Shown: positions 1 to 64,000 of the stretch, piece after piece
Numbering within the stretch: position 1 is the first letter of the stretch
How the letters are laid out: every line of letters begins with the position of its first letter
Assembly: GCF_029229925.1 (NCBI RefSeq)
Contig: NZ_CP107254.1
Location: forward strand, 124,001-188,000
Direction: 5' to 3'
Source of the DNA: Halorhabdus sp. BNX81
Lineage (GTDB): Archaea; Halobacteriota; Halobacteria; Halobacteriales; Haloarculaceae
DNA: 64,000 nt
Notes under the pieces: generated by a model
Database searches by the model: none
Told to the model about the DNA's origin: nothing
What the model saw: the letters and a program-made list of their open reading frames with translations, nothing else
Made by a program: the position numbers and the translations under genes

Positions 1-33
1 ATTCCGCAGAAGACATGTCTGCATTTCGTCCAC

Positions 34-43
34 TTTTATCTAT
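34..43 (+). promoter_or_regulatory. TATA-like box
   Basis: The T/A-rich stretch TTTTATCTAT lies about 30 nt before the start codon at 71, the usual haloarchaeal spacing for a short or absent leader. Position and composition are the only support. Confidence 0.35.
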
Positions 44-70
44 GGCTGGGTTCCATGTGCGGACGATACA

Positions 71-439
71 ATGCCCGCATACCGATCTCGGATCGACGAC
101 TGGCAATTCTTTGGGCTCTATGGTGGGCTCATCGCTGTGACCGCTGGCGTTGCATACGTCGTTTTCGGCGCAGTTGATCGATCGGTGATGGAACTGCCGC
201 CCGCCTCCCTCGTGCTGGGAGTGGCGACTGGTGGTGCGATCTTGGGGGTGGGGTACGTCGAGACACTCGAAAACTGGTACGAGTCATACGGGGTCGGTGT
301 GGTGATCTTCCTGGCGTTTCTGACCGTCTGGGTCACCTCTCAGGCGTTCTTCGTCGGGTTTGCGATCGGGGTCGTTGTCGGACTGGTCGTCACGCTCGTG
401 GTCGGTGAAGTGTCGAGGGCTGTTCGATCGGCCCGCTAA
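71..439 (+). CDS. Small multi-pass membrane protein, unknown function
   Basis: This encodes 122 residues with four hydrophobic segments at roughly 13-35, 44-62, 75-93 and 95-115, joined by short loops, so it should be an integral membrane protein with a short basic tail. I recognise no family motif. A TATA-like box about 30 nt upstream and haloarchaeal codon use support a real gene. It runs convergently toward hisG with only 26 nt between the stops, so the two are not co-transcribed. No function is proposed. Confidence 0.7.
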   Translation: MPAYRSRIDDWQFFGLYGGLIAVTAGVAYVVFGAVDRSVMELPPASLVLGVATGGAILGVGYVETLENWYESYGVGVVIFLAFLTVWVTSQAFFVGFAIGVVVGLVVTLVVGEVSRAVRSAR

Positions 440-465
440 ATCAATCTCCGGTCGCCCCGGAGTGC

Positions 466-1314
466 TCACTTCACCAGTCGCTCGATCTCGGTCACCAGGA
501 CGTCGCTCGCGCCGATCTCCTTCAGGCGGTTGATCGTCTCGAAGACCTCGCGTTCGTCGACGACTGCATGGACCGCAACATCCTCCGTCCCGGCGATGTC
601 CATCACCGTCGGCCCGCCCATTCCCGGGAGGACATCCTTGACCTCCTCCAGTTCGGACTCGGGGGCGTTCATCATGAGGTAGCGTTTGTCTTCGGCCGAC
701 AGCACCGAGGACAGCGCCATCTCGATCTGCTGGACCTTGGGATCGTCGGCGACGTCCTCGCGGGCGAACAGCCGGACTGAACTTTCGAGCACGTCGTCGA
801 TGACCTCGAGGCGGTTCATTCGCAGGGTGGTGCCCGTCGAGGTGATGTCGACGATACCGTCGGCGATGTCGACGTGGGGCGTGAGTTCGGTCGCCCCGGA
901 AACCTCCGTAATCTCGGCGTCGATGCCCGCCTCGGCCAGGTAGTTCCGGGTCACGTTCGGGAACTCCGTGGCGATGGTGCCGCCCTCGAGGTCGGTGGGT
1001 TCGTCGATGTCGCCGTCTTCGGGCGCGGCGAGGACGAGTTTGCACTGGCCATAGTCCAGATCGAGCAGGTCGACGAGGTTCTCGCGGTCGGCCTCCTGGG
1101 CCTGGTCGTAGCCGGTGATGCCGAGGTCGGCCGCGCCGTCGGAGACGTATTCGGGGATGTCCGCGGCGCGTGCGTACAGCACGGTCACGTCCTCGTCGAC
1201 TGTCCGGGCGTAGAGCTGTCGGTCCGCGCCGTCGACGAGGTGGAGCCCGGCGCGTTCGAGCAGTTCGACGCTCGGGTCGTGGAGCCGGCCCTTGTTAGGC
1301 AAGGCAATGCGCAT
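466..1314 (-). CDS. hisG: ATP phosphoribosyltransferase (long form)
   Basis: HisG condenses ATP with PRPP to give phosphoribosyl-ATP, the committed step of histidine synthesis, in the cytoplasm. The protein starts [11 protein letters not shown], the typical HisG N-terminus, which fixes the start at 1314 rather than at an in-frame Met 25 codons upstream. At 282 residues it is the long form, with catalytic domains to about residue 205 and a C-terminal ACT-like regulatory domain that binds histidine. The E[17 protein letters not shown] segment is the conserved PRPP-site region of the family. No other his genes are in the window. It is divergent from the histidine kinase at 1448. Confidence 0.95.
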
Positions 1315-1447
1315 ACTGGACGTGAGGGCGAGGGGCGCAACTGTCTTTCGGCACGGACCGTCGGCGGCACCTCCCGCCGGAAGATACATTCATTACGTTG
1401 GATGTGGACTATTTTCCCATGCGCAAGACAGGTGAGCCGGGCCACCG

Positions 1448-3073
1448 ATGATTGACGGGCTGTCGATCGGCGGCCGGTTCTGGTATCTGGCTGTCTTTGG
1501 CCTCTCGGGCGTCGCGACGTTCGTCAGCGCCGTTCGGGTCAACCGGATCGCCGAGGGCGACACCCGGCGTGGGCTGGTTGCGCTCCTGCTCACCAGCGGC
1601 GGCTGGGCGCTCGCCCACGTCGCATACCTGGCGACAGCCGACCAGCAACTGGGCGTGTTTCTCTACCAGATCGGACTCGTCGTCGGGTTGAGCACGATCG
1701 GCGGGTGGCTGTACTTCTGTTCGGCCTATACCGGTCGATCGCTCCACCGTGATCCGCGGATCAGGTGGACGGCAGTCGTGGCCTTCCTCGCTATCGTCGC
1801 CGTGAAACTCACGAACAACCTTCACGGGCTGTACTTTTCGAGCGAGGTCGTTTCGACCCCGTTCCCCCACGTTGCAATCACGAGTACCACCCTCCACTGG
1901 ACGGTCATGGCCGGCAGTTACGCGTTGGCGACGGTCGGGTATTTCATGCTCTACGAGCGATTCCGCCACGTCAGCCACGATTCACGCCCGCTGTTGCTCT
2001 TGCTCGGCCTGACGGCCCTGCCGGTCGGCTTTGACGTCCTGGGCATGCTCGTCCCCGGGCTGATGGAGATCACCTACGAACCGGTCGGCGTCGCGGCCTT
2101 CGCGGTCGGGCTTTCGTTCGTCTACTTCGAGCGCTTCCGGACGATCCGGTTAGCCGGGGACCGCGACAACCCGGTGATCGTCCTCGACGACGACGATCGG
2201 ATTCAGGACTACAACCGTGCGGCGACGCGACTCGTCCCGGCGCTCGACGACCGCTCGGTCATCGGCGAACCCTTCGCCGACATCGCCTCGGAGTGTGCGG
2301 AGAAAATCGCGACGGATGACCCGCTCGTCACGGTCTACCGGGACGGCGAGACACGGCACTACCGCGTGACCGAACAGCAGTTCTCGGCCTCCCAGTCCTC
2401 GCTGGGGCGCGCACTCGTATTCACTGACGAGACCCACCGCGAACGCTACCGCAACGAACTCGAACGCCAGAACGACCGCCTGGATTCCTTCGCCAGCATG
2501 CTCTCTCATGACCTCCGCAACCCGCTGAACGTCGCCCAAGGTCGCCTCGAACTCGCCCGCGACCAACACGATAGCGAGCACCTCGAAGCGGCCGCGGGAG
2601 CCTTAGACCGCATCGAGGGCCTCATCGAGGACGTCCTCCAGCTTGCCCGACAGGGCCAGCCGATCGAGGAAGCCGACCGCGTCACCCTCAGCGCGATCGC
2701 CCGGGACGCCTGGGGAATGGTCGAGACGGCCGAGGCGAAGCTGGTCGTCGAGACTGATCGCGACATCGAGGCTGATCCGGATCGTCTCCAGCGACTCTTC
2801 GAGAACCTCTTTCGGAATGCCGTGGAGCACGGCGGCGAGAGCGTGACCGTCACGGTCGGTCCGCTTGACGACGGCGACGGCTTCTTCGTGGCTGATGACG
2901 GGGCCGGCATCCCAGCCGAGAAACGCGAGCAGGTCTTCGAGTCGGGGTACAGTACCGCCGAAGACGGTACCGGGTTCGGGCTCGCGATCGTCGAGCAGAT
3001 CGTCGCGGCTCACGAATGGGGGGTCGAACTGGCCGACGTCGAAGACGGGACGCGCTTCGAGATCCGGACGTGA
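1448..3073 (+). CDS. Sensor histidine kinase with 7TM N-terminus
   Basis: This is a membrane sensor kinase of 541 residues. Residues 1-230 form about seven hydrophobic helices resembling the histidine-kinase 7TM N-terminal domain. A PAS-like segment follows (about 236-340), then a HisKA box SHDLRNPLN with phospho-acceptor His354, and a HATPase domain with N-box NLFRNAVEH, G1 DDGAGIP and G2 GTGFGLAIV. It therefore has the parts needed for autophosphorylation. No response regulator lies beside it, so it is an orphan kinase and its partner and signal are unknown. Haloarchaea carry many such kinases. Confidence 0.9.
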   Translation: MIDGLSIGGRFWYLAVFGLSGVATFVSAVRVNRIAEGDTRRGLVALLLTSGGWALAHVAYLATADQQLGVFLYQIGLVVGLSTIGGWLYFCSAYTGRSLHRDPRIRWTAVVAFLAIVAVKLTNNLHGLYFSSEVVSTPFPHVAITSTTLHWTVMAGSYALATVGYFMLYERFRHVSHDSRPLLLLLGLTALPVGFDVLGMLVPGLMEITYEPVGVAAFAVGLSFVYFERFRTIRLAGDRDNPVIVLDDDDRIQDYNRAATRLVPALDDRSVIGEPFADIASECAEKIATDDPLVTVYRDGETRHYRVTEQQFSASQSSLGRALVFTDETHRERYRNELERQNDRLDSFASMLSHDLRNPLNVAQGRLELARDQHDSEHLEAAAGALDRIEGLIEDVLQLARQGQPIEEADRVTLSAIARDAWGMVETAEAKLVVETDRDIEADPDRLQRLFENLFRNAVEHGGESVTVTVGPLDDGDGFFVADDGAGIPAEKREQVFESGYSTAEDGTGFGLAIVEQIVAAHEWGVELADVEDGTRFEIRT

Positions 3074-3157
3074 CCGGACGGGTTTCGCGACCACCTGCCG
3101 GGCGTCGGACGGGTGGCTGACGAACCTATTAGTCGGTGCCGTCCCCCGGTTCGCACA

Positions 3158-3316
3158 ATGAACGACATCCTTTCGGATCTGGAAGAAGTCACCGTCGAGT
3201 TCGACGAGGAGATCATCGACGCGCTGGACGAGAAGGCCTTCCAGGATCACCGGGACAACCGTGAGGCCGCGATTCGAGAACTCCTGGATCAGTGGTTGAA
3301 AGAGCGCGAGGAGTGA
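3158..3316 (+). CDS. Small acidic ribbon-helix-helix-like protein
   Basis: This 52-residue acidic protein runs from an ATG at 3158 to a stop at 3316. It has a short predicted strand (EVTVEFDEEII) followed by two helices containing REAAIRELLDQWL, the pattern of CopG/Arc-type ribbon-helix-helix proteins. An in-frame Met at 3113 is rejected because the added residues do not look coding. It could be a small DNA-binding regulator, but that rests on pattern only. It sits 69 nt before the deaminase gene. Confidence 0.6.
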   Translation: MNDILSDLEEVTVEFDEEIIDALDEKAFQDHRDNREAAIRELLDQWLKEREE

Positions 3317-3385
3317 ACCGGCCGTTCCATTCGGCTGCAACCGGAACCCGCCAGGATCTTAGGACTCGCCCGAGAACATCGCGCC

Positions 3386-4675
3386 ATGAGCGAACTTCTC
3401 GTCACGGGTGGGCAGGTCCTCCGTCCCGACATGACGGTCGAACGCGCGGACGTGCTGGTCGATCAGGACGCGGGCACCATTGAGGCCGTCGGCGACCCCG
3501 GCAGTGGCGACGACGAACTCGATGCCGAAGGCGGGCTCGTCATTCCCGGACTGGTCAACGCCCACACTCACGTCGCGATGACCCTGCTGCGGGGCTTGGC
3601 CGACGACAAGCCGCTGGATGCCTGGCTTCGGGAGGACATCTGGCCGGTCGAAGCAGCGCTACGGGCCGAGGATGTCCGTGCCGGGACGGAACTCGGGCTG
3701 GTCGAGATGATCAAATCCGGGACGACGACCTTCGCGGACATGTACTTCTTCATGCCGGAGGTCGTCGGTGCTGTCGAGGCGGCCGGGCTGGGGGCCGTCC
3801 TCGGCTACGGGTCGATCACCGTCGGCAACGACGACGCCGACGCCCGACAGGAGATGGCGGACGGGCTTGCTTTCGCCCGCGAATACGACGGCGCGGCTGA
3901 CGGCCGCATTCGGACGGCGTTCATGCCCCATTCGCTGACGACAGTCGGCGAGGAGTACTATCGGGAGTTCGTCCCGCAGGCACGCGATGCCGAACTGCCG
4001 ATCCACCTCCACGCCAACGAGACGGACGACGAAGTCGAACCGATCCTCGACAAACATGGCGAGCGCCCCCTCGTATACGCCGACGATCTCGGCTTGCTGG
4101 CCCCCGAAGATTTCCTGGCCCACGGGGTGCATCTCGATGAACGCGAAATCGAGCTACTGGCCGAGCGTGGGACCGGCGTCGTCCACTGTCCGGCCTCGAA
4201 CATGAAACTCGCCAGTGGGATGGCCCCCGTCCAGGACATGCTTGAGGCGGACGTCACCGTCGGCCTCGGGACCGACGGCGCGGCCTCGAACAACGATCTG
4301 GACATGTTCGACGAGATGCGGGACGCGGCGATGCTCGGCAAACTCGCCGCGAGCGATGCGAGTGCCGTCGACGCACACTCCGTGGTTCGGATGGCGACGA
4401 CGCACGGCGCGGAACTGCTCGGGTTCGATTCCGGACGCATCGAACCCGGCGCGAACGCCGATCTCGCGGTCCTCGACCTCGAATCGCCGCATCTCACACC
4501 GGCCCACGACCTCGTTTCACACCTGGCCTACGCCGCGCGTGGCTCGGACGTTCGCCACACGGTTGCTGACGGCCAGGTCCTCATGCGCGACCGAGAGGTG
4601 ACCGTTTTCGACGAGGAGCGAGTCCGCACCGTGGCGGCCGATCGCGCCGAGGCGCTGATCGACCGTGCGACCTGA
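3386..4675 (+). CDS. mtaD: 5-methylthioadenosine/S-adenosylhomocysteine deaminase
   Basis: This amidohydrolase of 429 residues probably deaminates MTA and SAH (to their inosyl forms), or related adenosines, in methionine/SAM salvage. The metal-binding HTH motif near residues 60-62 sits in NAHTHVAMTLLRG; HLHANET supplies another metal/substrate ligand region; and GTDGAASNNDLDMFDEM is the signature of the MtaD/TrzN branch. Length is normal for the family. Adenosylhomocysteinase at 5974 acts on the same metabolite, SAH, which supports the call although a secreted-protein gene lies between them. Family is certain; exact substrate is not. Confidence 0.88.
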   Translation: MSELLVTGGQVLRPDMTVERADVLVDQDAGTIEAVGDPGSGDDELDAEGGLVIPGLVNAHTHVAMTLLRGLADDKPLDAWLREDIWPVEAALRAEDVRAGTELGLVEMIKSGTTTFADMYFFMPEVVGAVEAAGLGAVLGYGSITVGNDDADARQEMADGLAFAREYDGAADGRIRTAFMPHSLTTVGEEYYREFVPQARDAELPIHLHANETDDEVEPILDKHGERPLVYADDLGLLAPEDFLAHGVHLDEREIELLAERGTGVVHCPASNMKLASGMAPVQDMLEADVTVGLGTDGAASNNDLDMFDEMRDAAMLGKLAASDASAVDAHSVVRMATTHGAELLGFDSGRIEPGANADLAVLDLESPHLTPAHDLVSHLAYAARGSDVRHTVADGQVLMRDREVTVFDEERVRTVAADRAEALIDRAT

Positions 4676-4825
4676 TCGTCGTCGCCCGGGTGACCACTCC
4701 ATCATTGAATACTCGGAAGGCGAGCAAGAATAGAACGCTGTAAAACTATTTTAAACAGTATAAACGATTCAGAGGCCGCTATTTCGATCGGCAAACACTC
4801 CCGAACGGAGTGAACGGCTCTCGGG

Positions 4826-4833
4826 GTATATCT
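4826..4833 (+). promoter_or_regulatory. TATA box, leaderless start
   Basis: GTATATCT is centred about 30 nt before the ATG at 4860, consistent with a leaderless mRNA. A second, longer AT-rich block at 4740-4766 could be an additional upstream element. Confidence 0.5.
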
Positions 4834-4859
4834 TCCCGAAGCCCGGAGTATCGAGTGTA

Positions 4860-5816
4860 ATGAATCAGAAGCTAATCGCCGTCGCCCTGGCCGCGCTGAT
4901 GGTCGTCTCGGTGGCTGCTCCCGCGGTGGCTGCCGATGGCGGCCTCGCGGTCTCGGCGACACAGGCCGGTAACGACGCGGACGTGACTATCTCGGTGACT
5001 GACAACGGGACAGCCGTTCCGAACGCGACCGTGGACGTGACCGTCGCCGCGAACGATGACGCCGACGACGATCTGAACGAGACGGCGAAAGCTGAGGACG
5101 AAGAGATGGAGGACGAGGAGACGGAGGACGAGGAAATGGAGGAAGAGGAGACGGAGGACGAGGAGACTGAGGAAGAAGAGACGGAGGAAGAGGAGACAGA
5201 AAAAACCGAGGAGACTGAGGAGGAAGAAGAGGACCAAGCGGACGGCACGTACGCGGGCAGTGGGACGTACACGACTGACGCAAACGGTACCGTGGTTCTC
5301 GCGGCCCCCGAAACGTCGGTGACTGTCGAGGTTACCGCGACAGTCGAGAACCGGACCGCGACGACGACCGCCGAACTCGAACCGGCAGACGCCGAGGATG
5401 GGGACGCCTTCGGCCTCCAAGTGAGTGCGTTCGTCCAGGAGATGCTCGCTGACGGCGGCGCTGGCCCCGGCTTCGGGCAGGCCGTCGCCGACTTCGTGAC
5501 GGAGAACAACCCCGGTAACGACAACCGCCCCGACCACGCCGGGCCGCCCGGCGACGCTGGACCACCCGCTGACGCCGGTCCCGGAATGAACGACGACGGC
5601 AACGAGACCGAGGACGACCGACGGGGTCCGCCCGAACACGCCGGTCCGGACGGCAACCAGACTGACGACCGCGGCCCGTCCCAGGCTGGCGATCAGGACC
5701 AGGATCGTGACGCGACCGACGCAGACGACAGCGACGCTGAAGAAGAGAGCGAAGAGGATGATGCCGAGAACCAGGACCGTCGCGGCCCGCCCGCACACGC
5801 CGGTCCCGGACGATAA
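4860..5816 (+). CDS. Secreted acidic repeat protein
   Basis: This 318-residue protein has a Sec-type signal peptide (residues 1-25, cleavage likely after AVA) and no later membrane segment. Residues 79-126 are almost only Glu, Asp and Thr in repeats such as EEETEDEE. A short Thr/Val-rich strand region (about 128-175) may be a beta-domain. The tail repeats a proline-glycine motif of the form GPPxHAGP several times, interrupted by acidic runs. It ends without a PGF-type sorting signal. Function is unknown; a secreted, calcium- or surface-binding role is conceivable but not shown. Confidence 0.8.
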   Translation: MNQKLIAVALAALMVVSVAAPAVAADGGLAVSATQAGNDADVTISVTDNGTAVPNATVDVTVAANDDADDDLNETAKAEDEEMEDEETEDEEMEEEETEDEETEEEETEEEETEKTEETEEEEEDQADGTYAGSGTYTTDANGTVVLAAPETSVTVEVTATVENRTATTTAELEPADAEDGDAFGLQVSAFVQEMLADGGAGPGFGQAVADFVTENNPGNDNRPDHAGPPGDAGPPADAGPGMNDDGNETEDDRRGPPEHAGPDGNQTDDRGPSQAGDQDQDRDATDADDSDAEEESEEDDAENQDRRGPPAHAGPGR

Positions 5817-5973
5817 CGCCACCTGAAACCGAACCCGCGTCGCTGGCTCGTGGGACGTTGATTCCGTTCCTTTTGATTTCGATCGAACGTGTAACCCCCG
5901 GTCTTTGACTTGCGGGGGCGGGTTCGGCCGCCGCTTCGGTAGCGTTTTCCCGCCGTGCGCCGATAGCTCGACC

Positions 5974-7251
5974 ATGAGTCAACCGATCAGCGAGCGGGTC
6001 GACGATCCCGCCGCAATGGAGGAGTCGGGTCGCCGGAAGATCGACTGGGCGCGCGAGCACATGCCGATCATGGCCGCGCTGCGCGAGGAGTTCGAACGCG
6101 AACAACCCCTGTCGGGCGAGACGATCGGGATGGCAATGCACGTCGAGGCGACGACGGCCGTCCTGACGGAAGCGCTGGCCGCCGGCGGGGCCGAGGTCGC
6201 CATCACCGGCTGCAATCCCCTCTCGACGCACGACGACGTAAGCGTCGCTCTGGACGCCCACGACGCGATCACCTCCTACGCCGAGCGCGGCGTCGAGGAC
6301 GACGCCTACTACGGCGCGATTGACGCCGTCCTCTCCCACGAGCCGACGATCACGATCGACGACGGCGCGGACCTGGTCTTTCGCGTCCACGAGGAGTATC
6401 CCGAACTCATCGACTCGATCGTCGGCGGCTGTGAGGAGACGACAACCGGCGTCCACCGCCTGCGGTCGATGGACGACGACGACGCCCTGGAGTACCCGAT
6501 GTTCGCCGTCAACGACACCCCGATGAAGCGGCTGTTCGACAACGTCCACGGGACGGGCGAGGCCAGCCTGGTCTCGATCGAACTCACGACCAACCTCTCG
6601 ATCGCGGGCAAGACGGTCGTCGTCGGCGGGTTCGGCCAGTGTGGTAAGGGCGTCGCGATGAAGGCCCGCGGGATGAACGCCGACGTCGTCGTCACCGAGG
6701 TCGAACCCCGGGCGGCGCTGGAAGCCCACATGGAAGGGTTTCGCGTCATGCCGATGGTCGAGGCCGCGAGCGAGGGCGACCTGTTCGTGACGACGACGGG
6801 CAACCGCGACGTGATCACGCGCGAGGACTTCGAGGAGATGAAAGACGGGGCAGTGCTGGCCAACGCCGGGCACTTCGACGTCGAGATCGACCTGGAGACC
6901 CTCGAAGACATGGCCGAAGAGGTCTTCGAGGCAAGAGACGGCGTCCGGGCGTACGAGCTTTCGGACGGTCGCCAGGTGAACGTCCTCGCCGAGGGACGGC
7001 TCGTCAACCTCGCCTCGCCGGTCGCGGAGGGTCACCCCGTCGAAGTCATGGACCAGAGCTTCGCGATCCAGGCCGTTTCGGCCCGCGAGATGGTCGAGAA
7101 CGGCGAGGAGTACGGGGCCGGCGTCCACAACGTCCCCGACGAACTTGACAAGGAAGTCGCCGAGATCAAACTCGACGCCGAGGGCGTCGAGATCGACGAA
7201 CTGACGCCCGAACAGCGCGAGTACATGGACTCCTGGCAACACGGGACGTGA
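5974..7251 (+). CDS. ahcY: Adenosylhomocysteinase
   Basis: AhcY hydrolyses S-adenosylhomocysteine to adenosine and homocysteine with bound NAD, relieving inhibition of methyltransferases. The start at 5974 (MSQPISERVDDP) is preferred over an in-frame Met at 5905. The Rossmann motif GGFGQCGKG lies near residue 219, and ITGCNPLSTHDDV and the N-terminal HVEATTA segment fit the substrate domain. At 425 residues it has the archaeal/bacterial length, lacking the C-terminal insertion of some eukaryotic forms. The nearby SAH/MTA deaminase links it to the same salvage route. Confidence 0.95.
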   Translation: MSQPISERVDDPAAMEESGRRKIDWAREHMPIMAALREEFEREQPLSGETIGMAMHVEATTAVLTEALAAGGAEVAITGCNPLSTHDDVSVALDAHDAITSYAERGVEDDAYYGAIDAVLSHEPTITIDDGADLVFRVHEEYPELIDSIVGGCEETTTGVHRLRSMDDDDALEYPMFAVNDTPMKRLFDNVHGTGEASLVSIELTTNLSIAGKTVVVGGFGQCGKGVAMKARGMNADVVVTEVEPRAALEAHMEGFRVMPMVEAASEGDLFVTTTGNRDVITREDFEEMKDGAVLANAGHFDVEIDLETLEDMAEEVFEARDGVRAYELSDGRQVNVLAEGRLVNLASPVAEGHPVEVMDQSFAIQAVSAREMVENGEEYGAGVHNVPDELDKEVAEIKLDAEGVEIDELTPEQREYMDSWQHGT

Positions 7252-7407
7252 GTGGACAGGTGTGTCGCCTGTACTGAGACGGTTTGACGGCCTCGTTTTC
7301 TGCTCCAAGTGCGGCGATGGCGTTCCGGTACGGTCGTCCACAGCGTCGTGAGCGCTTCCCGGGACTGTTCGCCAATATGACTCTCTCATGTCGGTTCTCG
7401 CCTCGCC

Positions 7408-7415
7408 TTTATATA
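7408..7415 (+). promoter_or_regulatory. TATA box deciding the start at 7439
   Basis: TTTATATA is centred 27 nt before the ATG at 7439. It lies inside the longer reading frame that begins at 7388, so the longer start is unlikely and the mRNA is probably leaderless. Confidence 0.55.
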
Positions 7416-7438
7416 CTGGAACGGGCCCAGCCGAAGGC

Positions 7439-7846
7439 ATGTCACGAAGGGCAGATGTTGCGGAGGGAACAGGGCAGAAACGATCGGGCAGACTCACGTT
7501 CGTCAGCGCCGTCACCGGATTCTACGCGATCCTGGCGTTGTTGAGTGGACTGGCAGTGATCACGCTCAACGACTTCGCCGGTGACTTCCTCCCGCCGGGG
7601 CTCGGCGGTATTATGGTCGTGCTCGCACTCGTCGCGGTTCTCTTTGGGGTCCTTTTTGTGGCTGTCGCCTACGGCGTGTGGCACTGCACAAGTTGGGGCC
7701 GTAGCTTAGGGTTTGCTGTGCACGTCCCGCCGGTAGTCGGATCGATCCCGCTCCTCGTTGGCGGTCTTCTTTGGGTGGTGCCGTCTCTCGTCCTGTCGGG
7801 GTCGGCGCTGTACTTTCTCTACGACGAGCGCGCTGCGTTTCAGTGA
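7439..7846 (+). CDS. Four-helix membrane protein, unknown function
   Basis: This 135-residue protein has a polar N-terminus of about 18 residues followed by four hydrophobic segments, including a long central pair, with a final FLYDERAAF cap. It resembles small haloarchaeal membrane proteins of unknown role. The start was chosen from the TATA box at 7408-7415. It runs convergently with the ITPase gene, with 21 nt between their stops. No motif indicates function. Confidence 0.7.
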   Translation: MSRRADVAEGTGQKRSGRLTFVSAVTGFYAILALLSGLAVITLNDFAGDFLPPGLGGIMVVLALVAVLFGVLFVAVAYGVWHCTSWGRSLGFAVHVPPVVGSIPLLVGGLLWVVPSLVLSGSALYFLYDERAAFQ

Positions 7847-7867
7847 CCGGGCCGGCAGCGAACGCCG

Positions 7868-8437
7868 CTATCGCGTTTCGCCCCAGTCTGCGAACGCTTC
7901 GAGTGCGCGCCCCCGGTGGGAGTACGCGTTCTTCTCGTCGGGTTCCATTTCGGCGAACGTCCGGCCGTCGTACTCGAAGATCGGGTCGTAGCCGAACCCG
8001 CCCTCGCCCCGCGGGGCGACGATCGTCCCCTCGACGCGCCCTTCGAAGATCGCGACGGGTGGATCGCCGTCCCGGACGGTCGGCGCATCTTCGAGAGCTG
8101 ATCCGTCACAGTAGGCGATCAGCGACCGGAACGCGGCGGCGTGGTCCTCTTCGGGTTCGGTGAGGTGCCAGACGCGGTCGATCCCGAGCGTGTCCTCGAC
8201 GTACGCGGAGTAGGGGCCGGGAAAGCCATCGAGTGCGTCGACGAACAGCCCCGAGTCCTCGACCATGACGGGCTCGCCGACTTCCTGGTAGGCTTCCCGT
8301 GCCCCGTGAGCGGCGATCGTCCCGAGGTCGTGGCTCTGGATTTCGGTGTAGTCATAGGAAAACTGGGTCACGTCGGCCGAAAGGGCCGCCCGAGCCTCCC
8401 GAACTTTCCCGTCGTTACCGGTCACGAACCGGAGCAT
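7868..8437 (-). CDS. rdgB: XTP/dITP diphosphatase (non-canonical purine NTPase)
   Basis: This HAM1/RdgB-family enzyme of 189 residues removes pyrophosphate from ITP, XTP and dITP so that they are not built into nucleic acids. The N-terminal FVTGNDGKVREA is the family triphosphate-binding signature, VMVEDSGLFVDAL carries the catalytic metal-binding acidic residues, and GGFGYDPIFEYDG with the later SHRGRAL complete the conserved blocks. Length is normal. It is transcribed after the DUF5808 gene on the same strand, but 78 nt and an A-run (terminator for the upstream gene) separate them. Confidence 0.93.
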   Translation of the reverse strand: MLRFVTGNDGKVREARAALSADVTQFSYDYTEIQSHDLGTIAAHGAREAYQEVGEPVMVEDSGLFVDALDGFPGPYSAYVEDTLGIDRVWHLTEPEEDHAAAFRSLIAYCDGSALEDAPTVRDGDPPVAIFEGRVEGTIVAPRGEGGFGYDPIFEYDGRTFAEMEPDEKNAYSHRGRALEAFADWGETR

Positions 8438-8458
8438 AGCCGGGGTGACGCGTCCCGT

Positions 8459-8468
8459 TCAAAAAGGG
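8459..8468 (-). terminator. T-run terminator after the DUF5808 gene
   Basis: On the minus strand a run of five T lies about 50 nt after the stop of the 8516-8800 gene and about 20 nt before the ITPase start. Such T-runs commonly end haloarchaeal transcripts. There is no strong hairpin. Confidence 0.35.
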
Positions 8469-8515
8469 TCGTCGGTCCTCCGGTGGCTCGGGCCGTCACG
8501 AATGTCGTCGGGACC

Positions 8516-8800
8516 TCACTCCACCATGACTTCGACCGGTTCGCTGTCCTCGTCCTCGCCGTCCGCGTCTGCGCTGCTCTCCTCGCCGGACTGTTGTTGG
8601 TACAGCAGCAGGCCGGCGATGCCCAGGACGACCCACGACCGCCAGTTCGCGAGGTTGAGCGTGTACCCGATCCCGAACGGTTTCTTCGTCAGCATACCCT
8701 CACCGGGTTGCCAGTACGACGAGAGGAGTCGCTTCATGCTCGGCCGCTCGAAGTTGTACGGGATGCCGAAGATCTCGCCCGTCTGTGGCTTCTCGGACAT
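8516..8800 (-). CDS. DUF5808 domain protein
   Basis: This 94-residue protein has the DUF5808 pattern: GEIFGIPYNFERPS near the start, then WQP, and KPFGIGYTLNLANWRSW leading into one hydrophobic helix (about 55-67), followed by an acidic tail of Glu/Asp/Ser. A single-pass membrane protein with an acidic cytoplasmic or outer tail is likely. Function of the family is unknown. The start at 8800 is supported by a T/A-rich box at about 8823-8829 (minus strand). It is divergent from the protease gene at 8904. Confidence 0.8.
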   Translation of the reverse strand: MSEKPQTGEIFGIPYNFERPSMKRLLSSYWQPGEGMLTKKPFGIGYTLNLANWRSWVVLGIAGLLLYQQQSGEESSADADGEDEDSEPVEVMVE

Positions 8801-8872
8801 ATATCTCCGTACGACTGGACCCGTTAAGACGTTTGTCCTGGCTCGTCGCGTAGAACGGCGGCTCGGCAGGGT

Positions 8873-8880
8873 TCTTAAGT
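8873..8880 (+). promoter_or_regulatory. TATA box of the site-2 protease gene
   Basis: TTCTTAAG lies about 27 nt before the ATG at 8904, indicating a leaderless mRNA and rejecting longer upstream starts. Confidence 0.45.
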
Positions 8881-8903
8881 CAGTGGGACAACAACCCGCA
8901 TCT

Positions 8904-10151
8904 ATGCGACGATTCCGGATCGGTAGTGCGTTCGGCATTCCGATACAGCTGGACCTCACCTTCCTACTGGTGCTTCCACTTTTCGCCTGGCTCATCGGTG
9001 CCCAGGTCGGCCAGTCGGCCGAACTCATGAACGACGTCTGGGGGGCGGGCATCGACGGCGCGGCGCTTTCTACCGGGCAGCTTCCCTGGATACTCGGCGT
9101 CACAGCGGCGCTCGGGCTGTTCGCCGGCGTCGTCCTCCACGAACTCGGCCATTCGGTGGTGGCGATGCGGTATGGCTTTCCGATCTCCTCGATCACCCTC
9201 TGGCTGTTCGGCGGGATCGCCCAACTCGAGGAGATGCCCGAAGACTGGAAACCGGAGCTGTTCATCGCGATCGCCGGGCCGGCCGTCAGCGTCGCGCTGG
9301 CGGGACTCTCCTACGCGGGATTTTTGCTCGTCCCGACAGGTGATGCCGTCGGCGTTGCGTCCGTGAAGTTCCTGCTCGGGTACCTCGCGTTGATGAACCT
9401 CGCGCTGGCGATCTTCAACATGCTCCCGGGGTTCCCGATGGATGGCGGTCGGGTCCTCCGGGCACTGTTGGCCCGCAACCGCCCCTTCGCGCAGGCGACC
9501 CAGATCGCCGCCGAGGTCGGGAAACTGTTCGCGCTCCTGCTCGGCCTGTTCGGCCTGTTCGGCCTGTTCGGTGGCGGCGGGCTGTTCCTGGTCGCGATAG
9601 CCTTTTTCATCTACATCGGCGCGTCCAGCGAGGCCCAGATGACGACCATGAAGGCCGCCTTCGAGGGCGTGACCGTCCGGGACGTGATGACGCCAGCCGA
9701 TCGCGTCCAGACAGTCGACCCCGAGCTATCCGTCGCGGAGTTGATGGAGCTGATGTTCCGGGAACGCCACACCGGCTTCCCTGTCGTCGATGACACCCGG
9801 ATCATCGGGCTGGTCACGCTGGAGGATGCTCGCGCGGTCCGGGAAGTCGAACGCGAGGCGTTCCGGACCGAGGAAGTGATGACGACGGATCTACAGACGA
9901 TCCACCCCGATGAGAACGCAATGACGGCCATGACCCGGATGCAGGAGCACAACATCGGCCGGCTGATCGTCATGGAGGACGACGAGTTCGTCGGGTTGCT
10001 GACTCGATCCGATCTGATGACGGCGCTTTCGATCATCAAAGAGAGCGGGCGCGACACCGCACCGAGCGGGCGGGCGCTCAACGGTGGCGTCCCGACGACA
10101 ATGTCGCATGACGAACGGACGGGTCAGGACGACCGCCGTTTCGAGGACTGA
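8904..10151 (+). CDS. Site-2 type zinc metalloprotease with CBS pair
   Basis: This is an M50-family intramembrane protease of 415 residues. The zinc motif HELGH at residues 79-83 and the second metal motif NMLPGFPMDGGR near 172-183 are both intact, so it should be active. Six or so hydrophobic helices fill the first 245 residues. The C-terminal 165 residues form two CBS domains (VRDVMTPADRVQTV... and VMTTDLQTIHP...), which in this family are thought to sense adenine nucleotides. The substrate, probably a membrane-bound regulator, is unknown. It stands alone. Confidence 0.92.
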   Translation: MRRFRIGSAFGIPIQLDLTFLLVLPLFAWLIGAQVGQSAELMNDVWGAGIDGAALSTGQLPWILGVTAALGLFAGVVLHELGHSVVAMRYGFPISSITLWLFGGIAQLEEMPEDWKPELFIAIAGPAVSVALAGLSYAGFLLVPTGDAVGVASVKFLLGYLALMNLALAIFNMLPGFPMDGGRVLRALLARNRPFAQATQIAAEVGKLFALLLGLFGLFGLFGGGGLFLVAIAFFIYIGASSEAQMTTMKAAFEGVTVRDVMTPADRVQTVDPELSVAELMELMFRERHTGFPVVDDTRIIGLVTLEDARAVREVEREAFRTEEVMTTDLQTIHPDENAMTAMTRMQEHNIGRLIVMEDDEFVGLLTRSDLMTALSIIKESGRDTAPSGRALNGGVPTTMSHDERTGQDDRRFED

Positions 10152-10179
10152 GGCGGCGTAAGCCCGGACCTGAGCTGGC

Positions 10180-10683
10180 TCACACGGGGAGTGAGATGCT
10201 ACTGGCCGGCTCACCGCGTCGCGCATCGCGAACGGTAAGTCGCGTCACCGTCCAGGTGATCGGGTCGATCGACCGCTCGACGAGCCGGGTGATCCGCTCG
10301 TCGTCGCCACCCCGGGCGATCGTCACGTGTGGGCTGTATTCGTCACCTTCCAGCCCCTCGACCGGCGAGAACAGGTCGACGAGTCGCTCGTGCAGCCGGC
10401 GGAGTTCGGCGCTTTCGACAGTCAGGTAAATGACGGGTGCGGGCCCGTTCGTCGGGTCGGCGAAGTAATCGATCCCGGTCACCTGTGCTTCGAAAGGGGG
10501 CTGGCCGGTCAGATATTCGCGAACCTGGGCCTGGATGCGCGGGACCGACCGGTCCTGCCCGAGTCGCTTCAAAACCAGCGTGTGCTCGCCGCGCGTTCGC
10601 TCCTGGGCCCGTGGCACCTCGTGGGCCAACTCACTCGCCAGCCGCGCGACCGACGAGGGGACCGGGACGTTCAGGCTGTACAC
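10180..10683 (-). CDS. 2H phosphoesterase (2'-5' RNA ligase family)
   Basis: This 167-residue protein has the two short histidine motifs of the 2H superfamily: HTLV at His34 and HVTI near residue 118, with the usual spacing. Family members ligate or hydrolyse 2'-5' RNA bonds or cyclic phosphates. It is closer to the compact YjcG/LigT-like forms than to CapRel-type proteins. It lies downstream of a tiny membrane protein gene on the same strand, 42 nt apart, and is convergent with the protease. Exact substrate is unknown. Confidence 0.85.
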   Translation of the reverse strand: MYSLNVPVPSSVARLASELAHEVPRAQERTRGEHTLVLKRLGQDRSVPRIQAQVREYLTGQPPFEAQVTGIDYFADPTNGPAPVIYLTVESAELRRLHERLVDLFSPVEGLEGDEYSPHVTIARGGDDERITRLVERSIDPITWTVTRLTVRDARRGEPASSISLPV

Positions 10684-10725
10684 GTCTCTACTGCAGGTTC
10701 GATGGGAAATAAGCGACTCGATCGA

Positions 10726-10905
10726 TCAGATCCGGTCGAGCAACCACAGCACGATCAGGACGACGATAATCAGCCCCAGCAGCGGTCGGAACGGACCGAG
10801 GAGCCATGCGATCCCATCGATGACCATTCCGACGATTTCGAGGACGATCAGGACGACTACCAGCAGGAGGACGATCTTCAGCAGGTCTTCGACATCGAGG
10901 CTCAT
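10726..10905 (-). CDS. Tiny two-helix membrane protein
   Basis: This 59-residue protein begins MSLDVEDLLK and has two strongly hydrophobic helices (about 9-32 and 39-57) separated by a short GPFRP turn, ending WLLDRI. It resembles a small conserved haloarchaeal membrane family (DUF7554-like, from memory). An in-frame ATG at 10914 is possible. No function is known. It may share a transcript with the 2H phosphoesterase gene. Confidence 0.65.
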   Translation of the reverse strand: MSLDVEDLLKIVLLLVVVLIVLEIVGMVIDGIAWLLGPFRPLLGLIIVVLIVLWLLDRI

Positions 10906-11035
10906 GTCGATCACTTCACAGGCGAGCCAAATAGGCGTTGTGGCGGATCGCCGGATTGACGGACAGCGTCCCGGTGAATGCCCTCGTCAGCCACTCACAT
11001 GCCGGCCTCAACCCGGAAGATATTAGTAGCGCTTG

Positions 11036-11048
11036 CCGGATATTCCGG
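11036..11048. promoter_or_regulatory. Inverted repeat upstream of the arg operon
   Basis: Five-base arms CCGGA and TCCGG flank TAT. It lies about 190 nt before argG and 130 nt before the 10905 gene start, so its target is unclear. It may be an operator or chance. Confidence 0.25.
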
Positions 11049-11211
11049 GGTACATGACGCCGATCCGCCGCTCCGACACGCGCTCGTCCCGGACCGGCGG
11101 GTCCGTCTCCCTTCTCCGACGCCGACGACCGGGCCGTTAGGCCCGAATACATTCACTCCCAGACCGGTTTCGCATCGTTTTATCGCCGCCCACCGTCGGG
11201 TTCCGGGGCGG

Positions 11212-11218
11212 TTATCTC
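11212..11218 (+). promoter_or_regulatory. TATA-like box of argG operon
   Basis: TTATCTC is centred about 27 nt before the argG ATG at 11241, suggesting a leaderless operon mRNA. Another TTTTAT box at 11178-11185 could give a longer leader. Confidence 0.45.
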
Positions 11219-11240
11219 TCACCCGACAGTCACCACACCC

Positions 11241-12455
11241 ATGACACAACAGGACGGAAACGGCACGGTCGCGCTCGCCTTCTCCGGCGGGCTCGACACC
11301 ACAGTCTGCGTACCGCTGCTCAAGGAAGAATACGGCTATGACGACGTCATCGGCGTCACGGTCGACGTGGGCCAGCCCGACTACGAGTTCGACGAGGCCG
11401 AGGAGACGGCCGAGGCCCTCGGACTGGACCACTACGTCGTCGACGCCCGCGAGGCGTTCGCCGACCTCTGCCTGCAGGCCGTCGAGGCCAACGCCGACTA
11501 CCAGGGCTACCCGCTCGGGACCGCTCTCGCACGGCCGGTCATCGCCGAGGGGATCGCCGATGTCGCCAGAGAACAGGGCTGTAGCGCGCTCGCTCACGGC
11601 TGTACCGGGAAGGGCAACGACCAGTTGCGCTTCGAGGCCGTCTGGCGTGACACCGACATGGACGTCATCGCGCCGATCCGCGAACTCGGCCTGACTCGGG
11701 AGTGGGAGAACGAGTACGCCGAGGAGAAGGGCCTGCCCGTCGAAGGCGGGGCTGGCGGCCGCTACTCCATCGACACGAACCTCTGGAGTCGCTCGATCGA
11801 GGGGTCGGAACTCGAAGACCCGGCGACGATCCCCGAGGACGACATTTACCTCTGGACCGAGAATCCCTCCGGCAAGGAGGCCGAACTCGTCGAGATCACC
11901 TTCGAGGACGGCACCGCTGTCGCTGTCGATGGCGAGGAACTGGGCTCGGTCGAGTTGATCGAAGCGCTCAACGAACGCGCCGGTGCCCACGGGATCGGCC
12001 GCACGGACATGATGGAAGACCGGATGCTCGGCCTGAAGGTTCGGGAGAACTACGAGCATCCCGCCGCGACGGTCCTGCTCACGGCCCACGAAGCCCTGGA
12101 AGGACTCGTCCTCACCGCCGAGGAGCGCCAGTTCAAGACCACGATCGATCAGCGCTGGTCCGAGAAGGCCTACGAGGGACTGATCGACGCGCCGCTGATG
12201 GATGCCCTCGAAGGGTTCATCGACGAAACGCAGACCCGCGTCACCGGGACGGTGACCGTCAAACTCGAAGGTGGCCACACCAGAGCCGTCTCGCGTGAAT
12301 CCGACTACGCCGTCTACAGCGAGTCGGCGGCCTCCTTCAACGAGGAGGACGTGACCGGCGGGATCACGCAGGACGACGCCACGGGCGTCGCAAAGTATCA
12401 CGGGTTCCAGTCGCGCCTGGCCAAGCGCGTGACCGAATCGCTTGACGAGGAGTGA
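11241..12455 (+). CDS. argG: Argininosuccinate synthase
   Basis: ArgG joins citrulline and aspartate with ATP to form argininosuccinate, the penultimate step of arginine synthesis. The 404-residue protein has the PP-loop motif AFSGGLDTTV near residues 11-20 and the conserved GCTGKGNDQLRFE substrate segment. A typical acidic haloarchaeal N-terminus (MTQQDGNGT) precedes the loop. It is the first gene of a nine-ORF operon that ends with argF; argH starts 3 nt after its stop. Confidence 0.96.
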   Translation: MTQQDGNGTVALAFSGGLDTTVCVPLLKEEYGYDDVIGVTVDVGQPDYEFDEAEETAEALGLDHYVVDAREAFADLCLQAVEANADYQGYPLGTALARPVIAEGIADVAREQGCSALAHGCTGKGNDQLRFEAVWRDTDMDVIAPIRELGLTREWENEYAEEKGLPVEGGAGGRYSIDTNLWSRSIEGSELEDPATIPEDDIYLWTENPSGKEAELVEITFEDGTAVAVDGEELGSVELIEALNERAGAHGIGRTDMMEDRMLGLKVRENYEHPAATVLLTAHEALEGLVLTAEERQFKTTIDQRWSEKAYEGLIDAPLMDALEGFIDETQTRVTGTVTVKLEGGHTRAVSRESDYAVYSESAASFNEEDVTGGITQDDATGVAKYHGFQSRLAKRVTESLDEE

Positions 12456-12458
12456 GCC

Positions 12459-13955
12459 ATGAGCGAGGAACCCACGGCGAACGGCGACGAAGACGGCGGT
12501 GAGGACGGCAGCGAGGGCGTCGTCCGCCGGGACCGTTTCAGCGGCGGCCCCGCTCGGGGGTTCCTCTCGTCGCTTTCGGCCGACGAGCGTATCTTCGCCG
12601 CCGATCTCGCGGTCGATCGCGCCCACGTCGTGATGCTCGCCGAGCAGGGGATCGTCGAGGCCGACACCGCCGGCGAAATCCTGGCTGCCCTCGAGGAGAT
12701 CGAGGATGCCGGCCACGACGCCTTGCCGGATGGCGAAGACGTCCACGAGGCCATCGAGACGGCCGTCATCGAGCGCGTCGGTCCCGACGGCGGTCGGATG
12801 CACACCGCCCGCTCGCGCAACGACGAGGTGGCGACCTGCATTCGCTACCGCCTGCGCGAGGACCTCCTTGCGGCCATCGAGGCGACTCTGGAGGCTCGCG
12901 GCGCGCTGATCGAGACCGCCGAGGCCGAGCGCGAGACGACCATGCCGGGGTTCACGCACCTCCAGCCGGCCCAGCCGACGACCGTCGCCCACTGGGCGCT
13001 GTCCTACGAGCGCGCGCTGGCCCGCGAGACGGCTCGCCTGTTCGATGCCTACGAACGCACGAATCTCTCGCCGCTCGGCGCGGCCGCATTCGCGGGCACC
13101 CCCTTCGACATCGACCGCGAGCGGACGGCCGACCTGCTGGGCTTCGAGGGCACGATGGCCAACGCGATGGACGCCGTCTCCGCGCGGGATTTCCTCGTCG
13201 AATCGACGGCAGCGCTGGCGACCCTGGCGACGACGCTGTCGGGACTCGCGGAGGATGTCGTGATCTACGCGAAGTCGGGCTACGTCGAGGTGGACGACGC
13301 CTACGCCTCGACGTCCTCGATCATGCCACAGAAGAAAAACCCCGACACGCTCGAACTCGTCCGCGCTCGCGCAGGCGATGCTTCGGCGGGCCTCAACGGC
13401 CTGCTGACGACGCTGAAAGGACTGCCACGGGCGTACAATCGCGACCTGCAGCGCGCCGGCGGCCACGCCTGGCGGGCGATCGACGGCGTGAGCGAGGCGA
13501 CCGAAGTCGCCGCTGGTGCGATCGCCACCGCCGACTGGAACGAGAATGCACTCGCCGACGCAGCAGGCGAGGGCTTCTCGACGGCGACGGGCGTCGCCGA
13601 CGCGCTGGCGATGGCGGGCCTTCCGTTCCGGACGGCCCACGAGGTCGTCGCGAGCGCGGCCGAAACCGCCGGCGACGAGACGGACTTCGAGGCACTCGAC
13701 GCCGCGGCGCGCGAGACGCTCGGCGAGTCACTGACTGCGTTCGTCGACCGCGAGACGATCGAGGCCGCACTCGATCCCGTCGAGAGCGTCGCCAGTCGCG
13801 ACTCGGCAGGGGGGCCGGCCCCAGAAGCCGTCGCCGAGGGGATCGGCGTCGCCCGGGACGACCAGGCGGCCGACAGCGACGCACTGGCCGAGCGCCGGAC
13901 GACACTCGAGGAAGCGGCGGCGGCGCTACAGGTGGAGGTGGAGACGTATGTCTGA
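12459..13955 (+). CDS. argH: Argininosuccinate lyase
   Basis: ArgH splits argininosuccinate into arginine and fumarate, the last step of the pathway. The 498-residue protein carries the fumarase-superfamily signature SSIMPQKKNPD near residues 286-296 and the HTARSRNDEVAT and GFTHLQPAQPTT blocks of the active site. An acidic N-terminal extension of about 20 residues is haloarchaeal. Its stop overlaps the start of a 36-codon ORF by 8 nt. Confidence 0.96.
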   Translation: MSEEPTANGDEDGGEDGSEGVVRRDRFSGGPARGFLSSLSADERIFAADLAVDRAHVVMLAEQGIVEADTAGEILAALEEIEDAGHDALPDGEDVHEAIETAVIERVGPDGGRMHTARSRNDEVATCIRYRLREDLLAAIEATLEARGALIETAEAERETTMPGFTHLQPAQPTTVAHWALSYERALARETARLFDAYERTNLSPLGAAAFAGTPFDIDRERTADLLGFEGTMANAMDAVSARDFLVESTAALATLATTLSGLAEDVVIYAKSGYVEVDDAYASTSSIMPQKKNPDTLELVRARAGDASAGLNGLLTTLKGLPRAYNRDLQRAGGHAWRAIDGVSEATEVAAGAIATADWNENALADAAGEGFSTATGVADALAMAGLPFRTAHEVVASAAETAGDETDFEALDAAARETLGESLTAFVDRETIEAALDPVESVASRDSAGGPAPEAVAEGIGVARDDQAADSDALAERRTTLEEAAAALQVEVETYV

Positions 13956-14058
13956 GACGACCACGCAGAACACACATCACATGACCACAAGACCGGACAC
14001 CGAATCGTTCCACCCGTCGATCGAAGACGGGCCGACAACGGAGCGTGATGCCCAATGA
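13948..14058 (+). CDS. 36-residue ORF at the expected lysW position
   Basis: A 36-codon frame from the ATG at 13948 overlaps the end of argH and, through an ATGA overlap, the start of argX at 14055, so it is placed to couple translation of the two genes. The peptide is polar, rich in Thr, and has no CPxCG zinc-binding pairs and no EDWGE-type tail, so it is not LysW/ArgW. It may be a leader-like coupling peptide, a degraded remnant or an unrelated small protein. An internal Met at codon 12 is possible. Confidence 0.4.
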   Translation: MSETTTQNTHHMTTRPDTESFHPSIEDGPTTERDAQ

Positions 14059-14933
14059 ACGTCGGACTGCTGTACTCCCGGATCCGCCAGGACGAGAAGC
14101 TGCTCCTCTCGGAACTCCGCGAGCGCGACCACGAGGTGACGAAAATAGACGTGCGCAAGCAGCGCTTCGGGCTCGAGGAACCGCCCGAGGACTTCGAAGA
14201 CGTCGACATCGTGCTCGATCGCTGCCTGGCGACCAGCCGCAGCCTCTACGCGACGGAGTTTCTGGACGCCTACGACATTCCCGTCGTCAACAGCCACGGG
14301 ACGGCCGAGACCTGCGCCGACAAGGTGACCAACAGCCTCGCGCTGAAGGGGGCCGGCGTCCCGACCCCCAAAACGGAGGTCGCCTTCACGAAGGACACCG
14401 CCCTGGAAATCATCGAGGACTTCGGCTATCCCTGCGTGCTCAAGCCCGTCATCGGGTCGTGGGGTCGCCTGATGGCCAAGATCGACACCCGCGACGCCGC
14501 CGAGGCCATCCTCGAACACAAGGCGACGCTGGGGCACTACGAGCACAAGGTCTTCTACGTCCAGGAGTTCGTCGAGAAGCCGGGCCGTGACATTCGCGTC
14601 CTGGCGACCGACGGTGAGCCGATCGCGGCGATGGTCCGCTCCTCGGACCACTGGCTGACCAACGCCGCCCAGGGGGCCGAGACCGACGTCTTCGAACTGG
14701 ATGACCGCGCCCGCGAACTCGTCGCCGAGGCCAGCGAGGCCGTCGGCGGCGGCCTCCTCGGGATCGACCTGATGGAAACGGGTGTAGATGACGAGACCGG
14801 AGAATCCACCGGCTACACCGTCCACGAGGTCAACCATACCGTCGAATTCAAGGCCCTGAACGACGCCGTCGAGACGGATGTCCCCGGCCAGGTCATCGAT
14901 TGGCTGGAGACGAAAGCGGAGGTGAGTGAGTGA
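14055..14933 (+). CDS. argX: Glutamate-LysW ligase ArgX (RimK/ATP-grasp family)
   Basis: ArgX is an ATP-grasp enzyme that attaches glutamate to the C-terminus of the carrier protein LysW, starting carrier-bound ornithine synthesis. The 292-residue protein shows family features: NSHGTAETCADKVTNSLAL, the ATP-grasp lysine block PCVLKPVIGSWGR, and the metal-binding segment ending TVHEVNHTVEFKAL. The closely related LysX uses aminoadipate; the arginine operon context makes glutamate the likely substrate. It overlaps the preceding ORF and argC by a few bases. Confidence 0.9.
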   Translation: MNVGLLYSRIRQDEKLLLSELRERDHEVTKIDVRKQRFGLEEPPEDFEDVDIVLDRCLATSRSLYATEFLDAYDIPVVNSHGTAETCADKVTNSLALKGAGVPTPKTEVAFTKDTALEIIEDFGYPCVLKPVIGSWGRLMAKIDTRDAAEAILEHKATLGHYEHKVFYVQEFVEKPGRDIRVLATDGEPIAAMVRSSDHWLTNAAQGAETDVFELDDRARELVAEASEAVGGGLLGIDLMETGVDDETGESTGYTVHEVNHTVEFKALNDAVETDVPGQVIDWLETKAEVSE

Positions 14934-15985
14934 TGGCCACGAGTGACGGCGACCTGACCGCTTCCGTCGTCGGCGCGAGCGGGTTCACCGGCGGCGAACT
15001 CCTGCGGTTGCTCGCCGGGCACCCCGACTTCGAGATCGCCCAGGCCACGAGTCGCTCGAAGGAAAACAAGACGATCGGCCACGTCCACCCGAACCTCCGC
15101 GAACTGGACCTCCGGTTCAGTTCGCCAGAGGACCTGGAGTCGGTGGACGTGCTGTTCGCGGCGACGCCCCACGGCGTCTCGATGGACCACATCGACGCGT
15201 TTCAGGACGCTGCCGACACGGTTGTCGACCTCTCGGCGGACTTCCGCCTGGATTCGGAAGCGCAGTACGACGAGTGGTACGACGGCCATAGCCGGCCGGA
15301 ACTACTGGCCGACGCCGAGTATGCCCTTCCGGAACTCAACCGCGAAAACCTGGCCGGCGCGGATCTGATCGCCTCGGGCGGCTGTAACGCCACGGCGACG
15401 ATTCTGGGGCTGCTCCCGCTGTTCGAGAACGACGTGCTCACCGGCGACGAGCAGATCGTCGTCGACGTGAAGGTCGGCTCGTCGGAAGGTGGCGCGGGCG
15501 GCGGCGAAGCCTCGAGCCATCCCGAGCGCTCGGGCGTCGTCCGGCCGTACGCCCCGACGGGTCATCGCCACGAGGCCGAGATCGAGCAGTTCCTCGGCGT
15601 CGACGTCTCGTTTACCGTCCACGCTGTCGAGATGATCCGCGGCGCGAGCGCCACGATCCACGCCTTCCCCGAGGAACCGGTTTCGAAGGGCGACCTCTGG
15701 GGGGCCTACCGCGGCTCGTACGAGGACGAGCCGTTCGTCCGGATGGTCGCCGGCGGCGGTGGCGTCTATCGCTACCCCGAACCGAAGGCCGTTGCGGGCT
15801 CGAACTACGCCGAGGTCGGCTTCGAGTTGGACCCCGGAAACAAGCGCCTGGTCGTCTTCTCGGCCATCGACAACATGATGAAGGGCTCGGCGGGCCAGGC
15901 CGTCCACGCGGCCAACATCGCGCTCGGCTTAGAGGAGACCGCCGGGCTGGAGTTCGCGGGGATGCACCCGGTGGGATCGCCATGA
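14933..15985 (+). CDS. argC: N-acetyl/LysW-gamma-glutamyl-phosphate reductase
   Basis: ArgC reduces the carrier-bound (LysW) gamma-glutamyl phosphate to the semialdehyde with NADPH. The 350-residue protein has a Rossmann start VVGASGFTGGELLRLLAGHP and catalytic Cys151 in SGGCNATAT. HEAEIEQFL and HAVEMIRGAS are family blocks. ATG at 14933 overlaps the argX stop; a GTG one codon earlier is also possible. It overlaps argB by 4 nt, consistent with coupled translation. Confidence 0.93.
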   Translation: MATSDGDLTASVVGASGFTGGELLRLLAGHPDFEIAQATSRSKENKTIGHVHPNLRELDLRFSSPEDLESVDVLFAATPHGVSMDHIDAFQDAADTVVDLSADFRLDSEAQYDEWYDGHSRPELLADAEYALPELNRENLAGADLIASGGCNATATILGLLPLFENDVLTGDEQIVVDVKVGSSEGGAGGGEASSHPERSGVVRPYAPTGHRHEAEIEQFLGVDVSFTVHAVEMIRGASATIHAFPEEPVSKGDLWGAYRGSYEDEPFVRMVAGGGGVYRYPEPKAVAGSNYAEVGFELDPGNKRLVVFSAIDNMMKGSAGQAVHAANIALGLEETAGLEFAGMHPVGSP

Positions 15986-16824
15986 CGGTCGTCGTCAAGG
16001 TCGGCGGCGCTCGTGCGGTCGATCCCGAAGGGGCGCTGGCGGACGTGGCCCAGCTGGTTGCGGACGGCGAGGACGTCGTGGTCGTCCACGGCGGCTCGAC
16101 GAAAGTGGACGACACGCTCGAACGCATGGGGATCGAACCGGAGTACGTCGAGACGCCATCGGGCGTCGTCGGGCGGTTCACCGACGAGGAAACCATGGAG
16201 GTCTTCGAGATGGCCTTCGGGCACCTCAACACGCAACTCGTCGCGGGCTTACAGAGCCAGGGCGTCGACGCCGTCGGACTCAGCGGCGTCGACGGGAAAC
16301 TCCTCGCGGGACCCCGCAAGTCGGCGGTGCGCGTCATGGAGGACGGCAAACGCAAGATCAAGCGCGGCGACCACTCGGGGTCCATCAAGAAGGTCAACGA
16401 CGAGCTGCTGTATACGTTGTTAGACGATGGATACACACCGGTTGCCGGACCGCCGATGGCTGGAAAAGACGATGACGAGTGGATTCCAGTGAACACGGAC
16501 GCCGACCGTTCGGCGGCCGCGATCGCGGGGGCACTCGATGCGACACTCGTCCTGCTGACGGACGTCGAGGGCGTCTACGCGGATCCCGACGACCCGGAAA
16601 CGCTGATCGAGACTGTGGAGACGGGCGATGACTGGAACGACCTGCAGGACGCTGCCGAGGGCTTCATGGAGCGCAAGATCATGGCCGCTGAGGAAGCACT
16701 TGCGGACGGTGCACCCGAAGTCGTCGTCGCCGATGCCAACGTCGACGAACCGATCAGTGGTGCCCTCGAAGGTAGTGGGACGCACGTCCACCAGACAGCG
16801 ATAGAAACGGAGGAACACACATGA
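15982..16824 (+). CDS. argB: Acetyl/LysW-aminoadipate-type glutamate kinase
   Basis: ArgB phosphorylates the gamma-carboxyl of the carrier-bound glutamate. The 280-residue protein belongs to the amino-acid kinase fold, with MTVVVKVGGARAVDP at the start, VVVHGGSTKVDD for phosphate binding, and NTDADRSAAAIAGAL and LLTDVEGVYADP for nucleotide binding. A basic stretch in the middle (KRKIKRGDHSGSIKK) is typical of LysW-dependent kinases, whose partner is very acidic. It overlaps argC and argD by 4 nt each. Confidence 0.93.
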   Translation: MTVVVKVGGARAVDPEGALADVAQLVADGEDVVVVHGGSTKVDDTLERMGIEPEYVETPSGVVGRFTDEETMEVFEMAFGHLNTQLVAGLQSQGVDAVGLSGVDGKLLAGPRKSAVRVMEDGKRKIKRGDHSGSIKKVNDELLYTLLDDGYTPVAGPPMAGKDDDEWIPVNTDADRSAAAIAGALDATLVLLTDVEGVYADPDDPETLIETVETGDDWNDLQDAAEGFMERKIMAAEEALADGAPEVVVADANVDEPISGALEGSGTHVHQTAIETEEHT

Positions 16825-17948
16825 GCGGATTCGTATTTTCCGAAAAACCGATACAGATAGAGAACGGCGATGGCGCGGTTGTCTACGACGACGCAGGGAC
16901 GGAGTACCTGGACATGGGCGCGAGTTACGCCTGTGTCCCGCTGGGGCACAGCCACGCGGCCGTCGATACGGCCGTCAAAGACCAGGTTGACGACCTGACA
17001 TACGTCCAGGCGTCCTATCCGGTCGAGACGCGGACGGAACTCTATGATACACTCGCGGTCGCCGCGCCGGGCGATATCGACAACGTCTGGCTGTGCAATT
17101 CGGGGACGGAGGCCAACGAGGCGGCGCTGAAGTTCGCTCGGAGCGCAACCGGCGATTCGAAGATCGTCGCCACGATGCAGGGCTTTCACGGCCGGACGAT
17201 GGGCGCGCTGGCGACCACCTGGAAGGACAAGTACAAGAAGCCCTACGAGCCGCTAATCGGCGACGTGGAGTTCGTCCCTTATGACGACAGCGAGGCCCTC
17301 GCCGAGGCCGTCGACGACGAGACGGCGGCCGTCATCATGGAGCCCATCCAGGGTGAGGGTGGGATCAACCCGGCGTCTGACGAGTATCTGGCAGCCGCTC
17401 GTGAGATCACCGAGGAAGCCGGCGCGGCGCTGATCTTCGACGAGGTCCAGACCGGCATGGGCCGGACGGGAACGCTGTGGGCTTGCGAGAAGGCCGGCGT
17501 CGTGCCGGACATGCTCACGACGGCGAAGGGCCTCGCCAACGGCTTCCCGATGGGTGCGACGCTCTGTCGGGACTGGATCGCCGAGGACTACGGCAGCCAC
17601 GCCTCGACGTTCTCCGGCGGGCCGGTCGTTTCGGCTGCAGCCGAGGCGACGGTCTCGACGCTCGTCGAGGAAGAGATCCCCCAGCACGCCGCCGACGTGG
17701 GCGAGTACCTTCGTGGGCAACTCGAAGACGAGTTGGGCGAGGCGGCTCGGGAGGTTCGCGGCGAGGGGCTGATGATCGGCGTCGAGATCAAGCGCGGGGC
17801 CAACCGGGTGCTCAAGGATCTCGCGTTGAACCACCAGGTGCTGGCGCTACCGGCCGGTCGGACCGTGGTGCGCCTGCTCCCGCCGCTGATCGTCGAGGAG
17901 GCACAGGCCGACGCGGTCGTCGACGCGCTCGCGGAGGCGATCGACTGA
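16821..17948 (+). CDS. argD: Acetylornithine/LysW-ornithine aminotransferase
   Basis: ArgD is a class III PLP aminotransferase that turns the carrier-bound glutamate semialdehyde into carrier-bound ornithine. The 375-residue protein has the phosphate-binding NSGTEANEAALKFAR block, the EPIQGEGGI segment, IFDEVQTGMGRTG, and the PLP lysine K236 in TTAKGLANGFPMGA. It overlaps argB upstream by 4 nt and shares one base with argE downstream. Confidence 0.94.
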   Translation: MSGFVFSEKPIQIENGDGAVVYDDAGTEYLDMGASYACVPLGHSHAAVDTAVKDQVDDLTYVQASYPVETRTELYDTLAVAAPGDIDNVWLCNSGTEANEAALKFARSATGDSKIVATMQGFHGRTMGALATTWKDKYKKPYEPLIGDVEFVPYDDSEALAEAVDDETAAVIMEPIQGEGGINPASDEYLAAAREITEEAGAALIFDEVQTGMGRTGTLWACEKAGVVPDMLTTAKGLANGFPMGATLCRDWIAEDYGSHASTFSGGPVVSAAAEATVSTLVEEEIPQHAADVGEYLRGQLEDELGEAAREVRGEGLMIGVEIKRGANRVLKDLALNHQVLALPAGRTVVRLLPPLIVEEAQADAVVDALAEAID

Positions 17949-19024
17949 TGAGCGCGACGCGTGTTCCGACGGCCGACGTCTCGACCGAGGATGCCCGCGA
18001 GTTGCTGATCGACCTCGTCGAGATCCCGTCGGTCTCGGGCGATGTCGAGGACGCCGCCGCGGAGCTGGCGGCCTTCTTCGATGCCCACGACCGCGAAGTC
18101 TGGATCGACGACGTGGGCAACGTCCGTGCCCCCGCAGATGACGGTGTGCTCCTCACGTCCCACATCGACACCGTCCCGGGCGATATTCCGGTCCGTCTGG
18201 AGGAGAACGACGACGGCGAGACGGTCCTCTGGGGTCGGGGGAGCGTCGACGCGAAGGGGTCGCTGGCGGCGATGGCGGCCGTGGCGGTCCGGACCGGTGC
18301 GAGCTTCGCCGGCGTCGTCGGCGAGGAAGTCGACTCGACCGGCGGCCGCTATCTGGTCGAGGATCGGGAGAGCGAACCCGACGCCGTCATCAACGGCGAG
18401 CCGTCGGGCTGGGACGGGATCACGCTAGGCTACCGTGGCCTGCTCGGCGGCACCTACGTCGCTACGAGCGAATCGGGCCACTCCTCGCGGCCCGATAACA
18501 ACGCCATCGAGGACGCCATCGACTGGTGGAACCGCGTCGAGGCGGAGTTCGCTAAGGACGAGTGGCACCCGGTCTTCGAACGGGTGACGTGCAAGCCGGT
18601 CGACATCGACGGCGGGGTCAGTTCGGATGGGCTCTCGGTCGAGACGACGATGCGCGTCCAGCTTCGGGTGCCCCCGGAGTACACCACCGACGAGATCCGC
18701 GAGCTGGCCGACGGCCACCTCGATCGCGGGACCGTCAACTGGGACGACTGGGTCGAGCCGGTGATGACCAGCCCCCGGACGGGGGTCGCGCGCGCCTTTC
18801 GCGCGGCGATCCGCGAGGAGGGTGGCGATCCGCGCCTCCTGCGCAAGACCGGCACCGCGGACATGAACATCTACGCCGACGCCTGGGACGTCGAGATCGT
18901 CTCGTACGGTCCCGGCGACTCGGACCTGGACCACGCCCCGGACGAGCACCTGCCGCTGGCCGAATTCGACCGCTCGGTAGCGGTACTGGACGACGTGACC
19001 ACGAGCCTCTTGGAGGAGCCATGA
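17948..19024 (+). CDS. argE: LysW-ornithine hydrolase (M20 family)
   Basis: This M20-type metallopeptidase of 358 residues releases ornithine from the LysW carrier. LLTSHIDTVPG, WGRGSVDAKGSLAAM and GEEVDSTGGRYLV carry the metal ligands and the catalytic glutamate, and NGEPSGWDGIT is a conserved substrate block; the family is also called LysK. The start at 17948 overlaps the argD stop by one base (TGATG). It overlaps argF by 4 nt. Confidence 0.9.
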   Translation: MSATRVPTADVSTEDARELLIDLVEIPSVSGDVEDAAAELAAFFDAHDREVWIDDVGNVRAPADDGVLLTSHIDTVPGDIPVRLEENDDGETVLWGRGSVDAKGSLAAMAAVAVRTGASFAGVVGEEVDSTGGRYLVEDRESEPDAVINGEPSGWDGITLGYRGLLGGTYVATSESGHSSRPDNNAIEDAIDWWNRVEAEFAKDEWHPVFERVTCKPVDIDGGVSSDGLSVETTMRVQLRVPPEYTTDEIRELADGHLDRGTVNWDDWVEPVMTSPRTGVARAFRAAIREEGGDPRLLRKTGTADMNIYADAWDVEIVSYGPGDSDLDHAPDEHLPLAEFDRSVAVLDDVTTSLLEEP

Positions 19025-19911
19025 CACGCAACGTACTCGACGTCGACGACCTGACGAGCGAGGAACTGACGACCGTCCTCGATCGCGCCGCCACGATCAA
19101 GGCCGGCGAGGAGGCGGGCAACCCCCTCGAAGACGAGACGCTCGCGATGATCTTCGAGAAGCCCTCGACCCGGACCCGGGTCTCCTTCGAGACCGGGATG
19201 ACCCAGCTTGGCGGCCACGCCATCTTCCTCGGGCCGGACGACATCCACCTCGGGGACAGCGAGCCGGTCAAGGACACCGCGCGAGCCGTCTCGCGGTACG
19301 CCGACGCGATCATGGCGCGGCTGTTCGACCACGCTGACGCCGAGGAACTGGCCGAGTACGCCACCGTGCCGGTGATCAACGGCCTGACCGACGATGCCCA
19401 TCCCTGCCAGACGCTGGCGGACCTGCTGACGATCCGCCAGGAATTCGGTGGATTCGACGAGGTCCGAGTCGCCTGGGTCGGCGACGGCAACAACGTCGCC
19501 CAGTCGTTCGTCCTTGGCGCGGCGATGGTCGGCCTCGAGCTGACCGTCGCCACTCCGGAGGGCTACGGGATCGACGAGGAGGTTCTCGATCGTGCGGCCG
19601 AGTTGGGGACCGCCCCCGAGACGACGACGGACCCCGAGGCTGCGGTCGAAAACGCCGACGTGGTGTATACCGATGTCTTCGTCAGCATGGGCCAGGAGGA
19701 CGAACGCGAGGAGAAACTCGCTGCCTTCGAGGGCTTTCAGGTCACGACCGAGTTGCTCGGCGATCGCACGTTGATGCACTGTCTGCCGGCCCACCGCGGC
19801 GAGGAGGTTACTGACGAGGTCATCGAGAGCGACAACGCGATCGTGTGGGAGCAGGCGGAGAACCGACTGCACGCACAGAACGGGTTGTTGGTGTGGCTGG
19901 CCGAGCGGTAG
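19021..19911 (+). CDS. argF: Ornithine carbamoyltransferase
   Basis: ArgF makes citrulline from ornithine and carbamoyl phosphate. The 296-residue protein contains the carbamoyl phosphate loop STRTRVSFE near residues 49-56, the ADAIMARLFDH block, DDAHPCQTLADLLT, and HCLPAHRGEEVT near residue 253. It is the last gene of the operon. Its final 40 codons are repeated twice downstream (20075-20140 and 20900-21028), flanking a toxin-antitoxin pair. Confidence 0.96.
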   Translation: MTRNVLDVDDLTSEELTTVLDRAATIKAGEEAGNPLEDETLAMIFEKPSTRTRVSFETGMTQLGGHAIFLGPDDIHLGDSEPVKDTARAVSRYADAIMARLFDHADAEELAEYATVPVINGLTDDAHPCQTLADLLTIRQEFGGFDEVRVAWVGDGNNVAQSFVLGAAMVGLELTVATPEGYGIDEEVLDRAAELGTAPETTTDPEAAVENADVVYTDVFVSMGQEDEREEKLAAFEGFQVTTELLGDRTLMHCLPAHRGEEVTDEVIESDNAIVWEQAENRLHAQNGLLVWLAER

Positions 19912-20074
19912 TACCGCGGGCGAAGCGAGACGCGACCGACGAGAGCGTCTCGGAACCGTGAGCGGTGTAACCGCGAACGGAGCGAGCGGCTTTTTGGTCC
20001 AGCTTTTTCGACGAGTGGTACCCGCAGCGAGCGAAGCGAGCGAGGACACCCGACGAGAAAAAAGGTGGTTGCCG
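19912..20074 (+). repeat. Spacer repeat downstream of argF, first copy
   Basis: This non-coding stretch contains TTTTTGGTCCAGCTTTTTCG (19991-20010), a GCGAGCGAAGCGAGCGAGG run and a final AAAAAAGGTGG. The same order of blocks recurs at 21029-21152 after the third argF tail. The T-runs could also act as a terminator for the arginine operon. Confidence 0.55.
19961..19976. repeat. Short palindromic element, intergenic copy
   Basis: AGCGGTGTAACCGCGA has GCGGT/ACCGC arms around a three-base loop. A copy matching 15 of 16 bases lies in frame inside the P-type ATPase gene (56099-56114). Neighbouring sequence is rich in GCGAGC words. Confidence 0.55.
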
Positions 20075-20140
20075 GAGCAAGCTGAACATCGGCTGCATGC
20101 ACAGAACGGATTGCTGGTGTGGTTGCGCGAACGAGCCTAA
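20075..20140 (+). pseudogene. argF 3' fragment, second copy
   Basis: The frame reads EQAEHRLHAQNGLLVWLRERA and stop, closely matching the argF C-terminus (EQAENRLHAQNGLLVWLAER). There is no start or upstream part of argF. It follows directly on the AAAAAAGGTGG block and ends 13 nt before the PIN gene stop. Confidence 0.75.
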
Positions 20141-20152
20141 CGACCCGAGTGA

Positions 20153-20593
20153 CTATTCGGTACCCGATTCGAACGGATTCACGGCAGTATCGAGTCGCGT
20201 CAGCTCCTCGACCGCGTCGAAATCGTCGTCGAAGGAATACAGGTACTCGCTTCCTTCGCGCTCGAGATACGCGACGATCGTCGCATCAACGAAGGAGAGT
20301 GCGTCGTACCGGCGGAACAGCGCCTGGGCAGCGTTGAAATCGGCTCTCGGAGCGTGGACGACCTCGAAGTGGCTCCCTTCGAGGAGGCGATCGAGCAGCG
20401 CGTTCGCGGCCTCGGGGCCGAGTTTCTCGCGCGTGAGGTTTAGCGTCTCCGCGAGGACGTAGTTCGAGACGACGGCCTCCGGGAGGTCGCCGTGGTCGAT
20501 CCCGCGAACGATTTCCCGTGCGCGGTCGTGATAGCGGTCACGGGCGCTCGCAGCAGCGAACAGAACGTTCGTATCGAGGACGATGCGTGCCAT
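20153..20593 (-). CDS. PIN domain toxin-like ribonuclease (VapC-like)
   Basis: This 146-residue protein is a PIN-domain nuclease, probably a VapC-type toxin that cuts RNA. The conserved acidic residues are visible: Asp7 in VLDTNVLF, Glu49 in LAET, Asp103 in FVDATI, and DDDFD near 122-126. It starts at 20593, overlapping the stop of the AbrB-like antitoxin by the ATGA arrangement typical of such pairs. The pair lies between duplicated argF tails, which suggests it was acquired here. The target RNA is unknown. Confidence 0.88.
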   Translation of the reverse strand: MARIVLDTNVLFAAASARDRYHDRAREIVRGIDHGDLPEAVVSNYVLAETLNLTREKLGPEAANALLDRLLEGSHFEVVHAPRADFNAAQALFRRYDALSFVDATIVAYLEREGSEYLYSFDDDFDAVEELTRLDTAVNPFESGTE

Positions 20594-20838
20594 CACTCGG
20601 CTCCGAACTCCGATTCGAGTGCCACAGCGTCGGTCTCGCCGGCGTCGACCGGCTCGAAATCGTCGAAGACACCCTCTCGCTGGTGGAGCACTTCGACGGA
20701 GAGGTCCCCGTCGTCGTCGACCGTCCACCGGAGCTTGTCCCCCGCCTCGATATCGAGGCGTCGCCGAAGCGCCGCCGGGATGGTGACCATCCCGCGGTCG
20801 CTGACTTTGGTTTCTTCGGGTCCTGACTCGGTTGCCAT
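20593..20838 (-). CDS. SpoVT/AbrB-family antitoxin
   Basis: This 81-residue protein has a swapped-hairpin AbrB domain at residues 12-40 (VSDRGMVTIPAALRRRLDIEAGDKL) followed by an acidic tail that probably wraps the PIN toxin. Such antitoxins neutralise the toxin and repress their own promoter. The start at 20838 is chosen because the AbrB domain begins soon after; a longer in-frame start is in repeat DNA. Two ACATGT sites upstream are candidate operators. Confidence 0.88.
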   Translation of the reverse strand: MATESGPEETKVSDRGMVTIPAALRRRLDIEAGDKLRWTVDDDGDLSVEVLHQREGVFDDFEPVDAGETDAVALESEFGAE

Positions 20839-20865
20839 ACGTGAGTATACTGTCTCCTGTCCTAT

Positions 20866-20883
20866 ACATGTTTCTTCACATGT
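20866..20883 (-). promoter_or_regulatory. Paired ACATGT sites before the toxin-antitoxin genes
   Basis: Two identical 6-bp palindromes ACATGT lie at 20866-20871 and 20878-20883, 12 bp apart, about 30-45 nt upstream of the antitoxin ATG. The spacing of about one helical turn suits binding of a dimeric antitoxin, and a GTATAC box lies at 20845-20850. Confidence 0.4.
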
Positions 20884-20899
20884 GGTCCGTCGACGGTCG

Positions 20900-21028
20900 G
20901 CCCATCGGGGCGAGGGGGTCACCGACGCGGCCATCGAGAGCGACAACGCTATCGTGTGGGAGCAAGCGAAGAACCGCCTGCATGCCCAGAAGAGGGGGCT
21001 GGTGTGGCTGGCCGATCGGTCGTCGTAA
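20900..21028 (+). pseudogene. argF 3' fragment, third copy
   Basis: A 42-codon frame matches the argF C-terminus from AHRGEEVTD onward at 32 of 40 residues, including IESDNAIVWEQA and RLHAQ. It has no upstream argF sequence and ends DRSS and stop, so it cannot make an enzyme. Confidence 0.8.
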
Positions 21029-21152
21029 GCATACGCTGTCGAAGACAGCGTTTCGCTGCTGGCGAAGCCGAAGGCTGAGCCAGCAGGTGTTTTTGGCCCA
21101 GCTTTTTGCGAGGAGGGTTCGCGAGCGAACCCTCCGAAGTAAAAAGGTGGAT
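21029..21152 (+). repeat. Spacer repeat downstream of argF tail, third copy
   Basis: Contains TTTTTGGCCCAGCTTTTTGCG at 21090-21110, an inverted repeat GGAGGGTTCGC/GCGAACCCTCC just after it, and AAAAAGGTGG near 21142-21151. Block order matches the spacer after the intact argF (19912-20074). Confidence 0.55.
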
Positions 21153-21190
21153 CCGCGGCTTTTTTCTGGTGGCCCACGTCGGGTGACACA

Positions 21191-22462
21191 ATGAGCTATC
21201 TAGAGATCACCCAGGAGGAGCCAGCCGAGGCGACCGACGGCGTCTGGCTGACCTGCATCGAGTGTGGCGAGCACTTCCCGCCCTTTGCGGGGATTCGCTA
21301 CACGTGCGACGAGTGTGAGGGGCTGCTCGAGGTCCGGTACGCTGACCTGCCGACGTTCGCGGACTTCGGCGACGACGAGTCGGCGTTTCACGGCGGCGTC
21401 TGGCGCTACAGCGACGCCCTTCCCTTCGACGAAGGCGTCTCCCTCCCGGAGGGCGACACGCCACTCCACAATGTCCCGCGACTCGAAGACGAGATCGGCG
21501 TCGAACGCCTGCGAGTCAAACACGAGGGGATGAACCCGACGGGCAGCTTCAAGGACCGCGGGATGACCGTGGGCGTCCGGGTGGCCCAGGCGGTCGGCGT
21601 CGACCGGCTCGCGTGTGCGTCGACGGGCAACACCTCCGCGGCGCTGTCGGCCTACGGCTCACGGGCGGGCCTGGAAGTGCTCGTACTCTTGCCGGCGGGG
21701 AAGGTCGCCGCCGGGAAGATTGCCCAGGCGAGCCTACATGGCGCGCGGATTCTGGAGGTCGACGGGAATTTCGATCGGTGTCTGGATATCGTCAAGGACC
21801 TGGCCGACCGTGGCGAGGCCTACCTGCTCAACTCGCTGAATCCCTTCCGGCTGGAGGGTCAGAAGACCATCGGCTTGGAGATCATGGAGCAGTTCATGGC
21901 CGAGGAGGGCGACTTCCCTGACCGGATCGTGCTGCCGGTCGGCAACGCCGGCAACACCGCCGCGCTGTACAAGGCCTTCCGGGAACTCGAAGCGACCGGG
22001 GCAATCGACGAGGACCAGATCCCGAAGATCACTGGTGTTCAGGCCGAGGGCTCAGCCCCGATGGTCGAGGCCATCGAGGAGGGCTGGGATCACATCGAGC
22101 GCTGGGACGACGTCGAGACGAAGGCGACGGCGATCCGGATCGGCAATCCGGTCAACGCACCCAAGGCACTACCCGGCGTTCGCGAGACCGGCGGGACGGC
22201 AGTCGCGGTCAGCGACGCGGAGATCACCGACGCCCAGCGATCGCTCGCCGAGGAAGGCGTCGGCGTCGAACCCGCCTCCGCCGCTTCGATCGCGGGACTA
22301 CGGAAACTCCGTGAGGAGGGCGTCGTCGACACTGACGAGCAGGTGGTCTGTCTGACGACCGGGCATCTCCTGAAGGATCCCGACGCGGCCGCCGAAGCCG
22401 GGACCGACCCCGAACCGGTCCCCGCCGACACCGACGACGTGCTCGATCATCTGCGGTCCTGA
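21191..22462 (+). CDS. thrC: Threonine synthase
   Basis: ThrC converts O-phosphohomoserine to threonine with PLP. The 423-residue protein starts with a small zinc ribbon (Cys22, 25, 39, 42), then has GDTPLHNVPRL, the PLP lysine K121 in MNPTGSFKDRG, STGNTSAA, and the glycine-rich VGNAGNTAALY phosphate loop. A polar, Ala/Asp-rich tail of about 35 residues follows the fold. It stands alone just after the argF-tail island, with no other threonine gene nearby. Confidence 0.94.
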   Translation: MSYLEITQEEPAEATDGVWLTCIECGEHFPPFAGIRYTCDECEGLLEVRYADLPTFADFGDDESAFHGGVWRYSDALPFDEGVSLPEGDTPLHNVPRLEDEIGVERLRVKHEGMNPTGSFKDRGMTVGVRVAQAVGVDRLACASTGNTSAALSAYGSRAGLEVLVLLPAGKVAAGKIAQASLHGARILEVDGNFDRCLDIVKDLADRGEAYLLNSLNPFRLEGQKTIGLEIMEQFMAEEGDFPDRIVLPVGNAGNTAALYKAFRELEATGAIDEDQIPKITGVQAEGSAPMVEAIEEGWDHIERWDDVETKATAIRIGNPVNAPKALPGVRETGGTAVAVSDAEITDAQRSLAEEGVGVEPASAASIAGLRKLREEGVVDTDEQVVCLTTGHLLKDPDAAAEAGTDPEPVPADTDDVLDHLRS

Positions 22463-22520
22463 GCCGGTCCGGGGACGCGATTGAATCGCGCGCACGTCAT
22501 GCACGGAGCGGACGCGCGTC

Positions 22521-22534
22521 TGCCGGCGTTTTTT
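22521..22534 (+). terminator. T-run terminator after thrC
   Basis: TGCCGGCG followed by six T (22529-22534) lies about 65 nt after the thrC stop, a typical archaeal termination signal. Confidence 0.45.
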
Positions 22535-22561
22535 GACGGGTGACGTCCATTGTGTGTTGCT

Positions 22562-22870
22562 ATGTCAGCTGATCACGATTCGTCGCCGACAGATTGCAAT
22601 CAGCCGCAGTCGCCGGAACCACGTCTCGACGGGCAACTGCGGGTGGCGTGTGGGGTGAGCCGGGGAGACGGTGTACCCCAGCGCTCAGTTTCCGAAGCAG
22701 TCAGGATAGCGAGGACCGACCGCGGCGGGCCGCCGATCGAGGATCCATCCCCGGCCCACCGGGCTGTCGCCGCCAGAGATCGGCTCTGGAACTCTTACCG
22801 TGGTGAGGCCAAAGATGGGTGTTTCGTGTGGACCGCGCCAACTGGTGATCCGGGCTGTGGGAGGGACTGA
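22562..22870 (+). CDS. Doubtful 102-residue ORF
   Basis: An open frame from the ATG at 22562 (MSADHDSSPTD) encodes a protein with four Cys, many Arg, Pro and Gly, no membrane helix and no motif I recognise. Its composition is less acidic than its neighbours, so it may be spurious. It runs convergently toward the SerA-like gene, 26 nt away. Confidence 0.25.
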   Translation: MSADHDSSPTDCNQPQSPEPRLDGQLRVACGVSRGDGVPQRSVSEAVRIARTDRGGPPIEDPSPAHRAVAARDRLWNSYRGEAKDGCFVWTAPTGDPGCGRD

Positions 22871-22896
22871 CGACGAAGAAGTGGCCGTTCGAGTCC

Positions 22897-24483
22897 TTAC
22901 TCGCGGGCGTTTTGCCCGTTGAGCTCGACGACGGTGGTCTCGAGGATGCGGTCGTCGTCGTTGAGCGCAGCCAGGACGTCCCCGCCCGGTTCGTCGTCGA
23001 GATTGTACACCGACAGCGCCTCGCCGCCGATGGCTTCCCGGGCGTTGAACATCCCGGCGATGTTGACGTCGTACTCGCCGAGCACGCTCCCGATGAACCC
23101 GATAACGCCCGGTTCGTCGGCGTTGCGGACGATCAGCATGTGCCCGTGCGGGATCGCCTCGACCCAGTAGCGGTCGATGCTGACGATACGGGGTTCGCCG
23201 TCGGCGAACTGCGTTCCTTCGACACTGAGTTCGTCCCCGCCACCGCTGACGGTGACGGTTACCAGGTTCTGGAAGTCGGACGCCTCCCGAATCGTCGAGA
23301 CATCGACGTCGATGTCGTGCTCCGCAGCGACGTGCCGCGCGTTGACCTGGTTTGCGTCCCAGCCCAGCGGGTCGAAGACGCCGGTGAGTCCGGCGGCCGT
23401 GATCGGCTCGATCGTCTCGGTGACGATGTCGCCCGCATACTCGATCGAGACGGCGTCGAGGTCGCCGTCGAACAACTGGATCGCGATCCGGGCGACTGTC
23501 TCCGTCAGGTCGGCGTAGGGCTTGACGACCGGGTAGGCGTCCGGTGGGATCGACGGCACGTTGACGGCGTTCGTGACCGGCTGCCCGTCGAACGCGGCGA
23601 GTACCTGGTTCACGACGCTCGTCGACGCCGAGTCACCGTTCGGTCCCGTGTGACGGGCGAGTTCGGGGGTGATGATGATGTCCTCGACGTCCCGAAGCGG
23701 GCTGTCCGCCGGCAGGGGGGCAACTGAGACAGCGTCGACGGCTGCTCCCTGGAGAGCACCGTCCCCGACGGCGTTCGCGAGTGCCGTCTCGTCGACGACA
23801 TCGCCGTCCGTTCCGTTGACGAGGTAGCCATCGCCGAGCGTGTCGAGTTCGCTTTCGCCGAGCTGGAGTTGTGCACCCGCGGTGTGTATCGAGAGGAAGT
23901 CCGCGCGGTCGAGACAGGCCTCCAGTTCGACGCGTTCCGCACCGATCTGTGCGGCCCGCTCACCGTCCCCATCGGGGGCGTAGACGACGACGTCGAGTCC
24001 GAGGTTGTCCAGCCGCTTGGCCACCTCCTGGCCGACGCTGTCGAAGCCGACGAGTCCGGCGGTCTTGCCGTCGAGTTCCGAGCCGATGATATCGCCTTTG
24101 GCCCACTCGCCGTCTTTCAATCGAACGTGGCCCTGGGGAATCCCTCGGGCGGTGGCGAACAGCAGTCCGATGATGTACTCGGCGACGGCCTGGACGTCGG
24201 TCTCCGGCCCGTTGGCGACGATCACGCCGTGCTCGGTCGCCGTGGTCACGTCGATCCCGTCGACGTCGATGCCGGTTCGCCCGACGATCTGTAAGTCCGT
24301 TGCCCGCTCGAACACTGTGGCGGGGACCGGCGTGTCCTCGTCGACGATCAACGCCGCCGCGCCCTCGGCAGCGGCAGCCAACTCCTCGGCTCCGTCGACC
24401 GCGACGGTCCGGATGTCGTGGCCTGCGTCGCGAAGTGCCGCCAGTCCCGCGTCCTCGACGGAACTCGTTGCTACGATCTCCAT
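22897..24483 (-). CDS. SerA-like protein lacking the catalytic triad
   Basis: Across all 528 residues this aligns with D-3-phosphoglycerate dehydrogenase: substrate- and NAD-binding domains (about 1-310), an intervening allosteric substrate-binding domain, and a C-terminal ACT domain (about 450-525, GHMLIVRNADEPGVIGFIG). The active site is gone: the Arg of the ARGG motif is Asp226 (VNGTDGDVVDE), the Glu of DVFxxEP is Ala255 (DAVSVAP), and the His of TPHLGAST is Glu274 (TPELARHT). The Rossmann GxGxxG reads GFDSVG. It should not be a normal dehydrogenase; a regulatory or scaffold role is inferred. The start at 24483 matches the SerA N-terminus. Confidence 0.85.
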   Translation of the reverse strand: MEIVATSSVEDAGLAALRDAGHDIRTVAVDGAEELAAAAEGAAALIVDEDTPVPATVFERATDLQIVGRTGIDVDGIDVTTATEHGVIVANGPETDVQAVAEYIIGLLFATARGIPQGHVRLKDGEWAKGDIIGSELDGKTAGLVGFDSVGQEVAKRLDNLGLDVVVYAPDGDGERAAQIGAERVELEACLDRADFLSIHTAGAQLQLGESELDTLGDGYLVNGTDGDVVDETALANAVGDGALQGAAVDAVSVAPLPADSPLRDVEDIIITPELARHTGPNGDSASTSVVNQVLAAFDGQPVTNAVNVPSIPPDAYPVVKPYADLTETVARIAIQLFDGDLDAVSIEYAGDIVTETIEPITAAGLTGVFDPLGWDANQVNARHVAAEHDIDVDVSTIREASDFQNLVTVTVSGGGDELSVEGTQFADGEPRIVSIDRYWVEAIPHGHMLIVRNADEPGVIGFIGSVLGEYDVNIAGMFNAREAIGGEALSVYNLDDEPGGDVLAALNDDDRILETTVVELNGQNARE

Positions 24484-24645
24484 ATTGGGGGTGACACCGC
24501 CGGTCGGCATAACGCTTGTTTTCTCTTGGTGAACCGGGAAGTCACCACACGAGCAACTGGCGGTCCGGATCGGCTGTGGTTCCGGTGACTCGACCGCTGC
24601 CCGGACCCATGGCTACGATATCTCCGAGAATCCTCCCAGTGAGCC

Positions 24646-24816
24646 CTACCGCCACGCGGACAGCGACGCGCTCTCCTCGAGTGTCATCGAGAGATACGCG
24701 TCGTCGCGACTGATGTCGGCGATGACGAAGACGGCCTGCTCGTCACCCTCGACGGCTGCCATGACTTCACCGTCCACTGCGACGTCTGCCGCGAGCGCGT
24801 CGGGCTCTTGCGACAT
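24646..24816 (-). CDS. Small acidic haloarchaeal protein (DUF7556-like)
   Basis: A 56-residue frame from the ATG at 24816 reads MSQEPDALAADVAVDG and ends SASLSAWR. It contains AVFVIADISRDDAYLSM, a pattern I recall from a conserved small haloarchaeal family (DUF7556). It is acidic, has no Cys and no membrane helix, and is predicted to be a compact beta-rich protein. It is divergent from the CBS gene at 24979. Function is unknown. Confidence 0.65.
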   Translation of the reverse strand: MSQEPDALAADVAVDGEVMAAVEGDEQAVFVIADISRDDAYLSMTLEESASLSAWR

Positions 24817-24978
24817 ACTATGTTAGTTGGTAACACCCATACATAAACGTGCCGAAAACCCACAGCGGATCGGGGGATTCGTCCGACGTGCGTCTGACGA
24901 GGCGACCGACAGCTCGACCGTCGCGGACAGTTCGGATGTGTAAGGACTTAGTAGGAGGGACGAAGAGTATTCTCCAGT

Positions 24979-25830
24979 ATGAACGTCGCTGACGTCATGA
25001 CGCCGCGAGCGGACGTCGTCACGGCCGAGTTGCCCGGCACCCGGGACGACGTCCTGGAGTACCTCCAGGAACGGCAGTTCTCGTCCGTTCCGGTGATCAA
25101 ACGAACCGACGCGGGCGAGGAGTGTCGCGGGCTCGTCACGCGAGAGGCGCTCATCGAGCATCCTGACGAAGACCAACTTGCGATGCTCGTCGATGACGTT
25201 CCGACGACGGCCGCCGACACGGACCTGGCGAGCGTCGCGCGGACGATGGTCGAGACCGGCGAGCGCCGGATCCCGGTCGTTGACGGCCAACTCGAAGGCA
25301 TCGTCACGATCACCGATATCGTTCGCGCGATCGCCGAGGGCGGCGTCGACGACGGCGATCAGCCGGTCGGCGACCTCGCCCGGCGGGACGTCAACTGCGT
25401 CTACGCCGGCGCGCCGCTCGGCGTCGCCGAGCGCGAACTCTCCCACGCCGATGTCCCCTACGGGGTCGTTCTCGACGACGACGCCGAGGTGGCCGGCATC
25501 CTGACCGAGGTCGACGTCATCGCGGTCGCCGAGGTCGTCGAGGGCGAGGCCGAGACCGGCGAGTCCATCGCCAACCAGGACGACGAGTGGATGTGGGAGG
25601 GGATCAAGGCTGTCGGGAACAGCTACATGCCAACCCGGAACGTCGAGTTCCCCGACGAGCCGGTCAGCGAGTACATGACGGCGGATCTGGTGACCGTTGG
25701 AAGCCGCCGGACCGCAAAGGAGGCGGCCCAGCTGTTGATCCGTCACGACATCGAGCAGATCCCGCTGGTATCGGGTGACGACCTCGCGGGCATCGTCCGC
25801 GACATCGACGTAATCAAGGCGCTACGATGA
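24979..25830 (+). CDS. Four-CBS-domain protein
   Basis: This 283-residue protein consists of four CBS domains, starting at about residues 1, 75, 138 and 225, each with the hydrophobic-G-[IL]-[VL]-T-x-x-D pattern (GIVTITDIVRAI, GILTEVDVIAV, GIVRDIDVIKAL). There is no fused enzyme. CBS tandems bind adenosyl ligands such as AMP, ATP or SAM and usually regulate a partner. Its stop overlaps the glyS start by 4 nt, so the two are translated together, hinting at a link to energy or translation state. Confidence 0.85.
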   Translation: MNVADVMTPRADVVTAELPGTRDDVLEYLQERQFSSVPVIKRTDAGEECRGLVTREALIEHPDEDQLAMLVDDVPTTAADTDLASVARTMVETGERRIPVVDGQLEGIVTITDIVRAIAEGGVDDGDQPVGDLARRDVNCVYAGAPLGVAERELSHADVPYGVVLDDDAEVAGILTEVDVIAVAEVVEGEAETGESIANQDDEWMWEGIKAVGNSYMPTRNVEFPDEPVSEYMTADLVTVGSRRTAKEAAQLLIRHDIEQIPLVSGDDLAGIVRDIDVIKALR

Positions 25831-27587
25831 GCGGAGTCACGGCGGACAGCCTGGTAGAACTCGCAAAGCGCCGTGGCTTTTTCCTCCAGTCCGCGGGGGC
25901 CTACGGCGGCGTCTCCGGCTTCTACACCTTCGGCCCGCAGGGGGCCGCGATGAAGCGCAACGTCGAGGAGACCTGGCGCGAGCGCTTCGCCATCCGGGAG
26001 GGCCACATGGAGGTCGACGCCCCGACGGTCCTACCCGAGCCGGTTTTCGAGGCGTCGGGCCACCTCGATGGCTTCGATGACATGCTGGTCGAATGCCCCG
26101 AATGTGGGCAGTCCCACCGCGCCGACCACATCGTCGAGGACGACCCGGACACCGGCATCGAGGAGGCCGAATCGCTGGCCCCCGATCGTGTCGAGGAGGT
26201 CATCGCCGAGTACGAACTCGTCTGTCCGACCTGCGGGGCGGGTCTGGCCGGCCAGACAATCGAGCAGTTCAACCTCATGTTCGAGACGAATATCGGGCCG
26301 GGTAGCTCCTCGCCCGGGTATCTCCGGCCGGAAACCGCCCAGGGCATCTTCATCGAGTTCCCCCAACTCGCCGAGTACGCCCGCAACCAGCTTCCCTTCG
26401 GCGTGACCCAGATCGGCCGGGCCTACCGCAACGAGATCAGTCCCCGGAAGTCCCTGCTGCGGGTCCGGGAGTTCACCCAGGCCGAACTGGAGCTGTTCAT
26501 CGATCCCGCGGCAGATGAGCCGGATCTCTCCGCGGTGGCCGACGTGACTGCGCGGTTCTACTCCGCCGAGGCCCAGGACGGGGACGGCGAACCCGTCGAG
26601 ATGCCGGTGGGCGAGGCGTTCGACGAGGGCGTCGTCGCCGACCCCTGGATCGCCTACTATCTGGGTGTGGCCGCCGAGTGGTATTCGGCCATCGGCGTCG
26701 ACATGGACCGCTTTCGCTTCCGCCAGCATCGGCCGGGCGAGCTCGCTCACTATTCCGAGGACTGCTGGGACGCCGAAGGCGAAGTCAGCGATCCGGGCGC
26801 GGATCCCGACTGGATCGAACTCGGTGGGTTCGCCTATCGATCGGACTACGACCTCTCGAAACACGACACTCACTCCGAGGCGGACTTCACGGTCTTCAAG
26901 CAGTACGACGAGCCGGTGACCGTCGAGAAACCCACGGTCGATCCGGAGATGGGCTATCTCGGCCCCGAGTTCGGCGGGGCGGCGGGCGACGTTGCCGATG
27001 CGCTCGAAGCACTGGCCGAGGACGATCCCGACGCCTTCGCGGGCGAGGACGTCACGGTCGAGGTCGACGGCGAGACGTACACCGTTCCGGTCGAGCAGAC
27101 CGGCTTTGCGATCGAGGAACTCACCGAGTCGGGCGAGCACATCATGCCCCACGTCGTCGAGCCCTCGCTGGGGATCGACCGGGCGCTGTATACGGCACTG
27201 GATCATTCCTACCGCGAGGACGAAGTCGACGGCGAGGAGCGGACGTATCTCGAATTGCCGCCCGCGGTCGCCCCGACCACCGTCGGCGTCTTTCCGCTGA
27301 TGGACAAGGATGGCCTCGGCGAGCGTGCCCGCGAGATCGCCGACGAGTTGCGGGCGGCCGGCCTGTCGGTGGCCTACGACGACTCGGGGGCCATCGGCCG
27401 TCGCTATCGCCGCCAGGACGAGGTCGGGACACCCTATTGCGTGACCGTCGACTACGACACGCTCGAAGACGCCAGTGTGACGATCCGTGATCGGGACAGC
27501 ACCGAACAGACCCGCGTCGCCGCCGACGATCTCGCTTCGACTGTTGCGGGACTCGTCTCCGGGGACGCTTCCTTCCGGAACCTCTAA
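25827..27587 (+). CDS. glyS: Glycyl-tRNA synthetase
   Basis: This class II synthetase of 586 residues charges tRNA-Gly in the alpha2 archaeal/eukaryotic form. It shows LVELAKRRGFFLQSAGAYGGVSGFY-type N-terminal sequence, a zinc-finger-like insert with CPECG and CPTCG pairs (about 90-140), motif 2 RNEISPRKSLLRVREF, and motif 3 EPSLGIDRALY, with a C-terminal anticodon-binding domain (TTVGVFPLMDKDGL...). The CBS gene overlaps it upstream and a dolichol-kinase-like gene starts 5 nt after its stop. Confidence 0.95.
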   Translation: MSGVTADSLVELAKRRGFFLQSAGAYGGVSGFYTFGPQGAAMKRNVEETWRERFAIREGHMEVDAPTVLPEPVFEASGHLDGFDDMLVECPECGQSHRADHIVEDDPDTGIEEAESLAPDRVEEVIAEYELVCPTCGAGLAGQTIEQFNLMFETNIGPGSSSPGYLRPETAQGIFIEFPQLAEYARNQLPFGVTQIGRAYRNEISPRKSLLRVREFTQAELELFIDPAADEPDLSAVADVTARFYSAEAQDGDGEPVEMPVGEAFDEGVVADPWIAYYLGVAAEWYSAIGVDMDRFRFRQHRPGELAHYSEDCWDAEGEVSDPGADPDWIELGGFAYRSDYDLSKHDTHSEADFTVFKQYDEPVTVEKPTVDPEMGYLGPEFGGAAGDVADALEALAEDDPDAFAGEDVTVEVDGETYTVPVEQTGFAIEELTESGEHIMPHVVEPSLGIDRALYTALDHSYREDEVDGEERTYLELPPAVAPTTVGVFPLMDKDGLGERAREIADELRAAGLSVAYDDSGAIGRRYRRQDEVGTPYCVTVDYDTLEDASVTIRDRDSTEQTRVAADDLASTVAGLVSGDASFRNL

Positions 27588-27591
27588 ACCC

Positions 27592-28239
27592 GTGTTTCCG
27601 TCCGTTCTCGATCGCATCGACGACGAAGTAACGCGCCGGCTTGTCCATGCGAGCACGAGCGTTGCCCCCCTGTCGTACGTCTTCATCGCGGAGATGACCT
27701 GGTGGCACGTCCAGGTGTTTCTATCGCTGGCGCTGGTCGGCGCGTTCGGCCTCGAAATCGTCCGGCTGTACGTCGGCCTGGAGTGGTGGATCTTCGACCG
27801 ACTCACCCGTGAATACGAACAGGAGAACCTCGCGGCGTACTTCCTGGGCGGGGTCGGATTGACGCTGGTGGCGTTCTTGTTCCCACCGGCGGGGGCCGAC
27901 CCGGTGATTGCCAGCCCGTTCGACCCATCGCCGGTGGCAGTCCCGGCGATGCTGATGTTGACGATCGGCGATCCCTTCAGCGGGTTGTTGGGCGCGGGCG
28001 AACTCCGGGCCGTCAAGCAGACGTGGGTTCTGCTCGCCACGTTCGGCCTCACGACGCTCATCGCGAGCGCGTTTGTCGGCCCGATTCCGGCGATCCTGGG
28101 CGGGGCGGCAGCGACCGCGGCGGACGGAGCCAAGCCCGTGATCCGGGGGTACGTCGTCGACGACAACCTCACGATCGCGCCGTCGGCCGCCGTCGCGATG
28201 TTCCTCACCATCGAGTACCTGCCGGCGCTGGGGCTGTGA
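27592..28239 (+). CDS. Dolichol kinase-like membrane protein
   Basis: This 215-residue protein has about six hydrophobic helices and the motif IGDPFSGLLGAG, followed by PAILGGAAATAADGAKP, as in SEC59/dolichol kinase and phytol kinase families that use CTP to phosphorylate isoprenoid lipids. In haloarchaea this would supply dolichol phosphate for glycosylation. A GTG at 27592 is the likely start because it directly follows the glyS stop; no suitable ATG exists. Family assignment is moderate. Confidence 0.75.
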   Translation: MFPSVLDRIDDEVTRRLVHASTSVAPLSYVFIAEMTWWHVQVFLSLALVGAFGLEIVRLYVGLEWWIFDRLTREYEQENLAAYFLGGVGLTLVAFLFPPAGADPVIASPFDPSPVAVPAMLMLTIGDPFSGLLGAGELRAVKQTWVLLATFGLTTLIASAFVGPIPAILGGAAATAADGAKPVIRGYVVDDNLTIAPSAAVAMFLTIEYLPALGL

Positions 28240-28326
28240 CCACCACTGCGGTGTCAGGAGGCGGCCGCTTTACTTTCACCGCGCTACGAGAACCCTTAAC
28301 CGCGAACGACACGAATCAGCGGACAG

Positions 28327-30834
28327 ATGGCGGCTACTGACGCGTCCGAGGAATCTATCGATCGCCCGCTCGTCGAGCCCGGCGTCTTGGAGAACCGGGG
28401 TTACCAGACCCAGCTGGCCGACGCTGCCGCGGCCGATCACACGCTGGTCTGTCTCCCGACCGGCCTCGGCAAGACCACCGTCAGCCTGCTGGTGACGGCC
28501 GAGCGGCTCCACGCGGTCGGCGGGAAATCGCTGTTGCTCGCGCCGACCAAACCGCTGGTCCAGCAACACGCCGATTTCTACCGCGAAGCCCTCACGATCG
28601 ACGACGAGGAAATCGTCGTCTTCACGGGTGAAGTCCGGCCCGACGACCGCGCCGCGCTGTGGGATGACGCGACTGTCGTAATCGCCACCCCGCAGGTCGT
28701 CGAGAACGACCTCCTCGGTTCGCGGATCGATCTCTCGCCGGTGACCCACTGTACGTTCGACGAGTGCCACCGTGCGAGCGGGGAGTACCCCTACACCTAC
28801 ATCGCCGAGCGCTACCACGAGGACAGCGACGACCCCCTTGTGACGGGCATGAGCGCCTCGCCCGGCGACGACGAGGAGGCGATCCTCGGGGTGTGTGACA
28901 ACCTCGGCATCCGCGAGGTCGAGGTGATGACGAGCGAGGACGCCGACGTCGAGGCCTACACCCACAACACGAGCGTCAACTGGGAACGCGTCGAGTTGCC
29001 CGAGCCGGTCATCGAGATCCGCGACGCCCTCCAGGACGTCATCCACGACCGGATGACCCAACTCAAGGAACTCGGGGTCACGTCCTCGACACAGCCCGAT
29101 GTCTCCGAGCGGGAGATCCGCAAGATCCAGGCCAAGCTCCGGGAATTGATGGACAACGACCAATCGGAGGGGTATCAGGGGATGAGCCTGCTGGCCGAGG
29201 TTCGAAAGCTTCGGACGGCCGTGACCTACGCCGAAACCCAGAGCGTCGAGAGCCTGCGCCGGTATCTCGAACGTCTCCGGGAGGCTGCCCGGTCGTCGGG
29301 CGCTTCGAAGGCAGATCAGCGCCTCGTCAGCGCGCCGAAGGTCCGCGAGGCACGCCGGAAGGCCGAGGACTTCGAGGACCTCCATCCGAAGTTCCGCCGG
29401 ACGCGGATGCAGATCGCCGAGACGCTGGGCATCCACGACGGCGAGCGCGTGATCGTCTTCACCGAGTCCCGGGACACCGCCGAGACGCTGACGGACTTCC
29501 TGGGTGAGCACTTCACCGTCGAGAAGTTCGTCGGCCAGAGCGACACAGAGGGTAGCGACGGCATGACCCAGACCGAACAGCAGGAGACCTTAGAAGCCTT
29601 CCGGGCCGGCGAGTTCGAGGTGCTGGTCTCGACGAGCGTCGCTGAAGAGGGCCTGGACGTCCCGGAAGTCGATCTGGTTCTTTTCTACGAACCCGTCCCG
29701 ACAGCGATCCGGTCGATCCAGCGCAAGGGCCGGACTGGCCGCCAGACAGAGGGGGCGGTCGTGGTCCTGATCGCCGAGGACACCCGCGACGAGGCCTACT
29801 TCTGGAAGGCCCGCCAGGACGAAAAGCGCATGGAGGACGAACTCCGGACGCTGAAGGACATGGCCGGCGACATCGAGAGCCACCTCCGCGAACAGATGGG
29901 ACTGGACGGCTACGACGAGGCGTCCGCGGATTCGGATGACCCGGCCGCCGGGAGTAATGCGGTCGAGAATGACGCCGACAGCGACGGTACAACGGCTGTC
30001 GGCGGAGACGACGGTGACGACCAGCCGAACCAGGACACGGCAGACGACAGCGAGGACGACGGTCAGACCGGCCTGGACGCGTTCGCGCCGGGAGGCGATG
30101 ACGCCACCCAGTCAACGACGGAGCAAACCGACCCCGAACCGGACGAGGAGGGGACGGTCGCGACGGCCGGCGGCGAGGAGGCAGTCGAGGTCGTCATCGA
30201 CCAGCGCGAACTCGATGCCTCGATCGGGCGTGATCTCTCGCGTCGCGACGGCTTCGAGACTCGCCTGGAGACGCTCGAAGTCGGCGACTACGTCCTCTCG
30301 GATCGCGTCGTCGTCGAGCGCAAGACGATCTCGGACTTCCTCGATACGCTGACGGGCGGGGATCGATCGATGTTCGAGCAGGTCAAAGACGACGCTCGCT
30401 ACTACGATCGCCCGGTCGTGATTCTGGAGGGTGACGGGCTTTACGAGGAGCGCAACGTCCATCCGAACGCGATTCGGGGTGCACTTGCCTCGCTGGCGGT
30501 CGATTTCGGCGCGAGCGTCCTCCGGACCGACGACGAGAGCGGGACAGCCGACCTCCTGGCGACGATTGCCACCCGCGAGCAGGAGACCGACGACAGGGAG
30601 ATCAGCGTTCACGGCGAGAAGGGCTCGAAGACCCTCGGCGAACAGCAAGAGTACGTCGTCGCCTCGATCGCCGACGTGGGGCCGGTCATCGCGCGGGCGC
30701 TGCTCGAGCACTTCGGCAGCGTCGAGGCGGTGATGACCGCCGGCGAGGAGGACCTTCTCGACGTCGAGGGCGTCGGCGAGGTCACCGCCGAGCGGATTCG
30801 AGAAGTCGTCAGCAGTGAGTACGAGGCGACGTAG
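28327..30834 (+). CDS. hef: Hef-type helicase/nuclease (FANCM/XPF-like)
   Basis: Hef processes stalled replication forks. The 835-residue protein has a superfamily 2 helicase (PTGLGKTTV near residue 54, DECHRA near 144, and the QRKGRTGRQ motif), an acidic linker (about 530-610) that is typical of haloarchaeal Hef, an XPF-type nuclease domain (VVERKTISDFL near residue 660, the ERKxxxD motif), and a C-terminal helix-hairpin-helix pair (about 780-830). All key motifs are intact. It is a single-gene unit. Confidence 0.95.
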   Translation: MAATDASEESIDRPLVEPGVLENRGYQTQLADAAAADHTLVCLPTGLGKTTVSLLVTAERLHAVGGKSLLLAPTKPLVQQHADFYREALTIDDEEIVVFTGEVRPDDRAALWDDATVVIATPQVVENDLLGSRIDLSPVTHCTFDECHRASGEYPYTYIAERYHEDSDDPLVTGMSASPGDDEEAILGVCDNLGIREVEVMTSEDADVEAYTHNTSVNWERVELPEPVIEIRDALQDVIHDRMTQLKELGVTSSTQPDVSEREIRKIQAKLRELMDNDQSEGYQGMSLLAEVRKLRTAVTYAETQSVESLRRYLERLREAARSSGASKADQRLVSAPKVREARRKAEDFEDLHPKFRRTRMQIAETLGIHDGERVIVFTESRDTAETLTDFLGEHFTVEKFVGQSDTEGSDGMTQTEQQETLEAFRAGEFEVLVSTSVAEEGLDVPEVDLVLFYEPVPTAIRSIQRKGRTGRQTEGAVVVLIAEDTRDEAYFWKARQDEKRMEDELRTLKDMAGDIESHLREQMGLDGYDEASADSDDPAAGSNAVENDADSDGTTAVGGDDGDDQPNQDTADDSEDDGQTGLDAFAPGGDDATQSTTEQTDPEPDEEGTVATAGGEEAVEVVIDQRELDASIGRDLSRRDGFETRLETLEVGDYVLSDRVVVERKTISDFLDTLTGGDRSMFEQVKDDARYYDRPVVILEGDGLYEERNVHPNAIRGALASLAVDFGASVLRTDDESGTADLLATIATREQETDDREISVHGEKGSKTLGEQQEYVVASIADVGPVIARALLEHFGSVEAVMTAGEEDLLDVEGVGEVTAERIREVVSSEYEAT

Positions 30835-30852
30835 ACGCTACGCTGGCGTCCG

Positions 30853-31050
30853 CTACGGGATGATCTCGGCGATGCGTTGTGGCTCACCCGACAGCGTCGG
30901 CTCGGGGTCGACCAGCTGGAGCACCTCGTGGTCGGTCACGTCGGGGTAGGATTTGCCGACCGCGTCCTCGATCATCTCCTTGTCGAGACGGAAGTCCGTC
31001 CCCTCGTAGACGACGTCGACGCCGGTTTCGTCGAAGGATAGGGCAGTCAT
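30853..31050 (-). CDS. DUF5800 family protein
   Basis: This acidic 65-residue protein (MTALSFDETGVDVVYEGTDFRL...) matches the small haloarchaeal DUF5800 family by its DVVYEGTDFRLDKEMIEDA block and the HEVLQLVDPEPTL segment. A TATA box (minus strand, 31073-31079) lies 26 nt upstream of the start at 31050, giving a leaderless mRNA. It is divergent from the bactofilin-like gene. Function is unknown. Confidence 0.8.
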   Translation of the reverse strand: MTALSFDETGVDVVYEGTDFRLDKEMIEDAVGKSYPDVTDHEVLQLVDPEPTLSGEPQRIAEIIP

Positions 31051-31072
31051 ACCCGGGAATTGCGCGCTGGCG

Positions 31073-31079
31073 GATATAA
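31073..31079 (-). promoter_or_regulatory. TATA box of the DUF5800 gene
   Basis: TTATATC on the minus strand is centred about 26 nt before the ATG at 31050. Confidence 0.5.
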
Positions 31080-31140
31080 GTCTCTTGGAGCCGACCGCAC
31101 GCTGCCATGCCGTCAGACGCCCGTCAGACGCGTGCTGGGG

Positions 31141-31147
31141 GTTTAAG
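31141..31147 (+). promoter_or_regulatory. TATA box of the bactofilin-like gene
   Basis: GTTTAAG lies about 28 nt before the GTG at 31172, supporting that GTG as a leaderless start over the longer frame from 31085. Confidence 0.45.
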
Positions 31148-31171
31148 ACGGTAGATTCCACACGTACGAAC

Positions 31172-32197
31172 GTGCTGCGATCGACGCCGCTCGAGGAGTT
31201 GGTGATCCCCGACGGGACGACCGTCGAGGAGCACGATCTGGTCACCGACGGCGACGTGATCGTCGGCGGCCAGAGTACGGTCGAGTTCGGCGTCCGGGGG
31301 AACAACGTCATCGCGGGCGAGCGGACGCGCTTCGGCGGCCACATCGAGGCCGAGGGCGACTGCCGGCTCGACATGTGGTGTGACGTGAGCGAGGACGTCC
31401 TCGTCGGCGAGGACGCCTATCTCGGCGAGCGCGTCCACATCGGCGGGGAACTGAAAGTTGCGGGCGATCTCGACATCGGCGACGACGTCGACATTGACGA
31501 CGGCTTCGAGGCCAACGGCTGGATCGTCATCCGGAACCCGATGCCGACGATCGTCTTTCTGTTTGTGTACCTCTCGCACCTGCTGCGGATCGGCGAGGAA
31601 GACGCTGCCGAGGACGTCCTGGCGGCCGCTCTGGACGCTGATCAGGATGCCCAACCGCTACTCGTCCCCCGCGGGACCCACGTCAGCGACGACGCCTGGC
31701 GGGTCTCCGCGCCGGGGCGAATCGGCGATGACTGTCGACTCCACGGGAACCTTCGGGCCGAGTCACTCACCGTCGGCCGGGACACGATCGTCTTCGGGTC
31801 ACTCCGGGCGAAAGACGACCTCACGGTCGGCCGAGCGACCGAGATCAAGGGCGACGTGACCACGCGGGGAGGCACTGTCTCGATCGGCCCCGGCGTCCAC
31901 GTCTGGGGCGATATTGCCGCCGAGAACGTCAAACTCCACGAGAACGCGACCGTCGAGGGAACGATCCGGGTCGCCGACGAGATGGAGATGCACACCGACA
32001 GCGTCCTCGACGCCGCCGACGAGGCGGCCGAGGCGATGGCTGCGGTCGCTGCCGATCTCGACGAGACGGATTTCGTCGAGGACGGCGCTCCCGAACGGTC
32101 AGCTGACGACCCTGCCACAGATGACGCGGGAGCGACTTCGCCACCGGCGGACACGGATTCGGCGGCTGTCTCTCCCGAGTCACAGTCCGGCGAATAG
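31172..32197 (+). CDS. Bactofilin-like polymer-forming protein
   Basis: This 341-residue protein has two stretches of short beta-helix repeats (about 10-115 and 190-275) with the pattern of bactofilins: VIVGGQSTVEFGV, IGGELKVAGDLDIG, IKGDVTTRGGTVSIG. A hydrophobic segment (PTIVFLFVYLSHLL, about 128-142) interrupts the two, and the tail is acidic and Ala/Ser-rich. Bactofilins polymerise at membranes; a bactofilin homologue is reported to shape cells in Haloferax (halofilin). That this gene does the same is an inference. Confidence 0.75.
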   Translation: MLRSTPLEELVIPDGTTVEEHDLVTDGDVIVGGQSTVEFGVRGNNVIAGERTRFGGHIEAEGDCRLDMWCDVSEDVLVGEDAYLGERVHIGGELKVAGDLDIGDDVDIDDGFEANGWIVIRNPMPTIVFLFVYLSHLLRIGEEDAAEDVLAAALDADQDAQPLLVPRGTHVSDDAWRVSAPGRIGDDCRLHGNLRAESLTVGRDTIVFGSLRAKDDLTVGRATEIKGDVTTRGGTVSIGPGVHVWGDIAAENVKLHENATVEGTIRVADEMEMHTDSVLDAADEAAEAMAAVAADLDETDFVEDGAPERSADDPATDDAGATSPPADTDSAAVSPESQSGE

Positions 32198-32296
32198 CGG
32201 GCTGGCGGTGGCGTACTCAACGTTTGGCCCGTCGGTCTCGCTCCGTGGCACGTCCCACGAAAAGAACCGCCCCCTGGTCACCCCAGTCGCCCCGCT

Positions 32297-33781
32297 TTAT
32301 TCCGTTTCGTACCGATCGAACAGGTTCGAGAGTTGCTTTGCGCGCATGCTGAGTGTCTTGGCGTTGACGTACATCTCGCCGAGTGCGAGGGTCTGCTCCT
32401 CGGCGACGGCGGCGACGCTTTCGGCCTCGTCCATGTTCTCGCGGCTGATCTCCGCAGCACTGTCAGCGATACTTGCGACCTCCTCGCTGGAGGCGGCCTG
32501 GTCGTCGGTCGCGTCGCTGATCTCTTTGATGCCGCTGGTCGTGTCCTGGACGTGATCCAGGACGGATTCTAAGGCTTCGAGTCCGTCGTCCATCGTCTCC
32601 TGGCCGTCGCTGACGGTTTCACGCATCGTCTCCATCTCCTCGACAGTCTGGGTCGTCTGCTCCTGGATGTCGGTGATCAGACTCTCGATCTCGCCGGTGG
32701 CGTCTTTGGTCTCCTCGGCGAGACTCTTGACCTCGTCGGCGACGACGGTAAAGCCGTTGTTGTTGCCGTTGCTCGCGTGGGCGGCCTCGATGGAGGCGTT
32801 CAGCGCGAGGATGTTGGTCTGCTCGGCGATGTCGTCGATGAGGTCGACGATCTGGCCGACTTCGTCCATCCGGCTGTCGAGGGTTTCGACGGTCTCGACG
32901 ACGTGTTCGGTCTGGTCGTCGACCTCGTTCATGGCGTCGCTGACGTCGCGGGCAGCCTCGATCCCCTCGACTGTCCGGCGCTCGGTCCGGTCGGCCTTCT
33001 CGGCGACCTCGTCCGAGGAGGCGGCGACTTCCTCGATCGTCGCCGACATCTGGCCCATCTCCTCGGAGATCTGGGTCACCTGCTCGTGTTGCTCGTGGAA
33101 AGCGTCGGCGATGTCCTGGATGCTCTCGGCCATGTTCTCGCTGGCCTCGCGGACGGCTTCGGTTGCGGTCGAGACCTGTCCGCTCGACTCGGCGACGTCG
33201 TCGCTGAACTCGTCGGCCGCCCGGATCGTCCGTTCGAACGCGATTACCGTCTCGTTGAAGCGGTCTGCGAGTTCCAGGAGTGATTCGGACTCCGTATCGG
33301 CGGACAGCCGGACGGTCAGGTCGCCGTCACCGGCCGCCCCTGCTGTCTGTGCGTACTGGGTTACCGTGCTGTCGAACTCGCTGGCATCGTCGGCGATCCG
33401 CGTCCCGCCATCCGGTGTCAGCACTGTCCTGGACGGCGACAGCTGGTGATCGTTCCCGGCTCTGCGGGACTCGATCGTCTCGCGTGCGTCCGCGAGGTCC
33501 CGCTGGAGCGCCGACCGGTCGTCTTCCAGTGCCGACTGCGTAGCTTCCAGGTCCGCGATCCGATCTTCGAGGGCCGTCCGTGTCGCGTGAAGCGATTCCA
33601 GACGGTTCCGGATGGTGGCCATGGTGGCTGCGAGCGTTGCGACTGCGAGAACGAAACCGCCACCTGCCAGGAACGGATACGCTGCCGGCGGTGCCACGAA
33701 CGGCAACGCGGCCTGTATCACGGCATGTATCAGTTGGAATGCAAGAGCGGCGCGCGTCTCTCGCGTGAGGGGGCGTGCCAT
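32297..33781 (-). CDS. Methyl-accepting chemotaxis transducer without ectodomain
   Basis: This 494-residue transducer starts with two hydrophobic helices (about 10-30 and 36-58) separated by only a few residues, so it has no outside ligand domain. A coiled coil and a HAMP-like segment (GDLTVRLSADTESESLLELADRFNETV, about 160-190) follow, then methylation helices and the conserved hairpin tip around NILALNASIEAAHA. It may sense membrane state, oxygen or a partner sensor. Sensory rhodopsin transducers have a similar hairpin, but no rhodopsin gene is nearby. No CheW/CheA gene is present. Confidence 0.9.
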   Translation of the reverse strand: MARPLTRETRAALAFQLIHAVIQAALPFVAPPAAYPFLAGGGFVLAVATLAATMATIRNRLESLHATRTALEDRIADLEATQSALEDDRSALQRDLADARETIESRRAGNDHQLSPSRTVLTPDGGTRIADDASEFDSTVTQYAQTAGAAGDGDLTVRLSADTESESLLELADRFNETVIAFERTIRAADEFSDDVAESSGQVSTATEAVREASENMAESIQDIADAFHEQHEQVTQISEEMGQMSATIEEVAASSDEVAEKADRTERRTVEGIEAARDVSDAMNEVDDQTEHVVETVETLDSRMDEVGQIVDLIDDIAEQTNILALNASIEAAHASNGNNNGFTVVADEVKSLAEETKDATGEIESLITDIQEQTTQTVEEMETMRETVSDGQETMDDGLEALESVLDHVQDTTSGIKEISDATDDQAASSEEVASIADSAAEISRENMDEAESVAAVAEEQTLALGEMYVNAKTLSMRAKQLSNLFDRYETE

Positions 33782-33803
33782 GACCTAACGTAGATAGATG
33801 ATC

Positions 33804-33813
33804 CTTATATATC
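33804..33813 (-). promoter_or_regulatory. TATA box of the transducer gene
   Basis: A strong ATATATAAGG-type box on the minus strand lies about 27 nt before the start at 33781. Confidence 0.55.
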
Positions 33814-33927
33814 CTTCTACCACGCACGGATCAGTGTGGAAAACTGAGGGACGAAACGGGGAAAGCTGCAAACAACAGTGGATATGCTGCAGGAACTATC
33901 GGTGATCTATATCGTGGCGTGGGCGTC

Positions 33928-34884
33928 TCAGGCGTCGAGTCCGAGATCCTCGGCGCGGTCGTCGATCCACGCCTGGAGCTCCTCGATGGCCTCTTCGCCG
34001 TCCTCGTCGTCGAAGAGGTGCTTGAACCGCCCCTGAGTCTCGAGCCACTCGCGGACCGGCTTGCGGTCGCGGATCTTGTTCACGTCCGTGATCTCGCCGT
34101 CTTCCATCTCGAAGACCGGGAACAGTCCGGTCTCGACGGCGAGTTCGGCGAGTTCGACCGTCTTCGAGGATTCGTAACTCCAGCCGACCGGACACGGCGA
34201 GTAGACGTGCAGGAACTTCGGCCCGTCACGCGAGATCGCCTCTTCGACCTTCTGTTTGAAGTCCCGCGGGTTCGAGATCGAGGCCGTCGCGACGTAGCCG
34301 ACGCCGTGGTCGGCCGCGATCGAGGCCATGTCCTTCTTGTTGGTGTCGTTGCCGATGCTGACGTCGCCGGCCGGCGACGTCGTCGTCGAGGCCCCGAGCG
34401 GGGTCTGACTCGAGCGCTGGACGCCCGTGTTCATGTACGCCTCGTTGTCGTACATGATGTAGGTCACGTCGTGACCGCGTTCCATCATGCCCGAGAGGGC
34501 GCGGATGCCGATGTCGGCGGTCGCGCCGTCGCCACCGACCGCGATGATGTTGAGGTCATCGGAGTCCTCGACGTCGAGGTGATCGGGGTCCCGGCGGTCG
34601 AAGGACTTGTAGGCGGCCTCGATACCCGAGGCGACGCTCGCTGCGTTCTCGAAGATGTTGTGGATGTAGCTGGTGCCCCAGGAACTCTCGGGATAGGGCG
34701 TCGAGACGACCTCCATACAGCCAGTGGGCTGGCTGATGATGGTGTTCTCGCCGGCGGCCTCGGTGATGTACTTCATGGCCAGCGCGGGGCCACACCCGGC
34801 ACACGCGCGGTGGCCGGGGTTCCAGAGTTCCTCGCCGTGTTCGACCTCGTCAGTGAAGTCCTGATCCTGTAAGTCTGAACTCAT
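33928..34884 (-). CDS. porB: Pyruvate:ferredoxin oxidoreductase, beta subunit
   Basis: PorB carries thiamine pyrophosphate and the proximal Fe-S cluster. The 318-residue protein has CAGCGPALAMKYI at the start, a third conserved Cys in PTGCMEVV, the TPP motif VGGDGATADIG with DNEAYMNTG, and QRSSQTPLGA, as in archaeal PorB. It is the last gene of the gamma-delta-alpha-beta operon and abuts porA (same end/start base). The related 2-ketoisovalerate enzyme is an alternative, but the motifs favour pyruvate. Confidence 0.9.
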   Translation of the reverse strand: MSSDLQDQDFTDEVEHGEELWNPGHRACAGCGPALAMKYITEAAGENTIISQPTGCMEVVSTPYPESSWGTSYIHNIFENAASVASGIEAAYKSFDRRDPDHLDVEDSDDLNIIAVGGDGATADIGIRALSGMMERGHDVTYIMYDNEAYMNTGVQRSSQTPLGASTTTSPAGDVSIGNDTNKKDMASIAADHGVGYVATASISNPRDFKQKVEEAISRDGPKFLHVYSPCPVGWSYESSKTVELAELAVETGLFPVFEMEDGEITDVNKIRDRKPVREWLETQGRFKHLFDDEDGEEAIEELQAWIDDRAEDLGLDA

Positions 34885-36113
34885 CAGTTGTCACCTCCGG
34901 TCTGGAGGAGTTCCTCACGCAGCTGTGGCCACGATTCCTGCTCGTCGAAGGTCATCGGATGGGAGGCCTCCATGGTCTCCTCGATCATCGCGCCGATCTC
35001 GGCGGCGGTGATGTCCCGGCCGGCCATCCCGATGACGAAGCTCTTGATCGGTGGCTGGTTCTCGGCGTGATACAGCGTGCCCTTGATCTCGCCGGCCAGC
35101 GCGGACTCGTAGCCGGGGGACATCTCCTTGGTCAGGACGCCGACGGCCTCGGCGTCTCCGAGCGCGGCCCGGATCTCCTCGGTCGGGAACGGCCGGTGGA
35201 CGCGCGGACGGACGAGCCCGACGTCGACGCCTTGCTCGCGGTACTGATCGATGACGCCGCGGATCGTCCCGCACATCGACCCCAGGGCGACCAGACGGTA
35301 GTCGGCGTCGCCGTGGTAGGTGTCGATCATGCCGTTGTACTCGGTGTAGTCCCGGCCGAAGACCTCCTTGAACTCCTCGACAGTCTTGGCCCAGACGTCC
35401 TTGGACTCCATCATCGCGGCCTGGATCTCGTAGCGGGCCTCCGTCCAGTGTTCCGGTCGGGCGTAGGCACCCATCGTCTTCGGATCCGAGGGGTCGAGTG
35501 TGAATTCCGGATCCCGCGGGGGGAGGAACTCGTTGACCTCCTCCTCGCTCGGGATGTCGGCGGGTTCCTGGACGTGGGTCAGAATAAAGCCGTCAAAGTT
35601 CGAGAGGACAGGGAGATTGACCTGTTCGGCGACACGGAAGCCCATCAGGACGTGGTCGATGGCTTCCTGGACGTCCTCGGCGTGGAACTGCAACATGCCG
35701 CCGTCGCGCTCGGCGAAGGCGTCGGTGTGGTCGGCCCAGATCGAGAGGGGGGCCGACAGCGACCGGTTGGCGACCGCCATCACGATCGGCAGGCGCATGC
35801 CAGCCGCCGTGAACAGCGGTTCACTCATCAGCTTCAGGCCCTGACTCGACGTCGCGGAGAACGCACGAGCGCCGGCGGCCGACGCGCCGATACACGTCGA
35901 GGCGGCGTTGAACTCGCTGTCGACCTTGATGAACTCGCTGTCGAGTTCCCCGTCGGCGACGAGTTCCGAGAGCTTCTCGACGACGCCCGTCTGGGGCGTG
36001 ATCGGGTACGCCGAGATGACGTCAGGGTCGGCCGCCATGACGCCCTTCGCCACGGCCGACGTCCCCTTCATTACCTGCTGTTCGTCCGAGGGGTTCAGTT
36101 CAGCTTTTGCCAT
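34884..36113 (-). CDS. porA: Pyruvate:ferredoxin oxidoreductase, alpha subunit
   Basis: PorA is the large 2-oxoacid-binding subunit. The 409-residue protein shows the AYPITPQTGVVEKLSELV signature near residue 35, VDSEFNAASTCIGASAAGARAFSATSSQG, and RSLSAPLSIWADHTD, which are characteristic of POR alpha in four-subunit enzymes. The gamma domain is not fused to it, unlike the two-subunit haloarchaeal PorAB. Two bases separate it from porD. It forms acetyl-CoA, CO2 and reduced ferredoxin from pyruvate together with its partners. Confidence 0.9.
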   Translation of the reverse strand: MAKAELNPSDEQQVMKGTSAVAKGVMAADPDVISAYPITPQTGVVEKLSELVADGELDSEFIKVDSEFNAASTCIGASAAGARAFSATSSQGLKLMSEPLFTAAGMRLPIVMAVANRSLSAPLSIWADHTDAFAERDGGMLQFHAEDVQEAIDHVLMGFRVAEQVNLPVLSNFDGFILTHVQEPADIPSEEEVNEFLPPRDPEFTLDPSDPKTMGAYARPEHWTEARYEIQAAMMESKDVWAKTVEEFKEVFGRDYTEYNGMIDTYHGDADYRLVALGSMCGTIRGVIDQYREQGVDVGLVRPRVHRPFPTEEIRAALGDAEAVGVLTKEMSPGYESALAGEIKGTLYHAENQPPIKSFVIGMAGRDITAAEIGAMIEETMEASHPMTFDEQESWPQLREELLQTGGDN

Positions 36114-36115
36114 TG

Positions 36116-36409
36116 TTATTTCTCCTCCCGAATCATTTCGATCGCGTCGGTCGGACAGACCTCGTCACAGATCCCACAGCCCTTGCAGTAGTCCAGATCA
36201 AACCCGTAGAGATCCTTTCCCTCGACCGGCTTGGCTGCCTGGTCGGGACAGTACGTATCACACTGTCCACAGGCGATACAGGCGTCGGGATCGACAACGG
36301 GCTTGAACTGCCGCCAGGATCCCGTCTTGTTCACGCGGGACGTGTTCGGTTCCACGACGGCACCGGTCGTAATCGTCAGGTCTTCGTATGGGTCTTCCGA
36401 TTGGCTCAT
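36116..36409 (-). CDS. porD: Pyruvate:ferredoxin oxidoreductase, delta (ferredoxin) subunit
   Basis: This 97-residue subunit has two 4Fe-4S motifs, CIACGQCDTYCP and CKGCGICDEVCP, that pass electrons from the TPP site to ferredoxin. The N-terminal half (GAVVEPNTSRVNKTGSWRQFKP) matches PorD-type delta chains. It overlaps porG by 4 nt and ends just before porA, so it is clearly part of the operon. Confidence 0.93.
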   Translation of the reverse strand: MSQSEDPYEDLTITTGAVVEPNTSRVNKTGSWRQFKPVVDPDACIACGQCDTYCPDQAAKPVEGKDLYGFDLDYCKGCGICDEVCPTDAIEMIREEK

Positions 36410-36945
36410 GCTGATACCTCCGAGAAGGCTTCGTTGGTCGCGGCGACGTTCTGCTCGCCGACCTCACCGCCGAACTTGCGGGTGATGACGGCTTCCATGC
36501 TCTCCTGGTCCAGCAGGCCGGTCGCGCCGGCAAAGGCACCCAGGAGGGCCGTGTTCATGATCGGGCGACCGAGGTGCTGGAGGGCGATCTCGGTCGCGTC
36601 GACCGTGACGACCTCGGCATCGGTCTCGATATCGAGGTCTTCGGGGTCTGCGTCAGTGTTGACCAGCACGAGGCCATCCTCGTTGAGCCCGTCGGTGACG
36701 TCGACGTACTCGAGCAGGCTCGTGTCCTGGACGATGACGAAGTCGGGCTCGTCGACCTGGCTGCGATCCGTGATCTTTGCCTCGTCGAAGCGCGCGAACG
36801 CCTCGACGGGCGCGCCCCGTCGCTCGACGCCGAACGCCGGGAACGCCTGTGCCCAGGTCCCTTCTTCGTGTGCTGCCTGTGCCAATAACTGTGCCAGTGT
36901 AACCGAACCCTGGCCGCCACGACCGTGAATGCGTATTTCTTCCAT
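36406..36945 (-). CDS. porG: Pyruvate:ferredoxin oxidoreductase, gamma subunit
   Basis: The gamma chain (179 residues) begins MEEIRIHGRGGQGSVTLAQLLA, the standard gamma signature, and has the PAFGVERRGAPVEAFARF block. It is the first gene of porGDAB. A GTG three codons upstream (36954) is possible, but the ATG at 36945 fits the family start. The upstream region (36946-37231) is AT-rich and has paired 11-bp repeats. Confidence 0.92.
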   Translation of the reverse strand: MEEIRIHGRGGQGSVTLAQLLAQAAHEEGTWAQAFPAFGVERRGAPVEAFARFDEAKITDRSQVDEPDFVIVQDTSLLEYVDVTDGLNEDGLVLVNTDADPEDLDIETDAEVVTVDATEIALQHLGRPIMNTALLGAFAGATGLLDQESMEAVITRKFGGEVGEQNVAATNEAFSEVSA

Positions 36946-37231
36946 TGTGATCACCGTGATAGAGTGACATCGAACGTGCGATGGTGGGCTCTTGGTTGAC
37001 CCCCTACGCCGTGTCGTCGCACGTCGTCGGTCATCGGAGAGTCCACCTACTTCAACGTATGTAATACATTATAACTAAAGTATACCCCCAAAATTCGGGG
37101 TGTTTAAGGGCAGTACGTCCGGTTTTTCACGATTTACCCCGAACGTATGTAAGGTAACCGATCATTCTAAATTATCTTTTGTTATAGTTTGGCGACAGCT
37201 ACAGGGCACAGCTACCGCTCCGCCCCGTCAG
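36946..37231. promoter_or_regulatory. por operon promoter region
   Basis: No gene lies in these 286 bases. It holds a T/A-rich core at 37065-37082 with a TTATAA motif, and two direct copies of AACGTATGTAA at 37054-37064 and 37142-37152, 88 bp apart. The GC content is far lower than in surrounding genes. The elements could bind a regulator of pyruvate oxidation. Confidence 0.5.
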
Positions 37232-37906
37232 TCAGGGCTCCTCGCCCGCAAGCGGTTTCAGGTCGTGGAGGGATTCGATAACCCGGGTTGGCTCCGCTTG
37301 ACCGACCGGTCGATCGCCGTCCCGGACCAGCAGTGCCGAGTCAGTACCGGCCCGATGGGCCGTCTCGACGTCCGAGCGTCGATCGCCGACGAAGAGCGTA
37401 TTGACCGGGTCCACGCCGAGGTCATCGAGGGTCTGCCCCAAGTAGTGGGGGTCAGGCTTCATTCGATCGTAGCCGGCCAGCGTGGGTGCCCGGCCGCGGA
37501 CGGCCCCAAAGACATCCCCCCAGTCGAAGTAGTCACGGACGAACCGGACGGTGCCGTGGCGGTTGTTGCTCACGATCCCCAGCGTCGCCGCCTCGGCCAA
37601 CTCCATGAGCACGCCGACGTCGTCGAACGGTTCGCGCTCGCCGGCCGTGATTCGCTCGTTTTCCAGAACTGTCGAGGCGTGTTCGCGATAGCCCCAGAAG
37701 GCGTCCGGAGCACAGTCGTGCCGGTCACAGAACCGCCGGACTTCGTCAGTATCGTCCGGGTTAACCAACTCCTCGGGGACCGCTTCAACGGTCACGTCGA
37801 AGTCAGCGAGCGTCTCCCGGGTCGCTTCTCGGTAGACGGCGGGGGCCGTGTGATAGCCCGTTAGCAGGACGCCGTCCAGGTCGAAGACGATGGCGTCGTA
37901 GGACAC
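37232..37906 (-). CDS. HAD-superfamily hydrolase
   Basis: This 224-residue protein has the full HAD set: Asp9/Asp11 in VFDLDGVLL, a threonine/serine block GIVSNNRHGT, a lysine in RMKPDPHYL, and VGDRRSDVETAHRAG. It resembles phosphoglycolate phosphatase-like enzymes with a helical cap (about 20-95). The start is a GTG at 37906 directly before the motif; the 57 upstream codons do not look coding. Substrate is unknown. It is upstream of the por operon on the same strand, but 286 bp away. Confidence 0.85.
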   Translation of the reverse strand: MSYDAIVFDLDGVLLTGYHTAPAVYREATRETLADFDVTVEAVPEELVNPDDTDEVRRFCDRHDCAPDAFWGYREHASTVLENERITAGEREPFDDVGVLMELAEAATLGIVSNNRHGTVRFVRDYFDWGDVFGAVRGRAPTLAGYDRMKPDPHYLGQTLDDLGVDPVNTLFVGDRRSDVETAHRAGTDSALLVRDGDRPVGQAEPTRVIESLHDLKPLAGEEP

Positions 37907-38312
37907 GGATATCGTTCCTTCGGGCAACTCGCAGGTAGATGTTGTGATTGGGGTTGTCTGGCTCGCGATCACATCGGGTGTCCGGATAGGACGGGCCGGG
38001 ATCGAAAACGGCTTAGTCCCCTCTCGTCGATGACTGGCCCTCCTGAGAGAGCAGCCAGATCCGTTCCCGTCGGCCACGAAGTCATCGTTGCTCCTACGCT
38101 ACGAGCGTGCTCACCGGACAGTCATCGTCGGCCCCGTGGGACGCCGGCAAACATACAGTCCCCCGAACGGCCGGGCCGCTCTCCCAGGCTGGGGGGCACT
38201 GCGACGACCGGGAACGCCTCCCCCGAGACCCCCGGCGATTCGACACGGCGGGAACCAGGCGTGCGAACGATGCCCCGACGAATCTTCGCTGATGGCGACT
38301 CAACCGCCTCGG
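37907..38312. other. Region without a convincing gene
   Basis: Several overlapping frames here are rich in Arg, Pro and Ser and look like artefacts of high GC. I see no motif, no signal peptide and no RNA structure I can support. Confidence 0.5.
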
Positions 38313-38402
38313 TCAGTTCGACGACGGTCCGGACTCGTCATCGTCGAGCCCGAGCACCGATTTGACCGTGTCGATGATCCCCTCGTCGTCCGACATAGAC
38401 AT
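38313..38402 (-). CDS. 29-residue acidic micro-ORF
   Basis: An ATG at 38402 (or 38396) opens a frame of 29 codons reading MSMSDDEGIIDTVKSVLGLD followed by a DDDES tail and SSN. The composition (acidic, amphipathic helix IIDTVKSVLGL) is typical of haloarchaeal proteins and unlike the surrounding noise, and an AT-rich stretch lies just upstream (38403-38450). It is too short to be sure. Confidence 0.35.
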   Translation of the reverse strand: MSMSDDEGIIDTVKSVLGLDDDESGPSSN

Positions 38403-38560
38403 TCGTTACATATCTGCCACCGGTTACTTAATATTTTCCTCCAGGATGGATTTCCGATACGCTATTCGAGAAATACTGCGACGTGTCTCGGGGTGGACCG
38501 TACACCGTGGTCGTCTGACACTGGCCCGGGTCGTTGTTCGCCCAGCCGCGTTACCGCTGC

Positions 38561-39514
38561 TTACGACAGCAGGTCGACGACCGCGTCGTAGGCGGGTTTC
38601 CGGTCGTAGCTGTCGTCGAGCAGGAGGGGGTCCTCGGTCAGCGTGTCGTCGAAGTGGGGGATCCATGAGTGGTGGTCGGCGACGCCCCAGGCGACGATAG
38701 TGTCACAGCCCGCCTCGGTGGCTTTCTCGACGATCTCACGATAGTACTCGGCCTGGACCGTCCGGTGGTCCTCGGGCGGATCTTCGGCCGTGTAGGCGAC
38801 ATCCATCTCGGTGATCTCGACCTCCAGGCCGAGGTCTTTGAAGCGCTCGATGTTCTCGGCGACCGAGTCGGGATCGACGGGGTCGTGCAGCGCGTGCATC
38901 TGGAGGCCAACGCCGTCGATGGGGACGCCACGGTCGAGCATGCCCGAGACCAGCTCGTAGATCTCGTCGGACTTGTCGTTGATCCCGTCCGCGCCGTAGT
39001 CGTTGTAGAAGAGGTCAGCGTCGGGGGCGGACTGGTGGGCCCACTCGAAGGCCCTGTCCAGATACTCCTCGCCGAAGGCCCGCAGCCAGGGCGTCTCGCG
39101 CAGCCCGCCGTCGTCGGCGACGGCCTCGTTGACGACATCCCAGGTGTCGACGTCGCCGGCGTACCGCGCGGCGACCGTGCGGACGTGGTCTTCGAGCAAG
39201 CGACGGAGTTCCCGGTCGGTGTACTGGAAGGGGACCAGCCATTCGGGCAGCTGGTTGTGCCAGACCAACACGTGCCCGCGGAAGTACATGTCGTGTTCGC
39301 GGGCGAACTCGGCGATCAGGTCGCCGTCCGTGAAGTCGTACGTGTGCTCGTCGGGTCGCAGCGGCCCCATCTTCATGGCATTCTCGGCCGTGACGGCGTT
39401 GTACTCCCGCAACGCGTCCCGATACTGGAAGTCTCCCCGGATCGGGTCGGCTGCGGCCGCTGCCCCGATTTTGACATCGTTGTCGTCTGCCACGTCTCGC
39501 AGGGTCGGTGCCAT
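38561..39514 (-). CDS. GH10 endo-1,4-beta-xylanase, intracellular
   Basis: This 317-residue glycoside hydrolase family 10 enzyme hydrolyses internal xylan or xylooligosaccharide bonds. The acid/base Glu130 (WDVVNEAV) and nucleophile Glu236 (EITEMDV) are present, with FRGHVLVWHNQLPEWL and NDYG blocks of the GH10 barrel. It has no signal peptide or Tat motif and no binding module, so it should act on imported oligosaccharides. The start at 39514 is supported by a TATA box 28 nt upstream. No sugar transporter is adjacent. Confidence 0.93.
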   Translation of the reverse strand: MAPTLRDVADDNDVKIGAAAAADPIRGDFQYRDALREYNAVTAENAMKMGPLRPDEHTYDFTDGDLIAEFAREHDMYFRGHVLVWHNQLPEWLVPFQYTDRELRRLLEDHVRTVAARYAGDVDTWDVVNEAVADDGGLRETPWLRAFGEEYLDRAFEWAHQSAPDADLFYNDYGADGINDKSDEIYELVSGMLDRGVPIDGVGLQMHALHDPVDPDSVAENIERFKDLGLEVEITEMDVAYTAEDPPEDHRTVQAEYYREIVEKATEAGCDTIVAWGVADHHSWIPHFDDTLTEDPLLLDDSYDRKPAYDAVVDLLS

Positions 39515-39537
39515 ATCGGAACTGTCGGTCGTTCGCA

Positions 39538-39547
39538 GTATAAATAT
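39538..39547 (-). promoter_or_regulatory. TATA box of the xylanase gene
   Basis: On the minus strand ATTTATACT lies about 28 nt before the ATG at 39514, indicating a leaderless mRNA and excluding the longer in-frame extension to 39733. Confidence 0.55.
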
Positions 39548-40211
39548 GTGGATGTATTTCTTCCAATATGCCGGTTCGCGGACACGGGCTTGCGGGTCCG
39601 CTGACACGGTCCGGTGCGTCCGTTCCTTCGAGCGTTGCCTCGGCGAGGACGTGACCCTCGATGGCGGCTTCGAGGTCGTCCGTCGTCGCCCCTGGCCCCA
39701 GCGACAGCGTCGTGTCCAGCGCGTACGCGACACATCGATACGCGTGCCGGCCGTCCGGCACGCCCGCGATCGAAAGCGGGAGTTGACGGTGGCTTCGGTG
39801 TCGTCACTCCCCCTCGGGATCGCCGTCCCCGAAGGCCGGGCTGGTGAGTGATGTTGCTGCCATCGTTGTTCTCACGGGTCGGCTTCCGGCCACGTTCGCT
39901 CGCACCGTTGTCCCCCCGTTGCAAAAATATCTTCCTATTAAACATACACTCAATAAATGTATATAAAATAATCTTATTCGGTGCTGTATCCATTTTCGAA
40001 TTACTTCCCACGTGGGAACTATATATCTATGTTTTCTTATATTTTTGACCACGTACCTGCGGTGCGTAGTCACATACCACGCTTCTTTGTGGTAATTCTT
40101 GCCGTATCGGATCGCTCTGATAAGTTTCATATCCCTGGGGGACAGAGTCCTCTAGACATGGCGATCACCGCCACCCGACGGTGGCCGTCACCCCCGGAGG
40201 GACACTAACAA
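39548..40211. other. 664 bp intergenic region, partly AT-rich
   Basis: The left part (39600-39870) keeps a possibly decayed minus-strand frame with an Ala/Glu-rich segment (DDLEAAIEGHVLAEATLEG) preceded by a stop, perhaps a gene remnant. The right part (39915-40140) is very AT-rich for this genome and holds a 14-bp perfect palindrome at 40005-40018. It contains the pyruvate kinase promoter. No tRNA or CRISPR is present. Confidence 0.45.
40005..40018. promoter_or_regulatory. Perfect palindrome upstream of pyk
   Basis: TTCCCACGTGGGAA is a perfect 14-bp palindrome, immediately followed by a CTATATATCT box (40019-40028). It is about 190 nt before the pyk start. It looks like an operator for a dimeric regulator. 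The known TrmB motif (TACT-N8-GAGTA) was not seen. Confidence 0.45.
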
Positions 40212-41960
40212 ATGCGCAACGCCAAAATCGTCTGTACGCTCGGACCTGCATCGGAGACTAAAGAGGACATCAGGAATCTCGCCGAGGCCGGCATGTCGGT
40301 CGCCCGACTCAACGCCAGCCACGGTTCGCCGGAACACCGGCGCACGATGATCGACCGCATTCGCGAGGTCGACGCGGAGATGGACAAATCCCTCGCGGTC
40401 ATGCACGACATCCCCGGCCCGGAAGTTCGGACTGCCCCGATCCGCGACCCGATCGAACTCGAGGGTGGGACCACGATCCGGTTTTATAAGGGAGATGATG
40501 CGACACCCGAAGAGGTCGGCCTCTCCGTGGACATTTCGGTCGTCGAACCGGGCGACAGTGTCCTGCTCGACGACGGCCGCATCGAAACGACGGTCGAAAA
40601 AGTCGAGGACGGCGACGTCTACGCCCACGTCGAGAACGGCGGCGAACTCGGCGCGCGCAAGGGCGTCAACGTCCCCGGCGTCGAACTCGGCCTCCCGTTC
40701 CCGACCGAACAGGACCGGACGGAACTCGAAGTCGCCGCGGAAAAGGAGGTCGACCTCGTGGCGGCGAGTTTCGTCCGCGACGGCGACGACGTCCGCAAGA
40801 TCGGCGATTTCCTTGAGAACGAAGGGACCGAAGTGCCGGTCGTCTCGAAGGTCGAACGCAAGGGTGCCGTCGAGAATCTCGACAGTATCATCGAGGCGTC
40901 CTACGGCGTGATGGTCGCTCGCGGTGACCTCGGCGTCGAGTTACCCCTCGAAGAGGTGCCGCTGTATCAGAAACGGATCATCCGGCAGTGTAACGAGGCC
41001 GGCGTGCCCGTCATCACCGCCACGGAGATGCTCGACTCCATGGAGGAGTCCCGACGCCCGACCCGCGCGGAAGCCTCAGACGTGGCCAACGCCATCTTCG
41101 ACGGGACCGACGCCGTCATGCTGTCTGGCGAGACGGCCATCGGCGAGCATCCGCCCCGCGTCGTTTCGACGATGGCCGACATCGTCAACGAGGTCGAACA
41201 AAGCGCGGAGTACGCCGAACTCCGCGACCAGCGGATTCCCCATTCCGATAAGACTCGGACCGATGCCCTCGCGCACGCGGCCCGAACGCTGGCGGACGAT
41301 ATCGACGCGACCGCGATCGTCGCCGCCAGCGAGTCGGGCTACACCGCCCTGCGGACGGCCAAGTTCCGCCCCGAGGTCCCGATCATCGCCTCGACCCCAA
41401 GCGAGCGGGTTCGCAGACAACTCGCGCTCGCGCGTGGCATCTTCCCGACGACGGCCCCCTTCACGACGGAGGGCGCCGACGCAATCGTCCAGAACGCCGT
41501 CCAGTCGGCGCTGAAGACCGGCATCGCCGAGAGCGGCGACACCGTCGTGGTCATCTCCGGCATGATGACCGAACTCGAGGGCACCAGTACCTCGAATATG
41601 CTCAAGGTTCACCTGGCGGCCGAGACCGTGGCAACTGGACAGTCCGTCGTCGACGGACTCGTCACGGGTCCGTTGGTGCGAACCGCCGACGGTGATCTCG
41701 AAGACGTCCCTGACGATGCGATCGTCGCCGTCCCCGAGGACTTCGACGACGAGTTCCTGGGCGATCCCGAAACGCTCGGCGGGATCATCGATGGCCACAC
41801 GAACCGACGCGGGCACGCTGTCACCGTCGGTCGTCGCCTCGACATTCCCACGGCGAGTCACATGACGGTTCCCGACGACCTCGAAGACGGGGCGACCGTG
41901 ACGCTCGACGCCGAGCGCGGCGTCCTCTATAAGGGCCAGCTCGGAACGCTCGACGACTGA
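40212..41960 (+). CDS. pyk: Pyruvate kinase
   Basis: Pyk converts PEP and ADP into pyruvate and ATP. The 582-residue protein begins MRNAKIVCTLGPASETKEDI, has MSVARLNASHG, the active-site block VMVARGDLGVELPLEEVPLYQK, and ITATEMLDSM. After the usual domain C (to about residue 475) it carries an extra C-terminal domain related to the swivelling PEP-utilising domain (about 490-582, GGIIDGHTNRRGHAV), as seen in some bacterial and haloarchaeal enzymes. It feeds the POR enzyme encoded upstream. Confidence 0.95.
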   Translation: MRNAKIVCTLGPASETKEDIRNLAEAGMSVARLNASHGSPEHRRTMIDRIREVDAEMDKSLAVMHDIPGPEVRTAPIRDPIELEGGTTIRFYKGDDATPEEVGLSVDISVVEPGDSVLLDDGRIETTVEKVEDGDVYAHVENGGELGARKGVNVPGVELGLPFPTEQDRTELEVAAEKEVDLVAASFVRDGDDVRKIGDFLENEGTEVPVVSKVERKGAVENLDSIIEASYGVMVARGDLGVELPLEEVPLYQKRIIRQCNEAGVPVITATEMLDSMEESRRPTRAEASDVANAIFDGTDAVMLSGETAIGEHPPRVVSTMADIVNEVEQSAEYAELRDQRIPHSDKTRTDALAHAARTLADDIDATAIVAASESGYTALRTAKFRPEVPIIASTPSERVRRQLALARGIFPTTAPFTTEGADAIVQNAVQSALKTGIAESGDTVVVISGMMTELEGTSTSNMLKVHLAAETVATGQSVVDGLVTGPLVRTADGDLEDVPDDAIVAVPEDFDDEFLGDPETLGGIIDGHTNRRGHAVTVGRRLDIPTASHMTVPDDLEDGATVTLDAERGVLYKGQLGTLDD

Positions 41961-42141
41961 GGACACGACTTTCGGTTCCGTTGTTGCTTCGTCACTGTTT
42001 GGGTCCGAGATAGCTCGACTTGCGTTCGTCTTTTCACGCAGCCTTCGTGGCAGTGCCCACCCACTTTCAGTGGCAGCGAGGCGATACCATTCACATCGAA
42101 ACGCGTGCAGTTAAGTGGACCAACGCCATTCCTGAACGTAT
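41961..42141. other. Intergenic region with glk promoter
   Basis: It holds a TTAAG box at 42111-42115, about 28 nt before the glucokinase ATG. I see no RNA gene. A short CCACT/AGTGG stem at 42061-42073 is weak. Confidence 0.35.
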
Positions 42142-43116
42142 ATGGCCGCATACGCAGGTGTCGACCTCGGTGCGACGTACGTCCGTGCCGTCGTCGGTGA
42201 CGAGACTGGCGAGGAGATCGGACGGGACAAAGGAGAGACGCCGCCTGGACCGACTGGCACCGCCGTAACTGAGGCAATCCTCGAGACGCTGCGTGCCGCG
42301 TGTGCGGACGCGGACGTCGACCCATCCGACCTCGAGGCCGTCGGGATCGGGTCGGTCGGGCCGCTGGACCTCGACGAGGGTGTCGTCGAGAACCCGGCGA
42401 ACCTCCCGGATACGATCGAGACGATCCCCCTGGTGGGGCCGATCGAGAACCTCACCGAGGCGGACGAGGTGCATCTCCACAACGACGCCAACGCCGGGGT
42501 GATCGGTGAGCGGTTCTACAGCGACCAGAACCCCGACGACATGGTCTATCTCACTATCTCGACGGGGATCGGGGCCGGTGTCTGCGTCGACGGCCACGTT
42601 CTCAGCGGGTGGGACGGCAACGCCGGCGAGATCGGCCACATGACCCTCGATCCGGAGGGAACGATGACGTGTGGCTGTGGTCAGGAGGGTCACTGGGAAG
42701 CTTACGCCTCGGGGAACAACATTCCCCGGTACGCCCGGGAGTTCTACCAGGCCGGCGACTGGGAGACAGATATGCCCGTCATGGACGCCGATTTCGAGGC
42801 CCCGGACCTCTTTGAGTACGCCGGTGAGGACGCGTTTGCCGACGCGGTTATCGATCGCCTCGCGACGTTCAACGCGATGGGCGTCGCTAACATCGTCCAG
42901 GCGTACGCACCGCTGGTGATCTACATCGGCGGAGCCGTTGCCGAGAACAATCCGGAACTGGTCGTCGAGAAGATCCGTGATCGCCTCCCCGAGATGGTCT
43001 TTGGCAACATTCCCGAGATCAACATCACGACGCTGGGCGACGACGTGGTGGTCAAGGGCGCACTCGCGAGCGCCCTCACCCAGGGGACCGGTGACCGCGG
43101 AAAGCTGCGCGAGTGA
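42142..43116 (+). CDS. glk: ROK-family glucokinase
   Basis: This 324-residue kinase phosphorylates glucose (or another hexose) with ATP. It has the phosphate-1 motif GVDLGATYVRA, LHNDANAGVIGE with the catalytic Asp, ISTGIGAGV, and ending YIGGAVAENNPE. The ROK zinc motif reads CGCGQEGHWEAYASG: the third Cys of the usual CxCGxxGCxE is His (near residue 184), a change I recall in other haloarchaeal Glk. It fits sugar catabolism with the neighbouring pyk. Sugar specificity is inferred. Confidence 0.88.
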   Translation: MAAYAGVDLGATYVRAVVGDETGEEIGRDKGETPPGPTGTAVTEAILETLRAACADADVDPSDLEAVGIGSVGPLDLDEGVVENPANLPDTIETIPLVGPIENLTEADEVHLHNDANAGVIGERFYSDQNPDDMVYLTISTGIGAGVCVDGHVLSGWDGNAGEIGHMTLDPEGTMTCGCGQEGHWEAYASGNNIPRYAREFYQAGDWETDMPVMDADFEAPDLFEYAGEDAFADAVIDRLATFNAMGVANIVQAYAPLVIYIGGAVAENNPELVVEKIRDRLPEMVFGNIPEINITTLGDDVVVKGALASALTQGTGDRGKLRE

Positions 43117-43132
43117 TCGAATTTTCAGACGT

Positions 43133-44197
43133 TCAGAGGCCGAGATAGCCGGCGTTCGGGAGGAGCCCGGCCAGATAGAGGATGCCGACGAGTGTCATCA
43201 CGATCGTGATCGCCATCGCCGGCGGGTCGACGTGGGTCCCCGAGTGGGCGTAGAGGACACGCTGGGTGGCCTCGGCGAGCAGGGCAGCCAGGATGCCGAA
43301 GCCACCGGCCACGAGCAGCACTACCGGTTCGCTGTCGAGTGTCGCCATCGCGAGCACCGCCCCCACTGAACCGATGAGCGTGATGTGGTGGGTGACGGGG
43401 ATCTTCTCGACGCCGAGGTTGAGAAAGAGGAGGCTCATCGCCGAGATGGCATACCCCATGAACACGCTGCCCGTTTCGAGCCAGATGTATCCACCCACGA
43501 TCCCGCCGACGAGACCGATCGCGGTGACGCCGGCCCACTCGTACTGGTGAGGCAGCCAGGGTTCGGTCGCCGGGCGGGCCGAGTCCCCTTCGGCGGCCGG
43601 CCGGTCCTCGCCGCGCTCGAACGGCGACATGTCCAAGACGCTGGTTCCGGCGACGCGACCGATCAGTGGATAGCCGAAGGCCACCCGCGCCAGGACGGCC
43701 GTCGCCACGACCGACAGCGCGATGTTGTCCGTCGGGATACCGAGACCGCCGCCGACCTGCGTGATGACCATCCCGAGCGCGCCGAAGATCGCTCCGACAG
43801 CGAGGATGTCGGGTTTGGTCCCGAAGGCATAGAGGATGTCCTTCCCGAAGTGATAGCCCCAGTCGTCGGGTTCCATGTCGGGATACTTCTTGCCGGCGTA
43901 GGCCGTCGCGGCGACGCCGCCGGCGAAGGCGACGTGGGGGCCGGTCACCATGCCGAAGCCGATGGTGCCGGTCACGCCGGTCGCGATGTCGCCTTCGATG
44001 GCCGAGAGGTCGCCGAGGTTCCCCTCGAGGATCGCCAGCCCTTCGCCGAGAAAGACGACGAAGCCGGTGAAGACGAACGCGGGCAGCGCCCCGAGGGCCG
44101 CGCCGAAAGCCCCGCCGGCCAGCGCGGCGATCAGCAGGACGAGAAACTCCTCGACGCCGAGACCCACGATCGGTAGCGCCAGGACTGTTCCCACCAC
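43133..44197 (-). CDS. Multi-pass membrane protein linked to glpK
   Basis: This 354-residue protein has about nine hydrophobic segments, rich in Gly and Ala, with a polar loop (SPFERGEDRPAAEGDSARPATEP, split by membrane parts) near residue 200. The gene starts 3 nt downstream of the glpK stop, so the two are co-transcribed. I recall a membrane gene in the same place in Haloferax (called glpX, a putative glycerol facilitator). It has no aquaporin NPA boxes. Transport of glycerol is therefore a hypothesis. Confidence 0.7.
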   Translation of the reverse strand: MVGTVLALPIVGLGVEEFLVLLIAALAGGAFGAALGALPAFVFTGFVVFLGEGLAILEGNLGDLSAIEGDIATGVTGTIGFGMVTGPHVAFAGGVAATAYAGKKYPDMEPDDWGYHFGKDILYAFGTKPDILAVGAIFGALGMVITQVGGGLGIPTDNIALSVVATAVLARVAFGYPLIGRVAGTSVLDMSPFERGEDRPAAEGDSARPATEPWLPHQYEWAGVTAIGLVGGIVGGYIWLETGSVFMGYAISAMSLLFLNLGVEKIPVTHHITLIGSVGAVLAMATLDSEPVVLLVAGGFGILAALLAEATQRVLYAHSGTHVDPPAMAITIVMTLVGILYLAGLLPNAGYLGL

Positions 44198-44200
44198 GAT

Positions 44201-45733
44201 TTACTCCTCCTGGGCCCAGTCCTTCGCCCGTTCGACGGCGTCGTCCCAGCGACTGTACATCCGATCGGCGTCCTCGACCGGGATCTCCGGGGTGAACTCC
44301 CGGTCGACCCGCCAGTTCTCGCGGAGTTCGTCGAGATCAGCCCAGTAGCCGACGGCGAGGCCAGCCGCATACGCCGAACCGAGGGCCGTCGTCTCGTCGA
44401 CTTCGGGGCGAGCGATGTCCGTCCGGATGACGTCGGCCTGGAGTTGACACAGGAAGTCGTTCTTGACGGCCCCGCCGTCGACCCGGAGTGTGGTCGTCTC
44501 GATCCCCGAGTCGGCCTCCATCGCCTCGGCGACGTCCCGGGTCTGGTAGGCGATGGCCTCCAGCGTCGCCCGGACGATATGTTCCTTCCGGGTGCCGCGG
44601 GTCATCCCGACGATCGTCCCGCGTGCGCGACCATCCCAGTGGGGTGCGCCGAGGCCGGTGAAGGCCGGCACCAGATAGACGCCGTCGGTCGAATCGACCG
44701 CACTGGCGAGGTCCGCGGTCTGGGCGGCGTTGTTGATGAGATCGACGTCCTCGAGCCACTCGATCGCCGCCCCGGTCGCGAAGATCGACCCCTCCAGGGC
44801 GTACCTGACAGGCTCGCCCGACCGCTGGAACGCGATCGTCGTCAGCAGGCCGTGGTCGGATTCAACGGCCTCGGTCCCCGTGTTCATCAGGTAAAAGGAG
44901 CCGGTGCCGTAGGTGTTCTTCGCGTCTCCCTCCTCGAAACAGGTCTGGCCGAACAGGGCTGCCTGCTGGTCGCCCAGTGCGCCGGCGACGGGGATCTCCG
45001 CGCCGAGGAACCCGTCGGGATCGGTGTGGCCGTAGAGGTTTTCGTCCGAGGAGGGCCGCACTTCCGGCAGCATCGCCTCGGGGACCCCGAACTCGGCGAG
45101 GAGTTCCTCGTCCCACGCCATCTCGTGGACGTTGTACAGCATCGTCCGGGAGGCGTTGGTCACGTCCGTGACGTGGTTCCCCGTGAGATTGTAGATCAAC
45201 CACGCGTCGATGGTGCCCATCAGCAGTTCGCCGTTTTCGGCACGGTCGCGGAGGTCCGCAGCCCGGTGACTCTGGAGTTTCAGTGGCTCGGCGTTGTCCA
45301 GAATCCATTCCGTCTTCGTCGCCGAGAAGTACGCGTCGGGTTCGAGACCGGTCTTTCCACGGATCCACTCGACCTTGTCTTCGTCCTGTAATTGCTCGAC
45401 CCGGTCGGTCGTCCGGCGGTCCTGCCAGACGAGGGCGTTGTGTACGGGCTTGCCCGTGTCTTTGTCCCAGACGAGCGTCGTCTCGCGCTGGTTGGTGATC
45501 CCAAGCGCCTCGAGTTGTTCAGCTTCGATTCCGGCGTCGGCCAGTCCCGCAGTGACGACCGCTTTCGTTGTCTCCCAGATCTCTAGGGGGTCGTGCTCGA
45601 CCCATCCTGGCTCCGGATAGAACTGTTCGTGTTTCTCGTAGGCGTTGCCCGCGACCTGGCCGTCGCGGTCGAACACCATGAAGCGCGTGCCGGTCGTTCC
45701 CTGATCGATCGCGCCGACGTAGGTGTCTGTCAT
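44201..45733 (-). CDS. glpK: Glycerol kinase
   Basis: GlpK phosphorylates glycerol to glycerol-3-phosphate, the first step for using glycerol leaked from algae in brines. The 510-residue FGGY kinase has YVGAIDQGTTGTRFMVFD, the substrate block NALVWQDRRTT, DVTNASRTMLYNV with active-site Asp, and GGAVKNDFLCQ near the C-terminus. It is divergent from glpABC, which handle its product. A large inverted repeat lies between them. Confidence 0.96.
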   Translation of the reverse strand: MTDTYVGAIDQGTTGTRFMVFDRDGQVAGNAYEKHEQFYPEPGWVEHDPLEIWETTKAVVTAGLADAGIEAEQLEALGITNQRETTLVWDKDTGKPVHNALVWQDRRTTDRVEQLQDEDKVEWIRGKTGLEPDAYFSATKTEWILDNAEPLKLQSHRAADLRDRAENGELLMGTIDAWLIYNLTGNHVTDVTNASRTMLYNVHEMAWDEELLAEFGVPEAMLPEVRPSSDENLYGHTDPDGFLGAEIPVAGALGDQQAALFGQTCFEEGDAKNTYGTGSFYLMNTGTEAVESDHGLLTTIAFQRSGEPVRYALEGSIFATGAAIEWLEDVDLINNAAQTADLASAVDSTDGVYLVPAFTGLGAPHWDGRARGTIVGMTRGTRKEHIVRATLEAIAYQTRDVAEAMEADSGIETTTLRVDGGAVKNDFLCQLQADVIRTDIARPEVDETTALGSAYAAGLAVGYWADLDELRENWRVDREFTPEIPVEDADRMYSRWDDAVERAKDWAQEE

Positions 45734-45939
45734 GCATTGGATTCCCGGTCGAGCACCCGTTGTGCTACCGGCTATTATATTGGTTATAAATAGTTATAAA
45801 ATTTACCTAACCCGCTTTCTCTTCCTATATCGTCCGCTATCCGGGTTTAAACGCCGGATACCACGCAGCTGGTTCGGGATTCGATATGTCCGACAGAGCG
45901 AACAATAAAGTAGCCGTGGGCCGTGGACAACGATACCAA
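45734..45939. promoter_or_regulatory. Divergent glpK-glpA control region
   Basis: It contains two near-repeats GTTATAAATA and GTTATAAAAT at 45783-45802, which probably serve glpK, and an inverted repeat with arms TATCCGG (45838-45844) and CCGGATA (45854-45860) around GTTTAAAC. The inverted repeat is about 80 nt upstream of glpA. Such a site between divergent catabolic genes is a likely operator for a glycerol-responsive regulator. Confidence 0.55.
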
Positions 45940-47697
45940 ATGACAACTTCCCCATCGGTGCTCGTGATCGGCGGCGGCTCGACGGGGGTCGGGATCGCCC
46001 GGGATGCTGCGATGCGTGGGTTCGACGTGACCTTAGTCGAGAAGGGCAACCTCACCCACGGCACGACCGGCCGGATGCACGGGCTGCTCCACAGCGGCGG
46101 TCGCTACGCCGTCTCCGATCAGGCGAGTGCGCGTGAGTGCATCGAGGAGAACATGATCCTCCGGGACATCGCCACCCACTGCGTCGAGGACACGGGCGGA
46201 CTCTTCGTCAAGCGACCGGAGGACACCGAGGAGTACTACCAGGAAAAATTGGACGGGCTCAGGGAGTGTTCGATCCCCGCGACGGAACTCGCCGCCGAAG
46301 AAGCACGCCGGAAAGAGCCGTTTCTCGCCCGGGACATCGACAAGGCGATCGAAGTGCCCGACGCGGCGATCGACCCCTTCCGGCTGTGCGTGGCCAACGC
46401 CATCAGTGCTGCAAACCACGGCGCTCGCATCGAGACCTTCTCGGAAGTGACCGACCTGCTGGTCGAGGACGGCGAGATCGTCGGCGCGGAGGTCACCCAC
46501 GAGAGCGGCGAGGGCAACCGCGTCCATGGGGTCGAGGGGTCCGTCGAGGAGATCCGCGTCGACCATATCGTCAACGCCGCGGGGGCCTGGACCGGCGAGA
46601 TTGCGGCGATGGCCGACATCGACGTGGAGGTCCGCCCCTCGAAGGGGGTGATGACTATCATGAACGTCCGGCAGGTCGACACCGTGATCAACCGCTGCCA
46701 GCCCAAGGGCGACGCCGACATCGTCGTGCCCCACGAGACGACCGCGATCCTCGGGACGACCGACGAGGAGGTCGGCGACCCGGAGGACTACCCGGAGGAA
46801 GAGTGGGAAGTCGATCTCATGATCGAGGAACTCGCAAGGCTCGTCCCGATCCTCGAAGACGCGCGCACGATCCGGTCCTTTTGGGGCGTCCGTCCACTCT
46901 ATGAACCACCCGACACCGGGACCGACGATCCGACGGACATCACGCGGGAGTTCTTCCTGCTCGATCACGACGAGCGCGACGCTCTCCCCGGCATGACGAC
47001 GATCGTCGGCGGCAAGCTGACGACCTACCGACTCATGGCCGAGCAACTCGTCGATCACCTCGCCGAGAAATTTGACGTAGACACCACCTGCCGCACCGCC
47101 GAGGAACCGCTTCCCGGCAGTGAAGACGAAGGCGTCATCGACGATGCGATGGATGATTTCGGCCTGCGCTCGCCGATCGCCAAACGAAGCGCCGAGCGCC
47201 TGGGGTCACGAACGCAGGAGGTTCTCGACACCAACGAGCCCAACCCGGTCGTCTGTGGGTGTGAGGCCGTGACGCGCGCGGAAGTCAACGACGCCATCGA
47301 GCAGTCCGGCACTGACCTCAACGCCGTCCGGATCCGCACGCGGGCCGGGATGGGCAACTGCCAGGGTGGGTTCTGTAGCCATCGGCTGGCGAACGAACTC
47401 CACCCCGATTTCGACGAGGGGCGCGCACGGGCGGCGCTCGACGAACTGTACCAGGAGCGCTGGAAGGGCCAACGTCACGCGCTCTGGGGGAGACAGCTCT
47501 CCCAGGCGATGATCACCTACACGATGCACGCGCTGACGATGAACCGCGATCGCGATCCCGCCGGCGGCGGAGCGCTTGACTTCGGCGCGTTCGATTCCGG
47601 GCCGTCGAACACTCCCGCGACCGGCGACGGACAACCGGCGGACGGAACCGCAGACGTCGCCACCGACGGTGGCAGGGGGGATGGCCGTGGCGATTGA
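45940..47697 (+). CDS. glpA: Glycerol-3-phosphate dehydrogenase subunit A
   Basis: GlpA is the FAD-binding catalytic subunit that oxidises glycerol-3-phosphate to dihydroxyacetone phosphate. The 585-residue protein has the FAD motif [19 protein letters not shown] at the start, [31 protein letters not shown], and a C-terminal BFD-like cysteine cluster (CGCE...GNCQGGFC, about 445-485). ATG at 45940 fits known GlpA starts better than the one at 45886. The tail is a low-complexity acidic/Gly stretch. It overlaps glpB by 17 nt. Confidence 0.93.
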
Positions 47698-48973
47698 CTC
47701 GGATGTCCTCGTGATCGGCGGCGGGATTGCCGGCCTCTCGGCGGCACTGTCGGCCGCGCGGACGGGGGCCGACGTGCGACTCGTCAGCGAGGCCGAAACG
47801 ACGCTCCATCACGCAAGCGGCCTGCTCGACGTCCTGGGCTACCCGCCGAACGCCGACGGTGACGGGCCGGTGGTCGACCCGTTCGACGCCATCGGGGACC
47901 TCCCCGACTCCCACCCGTACGCGATCGTCGGCGCGGGAACGGTCCGGGATGGCCTGGCGATGATCGACGACGTGCTGGGCGAGACGTATCACGGCAGCCA
48001 CACCGACGCGAACGCCCTCGTTCCGACCCACGGCGGGACGGTCAAGCCGACCGCGCGATATCCAGCGGGCGTCACGGCGGGCCTGGCGAGCGACGACCGC
48101 GACATCCTGCTCGTCGGCTTCGAGCGGCTCACCGGCTTCGACGCCGGTGTGGCCGCGGACCACCTCGAAGCTGCGGGGATTCCGGCCGAGACGAGCGCCG
48201 CCACTGTCGAGTTCCCGATCGTCGTGCGCGACGACGCGAAGGTGACCCGGTACGCTCACCTTCTCGACGAGAACCCGACGGTCGACGGTGCTGGCAGCGA
48301 TCGGCGCGTCCGGGCCGCCCTCGCCGACGCAGTCGAACCGTCCGTCGGCGAGGCCGAACGGATCGGATTCCCTGCGGTGTTGGGCGTCGACCATCCGGCG
48401 GCGATCCGGGACGAACTCGAAGACCGTCTCGGTGCGGCGGTCTTCGAGATCCCGATGGGGCCGCCCAGCGTTCTCGGTGGTCGGCTCGAAGACCGGCTCT
48501 ATGCCGCGCTCGATGATGCGGGCGGACAGATCGAGTCCGGCGGCGGGCCGATCGTGGACTTTGACGCCGAGGGCGGGATGATTTCGGCGGTATACATGGA
48601 TCGATCGGGCAGTCAGATACCCTACGCGGCCGAACAGTACGTCCTCGCGACGGGTGACGTCGCGGGCGGCGGGATCGACTCGGACCGTGACGGCGTCACC
48701 GAGCCGATCTTCGGCTGTCACGTGCCCCACCCGGACGATCGCTACGAGTGGTTCGAGGGCGAGGCCTTCGGCGAGCATGCCTTCGCAGAGTTCGGAGTCG
48801 TCGTCGACGATGCGCTCCGGCCGATGGATGAGGGAGGCACCCCGGAATTCGCGAACCTCCGGGCGGCGGGGGCCGTGATCGGCGGCTACGACTACCCGGC
48901 AGAGAAATCAGCGAGCGGCGTTTCCATCGCGACTGGCTACGCTGCCGGTCGGCGTGCGGCGAGGGAGGGCTAA
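47681..48973 (+). CDS. glpB: Glycerol-3-phosphate dehydrogenase subunit B
   Basis: GlpB is a flavoprotein subunit that passes electrons from GlpA toward GlpC. The 430-residue protein has an N-terminal dinucleotide motif [21 protein letters not shown] and late [24 protein letters not shown], the family end block. It starts at 47681, inside the glpA tail, and glpC begins 4 nt after its stop. Length is normal for haloarchaeal GlpB. Confidence 0.9.
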
Positions 48974-48977
48974 TCCA

Positions 48978-50357
48978 ATGAGTGACACACAGCGCGGTGA
49001 TACCACGACGGACCGTGCGGAGACAGACGCCGACGTCGAGAGCGACGAGGAGGGCTACGAACCACGCGACGTTTTCGACTCGACCACGGAGATGGATCTC
49101 CGGGCCGGGGCCGACAACTGCACGAAAGTCGGAACCTGCGACGCCGAGTGTCCCGTCGCCGAGGTCAACGACGACTTCCCCGGCCCGCAGTTCCAGGGCC
49201 CGGAACAGTGGCGACTCTCCCAGAAGGGCGAGGTCGAGATCGACGACTCGATCACCGAGTGTTCGAACTGCCTGCAGTGCGATAGCGGGTGTCCCTCCGG
49301 CGTCCCCTTCAGCGAGATGCACAACACGGCGCGGGCGAAGTACGTCTTAGAGGACCAGCCCCTCTCGATCAAGAAGATCCGCAACCGGATCCTCGCCAAC
49401 TACCGGACGTCGGCCTGGCTGGCCTCGAAACTCCCGCGGACGGCGAACTTCTTCATGAACAACGGGGCGGTCCGGTGGCTCATGGAGAAGACGATGAAGA
49501 TTCCGAGCGAACGCGAGTTCCCCGAGTTCGCCACGCAGACGTTTCGTGAGTGGTGGGCAGAGCGAGGTGGCGAAGCCACCTCGAAAGAGCGAGCGCGGGA
49601 GGCGCGAGCAGAGCGTGGAGGTGCCCACGTGCAAAGCGACGAGAAGCGCATCGCGTACTTCCACGGCTGCTATTCGAACTACAACACGACCGAGGTCGCC
49701 AAGGCGATGGTCCGGGTCTACGAGTCGCTGGGATACGAGATCACGGTCCCGAAACAGAAGTGCTCGGGGACGCCGATGTTCGCCAACGGCCGCGTCGACG
49801 ACGCCCGGCGACACGCCAAAGTCAACGTCGAGCATCTGGGCAACGCCATCGAGGATGGCTACGACGTGATCTGTACCTGCTCCTCCTGCTCGCTTGCGCT
49901 TCGCCAGGAGTACCCCGACCTCTTCGATCTGGAGGGCATCGACGAACTCGCCGCTCACACCTACGACGCCATGGAATACCTCCGGATCCACGAGGATCTC
50001 GAAGCCGAACTCGCGGGGGCAGAAGCCGAGGAGTTCCCCGACGTCGCCTACCACGCGCCGTGTCACTCCCGCAATCAGGGCCTCGGGCGACAGGCCGTCG
50101 AACTGTTCGAAGATGTCGATGGCGTCACCGTGACCGATGTCGGCGACTCCTGTTCGGGGATTTCGGGCACCTACGGCTGGAAAGAAGAGAAGTACGAGAC
50201 CTCGATGGAGATCGGCGAGGAGATGTTCGAGCACATGGCCGAGGCCGACGCCGAACACGGGATGACGGAGTGTCCCACCTGCTCGATGCAGATGGAACAC
50301 GGGACGGGCTATGAGATCCACCACCCGATGCAGTTGCTCGATACGGTGTTGACCTGA
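48978..50357 (+). CDS. glpC: Glycerol-3-phosphate dehydrogenase subunit C (Fe-S)
   Basis: GlpC links the complex to the membrane quinone pool. The 459-residue protein has two Fe-S clusters (CTKVGTCDAECP and CSNCLQCDSGCP) and two CCG-type cysteine domains (CTCSSCSLALRQEYP with YHAPCH, and CSGISGTYGWK with CPTCSMQME). Between residues about 194 and 216 it has an unusual Arg/Glu/Ala-rich insert that corresponds to a palindromic repeat in the DNA (49563-49583). The frame stays open, so the gene is probably functional. Confidence 0.92.
   Translation: MSDTQRGDTTTDRAETDADVESDEEGYEPRDVFDSTTEMDLRAGADNCTKVGTCDAECPVAEVNDDFPGPQFQGPEQWRLSQKGEVEIDDSITECSNCLQCDSGCPSGVPFSEMHNTARAKYVLEDQPLSIKKIRNRILANYRTSAWLASKLPRTANFFMNNGAVRWLMEKTMKIPSEREFPEFATQTFREWWAERGGEATSKERAREARAERGGAHVQSDEKRIAYFHGCYSNYNTTEVAKAMVRVYESLGYEITVPKQKCSGTPMFANGRVDDARRHAKVNVEHLGNAIEDGYDVICTCSSCSLALRQEYPDLFDLEGIDELAAHTYDAMEYLRIHEDLEAELAGAEAEEFPDVAYHAPCHSRNQGLGRQAVELFEDVDGVTVTDVGDSCSGISGTYGWKEEKYETSMEIGEEMFEHMAEADAEHGMTECPTCSMQMEHGTGYEIHHPMQLLDTVLT
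49563..49583. repeat. Palindromic element inside glpC
   Basis: Arms CGAGGTGGC and GCCACCTCG (9 bp, perfect) flank a GAA loop, followed by GCGAGCGCGGGAGGCGCGAGC-like sequence. It encodes the ERGGEATSKERAREARAERG insert of GlpC. It is of the same type as the elements at 19961 and 56099. Confidence 0.6.
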
Positions 50358-50442
50358 GGGCCCAAGGCAAACAGCTGCCAGCACGGCAACGGACGACAGA
50401 GACAGTTGCGAAAACAGGCGTAGATTCAGCGGGTGAGGTCGG

Positions 50443-53139
50443 TTATCCGGTGTTCTTCATGCCGGCCGCGATGCCGTGAACCGTCAGCCGGAGCGCCCGG
50501 CGTTCGGTCTCGGTGAGGTGCGATTGAGCGAGCAACCGGATCTGGAGCAGGTTCAGCGGGTCGACGTAGGGGTTCCGGCGTTCGAGGTTGTCCTCCATCC
50601 ACGACCGCTTGAGGAGGGTCTCCCGTCCGGAGATCTCCTGGATGAGTTCGACGGAGTTCTCGTACTCGCTCCGGATCCGGGGGAAGAACCGCTCGCGAAG
50701 CTCCTCGTCGGCCAGGTCGGCGTACTCGGTGGCGATCTCCATGTCCGATTTGGCCAGTGCCATCCCGGCGTGATCGAGGATCGTCCCGAAGTACGGCCAC
50801 TCCTCGTACATCTCCTGGAGGGTCTCCATGTCGCCGCCGTCGTCGAGGTAGCCCTGGATGCCCGTGGCGACGGAGTACCAGCCGGGGATGATACACCGGG
50901 CCTGCGTCCAGGAGAACACCCACGGGATCGACCGGAGGTCTTCGAGACTCCGATCCTCCGTCCGGGAGGCCGGCCGCGAACCCATGTTGAGGTTTTCGAT
51001 GACCGTGATCGGCGTCGCCTGCTCGAAGTACTGGACGAACCCGTCAGTTTCCAGGAGGTCCCGATACTCCGTGCTGGCGTGGTCGGCCGCCGTCTGGAAG
51101 GCGTCGATCCACTCCTCGGGGATGTCCTCGACGGGGTTCTCCATGGCGTTGTACCGCGCCAGGACCTGGGCGTTCAGCATCTGCTCTAAGTTGCGCTCGG
51201 CGATGTCGGGGTTGCCGTACTTCTCGGCGATGGCCTCGCCCTGCTCGGTGAACTTGATCTGGCCGTTGACGGTCTGGTTCGGTAAGGCGAGCATCGCCTC
51301 GTGCATCGGCACGCCACCGCGGGAGATCGAGCCGCCGCGGCCGTGGAACAGCCGAAGCGTGACGTCGAAGTCGTCACAGATGTTGGCCATCCGCTTTTGA
51401 TTGCGGTACAGCTCCCAGTTGGCGGCCAGATAGCCGTTCTCCTTCGAGGAGTCCGAGTACCCGAGCAGGATCTCCTGGGTGTTGTTGCGTGCTTCCAGGG
51501 CCTGGCTGTAGGCCTCGTTCTCGAAGAGGGTGCTCAACATCTCCCGGACACGCGTCAGCGCGTACTCGCTTTCGAACAGCGGGACGATGTCGAACCCGCA
51601 GTAGCCCGGCAGGTCGACGATGCCGGCCTGGTCCCCGAGGAACAGAACCTCCAGTGCGTGGGAGGACTCTTCAAACCAGCTGATCGCGTAGGTATCGATG
51701 GCATCGACGCCGTACTCGCGTTGCCAGTGGGCGGCCTCGGAGAACAGCGTCAACACCTTTTGGGAGTCCTCCGAGAGGTCGTCGGTCACGTCGATGTCGA
51801 TGACCGGCTCGTCCTGGAGGATCGCCTCGGTCAGGAACTCGACGCGTTCGTCCTCGTCCATCGACTCGTAGTCGATGCCCTCACGATCGAGGGTCTCGAT
51901 CAGCGCGTTGGTGTGTTTCTCGCGGTGGTCCCGCAGGTCGAGGTTCGCCAGCGAGAAGCCGAACGTCTCGACCTTGCGGATCAGCGGCTCGACGTGCGCC
52001 TCGACGATTTCGTCGGCGTCGTTCTCCCGGAGGCTCTCGGCGATGCTCTCGAGATCGGCAAGGAGCTCTCCGTCGTCGTCGTACGCGCCGGAACGGACGT
52101 CATCGACCCGGAGCACGCTCTCGCGCATCAGTTTCAGCTTCTGGCGATAGGGTTCGTCCGGATAGCGATCCACTATCTCGTCGGCGACGCCCGGGAGGTC
52201 TGCTTTGTGCGTTTCGAGGTTTTCCTCGAACGCCTCGCTCATCTCCAGATTGTCGATGTCCTGGCTCAACACACCGGAGAGGCTCTTGAGTTCGTCCCGA
52301 TACAGATCGAGGACGACGCTGCGCTGGCGGTCCAGCGTTTCGTGCGTGACCTCGGGCGTGACGTACGGATTCCCGTCACGGTCGCTGCCCGCCCACGATC
52401 GGAACTCGTAGAGTTTCGGGACGTCGACTTCGCCGTCGTATGCCTCTTCGAGCGCGACCTCGAGTTCGTCGTAGACTTCGTCGATGACGTCGAAGAGACT
52501 GTTCTCGAGGTACCACTGGATGTTCAGCGTCTCGTCGGTCACGTCGGGCCGGCGATCGCGGACCTGCGGGGTCTGCCAGAGGCTCGTCACTTCCGCCCGG
52601 AGTTCGCGCTTCTTCCGGCGTACCTCCCGGTCCGTGAGGCGGATCTGATCGAGGTCCTGGATGAGCTTCCCCACCGACCAGAGCTTGGCCTTGATCGTCT
52701 TGCGTCGCGCTTCGGTCGGGTGAGCCGTGAAGGTCGGCTCGATCATGACGTCCTCGAGGATCTCCTCGACGGTGTCCGGATCGACGTCCTCGGCAGCCAG
52801 CGTCTCGACAGCTTCCTCGACGGTGTCCGAGAGGTCCCCGCTTTGGACTCCCTCTCTGATCTCGCGGACACGCTCGCGCTCCTCGGCGAGGTTGATGAGT
52901 TCGAAATAGGTAGTAAAGGCCCGCGCGACGACGTCTTGCATCTCCGGGGAGAGCCGGTCGAGTTCGTCGTGGATCGGCTCACGGGACTCGCCGTCCCCGC
53001 GACGGTAGGCGATCGCGTTGTTCCGGATCCTCTCGACAGATTTGAACGCTTCTGTCGAGTCTTGTGCCTCGATGATCGACCCCAGCAGTTGCCCCAACTC
53101 ACGGACATCCTGGTTGAGCTCTCTGCCGTGTAAAGTCAT
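50443..53139 (-). CDS. ppc: Phosphoenolpyruvate carboxylase
   Basis: Ppc adds bicarbonate to PEP to make oxaloacetate, refilling the TCA cycle. The 898-residue protein carries the catalytic histidine block TAHPTEARRKTI near residue 140, the GYSDSSKENGYLA block, FHGRGGSISRGG near residue 598, and ends MKNTG, the normal C-terminus. The start at 53139 is 27 nt from a TATA box (53163-53169), with a palindrome between them. Length fits the bacterial-type enzyme found in haloarchaea. Confidence 0.96.
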   Translation of the reverse strand: MTLHGRELNQDVRELGQLLGSIIEAQDSTEAFKSVERIRNNAIAYRRGDGESREPIHDELDRLSPEMQDVVARAFTTYFELINLAEERERVREIREGVQSGDLSDTVEEAVETLAAEDVDPDTVEEILEDVMIEPTFTAHPTEARRKTIKAKLWSVGKLIQDLDQIRLTDREVRRKKRELRAEVTSLWQTPQVRDRRPDVTDETLNIQWYLENSLFDVIDEVYDELEVALEEAYDGEVDVPKLYEFRSWAGSDRDGNPYVTPEVTHETLDRQRSVVLDLYRDELKSLSGVLSQDIDNLEMSEAFEENLETHKADLPGVADEIVDRYPDEPYRQKLKLMRESVLRVDDVRSGAYDDDGELLADLESIAESLRENDADEIVEAHVEPLIRKVETFGFSLANLDLRDHREKHTNALIETLDREGIDYESMDEDERVEFLTEAILQDEPVIDIDVTDDLSEDSQKVLTLFSEAAHWQREYGVDAIDTYAISWFEESSHALEVLFLGDQAGIVDLPGYCGFDIVPLFESEYALTRVREMLSTLFENEAYSQALEARNNTQEILLGYSDSSKENGYLAANWELYRNQKRMANICDDFDVTLRLFHGRGGSISRGGVPMHEAMLALPNQTVNGQIKFTEQGEAIAEKYGNPDIAERNLEQMLNAQVLARYNAMENPVEDIPEEWIDAFQTAADHASTEYRDLLETDGFVQYFEQATPITVIENLNMGSRPASRTEDRSLEDLRSIPWVFSWTQARCIIPGWYSVATGIQGYLDDGGDMETLQEMYEEWPYFGTILDHAGMALAKSDMEIATEYADLADEELRERFFPRIRSEYENSVELIQEISGRETLLKRSWMEDNLERRNPYVDPLNLLQIRLLAQSHLTETERRALRLTVHGIAAGMKNTG

Positions 53140-53144
53140 ACCAC

Positions 53145-53158
53145 CCAATGAACATTGG
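53145..53158 (-). promoter_or_regulatory. Inverted repeat at the ppc start site
   Basis: CCAATG-AA-CATTGG lies between the TATA box (53163-53169, minus strand) and the ppc ATG, so it overlaps the expected transcription start. A protein bound there would block initiation. Confidence 0.5.
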
Positions 53159-53162
53159 AAGG

Positions 53163-53169
53163 CTATAAC
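53163..53169 (-). promoter_or_regulatory. TATA box of ppc
   Basis: GTTATAG on the minus strand is centred 27 nt before the ppc start at 53139. Confidence 0.5.
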
Positions 53170-53425
53170 ACTAGCGGAATTGGAAGAATGTCATATCCGC
53201 AGTAGATAATCATTCAATAAGTCGCAGTCTTGGGATTTCGCCATGGAATTCGCCACGATCTATGAGTATAATATCACGGGCCGGACCATTCTTTCGGGGG
53301 GCAACCGGTTCCAACGGTCACCATGGCCCCCTCTCGAGACGGGATTCGAATCACGTCGACCTGCAGAGGGGGACCGGTGTCTCTCGGCGTCCGTGTTTAT
53401 CCCTCGCGAGCGCGTATGGGTGAGC
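53170..53425. other. Intergenic region before the Bat-like gene
   Basis: About 250 bases with no gene. It holds a TTTAT box at 53395-53400, which is 26-30 nt before the ATG at 53426, and AT-rich DNA near 53260-53280. Confidence 0.45.
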
Positions 53426-54172
53426 ATGCGCGAGTTGGCTTTCGCCCTGGAGTACGACGCCGGGTGCAACCGGGTTGCGGATACGCTCGCCGAGCATTCG
53501 GGGGCACGGATTCGGTCGCTGTCGCTGCACGCTACCGACGAGCGCCTCTGGCGGGTCGACCACGCGAGCGGTTCGCCCGACGCACTCGACGCGATCGAGG
53601 ACGCGTTCCGCACCACTGACTACTACGCCGACTGTCTCGCGACAGACGACTGTGGCGCGACCCAGACGACGGACGTCCTCGATCGATCAGCCGAGACGCT
53701 CGTTCTCTATTCGTACTGGGAGCGGACGCCCGTCTGCGTTTCCGTGCCCCACCTCGCACTGGATCACCTCGGCGACGGCCTCTTGTTCGATACGCGCCAC
53801 GAGGGCCGCCATTACACCTGGCGGATCATCCACTCGGGGACCGGCGACGTCGCGGCCTTTTTCGATGCACTCGAGACCGCCGTCGGTGACTGCGCCGAGA
53901 TGGAGATGCTCCGGACGGGCGTGACGGCCGATCCCGGATCGGGTGAGGACGGTGAGGCGACGCTTCTCGCCCCTGAACAAGAGGCTGCCCTGCGGGCGGC
54001 CGTCGAGCACGGCTACTACGAGAATCCGCGAGACGTCGACGTCGCCGACCTCGCCGAACACTTAGATGTGCCCCGGTCGACGCTCACCTACCGGCTGCGA
54101 CGCGCGGAAGAACAGCTCGCGAAGGGGTACGTGGCGGGAGACCCCCGTCCGGAAGCGCCGCCGACAGGGTGA
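53426..54172 (+). CDS. Bat-type HTH transcription regulator
   Basis: This 248-residue protein has an N-terminal sensor-like domain of unknown ligand and a C-terminal helix-turn-helix of the bacterioopsin-activator family (about 190-240): LRAAVEHGYYENPRDVDVADLAEHLDVPRSTLTYRLRRAEEQL, split here only by loops. Such regulators control single targets in haloarchaea. A GTG at 53420 is an alternative start. The neighbouring exported protein and Zn/Cd ATPase genes are possible targets, but nothing proves it. Confidence 0.85.
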   Translation: MRELAFALEYDAGCNRVADTLAEHSGARIRSLSLHATDERLWRVDHASGSPDALDAIEDAFRTTDYYADCLATDDCGATQTTDVLDRSAETLVLYSYWERTPVCVSVPHLALDHLGDGLLFDTRHEGRHYTWRIIHSGTGDVAAFFDALETAVGDCAEMEMLRTGVTADPGSGEDGEATLLAPEQEAALRAAVEHGYYENPRDVDVADLAEHLDVPRSTLTYRLRRAEEQLAKGYVAGDPRPEAPPTG

Positions 54173-54265
54173 GCACGTGTGGACTGTGCTTTCGTTTCCT
54201 ACAGCGAGACGGTAGCAGTCAGTAACCCAGAAAATAGTTATGCCTGAAACGATGATTTGACACCA

Positions 54266-55141
54266 ATGAGGTCAAGCGGCCCCACTCGTCGACAGGTACT
54301 CGCGGGAGCAGGTGCAGTCGGGGCTTCCGGGCTCGGTTTTCTGGGCTACTCGACTGACAACCCAGTACATCGGTCGTCGATCGACCGGACCGAAACACGG
54401 CAGGTATCGCACGATCCCGATGTGGGGGAGGTCTGGGTCGGGAATTTTCAGTTCGGGGAGCGGCTGCCGGAGATGGATCTCACACAACTCATCGGCGTGC
54501 AATACGGTGGGCGGGATTCTCACGACTACCGGTTCTTTGACGTCATCGGGGTCACGATCACACACGGCAACTCGGGTGCGGACAGGCCATCGTTCGACCG
54601 ACACTGGCTGGATATCGGATCGCGCGAAACCCGTCTGTTAACGCCGGTCGATCCACTTGATTACGATTCGATTCAGGGGGGCGCTCTCGTCTCGCCGGCC
54701 GTTATCACCGAGAACCTTCCGATCGAACGTGGCCAGCTGGACGACCCGTCCGTGATCATGGATCTCATCACGAGCGGGACGTTCACCGGGACGACTGGCT
54801 TGAGAGGGAACGAACATGTGGAACGCGATCTCGAACTGATCGACGCCTTCTTGAACCACTATTCACCCGAGCGATCCGATCGATTGACACGGACTGGACT
54901 CCTCTATGCGCTCCATAAGGACCAAACGACCGACTACGACGGCCACCCAGATGCGGAGTCCGAAAGAGGGTACCTGTGGCATTGCGACAGTGTGGCTGCC
55001 CACGTCGTTCAGTATGAGGGGTTCTTCCTCGAACCGTCCAGCAGTACGTATCAATTCAACGTCTCCCAACGTATCCCACGGCCGAGTATTCTGGGGGACC
55101 CGACCGTCGAATCCACCCTCTCCATCGAGATTTCCCCATGA
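54266..55141 (+). CDS. Tat-exported protein of unknown function
   Basis: This 291-residue protein starts with a twin-arginine signal, RSSGPTRRQVLAGAGAVGASGLGFLGYS, typical of haloarchaeal export through Tat, and probably keeps no other membrane helix. The mature part has scattered aromatic and acidic residues with no motif I recognise and ends SIEISP. It is flanked by a Bat-like regulator and a heavy-metal ATPase. No known domain is visible. Confidence 0.75.
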   Translation: MRSSGPTRRQVLAGAGAVGASGLGFLGYSTDNPVHRSSIDRTETRQVSHDPDVGEVWVGNFQFGERLPEMDLTQLIGVQYGGRDSHDYRFFDVIGVTITHGNSGADRPSFDRHWLDIGSRETRLLTPVDPLDYDSIQGGALVSPAVITENLPIERGQLDDPSVIMDLITSGTFTGTTGLRGNEHVERDLELIDAFLNHYSPERSDRLTRTGLLYALHKDQTTDYDGHPDAESERGYLWHCDSVAAHVVQYEGFFLEPSSSTYQFNVSQRIPRPSILGDPTVESTLSIEISP

Positions 55142-55249
55142 TCACTCCCGTTTCACGCTGGCCCGGGCAATCGACGAGCGGGACGGCTCGCGTCCGGACA
55201 CACAGCTTTCCCCCTGTCCGTGTGTCTGTCCCCTGAACCACTGACGATC

Positions 55250-55263
55250 TTGGAATATTCCAA
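55250..55263. promoter_or_regulatory. Palindrome before the Zn/Cd ATPase gene
   Basis: TTGGAATATTCCAA is a perfect 14-bp palindrome just upstream of a GCTTATCG box (55267-55274), which is about 30 nt before the ATG at 55301. It is well placed for a metal-sensing repressor or activator. Confidence 0.55.
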
Positions 55264-55300
55264 CGAAGGCTTATCGAACTGTCGCCCGTAGCTCGAAGTA

Positions 55301-57796
55301 ATGAGCGACGACGAGATGGCAGCGAGTTCGGGCGGTGGGGAACCGCCGACAGCGCGGGGTGCAGACGGCAAGACAGGCAAAGCGGTTACGGCCCGGCTCG
55401 CCGTCCCCGAGATGGATTGTCCGTCGTGTGCGAGCAAGGTCGACGGGAGCCTCGAACGCGTCGACGGGATCACCGAGGTGTCGCTGTCGCCCACCAAAGG
55501 AACCGCGACGGTGACGTTCGATCCCGAACGGACGAGCGAGGAGGGGGTGATCGCGGCCATCGAGGGCGCGGGCTACGAAGTTCTCGACGGCGGGAGCGGG
55601 GACGAGAGCGAGAGGGGCACCGACGGCCCCGACGTTGCCCCGCCGACCGAGATCTGGACGAGTCCGCGGGCGATCAAGACTTGGATCGGTGCAGCCTTCC
55701 TCGTGGCCGGCCTGGCCGTCGAGTTCCTCCTCACCGGTGGGAACGTCGAGGTCGCCGCTGTCCTCGACTATCCCATTGCGGTCGCTGACGCCCTGTTCCT
55801 CGTCGCGATCGTCGTCAGCGGCGCGCCGGTCGTCCGGAGCGGAATCTACTCGGCACGCAACCGGAGCCTCGACATCGACCTGCTGATGGGCGTGGCCATC
55901 ATCGCGGCGACGGGGATCGGCTACGTCGTCGAGGCCGCGACCCTGGCCGTCCTGTTTTCCATCGCCGAACTGCTGGAGGACTACGCGATGGACCGGGCGC
56001 GCGATTCCCTGCGGGAGTTGATGGAGCTGTCGCCCGACGAGGCAACAGTTCGGCGGGAGGCCGCAGCGACCGACGGGAGTGAGGCCTCCGAACGAGCGAG
56101 CGGTGAAACCGCGAGCAGAGATGGTGAAGAGGTAACCGTCCCGGCCGAGGATGTCGCGGTCGGCGAGACGGTCCTCGTCCGGCCGGGCGAGAAGATCCCA
56201 CTGGACGGCGTCGTTCGCGAGGGCGAGAGCGCGGTCGACGAGTCACCGATCACCGGCGAGAGCATGCCAGTCGAGAAGGGCGCTGGTGACGAGGTGTTCG
56301 CGGGTTCGATCACCGCGGAGGGCTATCTCGAGGTCGAGGTTACCTCGACTTCCGGGGACTCGACGCTCGCACGCATCATCGAACTGGTCCAGGACGCGGA
56401 GGCAAACCGCACCGAAAGCGAGCAGTTCGTCGACCGCTTCGCCGGCTACTACACGCCTGTGGTCGTCGTGCTGGCGATCCTGACCGCTGTCGTCCCGCCG
56501 CTGTTGATCACCGGGAGTGCGACGCTCGCGCTCGCAGGTTATGAACTCGTCCTGCCGGGTGGCTGGCGGCCCTGGTTCGTCCGCGGGCTGACGCTTTTGG
56601 TGATCGCCTGCCCCTGTGCGTTCGTGATCTCGACGCCGGTCTCGGTCGTCTCGGGGATCACCAGCGCCGCCAAGAACGGCGTCCTGATCAAGGGCGGCAA
56701 CCATCTGGAGGCGATGGGCGACGTCGACGCCATCGCGCTTGACAAGACCGGCACGCTCACGAAGGGCGAACTCGCGGTGACGGACGTCGTTCCCGTGGGC
56801 GAGCGCGAGGAAGGCGACGTACTCCGGCGGGCGGCGGCCTTAGAGCGCCGGAGCGAACACCCGATCGCGGCCGCGATCCGCGAGCGTGCCGATCGCGCGG
56901 AGATCGACCCGCCCGACCCCGACGACTTCGAGAGCCTCACCGGCAAGGGCGTCCGGGCCGAGGTGGGGGGCGAGACAGCCTACGCCGGCACGCCGGCGCT
57001 GTTCGACGAGCTTGGACTCGATCTGGGGGCGCTGGGGTTCGAGACGGGCGGGGACGCCCGGACCGACGGCGGCAGTCTCGAGGGCCGGGCGGCGTCCGGA
57101 GAGACCGTCGCCGAGCGGATCGCCGCCCTCGAGCGCGAGGGCAAGACCATCGTGGTCGTCGGCACCGCGAGCGAGGTCTGGGGCGTCGTCGCGGTCGCCG
57201 ACGAAGTCCGGCCGACGGCCAGGCGTGCGGTCGAGCGGCTTCACGACCTCGGCGTCGAGCACGTCGTCATGCTGACTGGCGACAACGAGGGCACCGCCCG
57301 GGCGATCGCTGCGGAAGCCGGCGTCGATGACTACCGTGCCGAACTGCTGCCCGAGGACAAGGTCAGCGCCGTCGAGACGTTACAGGCCGAGTACGGCGAC
57401 GTGGCGATGGTCGGGGACGGCATCAACGACGCGCCCGCGCTGGCAACCGCCGACGTGGCTGTCGCGATGGGTGCCGCCGGAACCGACACGGCGCTGGAAA
57501 CCGCCGATATCGCGCTTTTGGGTGACGATATCGGCAAGTTGCCCTATCTGTACTCGCTGTCGAACCGGGCCAACGGCGTGATCAGACAGAACATCTGGGC
57601 CAGCCTGGGCGTGAAAGCGCTGCTGGCGGTCGGCGTCCCGATCGGCTACGTTACCGTCGCGGTCGCGGTCGTGGTCGGCGACATGGGCATGAGCCTCGGG
57701 GTCACGGGCAACGCGATGCGGCTGGCCCGGATCGAGCCCGATTCGGACGCAACTGTCACTCCGTCCGCTCGTCAGGGGTCGGCAGCCGAACGGTGA
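55301..57796 (+). CDS. P1B-2 type Zn/Cd/Pb-exporting ATPase
   Basis: This metal pump of 831 residues has an N-terminal heavy-metal-binding domain (MDCPSCAS, Cys40/Cys43), the membrane CPC motif (437-439), phosphorylation Asp481 in DKTGTLT, the SEHPIAA nucleotide block, and GDGINDAPALA. The last helices contain the Lys in SLGVKALL and the Asp in VVGDMGMSL, which mark the Zn/Cd/Pb (P1B-2) group rather than copper pumps. An in-frame repeat-derived insert (about 258-275) lies before the actuator domain. It ends overlapping the kinase gene by 41 nt, tail to tail. Confidence 0.93.
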   Translation: MSDDEMAASSGGGEPPTARGADGKTGKAVTARLAVPEMDCPSCASKVDGSLERVDGITEVSLSPTKGTATVTFDPERTSEEGVIAAIEGAGYEVLDGGSGDESERGTDGPDVAPPTEIWTSPRAIKTWIGAAFLVAGLAVEFLLTGGNVEVAAVLDYPIAVADALFLVAIVVSGAPVVRSGIYSARNRSLDIDLLMGVAIIAATGIGYVVEAATLAVLFSIAELLEDYAMDRARDSLRELMELSPDEATVRREAAATDGSEASERASGETASRDGEEVTVPAEDVAVGETVLVRPGEKIPLDGVVREGESAVDESPITGESMPVEKGAGDEVFAGSITAEGYLEVEVTSTSGDSTLARIIELVQDAEANRTESEQFVDRFAGYYTPVVVVLAILTAVVPPLLITGSATLALAGYELVLPGGWRPWFVRGLTLLVIACPCAFVISTPVSVVSGITSAAKNGVLIKGGNHLEAMGDVDAIALDKTGTLTKGELAVTDVVPVGEREEGDVLRRAAALERRSEHPIAAAIRERADRAEIDPPDPDDFESLTGKGVRAEVGGETAYAGTPALFDELGLDLGALGFETGGDARTDGGSLEGRAASGETVAERIAALEREGKTIVVVGTASEVWGVVAVADEVRPTARRAVERLHDLGVEHVVMLTGDNEGTARAIAAEAGVDDYRAELLPEDKVSAVETLQAEYGDVAMVGDGINDAPALATADVAVAMGAAGTDTALETADIALLGDDIGKLPYLYSLSNRANGVIRQNIWASLGVKALLAVGVPIGYVTVAVAVVVGDMGMSLGVTGNAMRLARIEPDSDATVTPSARQGSAAER
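56099..56114. repeat. Palindromic element inside the Zn/Cd ATPase gene
   Basis: AGCGGTGAAACCGCGA matches the intergenic element at 19961-19976 at 15 of 16 bases. It is read in frame and adds a Ser/Glu/Arg-rich stretch to the protein between the second helices and the actuator domain. Confidence 0.6.
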
Positions 57797-59747
57797 CGAC
57801 GCTGCCGCGGGGGTCGTTGGTGGCGAACGAAAGCTGACCGTCGGAATGCTGGACGATGAGGTGGACGAGCCACAACCCGATACCGCGCCCGTGAAACAGC
57901 GGCTCGATGTCCTGGGTACCGGTCAACACCTGGCGCTCCATCTCGGGGATCCCCGGCCCGTCATCGGCGACGTTGATTTCGACGATGCCATCGTCTGTCG
58001 TGACCGTGATCGTGATCGTCGGCGTGGATTGGTCCGAGTGAGTCACAGCGTTCTCGACGAGTTCTTCGATCGCCCGGTCGAGGTATTCTACCGTGAGAAC
58101 GGGCTGTTCGGTCGGGAGATCGACCGTCAACTCGGCCGTCGGATACTGTTCGCGCAGGTCGGCGACCACGCTCTCGACGACCGCAACCGCATCGCGTTGG
58201 ACCGTCGGGCGGGATTCGGCCAGGAAACTCGTGATCTCCCGTTCTTTCTCCACTGTGGCCCGGAGTTGCTCTCCCGTTCGGATGATCCGTTCCGCACTCT
58301 CTCGGGGGTCCGCCGTCGTCGCGTCGGCGATCGAATCGGCGTTGCCCAGGATGACAGTGAGCGCGTTGTTGAGATTGTGCCGCAGGACCCGGTCGATCGT
58401 CTGGATCTGGGTAATGCGTGCCCGCCGGTCGGAAACGTCCCTGATGAGCCCGATGAACCCGGTGATCTCGCCGTCCCGGTCCCGGAGATAGAAGACGTTC
58501 GTCTCGCCCGGGAACACCTGTCCGGACTGCTTCTCGTAGCGGACTGTCTGAACGAACGTTGGGTCCTCCAGGTGCTGGCTCAGGGATTCCCCCATCGCCT
58601 GAAATTCGTCGTCGCTCTCACAGATGGCAGCCGTCGGCTTTCCCTCGATCTCGTCTAAACTGTATCCGAACAGCTCTGTAAACGCCGGGTTGCAATCGAC
58701 GATCCGTCGATCGGTGTCGGCGACCAGGATGGCGTCTCTGATGCTGTCGAACAGCGATTCGTAGCGTTCCCGTGCTCGCCGGAGATCCTCGACCATCTCC
58801 CGGTGATCTGTGACGTCCCGAAGCGACGCTCCCACTCCCTGGATCGCCCCGTCGGCGTCACGTAACGGCCAGTATCGGACGTCGAGCACGCGATCGTCTT
58901 CGCCAGCGTGTGTCCGCGTCATCTCGAACTGGACCTGTTCGCCCGCCAGTGCGTCCCCGAGGTGGGGTTCGACTGTCCTGAACTCCCTGTCGTCGAGTAC
59001 ACTATCGAGTGTCCGACCGTGGACCATTTCCGCCTCGATACCGTGAAACGACCGATAAGCCTCGTTGGCGAACAGAAACTGCAACTCCGAATCGATGGCC
59101 GCAAGCTGGTCGCGCGAACTCTCGACGGCCTGTTTGTAGTGGGTGATCCGCCGCTCGCGCTCCTTGCGCTCGGAGATGTTTCGGGCGATCGCGACCCGGT
59201 ATCGGCGACCGTCGATATCGACGTCCGATGCCGAAATCTCGACCGGGACCGTGGTTCCGTCGGCCCGGACATGGGCCGTCTCGTAGTACTCTAATTCCCT
59301 GCCCTCCGGTGAATCCAAAAATTCCTTGAACTCATTCGGGTCCGCGAACTCGGGGTTGATCTCGGCGACGGACATCCCGACGAGCGTCGAGCGATCGTAC
59401 CCGAGGACGTTGCTTGCGGTCCGGTTTACGTCTTCGATCGTCCCCGTCGTCGGGTCCATCAGGAACACGCTGTCGGTCGCTTCGTCGACCAGCCGTCGAA
59501 ACAGCGTCGTCTCGCGCTCGCGCTCGCGCATCTGGTCCGCCTGTCTCGCCGTGACGGCCCCGGCGGCCACGAAGACGACCATGATCACGATTCGGATGTA
59601 CAGTTCGTGGGCCGGTATGTCTGTCAGGAGTAGCGCGACGAACGGCGTCCCCTCGTAGAAGAACATGGCGTCTAAAACCGCATCGAGAACCCAGACGGAC
59701 ATTCCGAGGGCCACAGCGACCGCCAGAATCCCCCTCGTGGTTCGCAT
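57756..59747 (-). CDS. Three-PAS sensor histidine kinase
   Basis: This 663-residue kinase has two N-terminal membrane helices (about 7-28 and 45-65), three PAS domains (about 80-205, 215-330, 335-455; NISERKERE, DVTDHREM and DVSDRRAR mark their ends), a haloarchaeal H-box RHNLNNALTVI, and a HATPase with VENAVTHSD, DDGPGIP and GRGIGLWLV. The start at 59747 has a TTAAG box 28 nt upstream. No receiver protein is adjacent. PAS domains may sense redox, light or small molecules. Confidence 0.9.
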   Translation of the reverse strand: MRTTRGILAVAVALGMSVWVLDAVLDAMFFYEGTPFVALLLTDIPAHELYIRIVIMVVFVAAGAVTARQADQMRERERETTLFRRLVDEATDSVFLMDPTTGTIEDVNRTASNVLGYDRSTLVGMSVAEINPEFADPNEFKEFLDSPEGRELEYYETAHVRADGTTVPVEISASDVDIDGRRYRVAIARNISERKERERRITHYKQAVESSRDQLAAIDSELQFLFANEAYRSFHGIEAEMVHGRTLDSVLDDREFRTVEPHLGDALAGEQVQFEMTRTHAGEDDRVLDVRYWPLRDADGAIQGVGASLRDVTDHREMVEDLRRARERYESLFDSIRDAILVADTDRRIVDCNPAFTELFGYSLDEIEGKPTAAICESDDEFQAMGESLSQHLEDPTFVQTVRYEKQSGQVFPGETNVFYLRDRDGEITGFIGLIRDVSDRRARITQIQTIDRVLRHNLNNALTVILGNADSIADATTADPRESAERIIRTGEQLRATVEKEREITSFLAESRPTVQRDAVAVVESVVADLREQYPTAELTVDLPTEQPVLTVEYLDRAIEELVENAVTHSDQSTPTITITVTTDDGIVEINVADDGPGIPEMERQVLTGTQDIEPLFHGRGIGLWLVHLIVQHSDGQLSFATNDPRGSVVTVRLPTPDERTE

Positions 59748-59877
59748 GTGGTGTACTGACACTCGGCACGGACTTAACTCACCCGGCGAGGGCAACCTGT
59801 GACCGCGCCGTTCAGATAGTCATCTGCCTCCGATCGCTCCAGACGGTAGGTGGTTGGCTCACCGAACGATCACGCTG

Positions 59878-60516
59878 CTATCGCTGTGCCTCAGTGACGA
59901 CGGTTGCCAGCTCCCGGGTCGCGACTGCCGGCTCGTCCGCGTCCGTGATTTCGGTAATCACCGCAACGCCGTCCGCCCCGGCCTCGACTACCTCGCTTGC
60001 GTTCTCGGTGGTGACGCCCCCGATTCCCACGACCGGGATGTCGACGGCGTCGACGATATCCGCCAGACGGTCGGTGCCGATGGCGTACTCATCGTCATCG
60101 ATGTCGTCCTTCGAGCCGGTGGCGTAGATCGCCCCGACGCCGAGGTAGTCCGTCCCGGCTGCTTCGGCCTCGCGGGCGTCGTCGACGAACGACACTGACC
60201 GCCCGATGATCGCGTCTTCGCCGAGCAAGTCACGAGCGACAGCCACGGGTAGATCCTCGTCGCCGAGGTGGACGCCGTCGGCATCGAGTGCGAGTGCGAG
60301 GTCGACCCGGTCGTTGACGATGAAGGTGACGCCCGCCTCCCGGGTGTGCTCCCGGATTAGCCGCCCGGTCTCGTAGCGCTCCCGCGCGCTGCGGTCCTTT
60401 TCACGCAGTTGCACCACGTCCACGCCGCCGTCGACCGCCGACGCGACGACTTCGGGGGTCGTTCGCTCGCCGGAGAGCGATTCCTGGGTGACCAGATAGA
60501 CGTTCCAGTCGGGCAT
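59878..60516 (-). CDS. thiE: Thiamine-phosphate synthase
   Basis: ThiE joins the pyrimidine and thiazole phosphates into thiamine phosphate. The 212-residue barrel begins MPDWNVYLVTQ, has QLREKDRSARERYETG, FIVNDRVDLALALDADGVHLGDEDLP and the glycine-rich GIGGVTTENASEV phosphate site. An in-frame ATG at 60522 is also possible. It stands 39 nt from the DUF123 gene on the same strand. Thiamine pyrophosphate is the cofactor of the POR enzyme in the window, though no operon links them. Confidence 0.93.
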   Translation of the reverse strand: MPDWNVYLVTQESLSGERTTPEVVASAVDGGVDVVQLREKDRSARERYETGRLIREHTREAGVTFIVNDRVDLALALDADGVHLGDEDLPVAVARDLLGEDAIIGRSVSFVDDAREAEAAGTDYLGVGAIYATGSKDDIDDDEYAIGTDRLADIVDAVDIPVVGIGGVTTENASEVVEAGADGVAVITEITDADEPAVATRELATVVTEAQR

Positions 60517-60555
60517 AGCCATGTCTGGGTCCGGCGTCGGTGAGTGCGTTGTGGT

Positions 60556-60981
60556 TCAGCGATCGACTGCCGCGTCGTGGGCTCCCTCGACCGTCCGCCG
60601 GAGTTCAGCGATGTCGGGCGCGTACGCGAGATGCGTATTGCAATCACAGTCCGAAGCCCCGATCCCCGCAACCGGTTGGGCTTCGGCCGCGATCTCCCTG
60701 GCGACTGGACATTCGATGTCTTCGTCGACCGTCTTCACCACGTCCGTCAATTCCGTCCCGGGGTGCCCCAGCAGGTAATCGACGTGCCAGTGGCGAACGT
60801 CCCGCTCGCCCGCCGCGAGTTCGCGGTGGCGGTCGATCCGGCCGAACCCGCCCGTCCCGAAGGCGCTGCCGGTGTAGGCGTACCCGCCAGCCGCCAGCTC
60901 GCGCTCGCCCGCCGCGCCGAAGGTGATCGTCGCCGCTTGATCGAGGGTGACGAGGAGCGTATAGGTTCCCTGGGCTGTCAT
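60556..60981 (-). CDS. DUF123/GIY-YIG-like protein
   Basis: This 141-residue protein matches the DUF123 family, related to GIY-YIG nucleases and often fused to endonuclease III. It has YTLLVTLDQAATITFG (with the aromatic/Gly pattern), GGYAYTGSAFGTGGFGRIDRH, RHWHVDYLLGHP and a Cys-rich block GASDCDCNTHLAYAP. The start at 60981 fits the family. Function is probably DNA-related but untested. It is divergent from feoA. Confidence 0.82.
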   Translation of the reverse strand: MTAQGTYTLLVTLDQAATITFGAAGERELAAGGYAYTGSAFGTGGFGRIDRHRELAAGERDVRHWHVDYLLGHPGTELTDVVKTVDEDIECPVAREIAAEAQPVAGIGASDCDCNTHLAYAPDIAELRRTVEGAHDAAVDR

Positions 60982-61111
60982 CGATCGCCCGTTCGTCAGT
61001 GGTTCCGAAAGGTCTACCGGAGTCAGCCGCTCGAACCATGTTCTTGGCCGCCCTAAATCATCACGTTTGTCCACATCTGTTTTCAGCGGGTGGGAACACC
61101 CCTGTGCCCTT

Positions 61112-61150
61112 TTTGGTGAACCTAGCTAATCCGTAGTTAGGTGAGACTAA
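61112..61150 (+). promoter_or_regulatory. DtxR/IdeR-like iron boxes before feoA
   Basis: TTAGGTGAGACTAA at 61137-61150 abuts the feoA ATG and matches the DtxR/IdeR iron-box core TTAGGTTAGSCTAA at 12 of 14 positions. A second, weaker box (TTTGGTGAACCTAGC) begins near 61112. Iron-loaded DtxR-family repressors are known in haloarchaea, so iron repression of feoAB is expected. Confidence 0.6.
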
Positions 61151-61390
61151 ATGAGTGAGGTACTGGCCGACGTGGGTTCAGGGGAGTCCGTCCGGTTGAC
61201 CGAGGTACCGGACGGGGACACGCGCGCACGGCTGTTACGGCTGGGATTTCTGGACGGGGCCGTCGAGTGTCGCCACCATATCCGGAAGGGGCCGGTGATC
61301 GTGCGGCGCAACGGAACGGATCTCGCACTCGGCTCGGACCTCGCTAGCGAGATCGAGATCGAACGGCCGACCACGGAGGCCAGTGATTGA
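61151..61390 (+). CDS. feoA: FeoA iron transport protein
   Basis: FeoA is a small SH3-like cytoplasmic partner of the FeoB iron(II) channel. The 79-residue protein has RLTEVPDGDTRARLLRLGFLDGA and the end block VIVRRNGTDLALGSDLASEIEIE, the normal FeoA fold. feoB starts 2 nt after its stop, so the two are co-expressed. Iron boxes upstream suggest regulation by iron. Confidence 0.93.
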   Translation: MSEVLADVGSGESVRLTEVPDGDTRARLLRLGFLDGAVECRHHIRKGPVIVRRNGTDLALGSDLASEIEIERPTTEASD

Positions 61391-61392
61391 GT

Positions 61393-63297
61393 ATGGAGGG
61401 GTGTCACGACGCCGGGTGTGACGCGAGCGAGATCGCCGCCGATTCCACCCTGGCGCTGGTTGGCTGTCCGAACGTCGGCAAGAGCGTCGTCTTCGGCGAA
61501 CTCGCCGAGCAGTACGTCGACGTCTCGAACTATCCCGGCACCACCGTCGACACCACGCTCGCCGAGTTCGGTGACTACCAGCTGACGGACACGCCCGGCG
61601 TCTACGGCATCTCCGCGTTCAACGAGGAGGAGCGGGTCACCCGTGAGATCGTCCTCGAAGCCGACGCCGTGGTCAACGTCGTCGACGCGACCCACCTCGA
61701 CCGGGATCTGTTCCTGACGCTGCAACTGCTCGATATGGGTATCCCGACCGTCGTCGCCCTCAATATGATGGACGAGGCCGAGGCCGGCGGGATCGATATC
61801 GACGTCGACGCGCTGGAGGATGCCCTGGGCGTCCCGGTCGTCCCGACCGTCGCCGTCGACGGCGAGGGGACCGACGACCTTCGCGAGCGGATCCCCGAGG
61901 CGACCGCGCCCGAAACGACCGCCGTCGAGGACTACTACGACGAACTCCCCGACGAACTTACGGCGACGCGTGCCGAGAAGACGCTGCTGGTCGAGGGTGA
62001 CGAGCCGCTGGCCCGCGAGGTCGACGTCGGCGGCGTGATGGCCGACGGCGGATCGGCCGCCCTTGTCGAGCCCGGACTGCGCGAGGAGATCTACGGGGGG
62101 CGTCGCTCGCGCGTCCAGTCGATCGCCGACGAGGTCCAGACCGTCACCGAGGTCGAGGGCGGGATCAGGGAGTGGCTCTCCGACCTCATGATCCACCCCC
62201 TGACGGGCACGCCGATCGCGCTGGCGATGCTCGGACTCATCTTCTATCTCATCGGCGGGGTGGTCGCCCAGCGGATCGTCGGCATTACGGAAGGCGACAT
62301 TTTCGCCCAGCACTACAATCCTGCCGTCGAGGCGTTCGTGAGTGACCTCCTGCCCGAGGCGGCCTGGGTCGACCCGATCGAGTTCCTGTTGATCAACCCC
62401 GAACTCGGCCTGCTGACGATCACCGTCCAGTACGTCGTCGGCGTCCTGCTGCCGCTGGTGCTGGCGTTTTACCTCGCTATCGGGCTGCTCGAGGACTCGG
62501 GTATCCTGCCCCGGCTCGCGGTATTGACCGATCGCGGTCTCAACCGGATCGGCCTCAACGGCCGGGCGGTCGTCCCGATGATCGTCGGCGTCGGCTGCGT
62601 GACGATGGCGGTCATCACCACCCGGATGGTCGGCTCGAAACGCGAGCGCCTCATCTCGACCGCGCTGCTCGGCCTCGCCGTGCCGTGTTCGGCCCAGATC
62701 GGCGTCATCATGGGGCTGCTCGCGGGACTCGGGCTGGTCTGGTGGTTCGGCTACCTCGGCGTCCTGCTGGCCGTGCTCGGCATCGCCGGACTCGTCCTCG
62801 ACCGGACGCTGCCCGGGGAGGGCCAGGCGCTGGTGACGGAACTCCCACGGCTGCGCGTCCCCCGGCCGGGCAACCTCCTCCGGAAGACCTACAACCGCAC
62901 GAAGATGTTCCTGCGGGAGGCCGCGCCGCTGTTCGCCGCGACGGCCCTGGTCGTCTCCGCTCTGGACTACGTCGGCGGGCTGGACGCGATCATGGACGGC
63001 CTGCGCCCGCTGACCTCGCTGATCGGGATGCCCGCCGACTTCGGGCAGATCCTCGTCCTCGGGCTGATCCGGCGTGACTTCGCCGCTGCCGGCATGACCG
63101 ACATGGCGCTGAGTCACGCCCAGATCTTCGTCGGCCTGATCGTCATCACGCTGTTCGTCCCCTGCATCCTGACGATGACGATGATCCTCAAGGAGCGCGG
63201 CAAGAAGAGCGCGCTCCTGATGTGGCTCGGCTCGTGGGTCGCGGCCTTCACTGTCGGCGGGATCGCGGCCGCCACGCTGGGGGTGCTCGGGGTATGA
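61393..63297 (+). CDS. feoB: FeoB ferrous iron transporter
   Basis: FeoB imports Fe(II). The 634-residue protein has a cytosolic G domain (GCPNVGKS at 24-31, then YPGTT, DTPG and NMMD), a helical GDI-like region, and about eight membrane helices with GCVTMAVITTRM, PCSAQIGVI and LIRRDFAAAGM gate-like blocks. An N-terminal Cys pair (Cys4, Cys9) is unusual. Start at ATG 61393 is preferred over TTG 61387. Ferrous uptake fits low-oxygen growth. It overlaps the next small gene by 4 nt. Confidence 0.95.
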   Translation: MEGCHDAGCDASEIAADSTLALVGCPNVGKSVVFGELAEQYVDVSNYPGTTVDTTLAEFGDYQLTDTPGVYGISAFNEEERVTREIVLEADAVVNVVDATHLDRDLFLTLQLLDMGIPTVVALNMMDEAEAGGIDIDVDALEDALGVPVVPTVAVDGEGTDDLRERIPEATAPETTAVEDYYDELPDELTATRAEKTLLVEGDEPLAREVDVGGVMADGGSAALVEPGLREEIYGGRRSRVQSIADEVQTVTEVEGGIREWLSDLMIHPLTGTPIALAMLGLIFYLIGGVVAQRIVGITEGDIFAQHYNPAVEAFVSDLLPEAAWVDPIEFLLINPELGLLTITVQYVVGVLLPLVLAFYLAIGLLEDSGILPRLAVLTDRGLNRIGLNGRAVVPMIVGVGCVTMAVITTRMVGSKRERLISTALLGLAVPCSAQIGVIMGLLAGLGLVWWFGYLGVLLAVLGIAGLVLDRTLPGEGQALVTELPRLRVPRPGNLLRKTYNRTKMFLREAAPLFAATALVVSALDYVGGLDAIMDGLRPLTSLIGMPADFGQILVLGLIRRDFAAAGMTDMALSHAQIFVGLIVITLFVPCILTMTMILKERGKKSALLMWLGSWVAAFTVGGIAAATLGVLGV

Positions 63298-63476
63298 ACT
63301 GCCCGACCTGCGGCCTCGACTTCGAGCCGACCGAGGACCTGCAGTGCCCCCGCTGTGGCGCGTCGCTGTCCTGCTCGACGGTGACCTGTGGCGACTGTGA
63401 CGCCTGTGAGGGCGTCTTCGAACAACTCCGCCGGACCGCCACCGATCGGCTGCGTGCCGACGGCGGCACGGAGTAG
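63294..63476 (+). CDS. Small Cys-rich protein coupled to feoB
   Basis: This 60-residue protein has eight Cys (residues 3, 6, 18, 21, 27, 32, 35, 38) in a CxxC-x11-CxxC zinc-ribbon pattern followed by a second cluster, then a basic helix (EQLRRTATDRLRA). Its ATG overlaps the feoB stop. FeoC, the third Feo component in some bacteria, also carries cysteines but has a winged helix that is not seen here. A metal-binding partner of FeoB is a plausible guess. Confidence 0.75.
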   Translation: MNCPTCGLDFEPTEDLQCPRCGASLSCSTVTCGDCDACEGVFEQLRRTATDRLRADGGTE

Positions 63477-63507
63477 GCTCCCCGCTCACCGGCCACACCT
63501 CGCTCGA

Positions 63508-63524
63508 CCGACCGTTTCTTTTCC
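63508..63524 (+). terminator. Pyrimidine-rich terminator after feoAB
   Basis: GACCGTTTCTTTTCCCC, about 35-50 nt after the last feo stop, is a T-rich run without a strong hairpin, plausible as an archaeal terminator. Confidence 0.35.
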
Positions 63525-63544
63525 CCGTGGCCCCACGTCGTGGT

Positions 63545-64000
63545 ATGGACCGGGCCGGAAGTACGGTGCAGGCGAGCAGTCCAACCACGGTACTGATCGG
63601 CGTGCTGGTCGTCTTTTTCCTCCTGCAGCGGCTGCTTGAAGTGTTCGGCGGCGCACCCGGGACGCTCGCCCTCGCCTGGCCGCTCTCGGAGAACCCCTGG
63701 ACGCTGGTGACGAGCGTGTTCGTCCACCGTCGGATCATGCATCTGGTCCCGAATGCCCTCTTCCTGTTCGTGATCGGGATCATCCTCGAACGGCGGACGG
63801 ACCCCTGGCGCTTTTATGCGTTTTTCGTCGTCGTCGGGATCATCGCCGGGGTGATGGAAGTGACGGTCGCTCAAGTGCTGGGCCAGCCGGTCGCCGTTCT
63901 CGGGGCCAGCGGTGCGGTTTTCGGCCTGCTCGGGTACATCCTGTTGGGTAATCCGATCATCGACGCCGTCGCCGACCGGATCAGCGTCGATCCGCGGGTA
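63545..64000 (+). CDS. Rhomboid family intramembrane protease (5' part)
   Basis: The frame from the ATG at 63545 runs open to the window end, 152 residues. It has hydrophobic helices at about 15-30, 69-82, 90-108 and 117-133, His66 and Asn70 in the MHLVPN motif, and the catalytic Ser122 in GASGAVFG, so the serine-histidine rhomboid site is forming; the second catalytic His would lie beyond the window. Rhomboids cut membrane proteins; the substrate is unknown. The gene is truncated by the window only. Confidence 0.88.
   Translation, partial: MDRAGSTVQASSPTTVLIGVLVVFFLLQRLLEVFGGAPGTLALAWPLSENPWTLVTSVFVHRRIMHLVPNALFLFVIGIILERRTDPWRFYAFFVVVGIIAGVMEVTVAQVLGQPVAVLGASGAVFGLLGYILLGNPIIDAVADRISVDPRV

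Follow-up and report, generated by a model that had tools for sequence, protein, structure and literature searches.

The prozymes of trypanosomatids (PMC5201418, PMC3663545) are catalytically dead paralogues of two enzymes, AdoMetDC and deoxyhypusine synthase, and in the short-form ATP phosphoribosyltransferase HisZ-HisG(S) a non-catalytic subunit activates the catalytic one and carries the end-product site (PMC9734150). In D-3-phosphoglycerate dehydrogenase (PGDH, SerA), one ligand of the substrate phosphate is supplied in trans by the neighbouring subunit (Lys141' in E. coli, Arg132' in M. tuberculosis, Arg134' in human), and the E. coli tetramer has dimer interfaces in its nucleotide-binding domain (NBD) and its ACT domain (PMC6300728). 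Work on the E. coli enzyme, as summarized by its citation in PMC6300728, found the W139G variant to be 600-fold less active, the active site depending on the neighbour's arm, and found that mixed (hybrid) tetramers form. In the open-access literature, we found neither a heteromeric PGDH nor a PGDH pseudoenzyme, and the results listed from our literature search included no proteome paper on Halorhabdus tiamatea.

The gene described here, copy A, lies in a window of 64,000 nucleotides from Halorhabdus sp. BNX81 (NZ_CP107254.1, positions 124,001 to 188,000), whose genome is a single 2.83-Mb contig. We put the probability at about two in three that it encodes a catalytically dead subunit, maintained by selection, of a heteromeric PGDH, with an intact SerA paralogue of the same genome, copy B, as its predicted partner. 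Related genomes are referred to by genus: g1 is Halorhabdus (seven genomes), g5 its sister genus (the single genome G046), and g2 the next genus. The features of copy A are listed in Table 1.

Table 1. Features of copy A and their positions in the window; residues are numbered from the upstream start.
Feature	Position	Strand	Basis or remark
Dead SerA paralogue (copy A, P0001)	22897..24510	minus	open frame, 537 codons
Asp57 replacing substrate-phosphate Arg (M. tuberculosis Arg51)	24340..24342	minus	alignment
NBD dimer arm, residues 120-149	24064..24153	minus	rate 0.39x that of the corresponding arm of copy B
W136-A137-K138	24097..24105	minus	correspond to Trp139 and Lys141' of E. coli and to Arg132' of M. 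tuberculosis, which reach the active site of the adjacent subunit
Asp157 replacing second Gly of GxGxxG	24040..24042	minus	alignment
Asp235 (Asp226 in the preliminary description) replacing catalytic Arg	23806..23808	minus	alignment
Ala264 (previously Ala255) replacing catalytic Glu	23719..23721	minus	alignment
Glu283 (previously Glu274) replacing catalytic His	23662..23664	minus	alignment
ACT domain region, residues 448-535	22906..23169	minus	slowest-evolving domain of the dead copy

The frame runs on the minus strand from an ATG at 24508-24510 to a stop at 22897-22899, and the plus strand of the same interval contains two in-frame stops. A preliminary description of this DNA (22897-24483) had the open frame right but left out the strand, and it counted residues from an internal ATG (24481-24483), so that its residues 226, 255 and 274 are 235, 264 and 283 of P0001. 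The upstream start is more likely than this internal one, because the copy-A genes of Halorhabdus and g2 also have an M there, with P..(G).VT..M after it. The protein matches TIGR01327, the PGDH equivalog profile, from end to end at 396 bits, too well for a chance resemblance to SerA but below the 454-bit cut-off; together with a full-length alignment with type I PGDH, this bears out the end-to-end relationship claimed earlier. Pfam assigns to the single chain a substrate-binding, a nucleotide-binding, an ASB and an ACT domain, in the fold and order of type I PGDH, the ACT match (26.5 bits) falling slightly below its 27-bit cut-off. An AlphaFold2 monomer likewise has four domains (pLDDT 82.9, pTM 0.69), with M. 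tuberculosis PGDH (1YGY; 32% identity) as its best Foldseek match; the whole-chain TM-score is low (0.41), and the way the domains are placed relative to one another in this monomer is unreliable. The dimer arm of the model has low pLDDT, which would suit a segment that a partner subunit holds in place.

The replacements of catalytic Arg, Glu and His by Asp, Ala and Glu fall exactly in the catalytic columns of the alignment with SerA, in agreement with the preliminary description, and its reading of the Rossmann motif as GFDSVG and of the PLTxET substrate loop as replaced is likewise correct. Further replacements, which it had not listed, are Arg57->Asp, Gly82->Asp, Asn105->Asp and Asp178->Ala, the last at the ribose-binding position. 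Copy A lacks the catalytic triad of residues and the TIGR01327 score of an active SerA, and its NAD site, with GFDSVG for GxGxxG and Ala178 for the ribose Asp, departs from that of active SerA as well. We surveyed copy A across 146 genomes of the family and read 93 distinct SerA sequences residue by residue: an incomplete set of catalytic R, E and H occurs only in eight dead copies, which comprise those of all seven Halorhabdus genomes and that of G046. In all eight genomes, the catalytic Arg, the phosphate Arg and the second Rossmann Gly are lost in copy A and intact in copy B; the catalytic His is lost from copy A in 8/8, and the catalytic Glu position is still Glu in 2/8. Conservation of the replacing residues is mixed. 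Asp82 and Asp157 are fixed (8/8), as is Asp235 within Halorhabdus (7/7), where both NAD-contact positions are also replaced throughout; the other two catalytic positions vary within the genus, the His position being Glu, Ala or Gly and the Glu position Ala, Ser or Glu.

A second, catalytically complete serA, the presence of which had been proposed as a check, was found: the genome holds one intact SerA, copy B (G000:C1:283422-284981; L010, L002). It has R, E and H in place, its Rossmann motif reads GLGRLG, and it shares 44% identity with copy A, from which it lies 135 kb away, with no shared operon. The TIGR01327 scores of copy B (546 bits in g1, 517 in g5 and 525 in g2) exceed the cut-off. 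All B copies have odd substrate loops, in which VRSGT has become IR-GT (one residue missing) and HTPLT has become QARLT, and the closest neighbours of their long-branched clade in the tree are L100 and rows of the f2 family; copy B may have arisen either by duplication or by transfer. A third 2-hydroxyacid dehydrogenase of the genome, at 842 kb, is a two-domain protein and was ruled out as a type I SerA; it is nearest to D-2-hydroxyacid dehydrogenase models, though below their cut-off. The phosphoserine phosphatase gene serB is present in the same genomes.

Among the top matches listed from a 292-genome sample of the class, copy B was seen in three genera only (g1, g5 and g2). Dead copy A and intact copy B occur together in 7/7 Halorhabdus genomes and in G046. 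In g2 both copies are intact, as read in five genomes; for G004, a fragmented assembly, the reading covers copy A alone. The copy A of H. salina (L061) is 67% identical to that of the host. Two full-length SerA proteins, both with R, E and H, also occur in G116 (genus g15; L054, L055), and the tree places them as unrelated to copy B.

Copy A lies convergent to argD-lysK-argF-thrC on one side and next to CBS-glyS-dolK-hef on the other. Identical gene order flanks an intact serA in genus g20, which identifies copy A as the ancestral haloarchaeal serA; the neighbours, unchanged around that intact gene, give no hint of a function specific to copy A. The SerA tree, in which the branching order is g2, (g5, g1), unites the dead A copies in one clade (support 100/99) and the B copies in a second (100/100), and a GlyS tree also groups g1 with g5 at moderate support (82/84). 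Most simply, catalysis would have been lost once, on the g1+g5 stem, when copy B was already present. The dead copy of G046 (L059, G046:C1:484.9-486.5 kb) lacks the ancestral neighbours and is extremely divergent; its branch is very long (1.56), which makes its exact place in the tree less sure.

Elsewhere at the locus (19787-21023), part of the 3' end of argF occurs twice, as 126-nt stretches at 19787-19912 and 20898-21023 (84%), with a further copy of 60 nt at 20074-20133 (78%). The duplicates surround a gene for a PIN-domain toxin (20153-20593, minus strand) and a MazE-type antitoxin gene directly upstream of it. Some Halorhabdus genomes have the PIN gene between argF and thrC and others lack it, which gives the impression of a toxin-antitoxin module inserted at the end of argF.

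Copy A is under purifying selection. Pairwise dN/dS among the dead copies is 0.09-0.24 for the pairs computed, and it stays well below 1 in every domain (0.04-0.27); in the three closest species it is 0.04-0.09 in the ACT domain and 0.17-0.21 in the substrate and nucleotide domains. In all eight genomes, which span two genera, the frame is open. The earlier view that this is no decaying pseudogene therefore stands, and a sequencing error is ruled out with it.

The domain pattern of this constraint is inverted relative to copy B. Over the same seven species, distances in copy A are 3.4 times those in copy B in the catalytic domains (bootstrap limits 2.5-4.6) and 3.1 times in ASB, and only 0.55 times (0.35-0.82) in ACT, limits that exclude 1 for catalytic, ASB and ACT alike. 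The tree-length ratio of ACT to catalytic domains is 0.40 in dead copy A versus 3.1 in the B copies of the same genomes; it is 1.57 and 1.95 in the g2 A and B copies and 1.45-1.69 in other intact clades, the confidence limits of g1 B and g2 B overlapping. Stem-branch ratios were set aside as evidence, being low on several stems and not discriminating, and the retention of ACT-invariant residues makes a weak separate argument; because the intact g2 copies also keep all of these residues, the comparison of rates with copy B was used instead. The serine-ligand columns N463, D465 and N483 of copy A (537/539/557 of Grant 2018) are intact, as in all intact haloarchaeal SerA aligned, and copy B retains them too.

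A scan along the chain picked out residues 120-149 as the part of the catalytic domains clearly better kept in A than in B; this is the stretch spanning the nucleotide-domain dimer. Its A/B rate is 0.39 (0.12-0.92, a descriptive interval, as the segment was picked after the scan), whereas the catalytic domains with residues 109-166 set aside give 4.2. The slow-evolving segments of copy A thus include both known subunit-contact regions of PGDH, the NBD arm and ACT. Within the arm, the W-A-K of copy A pairs with W130-K131-R132 of M. tuberculosis in the alignment. At position 138, 85/93 SerA sequences have Lys; the exceptions, all with Gly, are the eight B copies whose genomes also carry a dead A, and these eight have no basic residue nearby in the arm. 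All eight dead A copies retain Lys138, as do the intact A and B copies of g2; even the G046 dead copy has it, in an arm that is 61% identical to intact SerA versus 43% in the remaining catalytic domains. Loss of the A active site and of Lys138 in B on the common g1+g5 stem is one coincidence, not eight. The reciprocity is specific: the dead copy keeps the one residue that acts in trans and loses those that act in cis.

This exchange, Lys138 kept by A and lost by B, is the decisive evidence beyond the preliminary description, which had suggested a pseudoenzyme with a role either in sensing serine or in pairing with the active SerA; the intact copy B, selection on A, the ACT ligand columns and the conserved contact regions all support that suggestion. 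In the mechanism that we propose, copy B became established in the clade, after which A would have lost its active site and B the cation that it could lend. The two would pair through their nucleotide-binding domains. The arm of A (Trp136, Lys138) would complete the live active site of B and so stay constrained, and the arm of B, pointing into the dead site of A, would drift. Copy B would supply catalysis but could not complete its own substrate-phosphate site, and of the two ACT domains that of A would be the better preserved as a serine sensor, expected to relay feedback control to B. Such a heteromer would probably be obligate. We give slightly better than even odds to the fuller picture, in which Halorhabdus and its sister genus make their serine through an obligate two-gene PGDH, a homomeric enzyme divided by reciprocal loss, with B providing the chemistry and A the trans residue and the main serine sensor. 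That the copies pair, that B oxidizes 3-phosphoglycerate, that A binds serine and that regulation runs from A to B are all things we infer from the sequences. Against the heteromer, the two genes lie far apart and form no operon, B may be regulated without A, having kept its own ACT ligand columns, and its substrate is not certain, its loops being unlike those of other SerA.

These loops, together with the loss of the phosphate ligand in g1 and g5 B, also allow the reading that A and B serve another pathway, B having shifted to a non-phosphorylated 2-hydroxy acid and serine being made by another route. Copy B nevertheless scores above the PGDH equivalog cut-off in all three genera, phosphoserine phosphatase is retained, and the constrained arm of A would go unexplained, so we consider this quite unlikely. 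A somewhat less unlikely possibility is that copy A is a stand-alone sensor of serine or another amino acid, a homo-oligomer whose ACT domain signals to a target other than B. Its most constrained domain, with intact ligand columns, would suit such a role, yet a Pfam domain search of copy A found no DNA-binding or other output domain, and neither the constrained Lys138 arm nor the loss of Lys138 from B solely beside a dead A would be accounted for.

The fixation of Asp82, Asp157 and Asp235 could instead mean that A is an enzyme whose active site has been remodelled for a new substrate. We think this very improbable: the residues at the His and Glu positions change from species to species within a single genus, no part of A evolves faster than its catalytic domains, both NAD contacts are gone throughout Halorhabdus, and the cleft is now acidic, whereas NAD and 3-phosphoglycerate are anionic. 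Fast change of these domains in the dead lineage is also what a slowly decaying, functionless relic would display, but the frames remain open across two genera, every domain is under constraint, and ACT evolves more slowly in A than in the active enzyme, which makes a relic the least probable reading of all.

If the heteromeric reading is true, this would be a natural division of a homomeric allosteric enzyme into catalytic and regulatory subunits by complementary losses, and a testable example of dead paralogues becoming essential. Genus g2, with both copies intact, offers the undivided sister lineage for a before-and-after comparison. Homology would label both genes PGDH, though neither may work alone.

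Copy A resembles type I PGDH (1YGY, TIGR01327) in its four domains end to end, its ACT ligand columns and its dimer arm, and differs from it in the replaced active-site and NAD residues and in scoring below the family cut-off. The E. coli hybrid tetramers were engineered from variants of one gene, whereas two natural genes are involved here. Like HisZ-HisG(S), the proposed complex would split the first enzyme of an amino acid pathway into catalytic and non-catalytic subunits; HisZ, however, is a tRNA synthetase paralogue, while here both subunits are SerA paralogues. As with the trypanosomatid prozymes, a dead paralogue is kept under selection beside an active one, here in 8/8 genomes. In the prozyme systems the active paralogue is catalytically impaired; copy B, which lacks the trans cation Lys138 in 8/8, may be impaired on its own, and the proposed heteromer would restore activity. 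The enzymes and the domain of life differ, the pairing is here a prediction, and copy A would contribute a feedback-sensing domain as well as the residue that acts in trans.
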